Of a DNA stretch of 47,471 nucleotides, positions 1 through 47,471 are shown piece by piece. Numbering within the stretch: the first letter of the stretch is position 1; every line of letters begins with the position of its first letter. The notes under the pieces are model-generated. The model saw only the letters and a program-made list of their open reading frames with translations, searched no databases and was not told the origin of the DNA. Source of the DNA: Natrialba asiatica DSM 12278 (GTDB lineage: Archaea; Halobacteriota; Halobacteria; Halobacteriales; Natrialbaceae). The stretch lies in the NCBI RefSeq assembly GCF_000337555.1, contig NZ_AOIO01000009.1, positions 68,956 through 116,426 of the forward strand. The letters run 5' to 3'. Made by a program: the position numbers and the translations under genes.

Positions 1-328
1 GATCCTCGATAATCTCTAGACGCGTCTCAAAGGGGTTGAGACGGTTCGTGACGAGATCTAAATCCGAAACGGGTCCGGCGATGTCGCGGACATCTTCCAG
101 CGAGGTGGCCGCCAGTTCTGCGCGCGTCTCTGCGGTCGCTACTACTTTCGAAGCGTTCGCCAGTGCACCGTCGACGGCCGTCCGGCGGATGACACCGTCC
201 TCGGCGACGATAGCGAGCGTCTCACGTACCGTGTCTGACTCCGCCGGCTCGTCGACGACAGCGATCGCCGCCTCCAGCGATAGTCCGTCGAGGTCCGCAC
301 GGGCCTCACGGATCTCGCGTCTGTCCAT
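1..328 (-). CDS. Partial haloarchaeal protein, N-terminal 109 residues
   Basis: An open frame begins at the ATG at 328 and runs off the left edge without a stop, so only the N-terminus is visible. The segment is acidic and helical (starts MDRREIREARADLDG) with no signal peptide, membrane helix or metal motif. It resembles haloarchaeal proteins sometimes named 'halo transducer protein', a family without a proven role; that match is from memory and weak. A small frame (355-537) ends 26 bases upstream on the same strand, so the two may be co-transcribed. The gene is likely real because the long frame has normal haloarchaeal composition, but its function is unknown. Confidence 0.6.
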   Translation of the reverse strand, partial: MDRREIREARADLDGLSLEAAIAVVDEPAESDTVRETLAIVAEDGVIRRTAVDGALANASKVVATAETRAELAATSLEDVRDIAGPVSDLDLVTNRLNPFETRLEIIED

Positions 329-354
329 GTTCGATCGTTACGACCGGTAATCCG

Positions 355-537
355 TTAGTCGTTCGGTTCGTGTGTTTCATCATCGACTGAACATCGGTCT
401 TGCTCCCCGGATAACTGGGCTGTGCCTTCGATACGAGACAGCCAGCAGTTGCTGGTCGTTTCGCCTTCCGGTGCGAGCGGTTCTGCGTGCGCTCGCAGAT
501 ATTCGATCCCGTCGTCGGTCATCGACACTAGTCTCAT
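355..537 (-). CDS. Possible small protein, perhaps the stump of a wHTH regulator
   Basis: This 60-codon frame lies directly upstream of the partial gene at 328. Its first residues (MRLVSMTDDGIEYLRAH) look like the end of the wing and the following helix of haloarchaeal winged-helix regulators, which often carry 'LTDxGxEYL'. The recognition helix that should come before is absent, because a TAG stop sits immediately upstream of the ATG. It may therefore be a truncated regulator or a small unrelated protein. The acidic C-terminal half has one Cys and no recognisable motif. Coding status is uncertain. Confidence 0.3.
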   Translation of the reverse strand: MRLVSMTDDGIEYLRAHAEPLAPEGETTSNCWLSRIEGTAQLSGEQDRCSVDDETHEPND

Positions 538-607
538 CTATCACAGGCCCTCCAGGTTCTCTTTGATCCTCACAATACTGGCGTTTGCTGAGGCGCATGT
601 TCAGGAT

Positions 608-686
608 CAGTCGTCCTTCTGCAGACCTGCAAAAGAGGACATAACCCCCGAGAAAGATAGGGGTCGACCTCCGACGAGCGGCTGCG
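608..686. repeat. Imperfect direct repeat, copy A (second copy at 12329)
   Basis: About 75 bases recur at 12329-12405 in the same orientation. The first 30 bases are identical and the rest matches with scattered substitutions. The shared core contains the short palindrome TGCAGACCTGCA. Neither copy lies inside a convincing gene. It could be a conserved 3' or 5' flank left from a duplicated gene, or the edge of a small mobile unit. Confidence 0.6.
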
Positions 687-699
687 CTATTCCGGTGGC

Positions 700-1047
700 T
701 TAGTCGCCGCTATTGCAGCACGCAGGACCGAGCCGAGCGTACGCGTCTGCGGTGGTGCGGAGTTCAGTGAGCGAGTCGTTGAGCGTCAGTGGACCGGGGA
801 GTTGTTCGTCGATCTCTCTAAGGTCACGTTCGGCGTTACGGAGTGCTTCGTGAAGGCCATCAGTGGGCGCCTGCCCGTCATCGACGGCGTCGCGTTCCGG
901 CTGAGATCCCTGATCACCGTCCGCCGAGTCGTTCGTTTCGAACGTCACTGCTGTCCGAGCAGAATCGGTACTGACAGTGTCATTGCGACTCTTCTCGGTC
1001 CCACCTGCCGTGTTCGTGCTGTACTCGGGACCGGTACCGTCGGTCAT
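700..1047 (-). CDS. Acidic hypothetical protein, about 115 aa
   Basis: I do not recognise the family. The ATG at 1047 (MTDGTGPEYS) is preferred over an in-frame GTG at 1059. The N-terminal half is low-complexity and rich in Ser, Thr, Asp and Glu, as in disordered halophilic tails. The C-terminal half looks helical (a heptad-like stretch around 'NAERDLREIDEQLPGP') and ends with a Cys-Cys pair four residues from the end. No membrane helix or enzyme motif is seen. The acidic composition and GC-rich third positions support real coding; the role is unknown. Confidence 0.5.
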   Translation of the reverse strand: MTDGTGPEYSTNTAGGTEKSRNDTVSTDSARTAVTFETNDSADGDQGSQPERDAVDDGQAPTDGLHEALRNAERDLREIDEQLPGPLTLNDSLTELRTTADAYARLGPACCNSGD

Positions 1048-1482
1048 GCTGAGCGCCACCTCAGAGGCCCTTCAATACCGCAGGAGAGCCGTGTTACTGC
1101 TTGAATAGTGCGATGCATCAGTCGTGCGGGATGTTTATATCCCGTGAGAATGTACGCAAACATGCTTGCAAACCCCGGATGGGTTTGGAAGCCACGTCTC
1201 GGATGGTGCAACATCCGGGACACTTTCGTGTCCATTTAATGGCTTCCGTTCTAATTGTTGAACGGTATCGACTTATATCTACCGCTGACCGGTGAGAAGG
1301 AGGGTGTTTTCACCACTATCTTCCCGTGTCAAACCACCGGACAGCGTCAATCACAGTCGATAAATTGGGTAGTGGTTACATGAAATAAAATCAAATAGAA
1401 CTACTCTCCTCGAAGTGTTCGAACCTTGGTCGAGCATGTAGCGATGAGTAATGCTTTTCAATCGCTCTTGAGAGGCGTCTTG
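1048..1482. other. Intergenic stretch without a supported gene
   Basis: These 435 bases hold only short overlapping frames with no haloarchaeal codon bias. The stretch around 1160-1220 contains repeated GGATG-type words (CGGATGGGTTTGG, CGGATGGTGC) and partial inverted repeats, but no clear terminator, RNA gene or operator could be assigned. Confidence 0.4.
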
Positions 1483-1656
1483 TTAGTCTGTGCGGGATTT
1501 GATTTCCTCATACGCAACCCCAGCAGCGGCTCCGAGTACGAGACCTGCACCGGTTGAGCCTGCTGCTGCACCTACGACCATTCCCATTCCAGCCCCAATC
1601 GCTATCCACTCCCCTTGTGTATCGGCGGATTGTTTGTCCGCTGTGGCTTCTGTCAT
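1483..1656 (-). CDS. Small glycine-rich (glycine-zipper) membrane protein, 57 aa
   Basis: A 57-codon gene reads from the ATG at 1656 to the TAA at 1483. After a polar N-terminus (MTEATADKQSADTQGEW) come about 30 residues dominated by Gly and Ala with spaced glycines (GAGMGMVVGAAAGSTGAG and a second GAAAG). The protein ends in a charged tail (YEEIKSRTD). Small-residue spacing of this kind is typical of glycine-zipper proteins, whose helices pack in membranes. No partner gene is adjacent. The clean start and stop and the amphiphilic layout make it a likely real gene of unknown role. Confidence 0.6.
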   Translation of the reverse strand: MTEATADKQSADTQGEWIAIGAGMGMVVGAAAGSTGAGLVLGAAAGVAYEEIKSRTD

Positions 1657-1812
1657 ACGAGTTCTACGCCGAACGGTGTGATATGTCTTTCTCTCATTGC
1701 GAGGCGGAATAGAGCGACAGAACAGTGATTAGAAGGGCTAAACGGCCGATTATCGATTCCGATGCGATTTTGTCCGAAACAGCCGTTGCAGAGATTCGAA
1801 TCGAACACCCCG

Positions 1813-1859
1813 CCATACCAAAAAACAAATACATGCTAGTAATCTACTATTTGGTATGG
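1813..1859. promoter_or_regulatory. Perfect 10-bp inverted repeat overlapping a start codon
   Basis: CCATACCAAA at 1813-1822 and its exact complement TTTGGTATGG at 1850-1859 are separated by 27 bases. The right arm covers the ATG at 1856 of the small protein downstream. It could be an operator for a dimeric regulator or a stem that hides the start codon in the mRNA. The string TATTTGGTATGGT over this start also lies across the start codon of the lipoprotein gene at 37365. Confidence 0.5.
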
Positions 1860-1975
1860 TCGCTGAAACTATTCTTCTGCTTGTGATGGTGTTTGTAACC
1901 GCTGTCGTTGCGGCATACATCGGCTGCCGGATAGCACTCAACGACTTCCACGATGCGAAATTGAGGGCGAAGTAG
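1856..1975 (+). CDS. Single-pass membrane miniprotein, 39 aa
   Basis: The frame starts at the ATG at 1856 and ends at the TAG at 1973-1975. Nearly all of residues 4-23 are hydrophobic (ILLLVMVFVTAVVAAYIG), followed by a short charged tail (NDFHDAKLRAK), which predicts one membrane helix with a basic cytoplasmic end. An inverted repeat overlaps its start codon, which suggests controlled expression. Proteins this short are often missed, and coding potential here rests on the hydrophobic profile alone. No family is recognised. A competing frame from an ATG at 1833 ends after 17 codons. Confidence 0.4.
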   Translation: MVAETILLLVMVFVTAVVAAYIGCRIALNDFHDAKLRAK

Positions 1976-2123
1976 AAGAAAGAGACAGTACATAGACACT
2001 GGCACGTATCGCCGGGATGTTGTCTCGCCGATTGCGGATTCCGATAGAACCGGTATAGTAGTGCTTTGAGTGGGGACTGACCCGCTGGTTCTCCCACCGG
2101 AACTGCACTCGAGACGGAGGAAA

Positions 2124-2129
2124 CTATAA
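2124..2129 (+). promoter_or_regulatory. TATA box of the ATPase gene
   Basis: CTATAA lies about 33 bases upstream of the ATG at 2160. Archaeal transcription starts roughly 25-27 bases after the box, near 2153, giving an almost leaderless mRNA. No Shine-Dalgarno sequence is present, which fits. Confidence 0.5.
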
Positions 2130-2159
2130 GTCATTATCGCAGTAATCATTATCCAGAGT

Positions 2160-3560
2160 ATGACCTTCTACGACCGAGAAGCAGAACTCGACGCCCTTGA
2201 GACGGCGTTTGAGTCACCGGGACACGAGTTCTACGTCGTCTACGGCCGCCGCCGAGTCGGAAAGACGGAACTCCTCAAAGAGTTCTGTGGGGAGCAACCA
2301 CATCTCTACTTCCTTGCGTCGCAGGAAGCCGAGAGCCGCCAACGTGAGAAATTCGTCGAAAAGGTTGCTGACTACTTCGACGACAGGGTTCCCCGTATCG
2401 ATGGATGGGACGACGCCTTTGATTACCTCGGCGAGAAACTCGCCGCCGAACCGCTCATCGTTGTTATCGACGAATTTCCCTATCTCGTCGAAGAAAACGA
2501 CTCGCTCCCGTCGTATCTCCAGTCGTTTGTCGATGAACGGCTCCAGGACACCGAGTCGATGCTCGCTCTTTGCGGTTCCAGCGTCAGCACGATGGAATCC
2601 GAAATCCTCGCCCACGAAAGCCCGCTCTACGGCCGCCGAACGGGACAAATCGACCTCCAACCGTTCTCGTTCCAGCAGGCCCGCGAGGCCATCGCGTACG
2701 ACTTCGAAGACGCGATTCGATCGTACGCCGTTACCGGAGGAACGCCGATGTATCTCACGCTGTTCGACTATACCCAGCCACTCGCCGAAAACATCCAGAC
2801 GGAGGTACTCTCTCCGACAGCGGTCCTCTACAACGAACCCGAATTCCTGCTGCGTACCGAGCTACGAAACCCGGCCCGGTACATGAGTATTCTTGAGGCA
2901 GTCGCAACGGGCCATACAACCCCGAATGAGATCGCCGGCGCGACGGGCATTGACTCGGGACCGTTATCGAAGTACCTTCAGACACTGCGCCGACTGCGTC
3001 TCATCGACCGCGAGGTTCCAGTGACCGCGTCAGCGAAGCAGTCGAAGCGATCCCGATACCTCGTCGCCGATGAATTCCTGCGGTTCTGGTTCCGGTTCGT
3101 CGAACCCAACCGCTCTAGCATCGAAGAAGCGCCAGCGGTCGTCTATAACAACACTATTGAACCGAATCTTCCCGATTACGTTGCGACGACGTTCGAAGAT
3201 GTTTGCCGGGAAGCGGTCTGGGCAGCGATTCGACGCGATGAACATGAACTCGGCCCCTACTCGGAAGTGGGTCGGTGGTGGTACGGCGAAGACGAAATCG
3301 ATATCGTCGGCCTTGCTCCGGATGATGACCGAGTGCTACTCGCGGAATGTAAGTGGACGACGGAGCCCGTGGGGTACTCACTCGCGACGACGCTGCAAGA
3401 CAACGCTGAGCAGGTGCGGTGGGGGCCAAACGCTCGCGACGAGGAATTCGCCCTCTTCTCGAAAAGCGGGTTCGTTGATGGGCTTGCCGAGGAGCTTGAC
3501 GACAACTGGTCGCTGTTCAGTCTGGCAGAGATGGATACGCTCCTGTCCCCGGCGTCGTAG
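2160..3560 (+). CDS. Archaeal AAA-type ATPase with C-terminal DUF234 nuclease-like domain
   Basis: This 466-residue protein belongs to the archaeal ATPase (MNS/STAND-related) family that carries a DUF234 C-terminus. Walker A is GRRRVGKT at residues 29-36, and Walker B with catalytic acidic residues is VVIDEFPYL near 101-109. A sensor-like 'CGSS' follows, then a winged-helix region around residues 255-295 (TTPNEIAGATGIDSGPLSKY). The last 100 residues hold EIDIVG and AECKW about 15 residues apart, the D...ExK pattern of PD-(D/E)xK nucleases. Such genes are common in archaeal accessory regions and usually stand alone, as here. The biological role is unproven; proposals include defence and mobile-element control. 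A TATA box supports the chosen start. Confidence 0.9.
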   Translation: MTFYDREAELDALETAFESPGHEFYVVYGRRRVGKTELLKEFCGEQPHLYFLASQEAESRQREKFVEKVADYFDDRVPRIDGWDDAFDYLGEKLAAEPLIVVIDEFPYLVEENDSLPSYLQSFVDERLQDTESMLALCGSSVSTMESEILAHESPLYGRRTGQIDLQPFSFQQAREAIAYDFEDAIRSYAVTGGTPMYLTLFDYTQPLAENIQTEVLSPTAVLYNEPEFLLRTELRNPARYMSILEAVATGHTTPNEIAGATGIDSGPLSKYLQTLRRLRLIDREVPVTASAKQSKRSRYLVADEFLRFWFRFVEPNRSSIEEAPAVVYNNTIEPNLPDYVATTFEDVCREAVWAAIRRDEHELGPYSEVGRWWYGEDEIDIVGLAPDDDRVLLAECKWTTEPVGYSLATTLQDNAEQVRWGPNARDEEFALFSKSGFVDGLAEELDDNWSLFSLAEMDTLLSPAS

Positions 3561-4042
3561 GCTTCAGCCGTATCAAGCGTTCTCTCGGTGGAACAAATCG
3601 ACTCAGGGCTAAGCTCTGGGTTCTCTTGCTTCGATGACGCGCTTTGCGGACACCGAAGTGGTGTCCAGAAAGGAGAGGACAGATACGTAGCGAGTCGACC
3701 GCGCGTTCCTCGAAGTGACGAAACACACCGGCCCGACGAATTGCTCGAGGATCGACTCCGAACGGCCGGCTTCGAACGTGTCCGACGACTCTCTCGGTGT
3801 CGACGGTGGGAGCCCTGGGAGAATAGCCGATGACTACGTGATCGACTGGAGGAGGCATTCGTGGTGAATTTCACTGCCACCAGTGGATGTGAAACCGAAC
3901 GTACGTCACGTCCGAGAGACGCGACTCCAAAACTGCGGATCGCGTGCAACCTCGAAGAAGGGAACTGATACGCGCCTTCGATTCGGATGCGGGTTTCGAC
4001 GTGTTTGTTGGCTGTTGATTCTAACGGTGATACGAATAGATC
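3561..4042. other. Gene-poor stretch between convergent genes
   Basis: About 480 bases lie between the ATPase stop and the stop of the regulator at 4043. Frames here are interrupted on both strands and match no family I recognise. The GC content is gene-like, so it may be an old, fully decayed gene. No repeat or terminator stands out. Confidence 0.35.
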
Positions 4043-4948
4043 TCACTGCTCCATCCGGCTGTCAAGTGCCGTAGAATCTGCCGTGACTGATGCGTAGACC
4101 CGTTCGGCCCATTCGCGGGCCAGGGACGAATCCGTGTCGACGAACGCCTGCATCAGCCCCGTCTCGTCGTTGTATCCACCGATCCCAACGCGTTCATCGA
4201 AGATAGCGAGCCCGTAGGGTAACTCCTCGCGGGTCCGAAGGGTTAGCTTCCCGTGGTCGATCGCCTCGTTCGCCCGGGTCGGATACACGTCTAATATATT
4301 CTCGATGATGTGCGATGGATAAACGATCTCGCTTTCGGTAGCGTCGAATAGGTGGTGGTAGAATTCACCGATGTTCAACGGGGCCAGATGTGTTGTATTG
4401 AATCCCCGGAACGTCTCCGACTCGCTCACGAGGGAGATGAACCGCTCGACTGGCCGATACGGATCGGCCGGTTCCGCGACGGTCACGGTTGCATCAACCA
4501 TCGGCTCGATGGCGAACTCCGCGTGATGCGGGCAGATCACGTCCAATAGCGGCCCCATCCGGTGGGCGGTGCTCACGTTCGCCTCGAACCGCAGTACTTC
4601 GTCAGTAACCGCCTCGCCCCGTCCGGTCAACTGGAACCGACCATCACTCTTCTCGACGAACCCCTGTTCGCCGAGCCACTTCGTCAGGCGGTGACTCGTC
4701 GCCCGCGAGACGTCGAGCTGTTCCTCGATCTCTCGACGGTCTAGTGGGTTCTCGCGGAGCGCTTCGAGTGCCGGACCGTGGCGCACAATGTCGACAAGGC
4801 GGTCAGGATCAATTCGGTTGCCAGTCGCATCGAGGCGCTTACCGAGGTACTGCTGGTTCCGCGCGTTCTGCAGGACTGCCTCTAGGATCGGCGACGCAGG
4901 TGGCTTGAATACGAGGTCAGCTGATCGGTCGTCTTCGTGAGGGTCCAT
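4043..4948 (-). CDS. HTH transcriptional regulator with FilR1 (DUF1724-type) domain
   Basis: This regulator of about 301 residues starts at the ATG at 4948; a GTG at 4957 is possible. A winged helix at roughly residues 50-120 has a recognition region 'REIEEQLDVSRATSHRLTKW' and a wing ending 'FQLTGRGEAV'. The C-terminal 170 residues match the FilR1/MrxR-type effector domain of archaeal regulators, with 'AEPADPYRPVERFISLV', 'FRGFNTTHLAP' and the closing 'GLAIFDERVGIGGY'. Proteins of this class control metabolic or stress genes in halophilic and methanogenic archaea; the ligand is unknown. It is divergent from the methyltransferase at 5099 across about 150 bases, so that gene is the obvious candidate target. 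Confidence 0.85.
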   Translation of the reverse strand: MDPHEDDRSADLVFKPPASPILEAVLQNARNQQYLGKRLDATGNRIDPDRLVDIVRHGPALEALRENPLDRREIEEQLDVSRATSHRLTKWLGEQGFVEKSDGRFQLTGRGEAVTDEVLRFEANVSTAHRMGPLLDVICPHHAEFAIEPMVDATVTVAEPADPYRPVERFISLVSESETFRGFNTTHLAPLNIGEFYHHLFDATESEIVYPSHIIENILDVYPTRANEAIDHGKLTLRTREELPYGLAIFDERVGIGGYNDETGLMQAFVDTDSSLAREWAERVYASVTADSTALDSRMEQ

Positions 4949-5098
4949 GTCATTCACTAGCGCAGCGTAGGACAGCAGCGGTAGTAATTCTATCCCGCAC
5001 GCGGCGCGAAATCCCTCTCACGTCCTGAAACGGCGTTCGCGTCGGCGAACGTCGTTTTAGTAGATGAGGCCAATACGTCTGCCGTCCACCATCCGAGT

Positions 5099-6181
5099 AT
5101 GGCACCACCGACTACCGCCGACGCACCGGTCGACGAAGAAAAATTAGACGAACTCGTCGGAATGGCCGTCAACGAGCTCGGGGCAGCTTATTACGCGCCA
5201 CTGATCGTCATTGGCGACAAGCTCGGCCTCTACGAAGCGTTGGCCGACGGCGGACCGTTCCTCCCCGTCGAGTTGGCCGAGCGGACCGACACCGTGGAAC
5301 CGTACGTCAACGAGTGGCTCGCCGCGGGGGCGGCCGGCGGATACGTCACCTACGATCCCGAGACGGGCCGCTACAGCCTCACTCCCGAGCAAGCGGCGCT
5401 GCTGGCCGACGAAGACAGCCCTGCGTTTCTCGTTGGTGGGTACCAGGGGTTGATAGGCTATCAGAAGACCCTCTCAAAGATCGAAGCCGATTTCCGAACC
5501 GGTGACGGCGTGGGCTGGAACGAGCAAGACGAAGACGTGTGTCACGGTACCGAGCGTTTCTATCGGCCGGGCTACGAGACGAATCTCGTTGGTGAGTGGA
5601 TCCCCGCGCTCGATGGGATAGAAACGAGGCTCAGGGACGGTGCGCGCGTGGCCGATGTGGGCTGTGGTCACGGTGCATCGACGATCGTCATGGCCGAAGC
5701 CTATCCCGATTCGGAGTTCGTCGCCATCGATTATCACGATCACTCGGTCGAGGTGGCCCGCGAGCGAGCCGAAGAGGCGGGTGTTGCGGACCGCATCCGT
5801 TTCGAAGTAGCGACCGCGAAGGAGTACCACGGGACCGACTACGACCTCGTGATGATGTTCGACGCGTACCACGACATGGGTGATCCGGTCGGCGTGGCGT
5901 CATACGTCCGGGAAACACTCGCCGGCGACGGGGCGTGGATGGTAGTCGAGCCGTTCGCCAACGACCGGATCGAGGATAACCTGAATCCGGTTGGGAGAGC
6001 GTTCTACTGCGCCTCGACGATGGCCTGTGTCCCGAACTCGCTCGACCAAGGTGGTGATCCCGTATTGGGAGCACAGGGTGGCGAAGCGCGCCTCCGTGAG
6101 GTGATCACTGAGGGCGGGTTCAGTCGGCTCCGTCGAGCGACCGAGACGCCGTTTAACCTCGTACTCGAAGCCAAGCCGTGA
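5099..6181 (+). CDS. SAM-dependent methyltransferase with N-terminal winged helix (Rv2258c-like)
   Basis: The 360-residue product has two parts. Residues 15-110 form a winged-helix dimerisation domain like that of small-molecule O-methyltransferases (LYEALADGGP, VELAERTDTVEPYVNEWL). A Rossmann methyltransferase domain then has the SAM-binding motif ADVGCGHGAST near residues 185-195 and the acidic loop FVAIDYHD about 20 residues later. It resembles bacterial Rv2258c-type methyltransferases of unknown substrate. In haloarchaea such proteins are annotated only as class I methyltransferases. The divergent FilR1 regulator upstream suggests control by a small molecule. The acceptor cannot be read from sequence. 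Confidence 0.85.
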   Translation: MAPPTTADAPVDEEKLDELVGMAVNELGAAYYAPLIVIGDKLGLYEALADGGPFLPVELAERTDTVEPYVNEWLAAGAAGGYVTYDPETGRYSLTPEQAALLADEDSPAFLVGGYQGLIGYQKTLSKIEADFRTGDGVGWNEQDEDVCHGTERFYRPGYETNLVGEWIPALDGIETRLRDGARVADVGCGHGASTIVMAEAYPDSEFVAIDYHDHSVEVARERAEEAGVADRIRFEVATAKEYHGTDYDLVMMFDAYHDMGDPVGVASYVRETLAGDGAWMVVEPFANDRIEDNLNPVGRAFYCASTMACVPNSLDQGGDPVLGAQGGEARLREVITEGGFSRLRRATETPFNLVLEAKP

Positions 6182-6406
6182 CGACACCCTCGCCCTCAAT
6201 CGTCGGCGGTTCAGCATGGACTACCGAGTACGAGAAATTAGTTTGGGTACGCTCACAAGCGCACCTGAAACCTCTCGGGGTTGCCAAACCTCGCTAGCGA
6301 CAGCCGACAAAACGGCAAATCAAAGCCAGACAAACACATCAGAAAAACGCAGAGTGTCCATGAGCGGAGCAGGGCGAGTACCTTGGACTAGTCGTCCCGG
6401 GGCGAT

Positions 6407-6736
6407 TTACTTGTAAGGTGGTTCGACTGTCGTGATTACCCGCGCCTCGCTCTCGTCATAGGTCGGCGTATGCAGCGTTTCGGTTGCGAACGACTCGGTC
6501 TCCCAGCCCGTGCCATCGACGGACAGATAGACGATCTCACTCGTTGACCGTTCGTAGGTGATCCACTCCCGTTTATCGCCTCCCTTCGAGTGATAGATGT
6601 TGATATCGAATGTGCCATCGTCCCAGAGCGTCACTCGACACGACTGTGGCTCCGGAAGTTCCTCTCGAGCGATCTCACGCATCTGATCGATTACCGGTGC
6701 AAGTGGTTCCATGGGTGGAATTTCGGTGGTTGTCAT
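6407..6736 (-). CDS. Conserved-looking haloarchaeal hypothetical protein, 109 aa
   Basis: The ATG at 6736 (MTTTEIPPMEPLAPVIDQM) is chosen over one 15 codons upstream, because the upstream extension has a basic composition unlike a haloarchaeal protein. The product is acidic and soluble, with a helical N-terminus (QMREIAREELPEP) followed by alternating beta-like segments ('CRVTLWDDGTFDINIYHS', 'REWITYERSTSEIVYLS'). No catalytic or metal motif is seen. It sits alone, convergent with the methyltransferase at 5099. Function unknown. Confidence 0.6.
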   Translation of the reverse strand: MTTTEIPPMEPLAPVIDQMREIAREELPEPQSCRVTLWDDGTFDINIYHSKGGDKREWITYERSTSEIVYLSVDGTGWETESFATETLHTPTYDESEARVITTVEPPYK

Positions 6737-7014
6737 GGTGTGAGTATCCCGTTTTCCCGCAGCGAGCGGGAACTCGAACACTGCACACTACTGTCACGAA
6801 ACTAACCACGCTGCCTTCGATGCGCTACGGACCGACAGAGATACCCACGGCCGCGAGAAAACAGTACGCTACCACGAAGCAAAGCGAGTGATGAAAATCT
6901 ATCGGTTCTTTGAGCCGACTCCGCAACCCGGGCGGAAGGGGGCAGCAAACTCCGCTTGGAGGCCAGGTTGGACTCGCTACTAGAGACCGCACGCAATCAC
7001 GACAGTTCTCGTAG

Positions 7015-7287
7015 CTAGTCGACGTACTGTGACTTCCACGCCCGTCGGTCCTCGATAACTTGCTCGCCGTCGTTTGTGATCGCGTAATAGTTCGTCCGTC
7101 TATCGAGTTGCCCTTTTTCGACGAGTTCGTTGGTGACGAGAGTGTCGAGATTCGGATACAGCCGTCCGTGATTGATCTCGCTACTGTAGTACCCCTCAAT
7201 TTCGTCTTTGATATCCTGTCCGGATGGTCGATCAGCGCCAGCGATCACATACAGCAAGTCGCGCTGAAATCCTGTGAGGTCGTCCAT
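7015..7287 (-). CDS. PadR-family transcriptional regulator
   Basis: A small winged-helix protein of 90 residues starting MDDLTGFQRDLLYVIAG at 7287; an upstream ATG at 7329 is less likely. The PadR signature is present: 'PSGQDIKDEIEGYY', 'INHGRLYPNLDTLV', then the wing 'KGQLDRRTNYYAITNDG' and a closing helix. This short form is very common in haloarchaea and is thought to be dimeric and DNA-binding. It lies just upstream of the alcohol dehydrogenase gene on the same strand, but the order (regulator at lower coordinates) places it downstream in transcription, about 100 bases beyond the dehydrogenase stop at 7392. It might control that locus, but no operator was recognised. Confidence 0.85.
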   Translation of the reverse strand: MDDLTGFQRDLLYVIAGADRPSGQDIKDEIEGYYSSEINHGRLYPNLDTLVTNELVEKGQLDRRTNYYAITNDGEQVIEDRRAWKSQYVD

Positions 7288-7391
7288 AGGACAGGTTTTG
7301 AGTAATACGGTGTTTGTTATCTCGACCATAAACGGGTAGAATCCACGTGGCAGTCATCGGATCAGACCGCAAAATCGTTCACCACACAGCG

Positions 7392-8435
7392 TTAGGTCGG
7401 GAGGACGACCGCCCGGCCCTCGATCTCGTTGTGCTCGAGTCGTTGCGCAACCGCGTTGATCTCGTCGAGATCGTGGCGCTCGGTTCGCAACTGGACAGCG
7501 CCCCGTTCGACGAGCGCGACGAGTTCCTGCAATTCGGCGTACTTGCCGACCAACGTTCCCCGAAAGGAGAACTCGCCGTCGACGAGCGCCTGGCTGGGTT
7601 CGTGGATATGGCCGCCGTAACCGACGATGTGATGGTCGCCGCCCGCGGCGACGATTTCCGGCGCCAGACCAGTCGTCTCGTCTCGGCCGACGAAGTCGAC
7701 CACCTGTTGGGCGCCTTCGTCGTCGGTTATGTCCGCGATAACGTCTGAGATGTCCTCATCGACGGAGTTGATCGTGTGATGGGCACCGAGATCGTCGGCC
7801 AGTTCGAGCGCTTCATCTTTGATATCGACGGCGACGATATCGGCGGCACACATTGCATCCAGACACTGGAGCCCAATGTGGCCGAGACCGCCAACGCCGA
7901 TAACGACGCAGGTGTCGCCGGGGTTCAGTTCGTCGACCGCCTTCTTTGCGGCATGGTAGGCCGTGATGCCAGCGTCGGCATGGGGTGCGATCTCGGTCGG
8001 GTCGACACCGTCGGGAAGCGGGATCACCGCACGCTCGTTAGTCTGGAGGTACTCCGCAAAGCCACCGTCGGTCGTGAGACCGTTAAACGCGCTATTCTCA
8101 CAGTACATATCCTCGCCGAGTCGGCAGGGACGACAGATGCCACACGTCTGGACGGGATGGCAAATAACGGGATCACCCTCCTCGACCAACGTCACTTCGT
8201 CGCCGGTCTCGGCAACAATGCCAGCATTTTCGTGTCCGAGCGTCATCGGTAGATCCTGCGGTGCGTAGTCGGCCCACATCCCTTCGATGATGTGGTTATC
8301 CGTCTGGCACCATCCCGCGCCCTCGACCTCGATTACCACCTGGTCGGATCGCTCGAGATCAGGCCGATCGATCTCGTCGATCGAGAGCGCGTTGCTCATG
8401 TCCGCTGTATACTCGTGGAGCCTGGCTGCTTGCAT
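7392..8435 (-). CDS. Zinc-dependent medium-chain alcohol dehydrogenase
   Basis: The start is the ATG at 8435 (MQAARLHEY), giving about 347 residues, the usual length. Catalytic zinc ligands are Cys43 (GAGWCQTD) and His68-Glu69 (LGHENAG). A structural zinc site is formed by Cys98, Cys101, Cys104 and Cys112 (CGICRPC...C). The Rossmann motif is GVGGLGHIG, and an Asp at the end of the next strand (IVAVDIKD) argues for NAD. The protein oxidises an alcohol or reduces the matching carbonyl; the substrate is unknown. It is divergent from an amidohydrolase/DUF59 pair. That association is seen with secondary-alcohol or propane oxidation clusters, so a short-chain secondary alcohol is a reasonable guess. 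Confidence 0.9.
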   Translation of the reverse strand: MQAARLHEYTADMSNALSIDEIDRPDLERSDQVVIEVEGAGWCQTDNHIIEGMWADYAPQDLPMTLGHENAGIVAETGDEVTLVEEGDPVICHPVQTCGICRPCRLGEDMYCENSAFNGLTTDGGFAEYLQTNERAVIPLPDGVDPTEIAPHADAGITAYHAAKKAVDELNPGDTCVVIGVGGLGHIGLQCLDAMCAADIVAVDIKDEALELADDLGAHHTINSVDEDISDVIADITDDEGAQQVVDFVGRDETTGLAPEIVAAGGDHHIVGYGGHIHEPSQALVDGEFSFRGTLVGKYAELQELVALVERGAVQLRTERHDLDEINAVAQRLEHNEIEGRAVVLPT

Positions 8436-8558
8436 GGTAGCACACCTCAGTTCACGGCCAGGCATGATAACATTCCCCCAGCGTATCGCAACTCGAATAC
8501 GTCCAGTTCGAGACTACCGAGAGTACGGCGGATAATGTTCCGTGGCAGTTCAGATGTC

Positions 8559-8563
8559 TATAA
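8559..8563 (+). promoter_or_regulatory. TATA element of the amidohydrolase operon
   Basis: TATAA in the context TCTATAAGAAAG lies 40 bases before the ATG at 8603. Transcription would start near 8586, leaving a short leader. The same 160-base interval must also hold the promoter of the divergent dehydrogenase. Confidence 0.4.
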
Positions 8564-8602
8564 GAAAGAATAATGTAGTATGATAACGACTCCCATGGTA
8601 GG

Positions 8603-9667
8603 ATGTATCAGCAAAACGGAGAGGAAATATTCGTCATCGACGGACACGTGCACCTCTGGGACGCCACGGAGGAGAACATCGACCACCGAGGTGGCGAGGA
8701 GTTCATCCAGTGTTTCTACGACTACCACACGACGTTCACACCCGAAGACCGACAGTGGGATCTGGACGAGTATCGGAAGTACGGTCCCGACCGAATGGTC
8801 GACGACCTGTTCGCCACTGCAGCCGCGGACATGGCGATCTTCCAACCGACGTACCTCACCGATTTCTACACGGAAGGGTTCAACACGACCGAGCAGAACG
8901 CCGAACTCGCGGCCGAGTACCCCGAGCGGTTCGTGCTCAACGGTACCTTCGATCCCCGCGATGGAGACGAGGGCCTCGAATACCTCGACGAACTCCACGA
9001 TAAATACGACATCCCCGGCGTGAAGCTCTATACCGCCGAGTGGCGCGGCGACTCGAAGGGGTGGCGACTCGACGATGAGGAAGCCTTCGAGTTCCTCGAG
9101 AAGTGTTTGGAACTGGGCATCGAGAATATCCACGCCCATAAGGGCCCGACAATCCGGCCGTTGAACCGCGACGCCTTCGATGTCGGCGACATCGACGACG
9201 CGGCCTCGTCGTTCCCCGAACTCAACTTCATCGTCGAACACGTCGGGCTCCCCCGTCTCGACGACTTCTGTTGGATCGGCACACAGGAGAGCAACGTCTA
9301 CGGCGGGCTCGCAGTCGCTGCACCGTTCGCCCAGAACCGACCGGGAAAGTTCTCGGAAATTCTCTCCGAACTCCTCTGGTGGCTCGGCGAGGACCGCGTG
9401 CTGTTCGGCTCGGACTACGCGATCTGGAACCCAGACTGGCTCGTCGAGGAGGTCCTCGAAGCCGAACTCACGCAAGAACACCGCGCGGAGTACGGCGTCG
9501 AGTGGGACGTAGAGACCAAGAAAAAGGTCATGGGTGAGAACATCGCCGATCTCTACGATATCGATATCGAGGCGAAGCGTGAGACGTTCCGAAACGACGA
9601 CATCAGCCAGGAGTTCGGCCTCGAGGACCACTATGCAAGCGGAGATCCTGCACCCGCAGACGACTAA
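8603..9667 (+). CDS. Amidohydrolase 2-type metal-dependent hydrolase
   Basis: The 354-residue protein is an amidohydrolase-2 (PF04909-type) TIM barrel. The first metal motif is DGHVHLWD, with His15 and His17. A central 'GVKLYTAEW' strand, a later His in 'NIHAHKG', 'IVEHVGLPR' and the C-terminal 'LFGSDYAIW' complete the expected metal and catalytic set. Its stop overlaps the ATG of the DUF59 gene by one base (TAATG), so the two are translationally coupled. As I recall, homologues of this pair sit beside prmABCD/mimABCD binuclear-iron monooxygenases in actinobacteria, where they are thought to help assemble or activate the enzyme. No monooxygenase gene is visible here. A free-standing hydrolytic role is equally possible. 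Confidence 0.85.
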   Translation: MYQQNGEEIFVIDGHVHLWDATEENIDHRGGEEFIQCFYDYHTTFTPEDRQWDLDEYRKYGPDRMVDDLFATAAADMAIFQPTYLTDFYTEGFNTTEQNAELAAEYPERFVLNGTFDPRDGDEGLEYLDELHDKYDIPGVKLYTAEWRGDSKGWRLDDEEAFEFLEKCLELGIENIHAHKGPTIRPLNRDAFDVGDIDDAASSFPELNFIVEHVGLPRLDDFCWIGTQESNVYGGLAVAAPFAQNRPGKFSEILSELLWWLGEDRVLFGSDYAIWNPDWLVEEVLEAELTQEHRAEYGVEWDVETKKKVMGENIADLYDIDIEAKRETFRNDDISQEFGLEDHYASGDPAPADD

Positions 9668-10467
9668 TGACTACACACGACTCTGACGGCCCCGCCCTCC
9701 CCTCGCCTCCCACGCGGGCGGCCGTCCGCGACCGACTGGACCGCGTCACGGATCCCGAACTCGACCGTTCGATCGTCACTCTGGAGTACATCGACGCGAT
9801 AGCGATCGAGGGACGGCGCGTGCGTATCGACCTCACGCTCCCAACTGCCTGGTGCTCACCCGCTTTCGCCTGGATGATGGCGATCGACGCACGAGACGAG
9901 ATTGAATCCCTAGCGAGCGTCGGGAACGCACACATTACGCTTCACGAGCACATGCACGAGGCGGAGATCAACCGCGGCGTCAACGAGAATCTATCGTTCA
10001 CCGAGGCGTTCCCGGACGCCGACGACGACGTCGAGGCGGTTCGGAGAGAACTCGACGAGAAGGCTCGCGTAGCCCGTCAGTATGATGCGGTCCAGACGCT
10101 CCTCGAGGCTGGTCTCGATCCGGACACGATCATCGAACTCCGGGGAAACGACTTCGAAACCGCCGAGAGAGCCGAATCGACCGGCACAAGCGATACGAAC
10201 GAAACAATCGCCGTCTATGCCTCTGATCGCTCGTTCGCCGTCACCGTCCCGGCAACCCCGATCGAACGCTACCTCGAGAAGGCCCGCGAGACAGACCTCG
10301 TCACCTCCACGGACGATATCCTGTTCCGGACCCCGGAAGGCGAACCGATCGATCCCGGTTCATTCGATCTCGTCCATCGCCGCGGCCGCCTCGCGCAGGT
10401 CAATATGTCGGGTCAGGGGGGAATTTGCGACGGCCTCCGAAAGGCCAGAGAGGCTCGAGGAATCTAG
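9667..10467 (+). CDS. DUF59/MIP18-domain protein with a C-terminal extension
   Basis: The N-terminal 95 residues form a DUF59 (MIP18/SufT-like) domain: 'VRDRLDRVTDPELDRSIV' followed by a strand pair and 'TAWCSPAFAWMM', which keeps the conserved Cys used in iron-sulfur or metal-cluster maturation. The remaining 170 residues, including a helical 'EAVRRELDEKARVARQYD' and a beta-rich end, are an added domain I cannot name. The gene overlaps the upstream amidohydrolase stop by one base. In bacterial propane/acetone monooxygenase loci such a protein accompanies the amidohydrolase and alcohol dehydrogenase. A maturation role for a metalloenzyme is inferred, not shown. Confidence 0.8.
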   Translation: MTTHDSDGPALPSPPTRAAVRDRLDRVTDPELDRSIVTLEYIDAIAIEGRRVRIDLTLPTAWCSPAFAWMMAIDARDEIESLASVGNAHITLHEHMHEAEINRGVNENLSFTEAFPDADDDVEAVRRELDEKARVARQYDAVQTLLEAGLDPDTIIELRGNDFETAERAESTGTSDTNETIAVYASDRSFAVTVPATPIERYLEKARETDLVTSTDDILFRTPEGEPIDPGSFDLVHRRGRLAQVNMSGQGGICDGLRKAREARGI

Positions 10468-10825
10468 CAGCACGACCGACTGCCGTGCATCGAATTCGCA
10501 GACACAACCTGTCTTCCCGGTTCCGTTGAGTTGGCTCGCGGCGCCACGACGGAAGCGGCACTAAGAAGTGCAGGTGGGACTAGCACCGCTAGCCGATCTC
10601 ACGGTCGAACCTGTAGTACGCCGGAACCGCGTCCTTCGAAAGCGTAGCCGAAGACGCTGTACGAGTGAGCGCTGTTCCCCGTCCGAGGGGACGCGTTCAC
10701 CAGCATCGAGTACCTAACCAGTCTGCGTTCGCTCGACCGGCGAACAGCTGTCACGCCGCCACGAGCAGCCCACGACACGTAACGAGTTCATCATTCAGCT
10801 CTTTGCGGAACAAAGGGTCGAATCT
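10468..10825. other. Intergenic stretch without a supported gene
   Basis: About 360 bases follow the DUF59 stop. Frames are short and lack halophilic codon bias. No repeat, terminator or RNA gene was recognised. The promoter of the membrane protein gene begins at its right end. Confidence 0.35.
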
Positions 10826-10833
10826 GATATATC
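10826..10833 (+). promoter_or_regulatory. TATA box of the membrane protein/wHTH operon
   Basis: GATATATC is centred about 26 bases upstream of the ATG at 10856, which predicts transcription starting at or beside the start codon, a leaderless mRNA. This supports 10856 as the start rather than the in-frame TTG at 10853. Confidence 0.5.
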
Positions 10834-10855
10834 TCCATAGCGTCGATGAGAATTG

Positions 10856-11488
10856 ATGACGGAAGAGACAACTGATGACTTGCCACCTATCGAGGCTGTA
10901 CAGGCTCTCACGGAGATTGAGGGATACGACGAAAAACTGACTGCTCGAACGTTTGGTCTCACTCTCATGGTGTTCGCGTTCGCCATTGCAGCGATTCCGA
11001 TTTCCTATGCAGCAGCGGACCCGTGGCTCACGGCACACGAGTATGGCTCAGTCGTGCTTTCGGTTCTCTGGCTGCCGTGGATTGCAGCGGCTGTCGCTGT
11101 TACATCGGCAATCTGGACCACCCATTCGATCTCCCTTGGACGGAACTCTACGACCGGCAATGATTGGTTACTCGGTGCCGGATTTACGATTGTGTTCTTT
11201 CTGATCGCAACTGCCGTCTTGGCTGCTCTCGGTTCCAGCAGTAACATCTTCATTGCGATGGGGATTTCGGGGGGGCTCTTCACGGTTCTTCTCGGTGTCG
11301 TTTTCTCCCGCATATACCGGGCAAAATGGGTCTTGCTCCCCTTGGTTGTGGCCGGTACCGGGATCGTTCTCGGGAACATCTTTCTTTCTACCGTTGATCT
11401 CATGCCCATCGGCGCGGGTTTCACGACCGGATTTCTCCAGGGAGCAGCGTACTTTATTACCGGATGGGTCATTTCGATGAGAGGGTGA
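10856..11488 (+). CDS. Multi-pass integral membrane protein, 210 aa
   Basis: After a short acidic cytoplasmic head (MTEETTDDLPPIEA) there are about six hydrophobic segments. Examples are 'LTLMVFAFAIAAIPISYAAA', 'TIVFFLIATAVLAALG', 'AMGISGGLFTVLLGVVF' and 'LLPLVVAGTGIVLGNIF', with a final glycine-rich helix before the stop. No transporter signature or catalytic residue is evident. Only three bases separate its stop from the ATG of a winged-helix gene (11492), so the two form an operon. Such membrane protein/wHTH pairs are frequent in haloarchaea and have no known function; the regulator may control its own operon in response to a signal sensed by this protein. Confidence 0.75.
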   Translation: MTEETTDDLPPIEAVQALTEIEGYDEKLTARTFGLTLMVFAFAIAAIPISYAAADPWLTAHEYGSVVLSVLWLPWIAAAVAVTSAIWTTHSISLGRNSTTGNDWLLGAGFTIVFFLIATAVLAALGSSSNIFIAMGISGGLFTVLLGVVFSRIYRAKWVLLPLVVAGTGIVLGNIFLSTVDLMPIGAGFTTGFLQGAAYFITGWVISMRG

Positions 11489-11491
11489 CAG

Positions 11492-11791
11492 ATGGATCTT
11501 CCTTCAGATCTTACACTCATCCATCAACCCACTCGACTTCGGATCATGGGATTTCTGTATAGGCACCGTGACGTCTCGTATACGCGTATCCGTGATTTGC
11601 TGGAGCTAACTGATGGTAACCTCGCCTCTCACGCGGAGAACCTCGAAGATGCAGGGTACATCGAAACCCGCCGAGCGTGGACTCAGAGTGGCTTTGAAAC
11701 CCGCTATCGAATCACCCAGAGCGGTGTCTCATCGTTTCAGACATACCTGCAGGAACTACGCCGGTTTTTAGACGAAGTAGAGCCAGAATAA
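11492..11791 (+). CDS. Small winged-helix transcriptional regulator (HTH_27-like), 99 aa
   Basis: The protein opens directly with a helical 'LIHQPTRLRIMGFLYRH', followed by the recognition region 'YTRIRDLLELTDGNLASHAE' and a wing ending 'RYRITQSG', then a closing helix likely used for dimerisation. This is the single-domain wHTH common in archaea and bacteria ('winged helix DNA-binding domain', MarR/HTH_27-like). It is transcribed with the membrane protein upstream. The effector and target are unknown. Slightly more Ser/Thr and less acidic than typical haloarchaeal proteins, but the length and fold pattern are normal. Confidence 0.85.
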   Translation: MDLPSDLTLIHQPTRLRIMGFLYRHRDVSYTRIRDLLELTDGNLASHAENLEDAGYIETRRAWTQSGFETRYRITQSGVSSFQTYLQELRRFLDEVEPE

Positions 11792-11901
11792 CCGGCCCGG
11801 ATTTCGACGTTACGAGGCCGGCGTTGACGACGATCCCGCTGGTCTGGTGATAATTCTGCTCACCCGTGCGCTCGGCCAGACAAGCTGGTGCATCGGATCT
11901 C

Positions 11902-12030
11902 TCACTCATCGCTATCCTCGAGTTCGCTTGCGTCAATCTCGCCATTGAGGTATCGCTTTCCTTTCTCTGATATCAGGTACGCTCCGCGATCTTTGTCATC
12001 TATTTGCCTGCTTTCAGTTACCGTTGCGTG
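11902..12030 (-). pseudogene. C-terminal remnant of a PhiH1-repressor-like wHTH protein
   Basis: The minus strand encodes 42 codons ending at the TGA at 11902-11904. The visible part reads 'DRGAYLISEKGKRYLNGEID' then 'ASELEDSDE', which is the wing and tail of haloarchaeal PhiH1-repressor-like winged-helix proteins (typical '...YxITEKGxxYLxGELDAxELE'). The recognition helix and N-terminus are missing: a TGA stop lies at 12031-12033 and no related sequence follows. It is a truncated gene, perhaps from a lost virus or integrated element. Confidence 0.6.
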
Positions 12031-12328
12031 TCAGCCTCCGGTCGGTGGAGCACCTGCACAAGCCGTCCCAGTCTGCGGGCAATGCCATTGGACAGATGGA
12101 GGGAAACGAGTCCCACCATAATTCCATCCATCGAGAAGAGCACGGCGGTCCCTAGCGTCTGAACCTCTGTGGAACCCACCCGATCGACAAATCGATGAAA
12201 CTTCCGATGATTGCTCCTGCTATCTTAGCGATCCACACGTCCGTCTCGATAGTAATGATTGTCAATCGTGCATACATGTCTGACGTACCCGACGGTTCGA
12301 GACGATCACTGGAAACGTACGGATAACT

Positions 12329-12405
12329 CAGTCGTCCTTCTGCAGACCTGCAAAAGAGAATACGACCCCTGAGAAAGGCAGGGACCCACCTCCGACGTCG
12401 TCTCA
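12329..12405. repeat. Imperfect direct repeat, copy B (first copy at 608)
   Basis: Matches 608-686 in the same orientation, with 30 identical bases at the left followed by a diverged half. Copy B sits at the left edge of an AT-rich segment and next to the repressor remnant, which suggests it marks the boundary of transferred DNA. Confidence 0.6.
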
Positions 12406-12593
12406 TTTATTAGTTAACTCATTCAAGTACGGCACTAGCTCCTTTAGGGAATTCAAATGGGACGATAAGAGTTGCATACCTATCATATAAATATTATCTT
12501 ATAATATGAAATAATAATTTATATTTATTAATTATGATAATTATATTCTGAATTAAACAATGGAACTATGTGGATTGGTTTGAAATATATACT
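12406..12593. other. AT-rich promoter/spacer segment
   Basis: Long A/T runs (for example around 12480-12550) differ sharply from the GC-rich surroundings. The segment holds several TATA-like words, including AATATATAC just before the lipoprotein start at 12594. Such islands in haloarchaeal genomes usually mark recently acquired DNA. Confidence 0.5.
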
Positions 12594-13031
12594 ATGCGAC
12601 GGCGAGATATTTTTGGGTTAGTTCTGACATCGGGATTAGCGGGGTGTTCATCAGTCCTTCAGTCAGATACTCGTTTAGGTGGCATATTAATCAGCAATGG
12701 TGACGATTCACATCATGAAATTGATGTTGAGGTGGGAAAAGATGAAGAAACAGTGTACTCAGCAGTTTATCAACTTGATCCGCCAGAGGAGGACACTGCT
12801 GATGCGGAGACTGTAGATTGTGAATGGCCTATTGATTCTGGACACTTTGTTATCAGAGCGCGAACTCAACAATCTGATTGGGTATCGATTGACTTATCGG
12901 AGGAAGATGACGGCGACTGCCACCAAGTTCACGTAAGTATTCCTCCTGAGTTCTCGGATAACCCTACCCTAGCTGCGGATCTCTGTCGTGACGAAGATTC
13001 AGAGTGGTTGTGCAACTCTATTGAGTTCTAA
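12594..13031 (+). CDS. AT-rich Tat-type lipoprotein, 145 aa
   Basis: The likely start is the ATG at 12594 (MRRRDIFGLVLTSGLAGCSS); an ATG eight codons upstream also exists. A twin-arginine-like head (RRRDIF), a short hydrophobic stretch and a lipobox (LAGC) predict Tat export and anchoring to the outer face of the membrane. The mature part is acidic, with 'SNGDDSHHEIDVEVG' near the start and Cys residues that could form disulfides. It looks like an immunoglobulin-like beta domain found in many haloarchaeal lipoproteins. Codon use is markedly AT-rich (TTT, ATT, GAT) compared with neighbouring genes, pointing to horizontal transfer. Function unknown. Confidence 0.7.
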   Translation: MRRRDIFGLVLTSGLAGCSSVLQSDTRLGGILISNGDDSHHEIDVEVGKDEETVYSAVYQLDPPEEDTADAETVDCEWPIDSGHFVIRARTQQSDWVSIDLSEEDDGDCHQVHVSIPPEFSDNPTLAADLCRDEDSEWLCNSIEF

Positions 13032-13093
13032 CTCTTCAATTGCTCCATAGTATCTTGTCATTATTGATTTATATCTCTATAAACTTTACATCC

Positions 13094-13571
13094 GGTACTG
13101 TCTAAATGAGCGTTTGAGGAACGAGCAGATGGTGGCGAGAAGTGACCACAGATCGAGGTAGACGGCAAGAAAAAGTGACTGTACGCCGCGATCGACACAA
13201 AATCGAAGCTACTGGTCGAAATCGACGTGTTCAGCCGCTGTGAGACTGGCTCCGTGGCGGCGTTTTTGCACCGGCTTACCGAGAAACACGAAATCGACGA
13301 GGCAGAGTTTCCAGTCAATTCTAGCGGCTATCTGACTGCGCTCGCTCGCCATGAATTGAGCAGTCAGTTCGACTACGGCGACCGAAACGATGTCGAAAGT
13401 GGTTTTAGACCGTCTCAATGCGGATCGACCGCTTTCATTTTTCTGGCGGGGCAGTCCAGCCAGCGCACGCCGCTAGCTCAGACGCTTCAGACACCACTAT
13501 AACCACGATCGACCGAATCAAGCGCTCGATGGTCGACCACCATCTGAGAAGGTGCTGAACTATACAGTGCC
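13094..13571 (+). mobile_element. Internally deleted IS6-type insertion sequence
   Basis: The 478-bp unit is bounded by related terminal repeats: GGTACTGTCTAAATG on the left and, on the complementary strand at the right, GGCACTGTATAGTTC (10 of 15 match). Inside is a broken IS6-like transposase (13149-13560). Complete haloarchaeal IS6 members are usually nearer 700-800 bp, so the 5' part is deleted. No target-site duplication is visible in the flanks, so the insertion is old or rearranged. Confidence 0.55.
13149..13560 (+). pseudogene. IS6-family transposase remnant
   Basis: Translated pieces match the DDE core of haloarchaeal IS6 transposases. 'QIEVDGKKK' is followed by a TGA (13176) where Trp is expected, then 'LYAAIDTKSKLLVEIDVFSR', 'AAFLHRLTEKH', 'GYLTALARHELS' and 'DRNDVESGF'. 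A frameshift leads to 'MRIDRFH', another to 'FWRGSPASARR', then a TAG, and the end 'HHYNHDRPNQALDGRPPSEK' is the family's usual C-terminus. Several independent lesions and loss of the N-terminal helix-turn-helix mean it cannot make an active enzyme. Confidence 0.75.
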
Positions 13572-13797
13572 ACCCTAGATCCCGTTATGCTGCCTATACC
13601 CATACTCTTCATAGCGGAAAAATATTCGGTGTAGGGCGTGTCCCGGTTCGTAGGAAGAACGCAGCGAGTCTCGTATCCTCGAGTGAACTCGGTCATCCCG
13701 AGGTTCGGGAACCTGTTGAGACAGTTCGATCGACAAGCGTCGAGCATGGCATTTCCGAGGCGGGTTTGGATTCGGGATTTGAAGCGGCGGAACTCCA

Positions 13798-14451
13798 CTA
13801 TCCAGGTCCGAAGGCCGCGATATCGGCTCCGACCGTCGCCAGTGCATCAGCGGGGTTCGGGTCGCTGTCGGCCAGGTGCGTGTACCGGTGGTCCGGGATG
13901 CTCGACAGTGCCGCCGTGACGGCCTCGCTGTATGTCTCGACGCCCGGTTCCGTCGGGTCATCGCCGCCCCAGACGTCTCGGATGACCGTCATCGAGTCGA
14001 TACGTACTTCCAGCCTGCGAGGCTCGTAGCGGGCCAACAGTTCGGCGAGCCCGAGTTGGAGGGCGACGTACTCGGCGGTATTGTTCCCCGTTCGGGAGCC
14101 GACGGGTCGGCCGAGACGGGCGAGTTGATCCTCCGCAGCGTCCATGATGACAGCGCCCGCGCCGGCGGGGCCGGGGTTGCCGCGTGAACTGCCGTCGACG
14201 TAGAGGACGAACGTGTCGCTCGTCGGCTCGGAGATGGGTGGCCGGGTAAGTCCCGACCCCAATAGGCTTTCGAGCGCGTGACGCAACTCGGCTGGGGTGG
14301 TCGCGGGGTCGAATAGACCGCCGTAGCCGGGGACGGCGTCGTCGATGGCGTCGGTGGCGGCCGCTACTTCGTAGCCGACGCCCGCGAGTACCTCGTCGAC
14401 GAGCGTGGCGAGCGGTGAGAGGTGTTCGGCCGGAAGTGGGTCGTCGGTCAC
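13798..14451 (-). CDS. rnhA: Ribonuclease HI, archaeal type
   Basis: A 217-residue protein started by GTG at 14451. The C-terminal 130 residues form the RNase H fold: 'LYVDGSSRGNPGPAGAGAV' carries the first catalytic Asp, 'NNTAEYVAL' the Glu, 'VRIDSMTVI' the second Asp and 'HLADSDPNPADALA' the last Asp, so the active site is complete. The first 80 residues are an acidic N-terminal extension seen in haloarchaeal homologues. The enzyme cleaves the RNA strand of RNA-DNA hybrids during replication and R-loop removal. The upstream frame (14448-14681) overlaps its start as GTGA, which suggests translational coupling. Confidence 0.9.
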   Translation of the reverse strand: MTDDPLPAEHLSPLATLVDEVLAGVGYEVAAATDAIDDAVPGYGGLFDPATTPAELRHALESLLGSGLTRPPISEPTSDTFVLYVDGSSRGNPGPAGAGAVIMDAAEDQLARLGRPVGSRTGNNTAEYVALQLGLAELLARYEPRRLEVRIDSMTVIRDVWGGDDPTEPGVETYSEAVTAALSSIPDHRYTHLADSDPNPADALATVGADIAAFGPG

Positions 14452-14681
14452 GTCACTGCCCCTTCGGGCTTCGGTTCCGAGCCTTCATTCCCTCGCTCCC
14501 GGATGATCTCGTTGGCTGGTCGCACCATTGCATATTGGTCCTCGGTGGTCAAGCGGGATAGTCTCTTCAGGTGGCACCGGTGGCAGCCGTTTGAATCGAT
14601 CGGCTCCTTGAGATCCTCAGCGGCTGATACAAATGGCCTGCTGAATAGAGAGGATAAGTTTAGCAGGACAACTACTATCAT
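14448..14681 (-). CDS. Possible small CxxC protein upstream of rnhA
   Basis: This frame ends at a TGA that overlaps the GTG start of ribonuclease HI, a layout typical of coupled genes. Its N-terminus is AT-rich and hydrophobic, and the C-terminal two thirds include 'CHRCHLKRLSRL', a possible zinc-binding CxxC, and a charged tail. Composition changes within the frame, so it may be a fusion of random 5' sequence to a real or truncated 3' part. No family is recognised. Confidence 0.3.
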   Translation of the reverse strand: MIVVVLLNLSSLFSRPFVSAAEDLKEPIDSNGCHRCHLKRLSRLTTEDQYAMVRPANEIIRERGNEGSEPKPEGAVT

Positions 14682-14905
14682 TCATATTATGTTCACAATA
14701 TTTCCCAATCGAAAGTTATATGTGATTATATCTAATACAACTAAATCACATTTTGTACTGATGAATGTTCCCCCTTTCTTCAGCCCAGCGTTCTTGACAC
14801 GGCAATGAGATAACGTGCACACATGTTTACTGATGAACTGCAACTGCAGGTGAATAGAAGGTGAATCCAAAGGTTTCACCGGGTGGTCTATTTTCACTAG
14901 ATAGC

Positions 14906-14913
14906 TATATAAT
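14906..14913 (+). promoter_or_regulatory. TATA box of the DUF1326/DUF2182 operon
   Basis: TATATAAT lies about 37 bases before the ATG at 14947. Transcription starting near 14936 would give a leader of roughly ten bases. The region upstream (14640-14900) is AT-rich with no gene. Confidence 0.45.
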
Positions 14914-14946
14914 GGTACTTGCTGGCGTACCACACGGTGTTCATCA

Positions 14947-15558
14947 ATGGCACAAGAATGGACCATCAAGGGAGACTACGTTGAAGCCTGCAACTGCGAT
15001 GTTGCCTGCCAATGTGTATGGATGGAATCACCAGACGATGACGTCTGTACCGTCTCACTGGCTTGGCATATCGAGGAGGGAAGCTACGGCGATGTTGACC
15101 TGAGTGGGGCAGATGTCGGCATGCTCATCTCGACCGATGAGGGGGTCATGTTCGCCCCCGAAACGGAGTGGGACATCGTGTTACTCGTCGACGAGACAGC
15201 CAGCGACGACCAGCGCGAGGCCCTCGAGGACATCTACTCCGGCCGCGCCGGTGGCATCTGGGCGCCCGTCGCTGACACACACGTTCGATCCGCCGACGTC
15301 ACAACCGCTCCGATCAGCTTCTCGCGGGACGGGGCGGACTTCTCCGTCGAGATCGGGGATGCCATCGAAATGGACGCGAACGGTGCGGTCGGATTCAACG
15401 AGGAGGTCGGTACGATCTCGCCCCACCCACTAACAAAGAGCACGGAGGTACAGACAGGGAAGTCAACCACGGCCACCGTCTCCTACGATGACCAGTTCAC
15501 GTGGGACGTCTCCGGAAACAACGCCTACCTCGGCGATTTCGAATTGGCGAACTCCTGA
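14947..15558 (+). CDS. DUF1326 family protein
   Basis: The 203-residue soluble protein has the DUF1326 hallmark near its start: 'GDYVEACNCDVACQCVW', a Cys-rich cluster suited to binding a soft metal. The rest is beta-rich and acidic ('SGADVGMLISTDEGV', 'RAGGIWAPVADTHV'), ending 'FTWDVSGNNAYLGDF', which is also typical of the family. It is followed after 28 bases by a DUF2182 membrane protein, and these two domains often occur together in bacteria and haloarchaea. The role is unknown; the Cys cluster and the partner suggest handling of copper or another thiophilic metal at the membrane. Confidence 0.85.
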   Translation: MAQEWTIKGDYVEACNCDVACQCVWMESPDDDVCTVSLAWHIEEGSYGDVDLSGADVGMLISTDEGVMFAPETEWDIVLLVDETASDDQREALEDIYSGRAGGIWAPVADTHVRSADVTTAPISFSRDGADFSVEIGDAIEMDANGAVGFNEEVGTISPHPLTKSTEVQTGKSTTATVSYDDQFTWDVSGNNAYLGDFELANS

Positions 15559-15586
15559 GGACGGTAGGTCAGCGATATAGTCAATC

Positions 15587-16384
15587 ATGGGGACACATGA
15601 TTCATTCCGGGATCGAATTACCCACCGTCGCATCCCGATTATCGCGCTCGTTACCTACGTAATCGCGCTACTCGCGTGGGCAGCAATTATCGGTCGCTGG
15701 CTCCCGATGCCTGGCGGACAGATTGGTATGCAACTGCATATGTCCGACCCGGGAGCCCCGGAGGCGATGGCGCTCTCGAACGGGCTGACTGGTATCAGCC
15801 TGTATCTCCTCATGTGGGGGGTCATGATGGTCGCCATGATGTACCCGTCGTCGGTCCCGCTCTTCCGGCTATACGCTGAGACGCTCGAGGGGACGACGAC
15901 CGCGGGTAAAGCAACACGAGTTGGAGCGTTTATCGGGACGTACGCGCTCATTTGGATGTTGACAGGAATTGTCCCGCTTGTTGTCAATGCGCTGGTGCCG
16001 ATTGTCAGCCTCGCGAACGCCCACGGCAGGCTCCTGATGGGTGGGTCGTTGCTACTCTTATCGGCGTACCAGCTTTCACCGTACAAATACCGGTGTCTGC
16101 GGTATTGTCGGTCACCGCTCGGGTTTCTTTTGGGCCATTACCGGCCGGGAGTGCGTGGTGCCGTCCGGATGAGCTGGCAGTTCAGCGTCTTCTGTGTTGG
16201 GTGTTGCTGGGCGCTGTTCGCGTTCATGGTGATCGTGGGCTCGATGAATATCGTCTGGATGGCGCTCATCGCGATTGTGCTCTCGCTCGAACGGACGGTT
16301 GCGTGGGGTGAGCAACTGGCACGTGGGGTCGGTATGCTTGCTGGTATTGGCGGCAGTGTCGTTATCGTGATCTCACTGGTCTAG
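15587..16384 (+). CDS. DUF2182 family metal-binding membrane protein
   Basis: The 265-residue protein has about six to seven membrane helices. The family signature 'LLMWGVMMVAMMYPSSVPL' (many Met residues in a helix) is at residues 75-93. A Cys-rich loop 'YKYRCLRYCRSP' and a later 'FCVGCCW' follow, all candidate soft-metal ligands. PF09948 (DUF2182) is described as a predicted metal-binding integral membrane protein. Together with DUF1326 upstream it forms a two-gene cassette of unknown function. Transport, sensing or insertion of copper is a sensible guess. The residues used are intact, so it should be functional. Confidence 0.85.
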   Translation: MGTHDSFRDRITHRRIPIIALVTYVIALLAWAAIIGRWLPMPGGQIGMQLHMSDPGAPEAMALSNGLTGISLYLLMWGVMMVAMMYPSSVPLFRLYAETLEGTTTAGKATRVGAFIGTYALIWMLTGIVPLVVNALVPIVSLANAHGRLLMGGSLLLLSAYQLSPYKYRCLRYCRSPLGFLLGHYRPGVRGAVRMSWQFSVFCVGCCWALFAFMVIVGSMNIVWMALIAIVLSLERTVAWGEQLARGVGMLAGIGGSVVIVISLV

Positions 16385-16597
16385 AACAGCCGTTCATCTG
16401 ATAAGCATGCACCTGTAGCTACCGATGGATTCGGATTACTCTATCTGGAGAAAATGCAGCGTCTGAATTCGGCATAGCGTTGTCCCATGAGAATATTTTT
16501 TCTTAAACCAATCGCTAATGATTAAAATGACGTGACTTATTAGGGAGACTCCCCGAATGACACTCTGTCCCCTCCATTTCAGCACCCAATTCTGAGT

Positions 16598-18529
16598 ATG
16601 AGCAAACAGCAATCTAACAAAGGTACGACGTTCGGTCTTGACGGTGCCCTCTCTGGCGTCGAAACGCGGCAGAAGGCGAGCGCGATCCACGATCATCAGT
16701 CCGGGGACGGATCAAATGATCATCTCGCTTCCGTGTACGATAATCAGGACGATCAGTTCGCCGCGGTCGTGCCGTTCATCAAAGAGGGGTTGGAACAGGG
16801 CGAGCAGTGCCTCTACGTCGCGGATGACAATACGACGGAAACCGTCCTCGACGCACTTCGCGAAGGTGGTATCGACGTCGAAGCTGCCCAAGAGACCGGC
16901 GCGTTATCGATCTGCACAAAAGCGGACACGTACCTCCGGACGGGCGAGTTCGAGCCGGAGACGATGGTCGAGTTCTGGGAGGAAACTCTCGCTGAGGCGC
17001 GCGATCGCGAGGGGTACGAAGGTGTGCGAGCCGCCGCCGAGATGACGTGGGCGCTTGAAGAGGACACCGGACTCGATCAATTAGTCCGGTATGAAGCACT
17101 GCTCAATACGATTTACGAAGGCGATGATTACGTCGTCCTCTGCCAGTATAATCGTGATCGGTTTTCTACGGATGTGCTTTCGGACGTGATTCGGAGTCAT
17201 CCGCTCGTCGTATACGACGGGACGGTCTGTCAGAACTTCTATTACCAGCCTCCGGACGAGTTCTTTGGCACGGACCACCCACCACTCGATGTAGATCAGA
17301 CAGTCGAGGGGTTACTCAGGCACGCACAAACCCAACGTGAACTAACCGAGCGCGATCGATTCCAGAGCCAACTCTACGAAATTACGTCGGAACCCGAGCG
17401 ATCGTTCGACGAAAAACTCCAAGATATATTTGAGCTTGGGTGCGAACGATTCGATCTCGATCTCGGCGGAATGGCTCGTATCGATCCACGAGCGGACCTC
17501 CTTGAAGTCGAGTACGTCAGCGATTCGCACGACCACCTCCAACCCAACGTCACAGTGAGCCTCTCCGAGACGTACTGTCGCGTCCTGACCGACAGTGGCA
17601 ACCCGATCAGCATTACTGCACCCGCAGATGAAGGATTCGAGGGAACGGTAGCCTACGAGGAGTTCGGCGTGAAATCGTATTTGGGAACGCGGCTCCGAGT
17701 GAAAAACGGACTCGACCGGTCGTTCTTTTTCGTGTCCCACGAATCTCGGAACACGCCGTTTTCGGATGCCGAGCGTACGTTTCTGAAATCGATGGGGCAG
17801 TGGGTCCAGCAAGAACTCGAACGCCGTGAATACGAGCAGCGTCTCAAAGAGTCCAACAAGCGCCTCGAACAGTTCGCCCATGCCGCCTCTCACGATCTCC
17901 AAGAGCCCCTACGGATGGTCTCCAGTTACTTGCAGTTACTCGAAGCCCGGTATGCTAACGATCTGGACGCAGATGCGGAAGAGTTCATCGAGTTCGCGGT
18001 CGATGGGGCGGACCGAATGCGGGACATGATCGATGGACTCCTCGAATACTCACGGATCGAAACCGAAGGTGAGTCGTTCGAACCCGTCGACCTCGATGCC
18101 CTCGCCGACGAGGTACTGGCTGACTTGCAGCTCCGCATTGAGGAGACAGATGCTGAAGTAACGGTCGAAGATCTTCCTCAGGTCGAGGGGGATGCGAATC
18201 AACTCCGGCAACTGTTGCAGAACTTGATCGACAATGCAATCGAGTACAGTGGCGATAAGCAGCCACAGGTGGCGATCTCCACAGGCCGTGCCGGCAAGAT
18301 GTGGCGCATCTCCGTGCGCGACGAAGGAATCGGTATCTCTCCCGACGATCAGGATCGCATCTTCGAGGTTTTTGAGCGCCTCCACACACGCAATGAATAC
18401 GAAGGTGCGGGCATTGGACTGGCACTTTGTGAGCGAATCGTCGAACGCCACGGTGGCAAGATATGGGTTGACTCCGAGCCCGGAGACGGGTCGACGTTTT
18501 CGTTTACGCTCCCGGCCCTCTACACGTAA
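16598..18529 (+). CDS. Sensor histidine kinase: MEDS - GAF - HisKA - HATPase
   Basis: The 643-residue cytoplasmic kinase has no membrane helix. Residues 40-230 form a MEDS/DcmR sensory domain ('HLASVYDNQDDQFAAVVPFI', 'GEQCLYVADDN', 'LCQYNRDRF'). Residues 255-405 are a GAF domain. Phosphoacceptor His432 lies in 'HAASHDLQEPLRM' (HisKA). The HATPase domain has 'NLIDNAIEYS' (N box), 'DEGIGI' (G1) and 'GAGIGLAL' (G2). Phosphate would pass to a response regulator, but none is encoded nearby, so this is an orphan kinase as often seen in haloarchaea. MEDS domains were proposed to sense small hydrocarbon-derived or methylated ligands; the actual ligand is unknown. Confidence 0.9.
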   Translation: MSKQQSNKGTTFGLDGALSGVETRQKASAIHDHQSGDGSNDHLASVYDNQDDQFAAVVPFIKEGLEQGEQCLYVADDNTTETVLDALREGGIDVEAAQETGALSICTKADTYLRTGEFEPETMVEFWEETLAEARDREGYEGVRAAAEMTWALEEDTGLDQLVRYEALLNTIYEGDDYVVLCQYNRDRFSTDVLSDVIRSHPLVVYDGTVCQNFYYQPPDEFFGTDHPPLDVDQTVEGLLRHAQTQRELTERDRFQSQLYEITSEPERSFDEKLQDIFELGCERFDLDLGGMARIDPRADLLEVEYVSDSHDHLQPNVTVSLSETYCRVLTDSGNPISITAPADEGFEGTVAYEEFGVKSYLGTRLRVKNGLDRSFFFVSHESRNTPFSDAERTFLKSMGQWVQQELERREYEQRLKESNKRLEQFAHAASHDLQEPLRMVSSYLQLLEARYANDLDADAEEFIEFAVDGADRMRDMIDGLLEYSRIETEGESFEPVDLDALADEVLADLQLRIEETDAEVTVEDLPQVEGDANQLRQLLQNLIDNAIEYSGDKQPQVAISTGRAGKMWRISVRDEGIGISPDDQDRIFEVFERLHTRNEYEGAGIGLALCERIVERHGGKIWVDSEPGDGSTFSFTLPALYT

Positions 18530-18662
18530 AATTCTGTATTGACAACTCGCTATCGTTCTTATTGTGCAACGATACGTTCTGCACACACCCTGCGTCTTCA
18601 TCACGACCCCTAGAACCGATCATCGTCTGCGGGTTTCAACGAGGCCAGTTAGTTCCACATCG

Positions 18663-18869
18663 CTAACGCAATCGTCTGAAGGATAGAAGTTCGATAGAGC
18701 CTGGTTGGGCGTTATTCGGTAACTCAACAACGGATGTGCTCCCACACCGGCATGGTAATCTGTTGCTTTCACGTATCAGTGTTCCATCAGGGAGACGAAA
18801 GGCAGGATAGACGGCATTACAGTTGCTACAACGGATCGAAATCGCCTCCGTCTGATCCTGATTGTCCAT
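18663..18869 (-). CDS. Small zinc-ribbon protein, 68 aa
   Basis: The protein begins MDNQDQTEAISIRCSNC and carries two Cys knuckles, 'CSNC' and 'CRCG', about 25 residues apart, the spacing of a zinc ribbon. The intervening segment 'AVYPAFRLPDGTLIRE' is likely a beta hairpin. Haloarchaea encode many such mini zinc-finger proteins, some of which affect swarming, biofilm or stress responses. It stands alone between the histidine kinase and 19117. Intact knuckles and a clean start and stop support a real gene; its target is unknown. Confidence 0.7.
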   Translation of the reverse strand: MDNQDQTEAISIRCSNCNAVYPAFRLPDGTLIRESNRLPCRCGSTSVVELPNNAQPGSIELLSFRRLR

Positions 18870-19116
18870 CCTTCAGTAAGTACCCGCCAGTAGAGACAGA
18901 GATGTACCGACGTTCTCCAATTTCTGATCTGACCGATACCGTTCTACGGATAGCTACATCCGGTCTCAACAGTGCATAGAGAACAGCAGCATCTCATGTA
19001 GAGAATCGTGGAGTCAAATCGGGAACCCACCTGAGAGCCTTCTCTTGGTCTGGTTTGGTTATATTTCAGGGATATTCTTAAGCGGTTCAAGATAGAGCAT
19101 TCAGTACGAGGACAGG

Positions 19117-19392
19117 ATGACCGATATCATTGATCCACGGCCGCCGCTTCCGGAGTGGATTCTGGATGCCTATAATGTCATTCGTACCCGCGGCATCAGT
19201 TCTGAGACCGACGGAAGCGGGCAAGCCGTTCCTCGCGAGTTCGCACTGGATCTCCTGCTCAGTGCCGATGAACTCGCGCTTGAACCCAGGGACGCAGAGC
19301 ATGCACTCACCCGCCTGCTTGAGCGAGGCTACTTCTACGAAGTCGACGACGAACTCCGAGTGACATCCCCAGAGGAACTAGGTTCTGTCTGA
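19117..19392 (+). CDS. Haloarchaeal hypothetical protein with wHTH-like tail, 91 aa
   Basis: The protein starts MTDIIDPRPPLPEWILDAY and continues with a helical segment rich in Leu and Glu: 'FALDLLLSADELALEPRDAE' then 'HALTRLLERGYFYEVDD'. The final part resembles the last helix and wing of a winged-helix domain ('LLERGYFYEVDDELRVT'). I recognise similar short haloarchaeal proteins but no named family. It is convergent with the channel gene at 19499. Codon use is typical of the genome, so it is likely real. Confidence 0.6.
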   Translation: MTDIIDPRPPLPEWILDAYNVIRTRGISSETDGSGQAVPREFALDLLLSADELALEPRDAEHALTRLLERGYFYEVDDELRVTSPEELGSV

Positions 19393-19498
19393 CCCGTCGG
19401 TGCCGTATTGATCTCTCGGCGGTAGTGAACGCTCGCTACACGTGCGAATTGAACGCCGGAGATCCTCTCAAATATTGAAAGAGTTCGGCAGCCTGCAG

Positions 19499-21082
19499 TC
19501 ACGAGTCGGCGACCGTTCGCTCGAACTCCTGAATCGCCTCGTCGCTTCCCGCGACGAACACGTCATCGTCGGCCGTGATGTCGGTACGTTCGTCGGTATG
19601 GACAGTCCCGTTGCGCGAGACACCGATCACGGTCCAACCGCGCTCGGTGTCGCGACGGGCCTCCGCCACAGTCTGGCCGACGAATGGAGCTGCGTCGGCT
19701 CGAACGAGTCGGATCTGGCTCACTGGATCCATGATACGTTCACCGTGTACCTCCGACGCGACCAGCCGAGCCGATACTCGCTGGATGGAAAGGACGTAGT
19801 CAGCGCCTGCTCTGAACGCCGCCCTCGTCTTCTCTCCATCTGTCACGCGTGCGAGTATTTCCACTCCGCTGGAGAGCGAGCGGGCGACGGCGATGGCCAT
19901 CAGTGCGGTCGAATCGTCATCGACGGTGACGATCAGCGCCGAGGCATCGTTGATCCCCGCTTCGCGGAGTGTTTCGGGTTCAGTCACATCGCCGACGACG
20001 TCGGGATTGCGCCCCTCCGATTCGTCGACGGTCGTCACCGAGACGTCTGCTGGGAGCGCATCGACGGCGGCGGTTCCGCCCTCACCGACGCCGGCGACGA
20101 CGACCCTCGATGGGGTTGCGATTCGCCGCGGTCGGACGCCGCCAATCTCGGTCGTCATCTCACCGATCTCGTTTTCCGGCCCGGCGACAGTCAGAACGGT
20201 ATTAGGCGTGAGTTCGTCGTCGGGGGACGGCGGCAGCCGCAACTCACCGTCAAACCACCCGGCAACCAGCGTCAGATTCGGGTGGTTTGCGATCGGCGAG
20301 TCACGCACCCGAACGCCGTGGAGCGGACTGTTTCGCCGGACGAGTATCTCGCGAATGTCGATTTCATCCCGTTCAGACTGCTCGCCGACTGTGACCGGTG
20401 TCGTCGCTTTCTCCGCCAGTCGCCGGCCGATCAGCGCGTGTGGAGCAACACTGCGGTCAACGCCGATTTCCGCGAGCGCCGCTTTATGGCGCGTCGACCC
20501 GGTGAAACTAATCACCCGCAGATCTTTATTGGCCTCTAGCGCGGTGAGAACAATGCTCGCGGTTTTGTCGCCAGCGTCGGTGATGAGTAGCGATGCTCGC
20601 TCGATCGTCGCACGGTCGAGATCGGCCCGGTCCTCCGGATCGCCGTTGATCGCTTGATAACCATCATCCGAGAGACGCTTCGCTTCCTCCTCGTCAGATT
20701 CGATGAGGACGTAATCGATATCGAATTCTTCGAGTTCGTCGAGCAGTATATCAGTATCGCGCTGATACTCCGCAATGACGACGTGGGCGGTCTTGCTCGT
20801 GAGACGGCTGGCGAGGTTCAGCGGCGTCTGCTCGAATAGCGGGATGACTAAGACGCGTAATGCGACGAACCCGATGACGACGCCGGTCAACTGAATCGTC
20901 ACCAGCAGAATATTCATCGTCGGCGTCGTCCAGGGCGAATCCGCACCGAACCCAGTCGTCGTCATCGTCTCGATCACCGTCTGGAACGACCGAAAGATAG
21001 ACTGGGGGCGATTTTCGAGTGCGTGCATTCCCCAATTGTAGACGAGCGTGTAGAAGAGGACGACTATGCCGAGACCGACCAC
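19499..21082 (-). CDS. Potassium channel-type protein with two TrkA-N/TrkA-C (RCK) units
   Basis: From a GTG at 21082 the 527-residue product has a first membrane helix (GLGIVVLFYTLVYNWGM), a pore loop ending in the filter-like 'TMTTTGFG', and a second helix ('ILLVTIQLTGVVIGFVALRV'). Two TrkA-N NAD-binding domains each with a TrkA-C domain follow: the first begins 'AHVVIAEYQRDTD', the second 'RVVVAGVGEGGTA'. This is a haloarchaeal two-helix channel gated by RCK domains and fits potassium movement across the membrane. The true N-terminus is unclear. The frame stays open upstream with good residues (RDLTKRQRLLAIFV) but has no ATG, and a nearby ATG at 21156 is in another frame, so a 5' frameshift is possible. 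Confidence 0.85.
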   Translation of the reverse strand: MVGLGIVVLFYTLVYNWGMHALENRPQSIFRSFQTVIETMTTTGFGADSPWTTPTMNILLVTIQLTGVVIGFVALRVLVIPLFEQTPLNLASRLTSKTAHVVIAEYQRDTDILLDELEEFDIDYVLIESDEEEAKRLSDDGYQAINGDPEDRADLDRATIERASLLITDAGDKTASIVLTALEANKDLRVISFTGSTRHKAALAEIGVDRSVAPHALIGRRLAEKATTPVTVGEQSERDEIDIREILVRRNSPLHGVRVRDSPIANHPNLTLVAGWFDGELRLPPSPDDELTPNTVLTVAGPENEIGEMTTEIGGVRPRRIATPSRVVVAGVGEGGTAAVDALPADVSVTTVDESEGRNPDVVGDVTEPETLREAGINDASALIVTVDDDSTALMAIAVARSLSSGVEILARVTDGEKTRAAFRAGADYVLSIQRVSARLVASEVHGERIMDPVSQIRLVRADAAPFVGQTVAEARRDTERGWTVIGVSRNGTVHTDERTDITADDDVFVAGSDEAIQEFERTVADS

Positions 21083-21156
21083 GAAAATCGCTAACAGCCG
21101 TTGACGTTTCGTGAGATCCCGTGGATGTAGCCCTCGATGTCCCGGAGCTCGCGCAT

Positions 21157-21828
21157 ATGATGGCCCCTCTCGTTAACGACAGGTCCTCTGGCCGATTAAA
21201 TAATTAGTCGGCTGTTGCTGGGGTGCGCTGGAGAGAAGCAACTGTACCGACCGAGATTGAGTTGTGCCCCCGGTCGGTGAACGAGTGATGAGCGCACTTT
21301 ACGGACCAGTCTCCTCGTTCAAACACGGCCGAATCGAGAGCAGGTGGCGCCTTCTGTGATACCCCTTAGATCGACGACTGTCTACTTCCGGTCGCAGTAC
21401 ACTGTTCCCCTGTACTTACCGATCTGTGTGTTCGCTAAAAATGTGAAGAAGAGCGGGCAGAACGCCCTGTGACACTCTCTGTCTATTGTGAGTGTGCCAG
21501 AGAAATCACCCCACAGTGGTAATTCCACTTTCGTTTACGGTGAACTGACCGCTAAGTAGGCCTGCAAATCTACTGCTGGCACTTCTATCACCTATCGGGA
21601 ATTTCGGGAGAGCCATGCTAAATCCACAGCGTGAATGTAGTACGATATTTGACTCAATTTGCGAAGATGGTGATCTCTCAGTACAGACGTAGTAACCGAT
21701 GGATCCGAAATGGAGTCCGGGCAAGATACGTACCCTCTATTTAGGAGCTACGAGTATACGGTGTGCGTGGCGGACTGGTGGTGGTCATCTTTATGCTAGC
21801 AGAACGTTTCCTAAACCTGGTTGAAACG
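21157..21828. other. Gene-free stretch upstream of the RibD-like gene
   Basis: These 670 bases carry only short conflicting frames with mixed composition. I recognise no protein remnant, RNA gene or repeat. The right end must hold the promoter of the gene at 21829. Confidence 0.35.
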
Positions 21829-22383
21829 ATGAAGACCCAATACTACACAGCAACGAGCATCAACGGGTATCTCGCTGATGAAAATCACTCACTTGACTGG
21901 CTCTTCCAGTTCGGAGATATTGAGGAGATTGAGGGCGTACAGGATGACTACCCGCAGTTCATAGATCAGGTTGGTGCCTTGGCCATGGGCTCGACGACCT
22001 ATGAGTCGGTCATCGAGCAGGAAAACCTACTGGACAACCCGGAAAAGTGGCCGTATGAGGTTCCGGCATGGGTATTCAGCAGTCGGGAGTTACCGGTGGT
22101 TGATGGTGCGGACATCCGCTTCGTGCGGGGAGATGTTGCGCCAATCCATGCGGACATGGTAGAGGCCGCAGGTGGTAAGAACGTCTGGCTTGTCGGTGGC
22201 GGTGACCTTGTAGGACAATTCCACGACCACGGTTTACTCGACGAGATTATTCTCACCGTTGCTCCCGTTACGCTCGCTTCGGGTGCGCCACTACTGCCAC
22301 GCACTATCACTACTCCGCCACTGAAACTAGTTAATGTGCAACAATATAGCGATGTTTTTGCGGTTCTAACCTACGAAGTGTAA
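21829..22383 (+). CDS. RibD C-terminal / dihydrofolate reductase-like protein
   Basis: The start is the ATG at 21829 (MKTQYYTATSINGYLAD), giving 184 residues; an upstream in-frame start would add a hydrophobic stretch foreign to the family. Diagnostic features are the N-terminal strand with 'SINGYLAD', 'ALAMGSTTYESV' and 'KNVWLVGGGDLVGQFHDHGL' near the nucleotide-binding loop, then 'DEIILTVAPVTLASGAPLLP'. This superfamily (RibD-C, PF01872) contains riboflavin-pathway reductases and many uncharacterised DHFR-like oxidoreductases that use NADPH. This copy is unlinked to riboflavin genes. It is a more distant relative of the three copies at 29-33 kb. Confidence 0.85.
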   Translation: MKTQYYTATSINGYLADENHSLDWLFQFGDIEEIEGVQDDYPQFIDQVGALAMGSTTYESVIEQENLLDNPEKWPYEVPAWVFSSRELPVVDGADIRFVRGDVAPIHADMVEAAGGKNVWLVGGGDLVGQFHDHGLLDEIILTVAPVTLASGAPLLPRTITTPPLKLVNVQQYSDVFAVLTYEV

Positions 22384-22604
22384 CGGCCCAGTCCGAGCCA
22401 CTGAAAGGATACATTCAGCAGGACAGTATCGGCAGGACGTATTTTCAAAACATTGGATATATTGAAACTATCTATGGATGATTGTTTTTGGGCGTCGTGC
22501 TGAATACAAAGCGCGGGCCTTGTTTAGACGCGGAGCAACAGACCATTCTTTCCGTTAATGACGCTACAAATCAGCCGCTCAGTTAAATTGCGGATGTAAC
22601 CTCC

Positions 22605-22611
22605 TATAAAA
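22605..22611 (+). promoter_or_regulatory. TATA box deciding the start of the HAD-NUDIX gene
   Basis: TATAAAA lies 37 bases before the ATG at 22645. Transcription would begin about 22632-22635, downstream of the in-frame ATG at 22627. That makes 22645 the better start codon. Confidence 0.55.
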
Positions 22612-22644
22612 GGATACAAGTGGCAGATGGTGCTACAAAATGGC

Positions 22645-23874
22645 ATGGTTTCTGAGCAATTCGACGCGTTCTTGCTTGACCTTGACGGGGTAGTGTATCT
22701 CGGGGACGAGGCCCTACCGGAGGCGGTCGAGTCGGTGAATCGCCTCGATGAGCGGGACAAGGAACTTCGATTCCTGACGAACGACCCACGCCCTCAGCGT
22801 CAGACGATCGCGAACAATCTTCGCAAACTGGGGATCGACGCGGAAGAAGACGAGATCATCACGTCGGGCTGGGCGACCGCCCGCTACCTCTCCCAACAGG
22901 ATGTGACCACCGCTGCTGTCGTCGGTAGCGAAGGGCTGGAAATCGAACTCCAAGAGGAGGGCATCGAGGTCACGGACGACGATCCCAATGCGATGGTCGT
23001 CGGCGCGGACGAGAAGACGTCGTATCAAGACATCCAGCGGGCGGCGAGACACATCCATCGGGGAGCGACGTTCGTGGGGACGAACCCGGATGGGTCGTTC
23101 CCGACCCCGGACGGGCCCGCACCCGGGGCCGGGGGCATTGTCCGAGCAGTCGAAGCTGCGGCAGGGACAGAGCCGACGGTCGTTGGCAAACCCGAGCCGC
23201 TTATGTTCGAGATGGCTCTCGACGGGCTGGCCGACGACGTGCAAGCGGTCGTGATTGGCGATAATCCTGCCACGGACGTTCTCGGCGCCCACCGTGCGGG
23301 GATCACCGGGATTCTGGTGGCCGAGGACGAACCGACTGCCGCATCTGCTCGTGATCTTCAGCAACCAGATTTAACGATCTCGACGCTTGCAAACCTCTTC
23401 ACGGACACAACCGGCACGTGGGAGGCACCTCCCTATTCGTGGCCGGACGAGATACGTCCGGGTGTCGCTGCTGTCGTAGTGAATAACGCAGATGAGGTGC
23501 TGTTGCTGAAACGCGCCGACAAAGAGCAGTGGGCGCTCCCGACGGGCACGGTCGAACGGTGCGAACCAGTCGGGGACGCTATCACACGGGAGGTTGAGGA
23601 GGAAACGGGACTGCAAATAGCGGTTGAGCGGTTGATGGGCGTCTATTCACACCCGGAACAGCAGGTGTTTTCGTATCCCTCAGGCAAGGCAGTTCACTTC
23701 GTCACGAATTGCTTTCGGTGTACCATCGAGGGGGGGACACCCGAGGCCGACGAAGAGGAAGCCCTCGAGGTCGGATTCTTCGACATGAACGATTTGCCGT
23801 CGGACATCCTCCCGATGCAACCGCAGTGGATAGCCGATGCAAATGATACGGATGGCTCTCCCGCAATTCGATAA
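22645..23874 (+). CDS. HAD-IIA phosphatase fused to a NUDIX hydrolase
   Basis: The 409-residue protein combines two enzymes. Residues 1-265 are a HAD-IIA hydrolase: 'LLDLDGVVYLG' with nucleophile Asp12 and acid Asp14, 'FLTNDPRPQ' (motif II region), 'VVGKPEPLMFEMAL' (motif III Lys) and 'VVIGDNPATDVLGA' (motif IV). Residues 275-409 form a NUDIX domain with a full Nudix box at about 301-323 (G-x5-E-x7-REVEEETG). HAD-IIA enzymes dephosphorylate nucleotides or sugar/glycerol phosphates, and NUDIX enzymes hydrolyse diphosphates linked to a nucleoside. The fusion suggests two consecutive steps on one metabolite (diphosphate, then monophosphate), possibly house-cleaning or FAD/FMN-type turnover. Both active sites look intact. 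Confidence 0.9.
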   Translation: MVSEQFDAFLLDLDGVVYLGDEALPEAVESVNRLDERDKELRFLTNDPRPQRQTIANNLRKLGIDAEEDEIITSGWATARYLSQQDVTTAAVVGSEGLEIELQEEGIEVTDDDPNAMVVGADEKTSYQDIQRAARHIHRGATFVGTNPDGSFPTPDGPAPGAGGIVRAVEAAAGTEPTVVGKPEPLMFEMALDGLADDVQAVVIGDNPATDVLGAHRAGITGILVAEDEPTAASARDLQQPDLTISTLANLFTDTTGTWEAPPYSWPDEIRPGVAAVVVNNADEVLLLKRADKEQWALPTGTVERCEPVGDAITREVEEETGLQIAVERLMGVYSHPEQQVFSYPSGKAVHFVTNCFRCTIEGGTPEADEEEALEVGFFDMNDLPSDILPMQPQWIADANDTDGSPAIR

Positions 23875-23898
23875 ATACACATGCTGTGCTGACCGAAG

Positions 23899-24171
23899 TT
23901 ACGGAGCAAGTTCGACGTTTCTCACAGCCGCTTTCAGAACGAGTTCACGGAACTGACCGAACTACGTCCGCACCCGAAGCGTGTCGCCGTACCGCTGCTT
24001 GAGCGCGAAAAACACAGCCTCGACGATTGACCGTCGATGATAGGTATCGTCGTCATGGCGAGCGTTATGCGCCATATCTAGCGGGGAGAACCCTCGGTGT
24101 TTAATCACTGGCCGAACGTCGGCCTCCCGAAGCTCTTCGCGGAGGTCGTCCCAATCATAGCCCTTGTCACT
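23899..24171 (-). pseudogene. C-terminal fragment of an IS5-type transposase
   Basis: Minus-strand codons read 'SDKGYDWDDLREELREADVR', then 'IKHRGFSPLDMAHNARHDDD', 'SIVEAVFFALKQRYGDTLR', a TAG where Trp is expected, and 'FGQFRELVLKAAVRNVEL' before the end at 23899. This is the 3' part of a haloarchaeal IS5-family transposase with the DKGYD motif and final catalytic Glu region. The 5' two thirds are missing: the sequence switches at about 24168 to a TnpB remnant on the other strand. Truncation and the nonsense codon make it non-functional. Confidence 0.75.
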
Positions 24172-24559
24172 CGTGGGCGTTCGCCCGATTCCAAGGGCGT
24201 ATCGAGGACAAAACGACGAAAGCGGGTATCCCAGTTGAGTACGTGAATCCGGCGTACACCTCGCAGACGTGCCACTCGTGCCACCACATCGGTCGGCGGG
24301 ACTCACAAGCCGAGTTCCGGTGTCAGAAGACGACTGCCACGCTTCGACGTTTCAGGCCGACATCGACGCTTCCGCGAATATCGCACGACGGATTGACCCG
24401 TGGGGAGAGAGCGTCCCGCTTGATAAGGTGGAACGCGATAACTCGCCTCGGGATGGGAGCGGTTGTGACACCGCCGCGACTCACCGTGAGAAGAGCGTAC
24501 CAGCGCAGATGACGCACACGGCGTTTCGAGAGTCGGAACCCTCTACCAGCGACAACTAA
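24168..24559 (+). pseudogene. tnpB: 3' fragment of an IS200/IS605-type tnpB (OrfB)
   Basis: The plus strand encodes 'HSWAFARFQGRIEDKTTKAG', 'VEYVNPAYTSQTCHSCHH' and 'IGRRDSQAEFRC', then after a one-base deletion near 24330 'STFQADIDASANIARRIDPW' to a TAA at 24559. This is the C-terminal part of TnpB: half of the zinc-finger (CHSC...C) and the last RuvC motif, where the usual Asn of 'ADINAS' is Asp. The N-terminal two thirds, including the first catalytic Asp, are absent. TnpB proteins are RNA-guided endonucleases of transposons, so this copy is dead. A right-end hairpin follows. Confidence 0.8.
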
Positions 24560-24583
24560 CTGGTATCCCCCGTGCGTGGGAAG

Positions 24584-24612
24584 CTTCGCCGTTTACGGCG
24601 AGGTGGGTGTCA
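24584..24612 (+). mobile_element. Right-end hairpin of the IS200/IS605-type remnant
   Basis: CTTCGCCG, a four-base loop TTTA, and CGGCGAGG form a stem, followed by TGGGTGTCA. A hairpin plus a short conserved tail is the expected 3' end of this transposon class and also the end of the TnpB guide RNA. The reverse complement of the 36675-36703 site has the same plan (hairpin then GGATGTCA). Confidence 0.6.
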
Positions 24613-24694
24613 CTTCGTGAAATTACCGGTGGGAAAAGGTCAAGAGTTAGAATAATCGATGAGGCTAAATCAGCAGTACGACTCTTTACAACAT

Positions 24695-25027
24695 ATGGTA
24701 TCACTAGACACGATATTCGACCTGCTCAGCGACGAACGCAGACGGTATGCTCTATACTATCTGTACGAACGGGATGGTCCTGTACCGATTGAGGAGCTTG
24801 TAGAGACGATCGCTGATTGGGAAGATGATCCTCCGGAAGATGATTCGTGGGAAAAGTTCGATGAGATAGTGGTGGACCTACAGCATACTCATCTTCCCAA
24901 GACTGCGGAAGTTGAGTTCATCCAATATCATCGTGATCGGGGGGTTGTTCAGGTGCAGGGTGCGCCACCGAAATTCGATGCGTTCATGACTGTCGCCAGA
25001 TTGCTCGAGCAGCCTGAAGATGGTTGA
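24695..25027 (+). CDS. DUF7344-type haloarchaeal winged-helix protein
   Basis: The start is the ATG at 24695 (MVSLDTIFDLLSDERRRY); a start 12 codons upstream is less typical. The opening 'LSDERRRYALYYLYERDGP' and the following 'IEELVETIADWEDDP' are the hallmark of the DUF7344 HTH domain that is abundant in Halobacteria. A later 'VVDLQHTHLPKTAEVEFI' completes the fold. These proteins are presumed DNA-binding regulators, usually without a known effector. At 110 residues it has normal length. It stands alone next to the TnpB remnant. Confidence 0.85.
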   Translation: MVSLDTIFDLLSDERRRYALYYLYERDGPVPIEELVETIADWEDDPPEDDSWEKFDEIVVDLQHTHLPKTAEVEFIQYHRDRGVVQVQGAPPKFDAFMTVARLLEQPEDG

Positions 25028-25406
25028 CTGCGATTTGGAGCGGGATTTTCTGGTTTATCTGAATTGAGGCGCTAAGACACCTTTCTCAGCAATCGTCATC
25101 AGAACGCAAGTGTTCTGATTGGCAATCAGCAATCGATGATTTCTGACGACGCCCGAAGGCGCGAGCAGGGAGGGGTACAGCGTTCACAAGAGCAGGAGTT
25201 TGTGCTGTAGTGAATGCAGTCCCTGAGAGGGGGCGAAGCCAAGCCGATTCTGAGACCACTCCCATTAGCGGCGCACACGTCGGCTCATTTTACACCGATC
25301 CACGACAACATCGATATTTAACATATCTGTGGGAAAATGGTAATCCCTCTATTTTTCATACAGGTATAGATATACTTGCAACCTACTGCCTATAACCCCT
25401 ACACTG
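25028..25406. other. Intergenic stretch without a supported gene
   Basis: About 380 bases include a possible stem at 25090-25110 (CAAGTGTTCTGATTGGC region with a nearby partial complement) and an AT-rich right half (25300-25400). No gene remnant I can name is present on either strand. Confidence 0.35.
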
Positions 25407-25617
25407 CTATTTTTCCTCATCGAAAGCAGTGCTGCTCGGTTCGTGGACGAGCACGTGGTCCTCGGGGACGGGCGTGACAGCGTCCGCGTCGGCGAGCTTA
25501 CCTGACCACGTTGCGGGCCGTCGCGTCGTCGACGTCCGTCGAATCGGTCTCGTAGGTCTCGATGCGTTCGCCCGTCGCGCGGTTGATCGCGTCCGTGTTG
25601 GGTGGTGTAGTGTCGCT
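25407..25617 (-). pseudogene. Stump of a succinate-semialdehyde/aldehyde dehydrogenase gene
   Basis: Immediately after the iron dehydrogenase stop the minus strand reads 'SDTTPPNTDAINRATGER' followed by 'IETYETDSTDVDDATAR', which is the N-terminus of an aldehyde dehydrogenase of the GabD type (usual 'INPATGExIxTYE'). A TAA closes the frame at 25498. A second piece in another frame, 'KLADADAVTPVPEDHVLV' then 'HEPSSTAFDEEK', ends at 25407 and belongs to an unidentified protein. The whole catalytic part is missing and there is no start codon. Position and order fit the third gene of a gamma-butyrolactone operon. Confidence 0.55.
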
Positions 25618-26930
25618 TAGTCTTCCCAGTTGTGCAGCGTGTCGCGGAACACGTCCGCGACATCCTCCTTGGTCACCGGTCGGGGGTTACACCGCAGCAG
25701 GCGCTCCTGCGTATCGACGGTCTGTTGGGCCAGCCAGTCGATGTCCTCCTCCGTGATTCCGGCAAGCTCGGTGAGGCCGCTGGGGAGTACGTTTAGGTCC
25801 TGCTGGAGCTGGATGTACGCCTGTTTGAGTGCGTTGGCGGCCTCGCGGTTCGTCATCCCCGCGGTGTCGACGCCGAAAATCTCGGCCACCCTGGCGAACC
25901 GCGCGGGGTCGCTCGCGGAGTTGTAGTCGATAGTGCTCGCGGGGGTGAGTACGGCGATGGTCTCACCGTGGTATGTGTGGTACTTGTTTCCGACTGGATA
26001 CGCCATCGCGTGACAGAGGCTGGCGCCGGCCGTGAGCCCGGAAATGGCGCCGAACAGTGCACCCAGCAACATATCCTCTCGGGCGTCGAGGTCGTCGCCA
26101 TTGTGGACGGCAGTGCGTGCACTCCCTGAGAGGAGGCGGATCGCCTTCTCGGAGAACATCTCGGTGAGCTGGGTTCGGCCGGCGTATACTGGGCGCTCGG
26201 CCGGGTCGCTCGCACGCAGCAACGAGTCGTGCTCGTGGGTGGTGTACCCCTCAATCGCATGGCCAAGCGCGTCCATCGCCGTCCTTGCGGTGAGTTCCGG
26301 CGGGAGCGTCGTCGTCAACGTAGGATCGAGAACAGCAGCATCGGCACGGACGTGGTTGCTCGAGATGGCCTCTTTGATCTCTTTCTCCGGTACCGAGAGG
26401 ATGGCGACTGGCGAGATCTCGGCGCCGGTGCCGGCCGTGGTCGGTAGCAGCACTAGTGGCGGCCCGGACTCAGTGAGGCTTTGGCCGTCGCCGGTCGGTT
26501 CGGAGATGTAGTCGAGCGGGCTGCCGCCGTTGGCGATGATCGCGCGAGTAGCTTTCGCGGTATCCATACAGCTCCCGCCGCCGAGGCCGACGTAGAAGTC
26601 GTATCCGTTGTCGGTCTGCTCCCGGACAAACGAGAGGCAATCCTCGATAGCACTGATCGAGGGTTCGCGCTCTGACTTGTCATACAGGTCGGCGCCGAGG
26701 CCAGCGTCCTTGAGGTGGGCAACGACACGGTCCGCGTGGCCGGCATCGGCGACCCCCTCGTCGGTGATCACGAGCCCGGTAGCCGTCCCCTCAACGCCGA
26801 GATCGCGCAGTTGGAAGGCGAGTTCGTCGGTGGCGTCCCGGCCGAACCGGATTTCCGGCATGTCGATATGCCAGACGGTCTCGGGGGAGAGTTCGTGGCT
26901 GTCGGCCGAGACGGAGCGGTCGTAGCTCAT
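25617..26930 (-). CDS. Iron-containing alcohol dehydrogenase, 4-hydroxybutyrate dehydrogenase-like
   Basis: The 437-residue protein is a type III (iron) alcohol dehydrogenase. The NAD-binding loop is 'VGLGGGSCMDTAKA' near residue 115, 'LPTTAGTGAEISP' follows, and metal ligands are expected in 'DALGHAIEGY' and the later 'SLCHAMAYPVGNKYHTYHG', all present. Overall layout resembles hydroxyacid-oxoacid transhydrogenase and 4-hydroxybutyrate dehydrogenases. It starts at the base next to the lactonase stop, so both are one operon. With the lactonase before it and an aldehyde dehydrogenase stump after it, the likely reaction is 4-hydroxybutyrate to succinate semialdehyde (as BlcB/AttL in Agrobacterium). 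Other short diol or hydroxyacid substrates remain possible. Confidence 0.9.
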   Translation of the reverse strand: MSYDRSVSADSHELSPETVWHIDMPEIRFGRDATDELAFQLRDLGVEGTATGLVITDEGVADAGHADRVVAHLKDAGLGADLYDKSEREPSISAIEDCLSFVREQTDNGYDFYVGLGGGSCMDTAKATRAIIANGGSPLDYISEPTGDGQSLTESGPPLVLLPTTAGTGAEISPVAILSVPEKEIKEAISSNHVRADAAVLDPTLTTTLPPELTARTAMDALGHAIEGYTTHEHDSLLRASDPAERPVYAGRTQLTEMFSEKAIRLLSGSARTAVHNGDDLDAREDMLLGALFGAISGLTAGASLCHAMAYPVGNKYHTYHGETIAVLTPASTIDYNSASDPARFARVAEIFGVDTAGMTNREAANALKQAYIQLQQDLNVLPSGLTELAGITEEDIDWLAQQTVDTQERLLRCNPRPVTKEDVADVFRDTLHNWED

Positions 26931-27734
26931 TCAGGACCACCCTGACCGGATCTCTTCGAACTGGTCGGGATCGTGACCGTACACCACCTCGGCGTCGTGG
27001 GAGCGTTCGAGGTCCTTCAGCGTCTGGAGGCTATCGAACCACTCCTGGTTGCCCCAGAGCAGGCCGGCACCCAGCGGCACTTCGTCTTCGTAGTTGACCG
27101 ACTGGTAGATCTCGTCGCCCGCGAACACAAGCGTCCCGTGGTTGTCCAGGTGGATTATCGTCCCCATGAGTCCGGGCGTGTGACCAGGGAATCGAATGAA
27201 CTCCACGTCCTCGAAGTGGCTCTCGCGGTCTTGGTGGACGATCTGCCAGTTCAGGTCGTGGTCGAAGTCTTCCAGAATGTACGCGGCGCTTCCCTTGTCG
27301 GTCTTCTCGGAGTAGTACGCGAACTTGAGTTCCTTCTCGTGAACATACACTGGAACGTCCGTACCGCCGAAGTGGTGGAGTCCGCCGGCGTGGTCCAGAT
27401 GCAGGTGGGTCTGAAACACAGCGTCGATGTCATCGAGGCTGTAGCCCGCGTCCGCGAGGTCTCCCTCCAGCGTGTGTTCCTGCACGTCGTGGGGGTAGAA
27501 CGCTTGCTTGAGGCCTTCCGGCCAGTGGCCGTTGAGTGCGTCCTCGTGGTTACCCGTGTCCCAGAGGATCGTCGCCTCCGGGTGGTCGATGACGAGGTTC
27601 CACACCGGGATCTCCTCGTAGTCGGCGTCGGGATTAGGTTCGTCGTAACTCCCAAGCGTGTTGCCCTGGACCAGGTAATTGAGATCACACTTCAACCCGC
27701 CGCGATGGATCACATCAATGCTAGCATCTACCAT
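26931..27734 (-). CDS. Metallo-beta-lactamase-fold lactonase (BlcC/AttM-like)
   Basis: The 267-residue enzyme has the dinuclear zinc signature 'THLHLDHAGG' (His110, His112, Asp114, His115), a later 'FPGHTPGLMG' His, 'FAGDEIY' Asp and 'VYGHDPDQF' His, exactly the set of N-acyl-homoserine and gamma-butyrolactone lactonases. The N-terminus 'VIHRGGLKCDLNYLVQG' also matches that subfamily. It hydrolyses a lactone to a hydroxyacid; next to a 4-hydroxybutyrate dehydrogenase-like gene, gamma-butyrolactone is the best substrate guess, while quorum-signal quenching is the main alternative. It is the first gene of its operon and divergent from the ArsR regulator at 27927. The leader is AT-rich with TTAATTAA. 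Confidence 0.9.
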   Translation of the reverse strand: MVDASIDVIHRGGLKCDLNYLVQGNTLGSYDEPNPDADYEEIPVWNLVIDHPEATILWDTGNHEDALNGHWPEGLKQAFYPHDVQEHTLEGDLADAGYSLDDIDAVFQTHLHLDHAGGLHHFGGTDVPVYVHEKELKFAYYSEKTDKGSAAYILEDFDHDLNWQIVHQDRESHFEDVEFIRFPGHTPGLMGTIIHLDNHGTLVFAGDEIYQSVNYEDEVPLGAGLLWGNQEWFDSLQTLKDLERSHDAEVVYGHDPDQFEEIRSGWS

Positions 27735-27881
27735 ATATTCTTAATTAATATTCAATAACAAATAGGTTTGGGAGACTGACTTGTGGTGATCTTCTGATGA
27801 GTGACATCCACCGCCACGCGGGCCATTCGATGTACCGAGTGTTTCACGCAGCGTGAGCGCTGGGAAGACGAATCCGAATTG

Positions 27882-27935
27882 TTTAACCTGTAGGTTTAAT
27901 ATATTGCGGGCTGTACGCTTAACCGGATGGTTGAA
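27882..27935 (+). promoter_or_regulatory. Paired pseudo-palindromic operators of the ArsR operon
   Basis: TTTAACCTGTAGGTTTAA (27882-27899) and CTTAACCGGATGGTTGAA (27918-27935) share the plan TTAACC-N4-GGTT-AA. Their centres are 36 bases apart. The first overlaps the TATA-like TTTAATATA and the second covers the ATG at 27927, a layout that would let the regulator block both polymerase binding and clearance. A half-site TAGGTTT lies at 27766-27772 in the divergent lactonase promoter. Confidence 0.6.
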
Positions 27936-28265
27936 CAACAGCCGGACGACCTGGATCTCGACGCGGTCTTCAAGGCGCTGGGCCACCCGATCCGTCGAGA
28001 AATCATCGAACAGCTCGCCGACGGGCCAAAGAGCGTCAGCGAGCTAGCCGACCCTCACGACGTGTCGCTGGCAGCGGTCTCGAAGCACCTGCGCGTGCTG
28101 GAGGACGCGGGCCTGCTCGACATCGAAGAGGACGGCCGGGTTCGACGGTGTCACCTCGACGCTGCGCCGCTGAGCGACGCGTTCGGGTGGCTGACCCGGT
28201 ACCGCGTCCTCTGGGAGGACCGCTTCGACGCGCTGGCCGACCATCTGGAGAACGAAGACCGATGA
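27927..28265 (+). CDS. ArsR-family winged-helix regulator
   Basis: The 112-residue protein has the compact ArsR/HTH_20 fold: 'VFKALGHPIRREIIEQLADG', 'SVSELADPHDVSLAAVSKHL', the recognition helix ending 'HLRVLEDAGLLD', a wing 'DGRVRRCHLDA', then a long dimerisation helix with Trp residues (GWLTRYRVLWEDRF). It lacks the Cys pairs of metal-sensing members, so it belongs to the non-metal SdpR/YdfF-like group often placed before SRPBCC (AHSA1) genes. Its TGA overlaps the next ATG (ATGA), starting a coupled operon. Two matching palindromes at its promoter suggest autoregulation. The signal is unknown. Confidence 0.9.
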   Translation: MVEQQPDDLDLDAVFKALGHPIRREIIEQLADGPKSVSELADPHDVSLAAVSKHLRVLEDAGLLDIEEDGRVRRCHLDAAPLSDAFGWLTRYRVLWEDRFDALADHLENEDR

Positions 28266-29182
28266 CAAACAACGACACGATCGATGAGACCGAGATCGAA
28301 ACGACCGACGCGACGCTTACCCTCCGCCGGACGTTCGACGCGTCGCGCGAACGGGTGTGGCAGGCGTTCACCGACCCCGAGGAGCTCGAACAGTGGTTCG
28401 TTCCCGACGGCATGACGGCAGCGGTTCACGCCCAGGAACTCGAATCCGGTGGCGACATGTCCATCTCCTGGACCGACGGGGAGAATCGCATCGACAACGA
28501 GGGAACCTACGTCGAAGTCGTCGAGCACGAACGCCTCGTTACTGGTGAGGAGACCGAAGCGGGAGAGCTACGTGTCATCTACGAGTTTCAAGATGTTCAG
28601 GATGGGACGGAAGTCGTCGTCACCCAGGAGTTCCCCGGAGAGGTGCCCGACGGTGCCGCCGAAGGATGGGCGGGAATGCTCGAAAACCTGGCGGCGCTAC
28701 TTCAGGAATCCGGCGCAGATCCCACCGAGGCCGACGAACGAAGCATGACCGCGAGTCGTGTCGTCGAAGCATCGCCCGAGCGAGTGTACGAGGCGTTCCT
28801 CGATCCCGACGAACTCGCCCGGTGGTTGCCACCGACCGGCTTTTCGGCCGAGGTCCACCACCTAGAGGCCGAGGAGGGCGGGACGTTCCGCGCCACGTTC
28901 ACCGGAGAGACCGAGGAGTTCGCGGACTACGGCCACTCCTTCGGGGGCACCTACCAGGAGCTGGTCCGCGGTGAACGCATCCTCTACACGGAATCGTTCG
29001 AAACCGACGACCCGGCGATGGCCGGCGAGATGACGGTGACGGTCACCTTCGAGACGGTTTCCGAGGGGACTGAGATCACCGTCCGCCATGAGGGATTCCC
29101 CGAGGCTACCTCCCCAAGCGATGCCAACGAGGGATGGACCGACTCGCTCGGGAACCTCGCGGCTGTCGTCGAGGAGGCGTAA
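28262..29182 (+). CDS. Tandem SRPBCC (AHSA1-type) protein
   Basis: From the ATG at 28262 (MTNNDTIDETEIE) the 306-residue product contains two START-like SRPBCC domains. The first (residues 15-140) has 'LRRTFDASRERVWQAFTDPE' and 'ELEQWFVPDG'; the second (160-300) has 'SRVVEASPERVYEAFLDPDE' and 'LARWLPPTGF'. Each should form a deep hydrophobic pocket for a small ligand. AHSA1-type domains are named after the Hsp90 co-chaperone but most bacterial and archaeal members are of unknown function. The gene overlaps the ArsR stop by four bases and is followed after two bases by a DHFR-SRPBCC fusion. Two domains in one chain point to a local duplication. Confidence 0.9.
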   Translation: MTNNDTIDETEIETTDATLTLRRTFDASRERVWQAFTDPEELEQWFVPDGMTAAVHAQELESGGDMSISWTDGENRIDNEGTYVEVVEHERLVTGEETEAGELRVIYEFQDVQDGTEVVVTQEFPGEVPDGAAEGWAGMLENLAALLQESGADPTEADERSMTASRVVEASPERVYEAFLDPDELARWLPPTGFSAEVHHLEAEEGGTFRATFTGETEEFADYGHSFGGTYQELVRGERILYTESFETDDPAMAGEMTVTVTFETVSEGTEITVRHEGFPEATSPSDANEGWTDSLGNLAAVVEEA

Positions 29183-29184
29183 TC

Positions 29185-30261
29185 ATGAGGAAACTCGTCG
29201 TAAGCGAGTTCCTGACGCTCGACGGCGTGATGCAGGCCCCGGGCGACTCCGACGAGGACACCGAAGGCGGGTTCGAGCACGGCGGCTGGCAGGTGCCGTA
29301 CTTCGACGACGTGGACCCGGCCGTCGCCGAAGGGTTCGACGACGTGGACGCGCTCGTGCTCGGCCGGAAGACGTACGAGATCTTCGCGTCGTACTGGCCG
29401 ACCGCGAGCGAAGATGAGCCCTTCACCGAGCAGATGAACAGCGTCGACAAGTACGTGGCCTCCCGGACGTTGGACGCGGCCGACTGGCAGAGCTCGACGG
29501 TCCTCGAGGGAGACGTGGCCGACGCGGTCACCGAATTGAAACAGGAGCCTGGCGGTGACCTCGTAGTTTTCGGCAGCGGGGACCTCGTCCAGACGCTCAT
29601 GGCCAACGACCTCGTCGACGAATACCAACTCATGGTCCACCCGCTGGTCCTCGGCACCGGCAAACGGCTCTTCACGGACGAGAGCGAGCCAACCGGTCTG
29701 GAACTCGTCGAGATGGAGACGACCGACTCGGGCGTCGTCGTCCTCACCTACGAGCCGGCGGAGAAAGAGGAGGGAAAACCAACGACAGACGACGCGCCGA
29801 ACGCCGAAGCCGAAATCGAAACCAGCGAAAACCAGCTGACAATTCGGCGGACGTTCGACGCGCCGCGCGAGCGAGTCTTCCGTGCCTTCACGGAACCGGG
29901 AGAACTGGAGAAGTGGTTCGTTCCTTCACCGGGCGACGTTACGACCGACGTCCAAACTTTCACTGCCGAGCCGGACGGGGAGCGCTCGATTCGCTTCCAC
30001 GCGGACGACGAATGGTTTGGAAGTGACGGTGCGTTCGAGGAAGTCGTCGAGAACGAACGGATCGTCTACACCGACCGGTGGGTTAACTTCCCGGAAGCCG
30101 ATGTCGACAGCCGCGTCACCGTCGAGTTTACTGACGTCGAGGACGGCACAGAAATCGTCCTCACCCACGAACAACTCCCGACGGGCGACTTCGTCGGGGG
30201 CGCCAGGATGGGCTGGGAGATTTCCTTCGACAACCTGGCACCAGTACTCGTAGAATCATGA
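29185..30261 (+). CDS. Fusion of a RibD/DHFR-like domain to an SRPBCC domain
   Basis: The 358-residue protein (start MRKLVVSEFLTLDGVMQAPG at 29185) has two domains. Residues 1-190 are DHFR-like: 'VSEFLTLDGVMQAPG', 'VDALVLGRKTYEIFA', 'GDLVVFGSGDLVQTLMANDL', 'VHPLVLGTGKRLF'. A Glu/Lys-rich linker leads to an AHSA1-type SRPBCC domain from about 215 ('IRRTFDAPRERVFRAFTEPG', 'LEKWFVPSPGD'). Neighbouring genes carry the same two domains separately, so the fusion links them functionally: a ligand-binding protein joined to a likely NADPH-dependent reductase. The stop overlaps the next ATG (ATGA). No catalytic chemistry has been shown for these DHFR-like proteins. Confidence 0.9.
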   Translation: MRKLVVSEFLTLDGVMQAPGDSDEDTEGGFEHGGWQVPYFDDVDPAVAEGFDDVDALVLGRKTYEIFASYWPTASEDEPFTEQMNSVDKYVASRTLDAADWQSSTVLEGDVADAVTELKQEPGGDLVVFGSGDLVQTLMANDLVDEYQLMVHPLVLGTGKRLFTDESEPTGLELVEMETTDSGVVVLTYEPAEKEEGKPTTDDAPNAEAEIETSENQLTIRRTFDAPRERVFRAFTEPGELEKWFVPSPGDVTTDVQTFTAEPDGERSIRFHADDEWFGSDGAFEEVVENERIVYTDRWVNFPEADVDSRVTVEFTDVEDGTEIVLTHEQLPTGDFVGGARMGWEISFDNLAPVLVES

Positions 30262-30356
30262 CCAAATTCGACGCAACCGACACAAGCCAGACCATTCAAC
30301 GAATGATCGAGGTGTCACCGGAGTACGCCCAAGCCTCAGGGAGGGGATCGCAGTGA
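30258..30356 (+). CDS. Coupled 32-codon frame, possibly a gene remnant
   Basis: This frame overlaps the fusion gene stop (ATGA) and its own TGA overlaps the ATG of the SDR gene (TGATG). It reads 'MTKFDATDTSQTIQRMIEV' and then 'SPEYAQASGRGSQ'. The tight coupling on both sides suggests that it is translated. It is too short for a domain and I recognise no family, so it may be the head of a deleted gene or a real micropeptide that carries ribosomes across. Confidence 0.35.
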   Translation: MTKFDATDTSQTIQRMIEVSPEYAQASGRGSQ

Positions 30357-31102
30357 TGCTGGATGACAAAGTCGCCGTGATCTACGGTGCGGGCGGGTCG
30401 ATCGGCGGTGCCGTCGCACGAGCCTTCGCCAGCGAGGGCGCTGACGTCTTCCTCGCAGGTCGCACCGCAGCACCGCTCGAAGCGGTCGCCGATGACATCC
30501 GTTCGGACGGCGGCGAAGCCGACACTGCCGTCGTCGACGCCCTCGACGAGCAGGCCGTCGACGAGTTCGTCGATGCGGTGGTCGAGGAGACCGGACGCAT
30601 CGACATCTCGTTTAATCTCATCGGAATCGGGGACGTTCAGGAGCCGTTGACCGAGATCTCGGTCGGGGATTTCATGCAACCGATCACGACCGCGATGCGG
30701 ACGCAGTTTCTGACGACGAGGGCGGCAGCCAGGCACATGATCGAGGGCGAATCCGGGGTTATCTTGACGTTCGGCGGCTCGAATCCCGACGCGCCCCCTG
30801 GGACGGGCGGCTTCAAAGTCGCTCTCGACGCCATCGAAGGGCTTCGTCGGCAGTGGGCAGTCGAACTTGGTCCGCATGGCATCCGTGTCGTCACCCTGAA
30901 AACGGGGAGTGTGCCAGAGTCGATCCCAGACGATATCGAATACCGCGATGAGGTCGCTGCTGCGACGAAGGAGGCAACCCTGCTGGATAGGGCAGCGACA
31001 CTGGCCGACGTGGGGGACGTCGCAGCCTTCGTGGCCTCTGAGCAAGCCCGCACCATCACCGCCACGGAAGTCAACATCTCCTGTGGCGCGATTATGGAGT
31101 AG
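30356..31102 (+). CDS. SDR-family protein lacking the YxxxK catalytic motif
   Basis: The 248-residue protein has a short-chain dehydrogenase fold: nucleotide loop 'YGAGGSIGGAVARAF', 'LAGRTAAPLEAV', an Asp-containing 'VVDALDEQAV', 'LIGIGD' in place of the usual NNAG, and a closing 'VAAFVASEQARTITATEVNI'. The active-site helix reads 'GGFKVALDAIEGL' where a classical member has YxxxKxxxxGL, so the Tyr is Phe and the Lys is Leu. The Ser in 'LTFGGSN' is still there. It may bind NAD(P) without classical activity, or use another mechanism. It is coupled to the genes around it. ATG at 30356 is chosen over the GTG at 30353. Confidence 0.85.
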   Translation: MLDDKVAVIYGAGGSIGGAVARAFASEGADVFLAGRTAAPLEAVADDIRSDGGEADTAVVDALDEQAVDEFVDAVVEETGRIDISFNLIGIGDVQEPLTEISVGDFMQPITTAMRTQFLTTRAAARHMIEGESGVILTFGGSNPDAPPGTGGFKVALDAIEGLRRQWAVELGPHGIRVVTLKTGSVPESIPDDIEYRDEVAAATKEATLLDRAATLADVGDVAAFVASEQARTITATEVNISCGAIME

Positions 31103-31110
31103 ATGTTCAG

Positions 31111-31291
31111 ATGAGCAAGGTAGTATTCGATACCAGCATGTCGGTGGACGGGTTCATCATCGCAGGAAATTCGAGCGAACGATCGGCGAGTCGACCTGGC
31201 ACGAACGGAAATCGTAGAGGGCCCCGGCGTCACGCACCACCTCTATCGCGTCGACGGCAGGCAGGAAGAAATGGAGTACGACAAGCAATGA
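31111..31291 (+). pseudogene. Internally deleted RibD/DHFR-like gene
   Basis: The frame begins like the intact copies: 'MSKVVFDTSMSVDGFIIAGN'. After about 20 codons the sequence jumps to the end of such a protein in another frame: 'VDLARTEIVEGPGVTHHLYR' and a tail ending 'MEYDKQ' at the TGA at 31289. About 150 residues of the middle are missing. The TGA still overlaps the ATG of the next SRPBCC gene (ATGA), so the broken gene may be kept for translational coupling. Read straight through in its first frame it merges with the following gene, which would give a misleading long protein. Confidence 0.75.
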
Positions 31292-31767
31292 CGAACGACA
31301 CGACAAACGACACAGAGATCGAAACGAACGAACGAAGCCTGACCATCCGACGACGGTTCGACGCGCCACTCGAGCGCGTCTGGGAAGCGTGGACGGACCC
31401 CGACCAGGTCGATCAGTGGTGGGGTCCGGACGGCTTCACGACCACGACCGACGAGATGGAGGTCCGGCCAGATGGAGTCTGGCAGTTCGTGATGGTCGGC
31501 CCCGACGGTGACGAGTACCAGAACCGGATCGTCTACGACGAGATTGTGGAACCCGAGCGCTTGGCCTACACTCACGGGTCCGACGACGACCCCGAGCAGT
31601 TCCGAGTAGCGGTCACCTTCGAGGAGTCCGACGGTGGCGGGACCGAACTCACCATGGAGATGCGTTTCGGGTCCGCGGATGAACTCGACGAAGCCGTGGA
31701 GTTCGGCGCAGACGACGGGGCGAAGCAGACCCTAGAGCGTCTCGCCGATCACCTCGTGGCGAAATAA
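31288..31767 (+). CDS. SRPBCC (AHSA1-type) protein, copy 3
   Basis: The start is the ATG at 31288 (MTNDTTNDTEIETNERS); a longer frame from 31111 belongs to the deleted DHFR-like gene. The 159-residue single-domain protein has 'IRRRFDAPLERVWEAWTDPD', 'QVDQWWGPDGFTTTTDEM', 'RPDGVWQFVMVGPDG' and the C-terminal helix 'GAKQTLERLADHL', the complete AHSA1-like fold. It is closely related to the next gene (31780), sharing the 'WWGPxGFTTT' and 'DEIVEPERL' segments, so the two arose by recent duplication. Ligand and role are unknown. Confidence 0.9.
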   Translation: MTNDTTNDTEIETNERSLTIRRRFDAPLERVWEAWTDPDQVDQWWGPDGFTTTTDEMEVRPDGVWQFVMVGPDGDEYQNRIVYDEIVEPERLAYTHGSDDDPEQFRVAVTFEESDGGGTELTMEMRFGSADELDEAVEFGADDGAKQTLERLADHLVAK

Positions 31768-31779
31768 CCGATATGGCCA

Positions 31780-32283
31780 ATGACTGACAACGAACTCGAC
31801 GACCAACCGATCGAAGAAGAGACTACCGAACTGAGGATCACGCGGACAGTCGACACTCCGCGAGAGCACCTCTGGGAAGCGTGGACCGATCCAGAGCAAG
31901 TGGCGAAGTGGTGGGGTCCGAACGGGTTCACCACCACTGTCCACGAGATGAACGTGCGGCTGGGTAGCGTCTGGCGGTTCGTCATGCACGGGCCCGACGG
32001 TGCAGATTATCGTAACGAGTTCGTCTCCGACGAGATCGTAGAACCGGAGCGCCTGATCTATACCCACCCCCCGAACGAAGAGAACGGTTTCCTGCGGTTT
32101 CAGGTGACGGTGGCCTTCGACGAGGGCGACGGCGGCAGGAACGACCTGACTTTCCGGATGGACTTCGACTCCGCTGCGGAGCGCGAAACGCTGGAGGAAT
32201 TCGGCGGAGTCGAGGCGGCGGATCAGACGCTAGACCGTCTGGGAGGGTTCCTGACGAACGGCGGAGCCGGAGGAGGCGAGTGA
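31780..32283 (+). CDS. SRPBCC (AHSA1-type) protein, copy 4
   Basis: A 167-residue paralogue of the preceding gene: 'ITRTVDTPREHLWEAWTDPE', 'QVAKWWGPNGFTTTVHEM', 'VWRFVMHGPDGADYRN' and the closing 'AADQTLDRLGGFL'. The two differ most in the mid-domain strand region that lines the pocket, which suggests different ligands. Its TGA lies one base before the GTG of the DHFR-like gene at 32285, repeating the SRPBCC-DHFR order seen at 28262/29185. Such pairing is the recurring unit of this locus. Confidence 0.9.
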   Translation: MTDNELDDQPIEEETTELRITRTVDTPREHLWEAWTDPEQVAKWWGPNGFTTTVHEMNVRLGSVWRFVMHGPDGADYRNEFVSDEIVEPERLIYTHPPNEENGFLRFQVTVAFDEGDGGRNDLTFRMDFDSAAERETLEEFGGVEAADQTLDRLGGFLTNGGAGGGE

Positions 32284-32284
32284 C

Positions 32285-32929
32285 GTGACGGAAGTCTTCG
32301 TCGACATGTCGATGTCGCTTGACGGGTTCATCGCCGGGCCGAACGACGGTCGAGAGAACCCTCTGGGCGAGGGGGGCGAGCGGCTCCACGAGTGGGTGTT
32401 CGATCTGGCGAGTTGGCGCGAGCAGCAGGGACTCGACGGTGGGACGACTAACCGGGACGCCGAAATCGTAGCCGAGTCCATCGAGCGGACCGGCACCCAC
32501 GTGATGGGTCGGCGGATGTTCGACAACGATGATGGGCCGTGGGGAGACGAACCCTTCGAGGGCCACTGGGGCGAGACTCCGCCGTTCCACGGACCGGTCT
32601 TCGTGCTCACCCATCACCCCCGCGAACCGCTGGAAATGGACGGCGGGACGACGTTCCACTTCGTCACGGACGGGATCGAAACGGCGCTGGAGCGGGCGAG
32701 GACGGCAGCCGGCGACGGGGACGTCCGAATCTCGGGCGGTGCGGATGTCGTCCGCCAGTACGTTGAGGCGGGACTCGTAGACGAGATTCAGATTCAACTC
32801 GTGCCCGTGCTGCTCGGCGACGGCATCCGACTATTCGAGCACCTCGACACCGAACCGATCGAACTGGAACGGACGCGGGTGGTCGACTCTCCCGACATCA
32901 CCCACCTTCGGTACAGCATTGTGGACTGA
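32285..32929 (+). CDS. RibD/DHFR-like protein, closing gene of the array
   Basis: The start is a GTG at 32285, tightly spaced after the SRPBCC stop. The 214-residue product is an intact DHFR-like member: 'VDMSMSLDGFIAGPND', 'GTHVMGRRMFDNDDGPWG', 'PVFVLTHHP', 'DVRISGGADVVRQYVEAGLV', 'VPVLLGDGIRLFEHL'. This is the yyaP/RibD-C group, expected to bind NADPH and a folate- or pyrimidine-like substrate, but mostly uncharacterised. It is the full-length relative of the deleted copy at 31111. Nothing on this strand follows closely, so it probably ends the operon. Confidence 0.9.
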   Translation: MTEVFVDMSMSLDGFIAGPNDGRENPLGEGGERLHEWVFDLASWREQQGLDGGTTNRDAEIVAESIERTGTHVMGRRMFDNDDGPWGDEPFEGHWGETPPFHGPVFVLTHHPREPLEMDGGTTFHFVTDGIETALERARTAAGDGDVRISGGADVVRQYVEAGLVDEIQIQLVPVLLGDGIRLFEHLDTEPIELERTRVVDSPDITHLRYSIVD

Positions 32930-33071
32930 TAGATGGTGGCGAGAGGGAGAGATACCGGACCAGTCTACAACGGAGTGAACGGTGGTTACCGAGGCGATCT
33001 CGGCCCGGACGGAATGACGAAGGCAAGATACGGAATAAGACCAGTATCGTTTTCGTCTGCCGCGTCGGAGC

Positions 33072-33545
33072 ATGCTCATGCCTGCATCACCCTCGTCGAC
33101 TGGCCACTCGTCAGCAGCTGTCTGGCCTGGCTACGCGGCGGGCGCGTGGGCGCTTCTCTTCACCCTTCCACACGTTTACTGGGCGCTCGGCGGTACTCTC
33201 GGGCTTGCGGGTCGCTCGATGACAGGGACGCTGTTGCTGGTGAATCTCGTCGCCATCCCGTTGCTTTTCCTCGCCGCGGGTGTCGCACTCGGAACCGTCA
33301 CGTTGTGGGGCCGGATAATTCCCCGCTGGATGTTGCTTTCCGCTGTCTGGGGCGTAAGCCTAATTCTGGGTGCGCGGGGTATCGGCGGTCTTGTTCAACG
33401 CGGCCTATCAGGCGGACACGATGGCAGTCAATCTCTCCTCAGTCTGATCGCCGACCCGTGGTTCGTGCTCGGAGGCGTCCTTTTCGGCATGGCAGCCGCG
33501 ACTTACTCCCGGAAGTCGTCTGTCCGAGAGAATCGGAGAACCTGA
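33072..33545 (+). CDS. DUF3995-like four-helix membrane protein
   Basis: The 157-residue protein has about four hydrophobic helices. 'YAAGAWALLFTLPHVYWALG' carries the family-like 'HVYWALGG', then come 'LLLVNLVAIPLLFLAAGVAL', 'MLLSAVWGVSLILGARGI' and 'WFVLGGVLFGMAAATY', with a basic cytoplasmic tail. This matches DUF3995, a small membrane protein of unknown role in actinobacteria and haloarchaea. It starts 142 bases after the array and could be in the same transcription unit or independent. Alternative start at 33078. Confidence 0.7.
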   Translation: MLMPASPSSTGHSSAAVWPGYAAGAWALLFTLPHVYWALGGTLGLAGRSMTGTLLLVNLVAIPLLFLAAGVALGTVTLWGRIIPRWMLLSAVWGVSLILGARGIGGLVQRGLSGGHDGSQSLLSLIADPWFVLGGVLFGMAAATYSRKSSVRENRRT

Positions 33546-33676
33546 TATCGACGTGTGTTCTATCCTTCGACAAAACTTGCGTTGCTTCCACCCTACGACG
33601 AGAAGAGTGGGTACGTATTCTGACTCCCGAGTTCTGTTGAAATCCTCAAGGAGTTACAGGATTGTCCCGTAGTTCC

Positions 33677-33877
33677 ATGAGACGAACCCCCAAAGTCGAG
33701 ATTTCACGTTTCACTGAGAAGGTAATTCATCTGGCACGCCGAGTCGTTTCTCGGTGTTCCTCGGGGTCCTCCAAACACCGCTATACGCTCCATCAGCACG
33801 TTGTTCTGCTCTGTCTCATGATTCGGAAAAATACGACCTACCGCGAACTACTTGACGAACCGATCGAAATGCCACGC
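33677..33877 (+). pseudogene. N-terminal fragment of an IS5-type (ISH) transposase
   Basis: The sequence reads 'MRRTPKVEISRFTEKVIHLA', then 'SSKHRYTLHQHVVLLCLMIR' and 'KNTTYRELLDEPIEMPR', the N-terminal domain of a haloarchaeal IS5-family transposase. After residue 67 similarity stops and the frame runs into unrelated sequence. The DDE catalytic part is missing. A left-terminal-repeat-like string (GTTGAAATCCTCAAGGAG) lies about 45 bases upstream. It is a truncated relic. Confidence 0.7.
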
Positions 33878-33943
33878 TCTGACCGGTCAATACAGACGAA
33901 GCAGTTACCGGATCTAGGGGTGTTATTCGGGAGCCGCCTGTCA

Positions 33944-34425
33944 CTGACAGATATACGTAGCGTAGAAGTCCTCATATTTCGATTCAAGTGTCTCGAAGCC
34001 AACTCTCCAGCATCGATTCGAGGAGGAACCAATACGTGCTGTATTCTTCCCGAAAATGGCGATGGTTTCTTCGTCAGTGACGGGTTTTGAATCTTTTTCT
34101 CTTTGATCCATGCATCAATCTCGTCGCGACTATCCAGCGGATCAATCCCGTAATCAGAGCATTCCACCCATCTCTAGCGTCTCTCCGATGTTTTTCAGTG
34201 CTTCGACTTTCCCGAAATTGGGAAGGTAATGGAGGGCGTCCTTCGAGAAGACGAATGATGCGGAGTCTCCCTTTATGCTTGTACCTCAAAAACCCACCGT
34301 GGACGGTCTCTATTTGCCGAATGCTGCTCTATTCGAGTTTCCAATCTATCACGTCTAACACCATCTCGGAGATATCAACCGCCACAACGCGCCCACAGTG
34401 TTCGGAGACTGCAAGCGAAAACACA
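33944..34425 (-). pseudogene. Degraded SAM-dependent methyltransferase
   Basis: Reading the minus strand in shifting frames gives an ordered methyltransferase: 'DVFSLAVSEHCGRVVAVDIS' then 'EMVLDVIDWKLE' and a stop, 'SFVFSKDALHYLPNFGKVEA' then 'LKNIGETLEMGGML', 'SRDEIDAWIKEK', 'PVTDEET', 'STYWFLLESMLES' and 'GFETLESKYEDFYATYIC'. These are motifs I-III and the usual C-terminus of a type-11 methyltransferase. At least three frameshifts and two stop codons interrupt it, and the first glycine-rich motif is damaged. It lies directly after the transposase fragment, which may have contributed to its loss. Confidence 0.7.
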
Positions 34426-34803
34426 TCAGTCTACTTCTCAAACGTCGGCTCTGTTGAGTTCCTCAGAGAGGAATAGGTTTAGATGGTTGTTGAGCGGCGT
34501 TCTATGTGCTTATCAGTTACCGTAACCGCATCTTTCTCCTCAAGTCGGCTCACGATATCCTGTAACTCAGTCGCGGTGTAGTCGACCATCGGTTTCGGTT
34601 CGTCAAGGGTAGAAGCGCTTCAACTGCGGGCTGTCGTATGGCACCCACCAAGTGGTCAAAGCCCTCTCATCAGAGAGCCATAGAACGACTTACACGGCAT
34701 TGATCTCGACCGAACGGAGCGGCGTAACTGCTTCGTAGGTGTGCGAGGTGACCTACCGAGTGTTCCAGAATACATATCCCGATTCGGATGGGTAATCGGA
34801 GCA

Positions 34804-35385
34804 ATGGGTAGTGAAAAGGAAAAGATGCTACACGGGGAACTGTACGACGCCGACGATCCGGAGCTCGTGGCCGAACGAGAACACGCACGCGACCTCACGA
34901 GACGCTACAATCGCACGGTGGCAAACGATAGCGGAAAACGACGAAACCTGCTAGAAGAACTCCTCGGATCACTCGGCGATGAATGTCACATAGAGCCGAC
35001 GTTTCGCTGTGACTACGGGTACAACATCCATGTCGGGGAGAACTTCTACGCGAACTTCGACTGCGTCGTCTTGGACGTGTGCCGAGTGAACATCGGACGG
35101 AACTGTCAAATTGGGCCGGGCGCCCACATCTACACTGCGACCCATCCGCTTACTGCAGACGAGCGAATCAAAGGGCCGGAATACGGCAAATCAGTCACAG
35201 TCGGTGACAACGTCTGGATTGGTGGCCGAGCGGTTCTCAATCCCGGCGTGACGGTCGGCGACGACGCCGTCATCGGATCAGGGGCAGTCGTCACAGAGGA
35301 CGTTCCCGACGATGTTATCGTCCAGGGTAATCCCGCGACGGTAGTGAAAGAACTGAACTCGACGAATGACGGTTATCCACAATAG
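34804..35385 (+). CDS. maa: Maltose/galactoside O-acetyltransferase-type protein
   Basis: The start is the ATG at 34804 ([20 protein letters not shown]); an upstream in-frame start would add residues foreign to the family. The 193-residue product has the N-terminal Mac domain ('[20 protein letters not shown]') and then left-handed beta-helix hexapeptide repeats: '[20 protein letters not shown]', '[20 protein letters not shown]' with the catalytic His, and '[20 protein letters not shown]'. It should transfer an acetyl group from acetyl-CoA to a sugar or other hydroxyl acceptor as a trimer. No sugar-metabolism genes are adjacent, so its acceptor is open. Confidence 0.9.
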
Positions 35386-35459
35386 CCACAGCCTGTACTA
35401 ACTGATGCAGTGGATAACCTAGAAAAAGTTCGACAAGCGAATTTCAAGCGACAGCACCT

Positions 35460-36653
35460 ATGAGAATTCATCTCTCCAACCCACTTGCAGACATCCAGCG
35501 ATCACAGACGGTCCTCATTATCTTTGCGAGTACGCTCGTGAGTGTGATGGGCGTCTCCCTCATCAGCCCAGCACTGCCGACGATTCAGGCGGCATGGAAC
35601 ATCTCGGCGAGCCAAGCGAGTCTCCTCATCTCGGCATTTACCTTGCCCGGCATCGTTCTCACGCCGTTCGTCGGGCTCATCGCCGATCGTGTTGGTCGCA
35701 AGCGTGTGCTCGTCCCTTCGCTATTCTTGTTTGGCGTGAGTGGCATTGCAGTCGTGTTTGTCGACGGGTTCACGACGCTTCTCGGTCTCCGCGTCGTACA
35801 GGGAACTGCCGGCAGTGCCATCATGAGTCTCACCGTGACGTTGCTCGGCGACCTGTTTTCGGGAGAACAACGGAGTCGTCTCATCGGACTGAACGCAGCG
35901 ATCCTCGCCATCGGCGCAGCTGGCTACCCCCTACTGGGTGGTGGCCTTGCACTGCTCTCGTGGGCTGCGCCGTTCGTCTGCTTCGCACTCGGTATTGCCG
36001 TTGCCGTCGCCGGGTCTGCAGTCCTCCCTGAACCTGAGAGTAACGTGAACTCGTCCGGACTCTCGTATGTCGCTAATGCAGCGAAATCGGTGCCAACACG
36101 GGCTGCTTTCGGATTGTACATTGCTATTTTCGGCATTTTCTTTATTCTCTATGGCGCACAGCTCACGGTCATCCCGTTCATTCTCGATGAATCCTACGGC
36201 CTTTCATCCGGAACGATCGGGCTGTTGCTCGGACTCCCGGCGGTGACGATGGGGATGACGTCTTCACAGGCGTCTCGTCTCATTCGCCATCTCTCGCCCC
36301 CGCGGCTCATCACACTCGGGTTTGTGACCTACGGTATCGGTATGACGCTTGCTGCACTCGCTCCCTCAGTTGTTGTTCTTGCCAGCGCACTGTTTCTGTT
36401 CGGTATCGGACAGGGATTTGCGGAACCAATTACTGATACAGCATTGAACACTCTCGCTCCTGATGCGTTTCGTGGCGGAATTATGAGTATCCGAACGAGT
36501 GTTCTTCAATTTGGAACGACTCTCGGCCCACCAGTGTTCGTTGCTGTCGCCTCACGCGTCGGCTACACCAATACACTCTTCATCGCCGGTATCGCTGCCC
36601 TCGCCCTCGGTGTCTCTGTTTTCAGCGTTCTCATGCTTTCAGATATTGTGTGA
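35460..36653 (+). CDS. Major facilitator superfamily transporter
   Basis: A 397-residue, 12-helix MFS protein. Motif A between helices 2 and 3 is 'GLIADRVGRKRVLVPSLF', and a central loop of about 25 residues separates the halves. Helix 4 contains 'LRVVQGTAGSAIMSL', the antiporter-like stretch of drug efflux members (DHA family). It follows the acetyltransferase after 74 bases on the same strand, so the pair may be co-expressed: a modifying acetyltransferase with an exporter is a plausible toxin- or sugar-export pair, but this is speculative. Substrate unknown. Confidence 0.85.
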   Translation: MRIHLSNPLADIQRSQTVLIIFASTLVSVMGVSLISPALPTIQAAWNISASQASLLISAFTLPGIVLTPFVGLIADRVGRKRVLVPSLFLFGVSGIAVVFVDGFTTLLGLRVVQGTAGSAIMSLTVTLLGDLFSGEQRSRLIGLNAAILAIGAAGYPLLGGGLALLSWAAPFVCFALGIAVAVAGSAVLPEPESNVNSSGLSYVANAAKSVPTRAAFGLYIAIFGIFFILYGAQLTVIPFILDESYGLSSGTIGLLLGLPAVTMGMTSSQASRLIRHLSPPRLITLGFVTYGIGMTLAALAPSVVVLASALFLFGIGQGFAEPITDTALNTLAPDAFRGGIMSIRTSVLQFGTTLGPPVFVAVASRVGYTNTLFIAGIAALALGVSVFSVLMLSDIV

Positions 36654-36674
36654 TCCACTTCACTTCGAACATTC

Positions 36675-36703
36675 TTGACATCCCCACGGCCTGAAGGCCG
36701 TGG
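36675..36703 (-). mobile_element. IS200/IS605-type right end, minus strand
   Basis: CCACGGCC-TGAA-GGCCGTGG is a perfect 8-bp stem with a four-base loop, preceded by TTGACATCC. On the minus strand this reads hairpin then GGATGTCAA, the same plan as the tnpB right end at 24584. The 150 bases to its right (to about 36850) are probably the rest of the relic; no tnpB codons are recognisable. Confidence 0.5.
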
Positions 36704-36847
36704 AATCCCGAACGTTGGGATATTAGGGTTTGCAGTCTGCCTGTTCTCTCGGTGTGAACCGTCCGCTCTCGCAGTCAAACAGGAAGACTCCAAGTTCCCA
36801 TCGATCCCAATCAAGCAATTCGAACCCTCGCAGAACGAGACAATAAC

Positions 36848-36955
36848 AACATTGTACACTGGTCAGAATTCGACCGCGGCGGCCACTTCGCTTCGATGGA
36901 GGAGACGGATCTCCTGCTCGACGATATCCGGAAGTTCTTCCGTCGATATCGATGA
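36848..36955 (+). pseudogene. C-terminal fragment of an alpha/beta hydrolase (epoxide hydrolase-like)
   Basis: Thirty-five codons read 'NIVHWSEFDRGGHFASMEET' and 'DLLLDDIRKFFRRYR' before the TGA at 36953. 'RGGHFASME' with the catalytic His followed by a terminal helix is the characteristic end of epoxide hydrolase and haloalkane dehalogenase-type enzymes. Nothing related lies upstream, where the IS605-type relic begins. The gene was cut and only its tail remains. Confidence 0.65.
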
Positions 36956-37119
36956 CGGGTGACGTTCTCGATCGGCGGACACTCAATCGAGCTCTGCTGG
37001 ACCGTCAGCTACTGCTTCACCGTTCAGAACTGTCTACCACCGAAGCGATTGAGCAACTCGTCGGTTTACAGGCGCAACACCCTGACGATACATACATCGG
37101 ATTGTGGAGCAGGTCCTAA
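36952..37119 (+). pseudogene. N-terminal fragment of a winged-helix DNA-binding (HTH_42-like) protein
   Basis: The ATG overlaps the hydrolase-tail stop (ATGA). The 55 codons read 'VLDRRTLNRALLDRQLLLHR', 'TEAIEQLVGLQAQHPDDTYI' and 'GLWSRS' and then a TAA. This is the N-terminal part of the YcaQ/AlkX-like winged-helix family (PF06224), which should be about 350 residues long and continue after 'GLWSRL'. Downstream frames up to about 37270 contain no clear continuation. The ATGA overlap shows that the two genes once formed an operon. Confidence 0.6.
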
Positions 37120-37335
37120 ATCTCAGCCCAGGAGTTCTCTGGAAAATCGGCGTGTTGGCGCTTTCCGAACTCTGGGCGACTGTTCCGGGCTAAAATGTGT
37201 GCCCTGGATGTCAGCAGATATCTCGCCTGTTACCCCCTCGCAGACTTTCGCGTTCCTCCACTTTGTAATTCTGATTATAGGTAAGTAACAGTAAAAGTCC
37301 CCGTTTGGTTAATTCACTCATTATATGGAACAAAA

Positions 37336-37340
37336 TATAA
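37336..37340 (+). promoter_or_regulatory. TATA box of the large lipoprotein gene
   Basis: TATAA in AAAATATAAGG lies 25-29 bases before the ATG at 37365, which predicts a leaderless transcript and supports this start. Confidence 0.5.
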
Positions 37341-37364
37341 GGCGGGCGGTTAGCATTATTTGGT

Positions 37365-39224
37365 ATGGTACACCAACCCACACACGGCCGAATACGGAAT
37401 ATCAGTAGACGGCAATTTGTAGCAACAATGAGCGTCGCAGCAGGGGGCGTCCTCGCAGGGTGTTCAGAGGGGGATGTCGAAGGGAAGTCGGAGGCAGATG
37501 AACCACCGGAGGAGCCGCCAGAGCCAAACGAGCAGATCACAGACGCACGTCGGATCGGCCCCCGCGATGTTAGTGACTTTGGATACAAGGAGCTATGGGG
37601 ATATCGGAAACGGCAGGCCGCCGAAACATTGCTTGCCGATCCCGCAGTCAACGACTTGGCAAGTGACTGGGTGGCCTCGTTCGAGGCGTACGACCCGTTG
37701 ACTAACCGTCTCGATGCTATCAGCATTCAGGGAACAACTGGAATGAGTGTCGACGGCGGCCGAGAGTCTGGAGAGTTCGAGGTCACAGCGGAACAGCGAC
37801 AGGTCGCCTACGGGCTCGTCGACCGTCGAACGGAGGAACTACGCGGACTCCACATCACTGACCCTCTCGACGTGACGTGGAACCGCGACTACCCAGACGA
37901 AGAAGGACGTAAACGCCACGAGTTCGTCCTAGATCACGACGAGGTCTGGAACCATCTTGAAGGGAACGACTGGTATCCCATGGAGAAGGCCGCAGAGATC
38001 ATCACCGCTTACAGCGATTTCCCCCACGGAGAAGTCTCGCCTTCGATGTACTACGTAATGCAGGACGGCCAGCTCAACGTCGTGAGCACGTTCATCCACG
38101 TTGCGGGCGATGACATCGAACTCCTAGATGTCGTCCTCATCGAGGATTTCACCGAGCATCCACCTCAGCAGATCGCCCGGGAGACGAACCCGGTCGGCGA
38201 GACGGTTCTCGGTTACGTGCCGGAACCACCGATGATGCAACGGCCGCAGATTACAGCCCCAAATGGCTTTCACCGCATCGAAAAACCCGATGAGATCATC
38301 GAGGAAGCAGGGTGGACCGTCGAGTGGTCTGGCCCGCGTACGGTCGGCGCAGAGGTCAATGCCAGCTACAACGGAACGCCGGTGTTCGAGTACATCGCAC
38401 CCGTAAGCACGTCGACGGGCTACGCCCTTCCGGAACGGAACGGCCGCAATACCTTCGAGTTCATGTTCCCCACCGACGAGCCAGTCTTCAGCGGAGAACT
38501 GCTCTACTGGGACATTCACAGCCCCGACTTCGGCGGTCCGGGGGTGCTCGGAAAGACGGATTATCCGGAGACACCCGCCCACCCACAGGGGTTCCGCCTT
38601 CGGACGCACTTCCATACCGGGGCTGTCCCTAACGCTCGTGACTTTCACTCCGGCCACCGGTTTGCACCCTACAACTACTATATCAACTATGATTTTTACG
38701 AAGACGGCGTCTTCATGCCGGTCTGGCAGCGCCAAGGCCCGGGCTACGTGACGGAGTTCGAGACCTATCGTGATCAGGAGTACGACGGTCCGACGATATT
38801 TTACGTCTCAAAGTGGGTGACACGGCCGACACCGGGGACAACAGACGGCGTCGAGACGCAGATCTTCGGCGGGAGCGAGTGGACCACGCCGGAGACCGAG
38901 TTCTACCTCGAGGGCGATGAGGAGACGCTGGTCAGGTTCCGAAATCCCGATGGCCCCGAGAGCATTACGCTGGCACTTGACGATCTCAAGGAGGTCGTCG
39001 TTGTCCGCCCCAAGGAAGACGAAATCGGTGAAGCGATCCGTGTACTCGATTCCGAAGCCGAATTTAGTTTCTACCACCCAGCACAGTACGTCGACGACGA
39101 ACCGATCCAAGGCGAAGAGGTCCTTGCATGGCTCCTCATGGAAGGACGGCCCGACGAAGTCTCTCACCCCTCCGGGATAACAACGTACACGAGACTCGGC
39201 GAGTTCACTCTCAGAGGATACTAG
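37365..39224 (+). CDS. Large Tat lipoprotein with possible copper amine oxidase-like domain
   Basis: The 619-residue protein has a Tat motif and lipobox, 'SRRQFVATMSVAAGGVLAGC', so it is exported folded and anchored by lipid. An acidic, proline-rich linker follows (residues 35-60). The main domain is beta-rich and has 'DFPHGEVSPSMYYVMQ', 'PNGFHRIEKPDEIIEEAGW', 'VEWSGPRTVGAEVNASYNG', a His-rich 'RLRTHFHTGAVPNARDFHSG' and 'APYNYYINYDFYEDG'. The last segments resemble the catalytic core of copper amine oxidases (metal His residues, an NYD-type motif), but the match is distant and the topaquinone Tyr is not certain. It could be an extracellular metalloenzyme. No operon partner is evident. Confidence 0.6.
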   Translation: MVHQPTHGRIRNISRRQFVATMSVAAGGVLAGCSEGDVEGKSEADEPPEEPPEPNEQITDARRIGPRDVSDFGYKELWGYRKRQAAETLLADPAVNDLASDWVASFEAYDPLTNRLDAISIQGTTGMSVDGGRESGEFEVTAEQRQVAYGLVDRRTEELRGLHITDPLDVTWNRDYPDEEGRKRHEFVLDHDEVWNHLEGNDWYPMEKAAEIITAYSDFPHGEVSPSMYYVMQDGQLNVVSTFIHVAGDDIELLDVVLIEDFTEHPPQQIARETNPVGETVLGYVPEPPMMQRPQITAPNGFHRIEKPDEIIEEAGWTVEWSGPRTVGAEVNASYNGTPVFEYIAPVSTSTGYALPERNGRNTFEFMFPTDEPVFSGELLYWDIHSPDFGGPGVLGKTDYPETPAHPQGFRLRTHFHTGAVPNARDFHSGHRFAPYNYYINYDFYEDGVFMPVWQRQGPGYVTEFETYRDQEYDGPTIFYVSKWVTRPTPGTTDGVETQIFGGSEWTTPETEFYLEGDEETLVRFRNPDGPESITLALDDLKEVVVVRPKEDEIGEAIRVLDSEAEFSFYHPAQYVDDEPIQGEEVLAWLLMEGRPDEVSHPSGITTYTRLGEFTLRGY

Positions 39225-39360
39225 TGTGGGACAGCATTGATATTTCGCTAGACTTCAGCTCTCGGTTGTATAGCGGTAGTGAGCGTCACTTAGAACAGTG
39301 GCCATTGCTGATGAATCTTCGTTACCTCTTCATCCGCCGTTCCAACAGCGGTGGCGACGA

Positions 39361-39534
39361 GTGACCGAAGTACTCAACGACGAATTGGTCGCCGACGCCA
39401 AGACAGGGCGCTCGCTGGTGCGAAAACTAGTCGTGGTGCAGGATAGAACCGATGGACGTACGTTCGATGGGCCAATCATTGATCTACCGGTTACCGACAT
39501 TAAGCTCTTGAAAGGGCCTGGCAAACGGAACTGA
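39361..39534 (+). CDS. Possible small protein, 57 aa
   Basis: A GTG-started frame reads 'VTEVLNDELVADAKTGRSLV', 'RKLVVVQDRTDGRTFDGPI' and ends with a basic tail. Codon use is fairly typical, but it has no recognisable family, no clear promoter, and the surroundings look decayed. It could be a C-terminal remnant of a longer gene. The rest of 39225-39677 holds nothing I can support. Confidence 0.25.
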   Translation: MTEVLNDELVADAKTGRSLVRKLVVVQDRTDGRTFDGPIIDLPVTDIKLLKGPGKRN

Positions 39535-39677
39535 GTTTTTCTCGCGAAAACAACAACTCTAAAGCAACTAGTCGTCGTCCGAGTTCGGTGAAAGGAATTG
39601 AGCAAGGAATTTTGGTCCCTTGTATCCCCGTTGGCTCATCGCCGCACGGCGGGTTCGTGTTGGGCGATTTTTCTTCC

Positions 39678-40307
39678 TCATATGACCATCATTCCTCCCA
39701 GAAACTCATAAAGGTTCTCATCAGTTACGCCAGTAAATGCTCCGTACGCTAAGCAAAGTAATCCAAGAACCAGAAGTAGCTGTGTTACGAGTAGATATGT
39801 GCCGTTTCGACGGACAATACGCTCGTTTTCATACATCCAATATGCGCAACTTCTTAACGCCTCAACCCGTTCCTTTTTCTCCGTATTTGCTTTCGAAATT
39901 ACATCAATAAGGTAATTTGGGCCGGGCCCCAGGTGCAAATCCGAGGCAGAATAGGTTCCGGCACCTGCAATTATAGATAGTAGCAGCAATCCACCACCAA
40001 GGACAGTTATTCTATTGAAAATCGGATCTGTACCTTCAACCTGCGCCGCAGCTACCAATAGTCCGAAGACAACCATTGTAATCCGGACTGTTCGCAGCGC
40101 TTTGTCGTCAATATCGTCAAGATCATCTATTTGATGATCAATGACATCCCGGGATTCAGAACACAGAAACCGAAGCGATTCAATCTCATATTCCTCAATT
40201 TCTGGGAGAGATGGCTGCTGTTCTGTCTCCTGTTCTGATTCGACTTCAGAATAAGCTAAATTAGGTGAGTCTTGACTACGATCTGTTTCAGAATCTCCAT
40301 CACCCAT
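39678..40307 (-). CDS. Haloarchaeal membrane protein with cytoplasmic helical core, 209 aa
   Basis: The protein starts with about 70 acidic residues (SEVESEQETEQQPSLPEIEE), followed by a short helix 'DDIDDKALRTVRITMVVFGL' leading into the first membrane helix, a second ('VLGGGLLLLSIIAGAGTYSA'), an amphipathic cytoplasmic stretch with a conserved-looking Trp-Met-Tyr, and one or two C-terminal helices ('YLLVTQLLLVLGLLCLAYGA'). I recognise similar haloarchaeal proteins without assigned function. The helix pattern resembles membrane effectors of the SLATT/PycTM type, but no partner synthase gene is near. The gene is AT-richer than its neighbours (many AAT, ATT, ATA codons), suggesting transfer. 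Confidence 0.65.
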   Translation of the reverse strand: MGDGDSETDRSQDSPNLAYSEVESEQETEQQPSLPEIEEYEIESLRFLCSESRDVIDHQIDDLDDIDDKALRTVRITMVVFGLLVAAAQVEGTDPIFNRITVLGGGLLLLSIIAGAGTYSASDLHLGPGPNYLIDVISKANTEKKERVEALRSCAYWMYENERIVRRNGTYLLVTQLLLVLGLLCLAYGAFTGVTDENLYEFLGGMMVI

Positions 40308-40778
40308 GCCAATCAGTCAATTTGCTTGATTTGTCTTATCTAATCTACTGTTTATTAATCTTACTAGGTTGGCGACACGCATTGAGTCGAAGTTGCAACG
40401 ATTTCTGTAGTTCTCGTCGAGGACAGTGACACGAATCGCGACTGGCCAGATAGAGATTGAAATGTACTCTCTGAGCACTTCAGTGCGGCCTTCGCTAGGA
40501 GCACACCTCTGGATTACGGGCGAGCGTGATGACGTCTTATGCTCGAGATTTGTGCGTTACTTCGGGTAGAAATTAGCCGTCTTCAAGGATCATCTTGCAG
40601 GGTCGCTCAACTCGTTCCACCTCAGCGTTCACCCTGCTCTCTGGTGTGGTAGCGTTCTATGACACCCTCGAATATTCTGTCACTTCTACCGACCTCGTCC
40701 CCGTTGACGTTCTTGGAGAAGTCCTGCAGTTCTTCGATGGACCGAATTGAGAACACGGAGTCCAAGTTGATAGCGAGT
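40308..40778. other. Intergenic stretch without a clear gene
   Basis: A 71-codon minus frame (40622-40837) contains 'SIEELQDFSKNVNGDEVG' and could be a small protein or remnant, but it overlaps the end of the sulfotransferase-like gene. The left part is AT-rich and holds the promoter of the membrane protein ending at 39678. Nothing else stands out. Confidence 0.35.
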
Positions 40779-42089
40779 CTAGCCCTGCTCCAATGCAGCC
40801 CGAATTCGTCGCCACCCGATAAGACACCCTTCAACACAGAGCCAGAGCACCCCCAGGGCGATACCGACCACGTGCAATATCTGCGGAAGGCGCATCCACA
40901 TCGGGAAGACGTACTGCGCCATGGCCTCTCCTTCTTGCACGGCCGACTCGATAGCGCCGGGTTCTTCGTCGAGCCCAGTCAGTTCGTCCCCCGGCGGCAC
41001 ATCCGACTGTTCGCCGGCGCCGATCCGGTCGGCCTCGTACGGCAACGGAATAACCGTTCCGGCGCCGTCGAACTCCCAGACGATCTCACCGTCGGAGTCC
41101 ACCTCGAGCACGCGGTTGTTTCGCGAGTCGGTAATAAGCGTGTTCCCGTTGGGCAGTCGATCGGCGTCGCGAGGCCACTGTAGGGGGTTGTTCTCGGGGG
41201 CAGTGTAGCGCCAGATCTCCTCGCCGGACTCGAGGTCGAGTTCGACGATCCGATTGTTTCGACTGTCGGCGACGACCATCGTCCCTTCGTCTTCGATACG
41301 ATGGGGATTGTGCTGTTCGTCCAGCACGGTTTTGTTCCCCGGTTCGCCGATCACATCGACGATCTCGTTGGTCTCCGGATCGACTTCGATGATCGAATCG
41401 AAGTTGCGGATGCTCATTTGGAAGTTTCCGTTCTCTAAGTGGTCGATGTCGTTCATGTGCGTCCAGTCGTCGTGTTCGCCCTCCAGTTCGGGACCGCCGT
41501 ACTCCTCGTAGAACGACGTACCGGGTGTCAGGTGGTTCTCGGCGTACCACTCCCAAGTGATTTCGCCGTCGCGGTCGACGGTAAACGAGCGATCGTTACC
41601 CATGTCGATGATCGCCGTTTCCCCGTTATCGAGACGCTCGACATCGTGGACTTCCTGGTAGTCGATGAAGTCATCGTACCAGTTGTACTCCCAGATAACC
41701 TCCTTTGACTCCTTGTCGATCTCGACGACGCGATTCTGGACGCAGTGGTCGTCTTGCTCCTCGTATTCGAGGTACTCCTCGGCACACGCCTCAGCAGGCA
41801 TCTTGACGGCAACGGCCGCCAACACCGTCGCGTCATCGAGTTGTTCGACGCCGAACACGCGCGAGTCAGACACCGACCACTCCCAGACGACATCGCCAGC
41901 GGGTGTTAGCTCGACGACCCTCCCATCGTCGGTATACGAATGCACGCCGACGAGGGTGTTTCCGGGATAGCGATCGTCCTCGTTTACGACGTTTGGTTCG
42001 CGATCGATGAGGATTGCCTGAACACTGAGTGAGGCGGTCAGGAGGACGATAACGACTACAGCGATCGCGATACGGGTATACTGGTTCAT
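40779..42089 (-). CDS. Arylsulfotransferase-like membrane-anchored beta-propeller
   Basis: The start is the ATG at 42089 (MNQYTRIAIAVVVIVLLTAS), giving 436 residues. An N-terminal membrane anchor is followed by a six-bladed propeller made of repeating 'W-E-Y/W' strands such as 'AGDVVWEWSVSD', 'SKEVIWEYNWYDD', 'DGEITWEWYAEN' and 'SGEEIWRYTAPENN', with His-containing 'VHDVERL' and 'HNPHRIE'. A C-terminal helix ('VVGIALGVLWLCVEGCLI') forms a second anchor. Arylsulfotransferase (PF05935/Arylsulfotran_2) members in haloarchaea follow this plan and may transfer sulfate to exported glycans. It is followed on the same strand, upstream in position, by flippase, PHP and UbiA genes, so a role in glycan modification fits. 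Confidence 0.8.
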   Translation of the reverse strand: MNQYTRIAIAVVVIVLLTASLSVQAILIDREPNVVNEDDRYPGNTLVGVHSYTDDGRVVELTPAGDVVWEWSVSDSRVFGVEQLDDATVLAAVAVKMPAEACAEEYLEYEEQDDHCVQNRVVEIDKESKEVIWEYNWYDDFIDYQEVHDVERLDNGETAIIDMGNDRSFTVDRDGEITWEWYAENHLTPGTSFYEEYGGPELEGEHDDWTHMNDIDHLENGNFQMSIRNFDSIIEVDPETNEIVDVIGEPGNKTVLDEQHNPHRIEDEGTMVVADSRNNRIVELDLESGEEIWRYTAPENNPLQWPRDADRLPNGNTLITDSRNNRVLEVDSDGEIVWEFDGAGTVIPLPYEADRIGAGEQSDVPPGDELTGLDEEPGAIESAVQEGEAMAQYVFPMWMRLPQILHVVGIALGVLWLCVEGCLIGWRRIRAALEQG

Positions 42090-42348
42090 CTGTCCTGGCT
42101 CCGTTTTGTCCGGATGAGCGTTGTCGAGCGTTGCCGATTCCAGAAACGAACAGGCTCGGGTCCAAGCGAGGACACGCAGGTTGTAGACGTATTTACATGT
42201 ACTTTGCGCCGAGATTTGATCAGGCACAAGAACGGTAGTGAAACCGGTAGTACGTCTCCAGGTAAACCGTTCAGAAACGAACTCGAACGGGGTTGTGAAA
42301 TCAGCAGATACAATCCGAATTCGACAAGAGGAGGTCGCTGCAAATCGC

Positions 42349-43314
42349 TCATCGCGTCACCTTGTACGTGAGGAATGTGGCCGTTCCGAGCGCGGCAGCG
42401 TACCACAGCGTTCCCACGCGGATCACGATCGTTGCGGCGGCCGCCACGGTTTCCGGGTAGCCGATCGAGAGCAACACACCGACCATCGACGCCTCCGTCG
42501 CCGCGAGGCCGCCAGGGAGCATCGACACCGCGCCGACAATCGACCCAAACCCGAAGACGAACAGGCCGATCACGACGCTAGCATTGACGCCGAGTCCATC
42601 GAGTACCAGCCAAAAGGCGACTCCTTCAAGTCCCCACGCTACAAGACTGAACAGCGTCGAAATGACCAGCGGGCGAAACTGGAACAAGCTGTACGCGCTT
42701 TCGTAGAACTGCTCAAGTTCGGTCGCGTACTCGCCGACGATCGGGGTCGACTCGAGCCGTTCTAGGAGCCCCAGACACCCCCGTCGCCACTGCAGGAGTG
42801 AAATTCCGACCGTGATGGTGCCGAGGAGAGCGATCACGGAGAGCGGTGAGTGGCTATACGCCAGTACGCCAAGCGCCGCCAGCGCGCTCAGTGCGATGAG
42901 ATCGGTGATGCGCTCTGCGCCGACAACGGAGGTGGTCTTACTCGCTGGGACGCCACGCGTGCCGCGGAGGAACCACGCCTTCCAGACCTCGCCGGCTTTC
43001 CCCGGCGTGACGACCATCATCAGGCCACTGAAGAATGTGATAGCACTGGCCTCGAGTGGGACGCCCACGTCGAGACGTCGGAGGTAGTAGTGCCATTTGG
43101 CGAACCGGAAGCCGTAACCGAGGGTCGTTAGGCCGATGACAGCTCCAAACGTTTTCCAGTCCAGCGCCGTGAGAGCGTCCGTTACATTGCCCATGTCCGC
43201 GTAGGCGACGAGACCGAGAAAGACGACGACTGAGAGCAACGCCGTCAGCCAGATACCATGGTCGCGGACAACCGTCCAGCCGCGGTCGACGACAGCCTTA
43301 CTGCTCGTTGTCAC
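42349..43314 (-). CDS. Flippase-like integral membrane protein (LPG_synthase_TM/UPF0104)
   Basis: GTG start at 43314, overlapping the PHP stop (GTGA). The 321-residue protein has about eight helices, with the family features 'WKTFGAVIGLTTLGYGFRFA', 'FSGLMMVVTPGKAGEVWKAW' (PxGxxGE-like loop), 'SVVGAERITDLIALSAL' and 'SMLPGGLAATEASMVGVLLS'. These match the UPF0104/LPG_synthase_TM family, members of which flip or handle polyprenyl-phosphate-linked sugars or lipids. Being coupled to PHP and UbiA genes, it is the natural candidate to move a polyprenyl-phosphate sugar across the membrane. The direct substrate is inferred. Confidence 0.85.
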   Translation of the reverse strand: MTTSSKAVVDRGWTVVRDHGIWLTALLSVVVFLGLVAYADMGNVTDALTALDWKTFGAVIGLTTLGYGFRFAKWHYYLRRLDVGVPLEASAITFFSGLMMVVTPGKAGEVWKAWFLRGTRGVPASKTTSVVGAERITDLIALSALAALGVLAYSHSPLSVIALLGTITVGISLLQWRRGCLGLLERLESTPIVGEYATELEQFYESAYSLFQFRPLVISTLFSLVAWGLEGVAFWLVLDGLGVNASVVIGLFVFGFGSIVGAVSMLPGGLAATEASMVGVLLSIGYPETVAAAATIVIRVGTLWYAAALGTATFLTYKVTR

Positions 43315-43991
43315 GGTGATCCCCCCGGTGAGAGGGTCGCGACGATGCGACCGGACGCAGTGCGAAACTGGTGGACCTTCGTTGCGACGTGCCCCGAGAA
43401 GTACCGTCCGCGACCAACCGGCTGCACGCGCCCGTCGTGTACAGCGTCTGCAAGTGACCCGTCGCCTTCGACGCGTGTATACGCGCGGCCGACCTCCATC
43501 GAGAAATGGGCGTCGCTTCCGCCGGTCGCCGGCAGGACGTGGTCGGCCGCAAACGCCGCAGCACGCTCGTTGAATCGGCGGCGAACACAGCGGGAGTTTA
43601 CTGCCTCAACTCCATCGATGGCTTCGGCGAGGGCGTCAAGGTTCATCTCGTAGGACTGTCGCATCGAGTCGAACGGGTGCGAGAGGATGGCGATACCCCC
43701 CTGCTCGTGAACATGATCGACCACCGTCAGCGGGTCGGCCTGGGGCGGCGGCTCCGTCACGTCGAGTGCCAAGAGATGACCCTCGGTGGTGGTCACCTCG
43801 ACCCCGGAGATCACGTCCACTGACTCGGGGGTGGCGTCCCGAACAGCGTCGACATTGGCCAGCGTATCGTGGTCGGTGACGGCGATGCCGTCGAGTCCGG
43901 CGTCCGCCGCCGCCGTGGCGACGCGCTCGGGTGGCGTACTCGAGCAGGGCGAAGCATCCGTGTGAACTTGCAGATCGTATCGACGGATCAT
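43311..43991 (-). CDS. PHP-domain phosphoesterase
   Basis: The start is the ATG at 43991 (MIRRYDLQVHTDASPCSS), giving 226 residues. PHP-type metal motifs are in order: 'DLQVHTDAS' (the HxH motif reads Q-V-H-T-D), 'GIAVTDHDTL', 'ISGVEVTTTEGHLLAL', 'IAILSHPFD' and 'TGGSDAHF'. This set binds a trinuclear metal centre and hydrolyses phosphomonoesters. The stop overlaps the flippase start by four bases, and UbiA lies 31 bases upstream. That order suggests it removes a phosphate from the product of the neighbouring DPPR-synthase-like UbiA (a proposed stand-in for the PAP2-type phosphatase of mycobacteria); this is an inference. Confidence 0.85.
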   Translation of the reverse strand: MIRRYDLQVHTDASPCSSTPPERVATAAADAGLDGIAVTDHDTLANVDAVRDATPESVDVISGVEVTTTEGHLLALDVTEPPPQADPLTVVDHVHEQGGIAILSHPFDSMRQSYEMNLDALAEAIDGVEAVNSRCVRRRFNERAAAFAADHVLPATGGSDAHFSMEVGRAYTRVEGDGSLADAVHDGRVQPVGRGRYFSGHVATKVHQFRTASGRIVATLSPGGSP

Positions 43992-44022
43992 GGTTGTCAG
44001 TGGGTTCGTGGCATGCTGATGG

Positions 44023-44934
44023 TCAGGCAAACATCTCGACGAGGACGAACGGGATATCGTACAGAATTCCAACGACGACGAGGCCCCAGACGAGGAGGTT
44101 GAGGAAGAACGGGCGGTCGGCGAGGAGGAACTTCGGATCGCCGCCGAGGTCCCGCGTGTGGGCGAGGTAGTAGTACCGGAAAGCCGCGAAGAAGGCGAAC
44201 GGAAGGGTAGCCATCATCCAGATGCCGCTGCCGAAGAACGTGTACATCGAGTAGGAGACGAGCAGCGCAGTCAGCACGACGACGAGAAACTGGTCGAGTA
44301 TTTCCTCGGTGTAGTCCGCGAGAATCGACCGTGACGCGGACGGATCGTCGTTGACGACTGTTTCGTGGCGGCGCTTGCCGAACGCGAGCATTAGTGCCCC
44401 GAGGAACGTACAGACGACGAGCCAGGGACTTAGCAAGACGTCGATGGCGACCACGCCAGCAATCGCTCGCAACACGAATCCGATAGCGATCACCATCACG
44501 TCGACGAGGACGACTTCTTTCAAGAAAACGGAATAAAGCGCATTCTGCGCGAGATACGCGAGGACAGTCAGGAGAAACAGGGGCCCGAGGTAGCCCGAAA
44601 GGGAGATACCGCCGACGAACAGCACCGCCGCGAACGGTACCGCGACGACGATCGGTACTTGTCCGCTGGCGATGGGGCGATGTTTCTTCCGCGGGTGTTT
44701 GCGGTCCTCCTTGAGGTCGCTAATGTCGTTACCGATGTACGTCGCGCCTGCGATAGCACAGAAAGCAACGATCCCGATGGCGGCGTTCATGACGGCGGCC
44801 GGATCGAAGAGACTTCCCGAAAAAACGAGGCCCAAAAGCAGAATGCTCTGCTTGTACCATTGCCACGGGCGAATTTCCTTGATCAAACCGGAGAGAGTTA
44901 TTGCGACCCGGCTTTGAGAATAGGCCCCAGCCAT
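44023..44934 (-). CDS. UbiA-family polyprenyl-phosphate phosphoribosyltransferase-like protein
   Basis: The 303-residue protein has about eight to nine helices and the UbiA motif 'GNDISDLKEDRKHPRKKHRP' (Asn69, Asp70, Asp73, Asp77), followed by 'IASG', which is the form found in decaprenyl-phosphate phosphoribosyltransferase (DPPR synthase, Rv3806c-like) rather than in menaquinone or chlorophyll UbiA. The second motif region 'YSVFLKEVVLVDVMVIAIG' with 'FVLRAIAG' also fits that group. The reaction is transfer of 5-phosphoribose from PRPP to a polyprenyl phosphate at the membrane. It starts the minus-strand operon UbiA-PHP-flippase, possibly followed by the sulfotransferase. Confidence is good for UbiA, moderate for DPPR specificity. 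Confidence 0.85.
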   Translation of the reverse strand: MAGAYSQSRVAITLSGLIKEIRPWQWYKQSILLLGLVFSGSLFDPAAVMNAAIGIVAFCAIAGATYIGNDISDLKEDRKHPRKKHRPIASGQVPIVVAVPFAAVLFVGGISLSGYLGPLFLLTVLAYLAQNALYSVFLKEVVLVDVMVIAIGFVLRAIAGVVAIDVLLSPWLVVCTFLGALMLAFGKRRHETVVNDDPSASRSILADYTEEILDQFLVVVLTALLVSYSMYTFFGSGIWMMATLPFAFFAAFRYYYLAHTRDLGGDPKFLLADRPFFLNLLVWGLVVVGILYDIPFVLVEMFA

Positions 44935-45254
44935 CAGTCTCTATCGACTTGCCCACAAGTCGAGCAAAAAAGATTGTGCCGGCTCTCTCATATTTCTTTT
45001 TCTGCAAGCTATTAACGGAGGGTGCTGATCGTCGGATCTATCGTAATGGAAATCGCAACTCCACTAATTCATATGACTATTTCATGGCGTGGCTACGGCC
45101 AAAGCCATACTGATCTATGTGAGTAAACTACTGGACGAGAGCGACCTCACCGGGGGGCTGAACAGCACACGTTTCACGTTCAGATCTGTCTTCTGCCAGT
45201 ATTTTTCGTCGATACGCTTTTCAGGTACCGTATGGACGGGTAGTTTAATTCACG
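44935..45254. other. Divergent promoter region of the glycan module
   Basis: About 320 bases separate the UbiA start from the epimerase start at 45255. AT-rich words occur at 44970-45010 and TTTAATT at 45244-45250. No gene is present. Both halves of the module could be co-regulated from here. Confidence 0.4.
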
Positions 45255-46346
45255 ATGCCTGGAGGTAATCGCACCCGCGACCGCTCGAATGGCTCACTTC
45301 TCGTGACGGGGGGAACCGGATTCCTCGGCCTTCACGCGTGCCAGTACTTCCGCGATCAGGGATGGGACGTCACCGCGTTCGATCTCAAGCCATTCGAGGA
45401 AGAAGATGGCACGGACGGAATCGACTACGTCGAGGGAGACGTGCGAAGCGAGCGCTCAGTGGCCGACGCGCTCGAGGAGAGCGACGCCACGGCCGTCGTG
45501 CACGCCGCGGCCGCACTCCCGCTGTGGGACGCCGACCGCATCCGAGAGACGACCATCGACGGGACGCGAAACGTTCTCTGGGCGGCACACGAAGGCGGCG
45601 TCGAACGGGTCTGTTATATTTCCTCAACAGCGGTGTACGGGACCCACGATACGCATCCCATCACCGAGGAATCGCCACTCGAGGGGGTCGGTCCTTATGG
45701 CGAGGCCAAGATACAAGCCGAAAAGGTATGTGAGGACTTCCGGCGTATGGGCCTCTGTGTCCCCATCCTTCGCCCGAAGACGTTCATCGGTCCTCAACGA
45801 CTCGGCGTGTTTCAGGTGCTGTTCGACTGGATTGAAGACGGCGCAAACGTCCCGCTCGTCGGATGGGGAACCAACCAATACCAGTTGCTACACGTCCACG
45901 ACCTCCTCACCGCTATCGATCTGCTGCTCACTGACGACAAGGAGGCAGTGAACAGTACGTTCAACGTCGGTACTGACGAATTTACCACGATGAAAGCGGA
46001 CTTTCAAGCCCCCATCGACTACGCGGGTACGGGCAAGCGCACCATCGGAACGCCTGCCGTCCTCACGGTCGCGGTCCTCCGCGTCCTGGATCGCCTGAAC
46101 CTCTCGCCGCTGTACCCGTGGGTCTACGAGACGGCTCACGAGGACTCCTACGTCTCCGTCGAGAAACTGAAAGCGCTCGGCTGGGAGCCCGAGTACTCGA
46201 ACCGAGAGGCGCTCGTCGAGACGTACGACTGGTACCTCGAACACGACGAATCAAACGAAGCCGACGATGAGACCGGTCTCGACCACCGCGTTGCGTGGGA
46301 CCAAGGAGCCCTCGCCGTCGCGAAGAAAGTCTCCCAGCAAATCTGA
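45255..46346 (+). CDS. NAD-dependent nucleotide/polyprenyl-sugar epimerase (extended SDR)
   Basis: The 363-residue protein has the Rossmann motif 'VTGGTGFLGLHACQYF', an Asp after the second strand ('VTAFDLKP'), 'AVVHAAAALPL', the catalytic triad in 'CYISSTAVYG' and 'GPYGEAKIQAEKVC' (YxxxK), and 'ILRPKTFIG' before the substrate-binding half. It is a complete extended SDR of the epimerase/dehydratase family. Next to DPPR-synthase-like UbiA and a GT-C transferase, the likely job is to epimerise or otherwise alter a sugar used for surface glycans. The order suggests that the following glycosyltransferase gene, 27 bases downstream, is co-transcribed. Confidence 0.9.
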   Translation: MPGGNRTRDRSNGSLLVTGGTGFLGLHACQYFRDQGWDVTAFDLKPFEEEDGTDGIDYVEGDVRSERSVADALEESDATAVVHAAAALPLWDADRIRETTIDGTRNVLWAAHEGGVERVCYISSTAVYGTHDTHPITEESPLEGVGPYGEAKIQAEKVCEDFRRMGLCVPILRPKTFIGPQRLGVFQVLFDWIEDGANVPLVGWGTNQYQLLHVHDLLTAIDLLLTDDKEAVNSTFNVGTDEFTTMKADFQAPIDYAGTGKRTIGTPAVLTVAVLRVLDRLNLSPLYPWVYETAHEDSYVSVEKLKALGWEPEYSNREALVETYDWYLEHDESNEADDETGLDHRVAWDQGALAVAKKVSQQI

Positions 46347-46373
46347 CGGATCGTCCCCATCGAATCGCTCACA

Positions 46374-47471
46374 ATGGCAACGCATTCACTTTCCGAAACC
46401 CGCGCCGGGTGGCTCGTCGTCCTCGGGTCGATAGTCGGCGTGCTATTCGCCGTCGGACTGATCAACTATCTACAAACCAGGTGGCCCGCGATCGCAACTG
46501 ATCCCGCGTTCTTTCAGCACACAGGCTGGTACATCCTTCAGGGCGGCGTTCCGTATGTCGACGTCTGGGACGTAAACCCGCCCGTTCCGTTCGCAATTAC
46601 GGCCGTACTCGCCGTTTTTTCCGGCGGGAACATGCTTGTCCTGCACGCCCTTGGAACGGCACTCACGGTGCTTGTGGCCGCAACCAGTATCCTGCTCGTC
46701 GGCTGGGTTGCATACCTCGTGACCGAAAAGCACGTGGCAGCGATCGCCGCTGGGCTGACGATGCTGATCGTCCCGGAACTCCTCGTCCTTTCTCTGGAGG
46801 GAGTCAGAGCACAGTTTTACGCGCTGTTTTTCGGTACACTATCCCTCGCGCTTGTTCTTCGTGACCGTCCCTTTCTCGCCGGCGTGGCCGCAGCGTTGAG
46901 CGCCGGTTCGTGGCAGTCAGGGGCCGTCTTCGCACCGCTGATCGTCGGGATGGCCTACCAACGAAACGGCGGACGTGGCGCACTCTCGGCGGTCGCGGGC
47001 GGTGGCGTCGTGACCGGCATCGTCGTCCTCGTGTTCGCGGCCGTGGGCGCGCTCGTACCCATGGTCGTGCAGTCGATCGTCGCGCCGATGAGCGCCGGCG
47101 GGCCGTACACGCTAGCCGAACGCGTCTACACGATACTGCTAGTGTTCGGCTACGGAGCGGTGCTCTTCCCGGTGGCGCTCTACGGCTGGGGGCGTGCGGC
47201 CGTCCGTGATTTAGGGTCGCGGTGGTGGATCCCGGTGGGCGGCGTGATTCTTCTTCTACAGGTGCTATTCGTCGATCTCGACGGTTCGACGGACGCGTTT
47301 CTGTTCCTTTCGTTTATCGCGCTGGGCGTGGCCGTCGCTGTTGAGCGGGTGATCGGCCGGAGGTCAGTGACAACGGAGCCGACTGAGACCGAGAGGACCC
47401 AAAGGGACGACAACCGATGGGCGAGCGTCGCTATCATCCTGTTCGTCGCCGTACTCATCCTCGGAGGAGCG
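46374..47471 (+). CDS. GT-C type membrane glycosyltransferase (DolP-mannose mannosyltransferase-like), partial
   Basis: An open frame starts at the ATG at 46374 (MATHSLSETRAGWL) and continues through the right edge without a stop, giving 366 residues of a longer protein. It has at least eight membrane helices. The first large outer loop holds 'ATDPAFFQHTGWYILQGGVP' and 'YVDVWDVNPP', the acidic loop typical of haloarchaeal DolP-mannose mannosyltransferase and other GT-C enzymes that use polyprenyl-phosphate sugars outside the cell. It follows the epimerase by 27 bases. The C-terminal part is outside the window. Confidence 0.8.
   Translation, partial: MATHSLSETRAGWLVVLGSIVGVLFAVGLINYLQTRWPAIATDPAFFQHTGWYILQGGVPYVDVWDVNPPVPFAITAVLAVFSGGNMLVLHALGTALTVLVAATSILLVGWVAYLVTEKHVAAIAAGLTMLIVPELLVLSLEGVRAQFYALFFGTLSLALVLRDRPFLAGVAAALSAGSWQSGAVFAPLIVGMAYQRNGGRGALSAVAGGGVVTGIVVLVFAAVGALVPMVVQSIVAPMSAGGPYTLAERVYTILLVFGYGAVLFPVALYGWGRAAVRDLGSRWWIPVGGVILLLQVLFVDLDGSTDAFLFLSFIALGVAVAVERVIGRRSVTTEPTETERTQRDDNRWASVAIILFVAVLILGGA

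Follow-up and report, generated by a model that had tools for sequence, protein, structure and literature searches.

The genome of Natrialba asiatica DSM 12278 contains an unusual run of genes headed by an ArsR-family repressor and composed otherwise of SRPBCC, DHFR-like (RibD_C) and SDR-fold proteins (positions 27927-32929 of the window, i.e. the whole 47,471-nucleotide stretch of DNA analyzed). The locus raises the question of whether such a multiplicity of a few domain families behind one regulator constitutes a genuine system, and if so what it might act upon.

Gene content and layout of the array

Every gene of the run, from the ArsR gene to the final DHFR-like gene, was located and has Pfam support, in agreement with the original prediction (Table 1). 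The overlapping junctions that it described are likewise present: ATGA at the ArsR/SRPBCC, fusion/tiny frame and broken DHFR/SRPBCC boundaries, and TGATG between the tiny frame and the SDR gene. Among relatives, an overlap of exactly 4 nt is seen at 93 of about 140 scored junctions.

Table 1. Genes, gene remnants and predicted operators of the array (positions in the window)
Feature	Coordinates	Strand	Support
Predicted operator O1, TTTAACCTGTAGGTTTAA; the right arm of this inverted repeat reaches into a TATA-like stretch	27882..27899	.	
Predicted operator O2, CTTAACCGGATGGTTGAA; inverted repeat spanning the ArsR start codon	27918..27935	.	
ArsR-family repressor, 112 aa	27927..28265	+	HTH_20 2.8e-15; ArsR clade in 49/392 genomes
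Double SRPBCC (AHSA1) protein, clades A and B	28262..29182	+	two AHSA1 stretches, 6.2e-52; SH-aLRT A 98%, B 99%
DHFR-like (RibD_C)/SRPBCC clade C fusion	29185..30261	+	RibD_C 9.7e-24, AHSA1 7.9e-26; at mosaic junction
32-codon frame, probable SRPBCC N-terminal relic ahead of the SDR gene	30258..30356	+	similarity to SRPBCC N-termini
SDR-fold protein without catalytic Ser-Tyr-Lys	30356..31102	+	adh_short_C2 4.4e-38
Broken DHFR-like (RibD_C-type) gene; N-terminus intact, C-terminal piece out of frame	31111..31291	+	
SRPBCC protein, clade D	31288..31767	+	AHSA1 3.4e-33; tree
SRPBCC protein, clade E	31780..32283	+	AHSA1 7.7e-25; tree
DHFR-like (RibD_C) protein, second deep clade	32285..32929	+	RibD_C 2.5e-18; 3kgy 3.1e-47; tree

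All five SRPBCC domains score above the cut-off for AHSA1, a label used here as a Pfam family name only, and the array accounts for five of the seven AHSA1 locations across the 4.4 Mb host genome. The DHFR-like proteins reach 84.7 and 67.1 bits against the RibD_C cut-off of 24.1 and display the conserved Gly-Arg and Gly-rich cofactor motif columns in alignments. Their assignment as the archaeal riboflavin reductase (TIGR01508) was rejected, the score of 19.6 bits being far too low for an equivalog cut-off of 186. An anti-phage defence system was also considered and rejected: PADLOC gave no match for the seven non-ArsR proteins tested, and the ArsR matches only Csa3/CasR/CARF regulator models across its HTH stretch. 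Elsewhere in the window, an HMM built from the DHFR domains of the array detects another, stand-alone DHFR-like gene (21778-22383). A divergent pair adjoining the array (25617-27734) encodes an AhlS-like metallo-beta-lactamase of the lactonase family and an iron alcohol dehydrogenase; it was rejected as part of the system, as it does not recur beside other arrays.

A recurrent family of ArsR-headed arrays

A search with the array ArsR recovered 71 matches in 49 of the 392 genomes of the order, all at least 64% identical; the clade of 71 loci was defined at E <= 1e-28, and the domain string downstream of each ArsR was read. An intact SRPBCC domain is present in 68 of these loci, an intact DHFR-like gene in 19 and an intact SDR in eight, seven of which belong to a conserved SDR clade, with one (L062) outside it. 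Three or more units are found in 20 loci and relic domains in 18, the most frequent type being the bare ArsR-SRPBCC pair. The window array has the highest number of intact SRPBCC domains (five) and, in total intact units, is level with that of Haladaptatus halobius (eight each). The 392 genomes hold ten full-length orthologues of the SDR, seven of them inside such arrays. Similar arrays occur on named plasmid records of Halomontanus rarus, Natrinema, Halocatena marina and Salinigranum rubrum.

The original prediction had accepted that the idea of a system fails if the genes prove scattered in relatives. Instead, across many genera, one ArsR clade heads mixtures of SRPBCC, DHFR-like and SDR genes, and the comparison supports the array as a real, recurrent system of haloarchaea. 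The proposed search for an ordered domain string thus bore out the recurrence but not a fixed gene order, the cargo being shuffled between loci. The absence of a described equivalent was also upheld: the literature searched, including for ArsR together with SRPBCC, yielded nothing on this system and no description of such an amplified array. A separate observation concerns a conserved membrane-like protein of 78 aa (L071, 6791-7027), with similar genes in seven other loci, which is always encoded on the strand of the ArsR gene and mostly downstream of it.

An SDR-fold protein lacking the catalytic residues

The SDR-fold protein contains an adh_short-type domain (131.6 bits), and its AlphaFold2 model (mean pLDDT 85.7) is FabG-like, with a TM of 0.87 to FabG. 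Its characterization as inactive-looking is well founded: relative to canonical SDRs, the catalytic columns of all 13 haloarchaeal orthologues compared show Ser replaced by Gly, Tyr by Phe (Leu in one) and Lys by Leu, and these columns are altered in the bacterial relatives too. A seemingly conserved lysine (GGFK) was rejected as the catalytic one, the canonical Y-x-x-x-K aligning to F-K-V-A-L. With the catalytic triad gone and a dN/dS of 0.10-0.18, indicative of purifying selection, the protein is therefore conserved without the standard chemistry; from its glycine motif, we infer that it binds an NAD(P) cofactor.

These residues bear on one alternative account of the locus, namely a small biosynthetic or catabolic operon that makes or degrades one metabolite, with the SRPBCC domains as cyclase-like or carrier proteins and with pathway reductases supplied by the DHFR-like proteins and the SDR. 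The SRPBCC domains do match Polyketide_cyc2 too, and the divergently encoded lactonase and alcohol dehydrogenase next to the array would suit such a pathway. However, the SDR lacks catalytic residues, the run has no synthase, ligase or oxygenase, the lactonase/dehydrogenase pair is not repeated beside other arrays, and a content ranging from one to eight units could hardly be tolerated by a fixed pathway, making this account unlikely.

Old clades in a mosaic array

A quick tree assigns each of the five SRPBCC domains to a clade of its own, with orthologues elsewhere among the arrays (SH-aLRT 98% for clade A, 99% for B and 100% for C; the groups of D and E are smaller). The two intact DHFR-like proteins likewise separate, into two deep clades. 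The earlier statement that an SRPBCC-DHFR unit recurs three times is therefore an overstatement of the repetition, because the SRPBCC domains represent five different old clades and the intact DHFRs two deep ones. Recent tandem duplication inside the window was rejected, as the SRPBCC domains lie in separate old clades. In the clade strings, A precedes B, often as a fusion, and the DHFR_c-type clade usually comes last, the order being otherwise not fixed.

At the DNA level, 27813-29759 and 32996-33197 are 89% and 93% identical to an array on a Natrinema plasmid (L089), and 29815-31164 and 31356-32706 are 86% and 90% identical to an array of Haladaptatus pallidirubidus (L049). Synonymous divergence (dS) is uneven along both alignments: 0.31 for ArsR, 0.57 for the double SRPBCC gene and 0.06 for the DHFR part against L089, and 0.71 for SRPBCC-C, 0.43 for the SDR and 0.08 for SRPBCC-E against L049. 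Judged by sequence, the window array is a mosaic with cargo that was shuffled, not freshly duplicated, and arrays are shown to vary between strains through recombination and cassette loss. L089 still contains part of the last DHFR gene and may itself have arisen by deletion. Cassette decay could be followed well in the Salinigranum rubrum plasmid (L090, 5657-9956), which has a ten-unit array with four units reduced to relics.

The irregular genes of the window array fit into this mosaic. The DHFR/SRPBCC fusion, modeled as two domains with a low-confidence linker, sits at the first junction, where the L089-like block meets the L049-like block. Among the arrays examined, this RibD_C/SRPBCC fusion is confined to the window, and it was rejected as a conserved domain architecture; given this and its junction position, the proposal that the fusion signals joint binding and reduction is not supported. 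The broken DHFR sits at the next junction: its N-terminal DNA is collinear with L049 up to 31164, and its C-terminal piece, in another frame, matches a different DHFR in L090 at 1e-7. The predicted tiny frame is present, but is better described as resembling a shortened SRPBCC N-terminus. Matches to SRPBCC N-termini reach 3e-6 to 1e-5 for its L049 counterpart and only 0.005 for the window copy, and are absent for the copies of several other arrays; it is likely an SRPBCC relic, and may serve translational coupling.

Such remnants invite a second alternative, in which the array is mostly a decaying pile of paralogs behind an ArsR-SRPBCC core, maintained by plasmid spread and with nearly functionless extra cassettes. 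It accords with the tiny frame and the broken DHFR, with the relic domains of other loci and the two decayed sibling loci of this genome, and with a dN/dS of 0.83 for one SRPBCC pair. Yet most window genes show dN/dS values of 0.10-0.28, and five old SRPBCC clades have been preserved intact within one array, so that we regard this account as improbable. The two siblings lie in the same genome at C9:48043-48378 (L187) and C21:34000-40000 (L216): one has an intact ArsR and a broken SRPBCC gene, the other a broken ArsR with operators and SRPBCC intact. From the relics in 18 of the 71 arrays and these two loci, it follows that part of the array cargo may be dispensable.

The ArsR regulator and its predicted operators

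The regulator scores 75.5 bits against a cut-off of 55 for the ArsR/SmtB transcription factor model NF033788, and HTH_20 and HTH_5 are also above cut-off. O1 and O2 occur gap-free and at fixed positions in about 68 loci, whatever the cargo, with low information between them and a variable spacer. O1 follows the pattern TTTAACY-N4-RGTTTAA in the group of the window and TTYAACY-N4-RGTTAAA in others, and O2 the pattern TTCAACY-N4-GGTTGAA. O1 is the sole exact match to TTHAACYNNNNRGTTDAA in the host genome; allowing one mismatch or none gives nine sites, versus five for a control pattern, with O2-type sites at the window array and the two sibling loci contributing three of the nine. All but one of 69 loci have GTT as codon 2 of ArsR, although GTT accounts for just 14.5% of the Val codons in window genes. 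TTAAGC half-sites, in place of TTAACY, go with three ArsRs that are the sole carriers of K53Q in the recognition helix; these form one divergent clade and count as a single event. The conservation of O1 and O2 upstream of ArsR irrespective of cargo implies that it most likely represses its own array. The ArsR resembles the model of the SdpR autorepressor subfamily (55 bits) and is probably autoregulated, although it falls under the curated cut-off of 100 and no SdpI partner is seen.

An operon responding to metals or arsenic, suggested by the database name 'metalloregulator', the score above the NCBIfam HTH_metalloreg cut-off and a cysteine (Cys 75) conserved in 73 of 77 ArsRs, is very improbable, since none of the 77 has more than one Cys, leaving no pair or cluster for a CxC-type site, and arsenic or metal transport genes are not recurrent beside the arrays.

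Known relatives and a proposed function

Foldseek neighbors of the fusion include 8jsv (44% identity) and SacH (7xh2, 20%) for the DHFR-like domain, and 1z94, CalU16 and DynU16 for the SRPBCC domain. CalU16 and DynU16, which are SRPBCC proteins of enediyne loci and stand here with the CalC-type proteins as resistance precedents, have this fold in common with the array proteins at about 20% identity in Foldseek, but no enediyne genes were seen with the array. SacH, a protein of the safracin locus associated with reductive self-resistance to tetrahydroisoquinoline antibiotics, shares the DHFR-like fold with low sequence identity. A detoxification precedent with an SDR is NapW, which provides reductive self-resistance to antibiotics of this class (PMC8648761). 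It has the fold in common with the array SDR, but the latter lacks Ser-Tyr-Lys, is of low identity and is not part of a biosynthetic cluster. The nearest solved relatives of the two array DHFR clades (3kgy, 8jsv and yyaP/2gd9; 3.1e-47, 2.4e-51) are stand-alone proteins, unlike the array genes.

The same three families also adjoin in bacteria. A Streptomycetaceae plasmid (NBC_01309) carries an ordered ArsR-SRPBCC-DHFR triad, with an ArsR 33% identical to that of the window. Among the best 80 of many genome loci, relatives of the last DHFR-like gene are mostly stand-alone; Bradyrhizobium and a Rhodothermia MAG have ArsR, SRPBCC and DHFR genes as neighbors, and a few further loci have SRPBCC-DHFR pairs. 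These bacterial sets contain a single DHFR with one SRPBCC unit or two, lack an SDR and are not amplified, unlike the haloarchaeal arrays. The triad already exists in bacteria; what is new is its amplified and shuffled form.

The best explanation for the whole, to which we give a probability of roughly 0.45, is an ArsR-autoregulated cassette array for toxic small organic compounds. Of the roles originally suggested, binding and reducing a toxic compound remains the likeliest; that SRPBCC proteins bind and DHFR-like proteins reduce such compounds we put at a little under even odds. The toxic-organics role is favored because there are resistance precedents, because ArsR does not look like a metal sensor and because the arrays are accessory and often carried on plasmids; against it, the precedents are fold-level likenesses, and no exporter or toxin genes travel with the arrays. 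In the absence of inducer, ArsR would occupy O1 in the TATA region and O2 at the start codon, blocking its own transcript, which is probably leaderless. The inducer that releases it would be a small organic molecule rather than a metal. Each SRPBCC protein would then have its own ligands within a class of reactive hydrophobic compounds, which the DHFR-like proteins would reduce with NADPH; the SDR, as an NAD(P)-binding fold without the usual chemistry, may be a binding or partner subunit. Different cassettes could confer different ligand ranges. More tentatively, and on balance doubtful, the arrays might be combinatorial resistance loci, in which one ArsR with a fixed double operator governs an exchangeable set of SRPBCC and DHFR-like proteins plus the pseudo-SDR, with cassettes swapped by recombination to change ligand range.

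Significance

Small-molecule resistance in archaea and its regulation are hardly known, and the array supplies a testable repressor-operator pair. It also places two widespread DHFR-like clades without an assigned substrate in a context that hints at one, and presents a conserved protein with a dehydrogenase fold whose role must differ from ordinary SDR chemistry. Finally, the creation of fusions and relics by recombination between tandem genes is legible step by step in this array.
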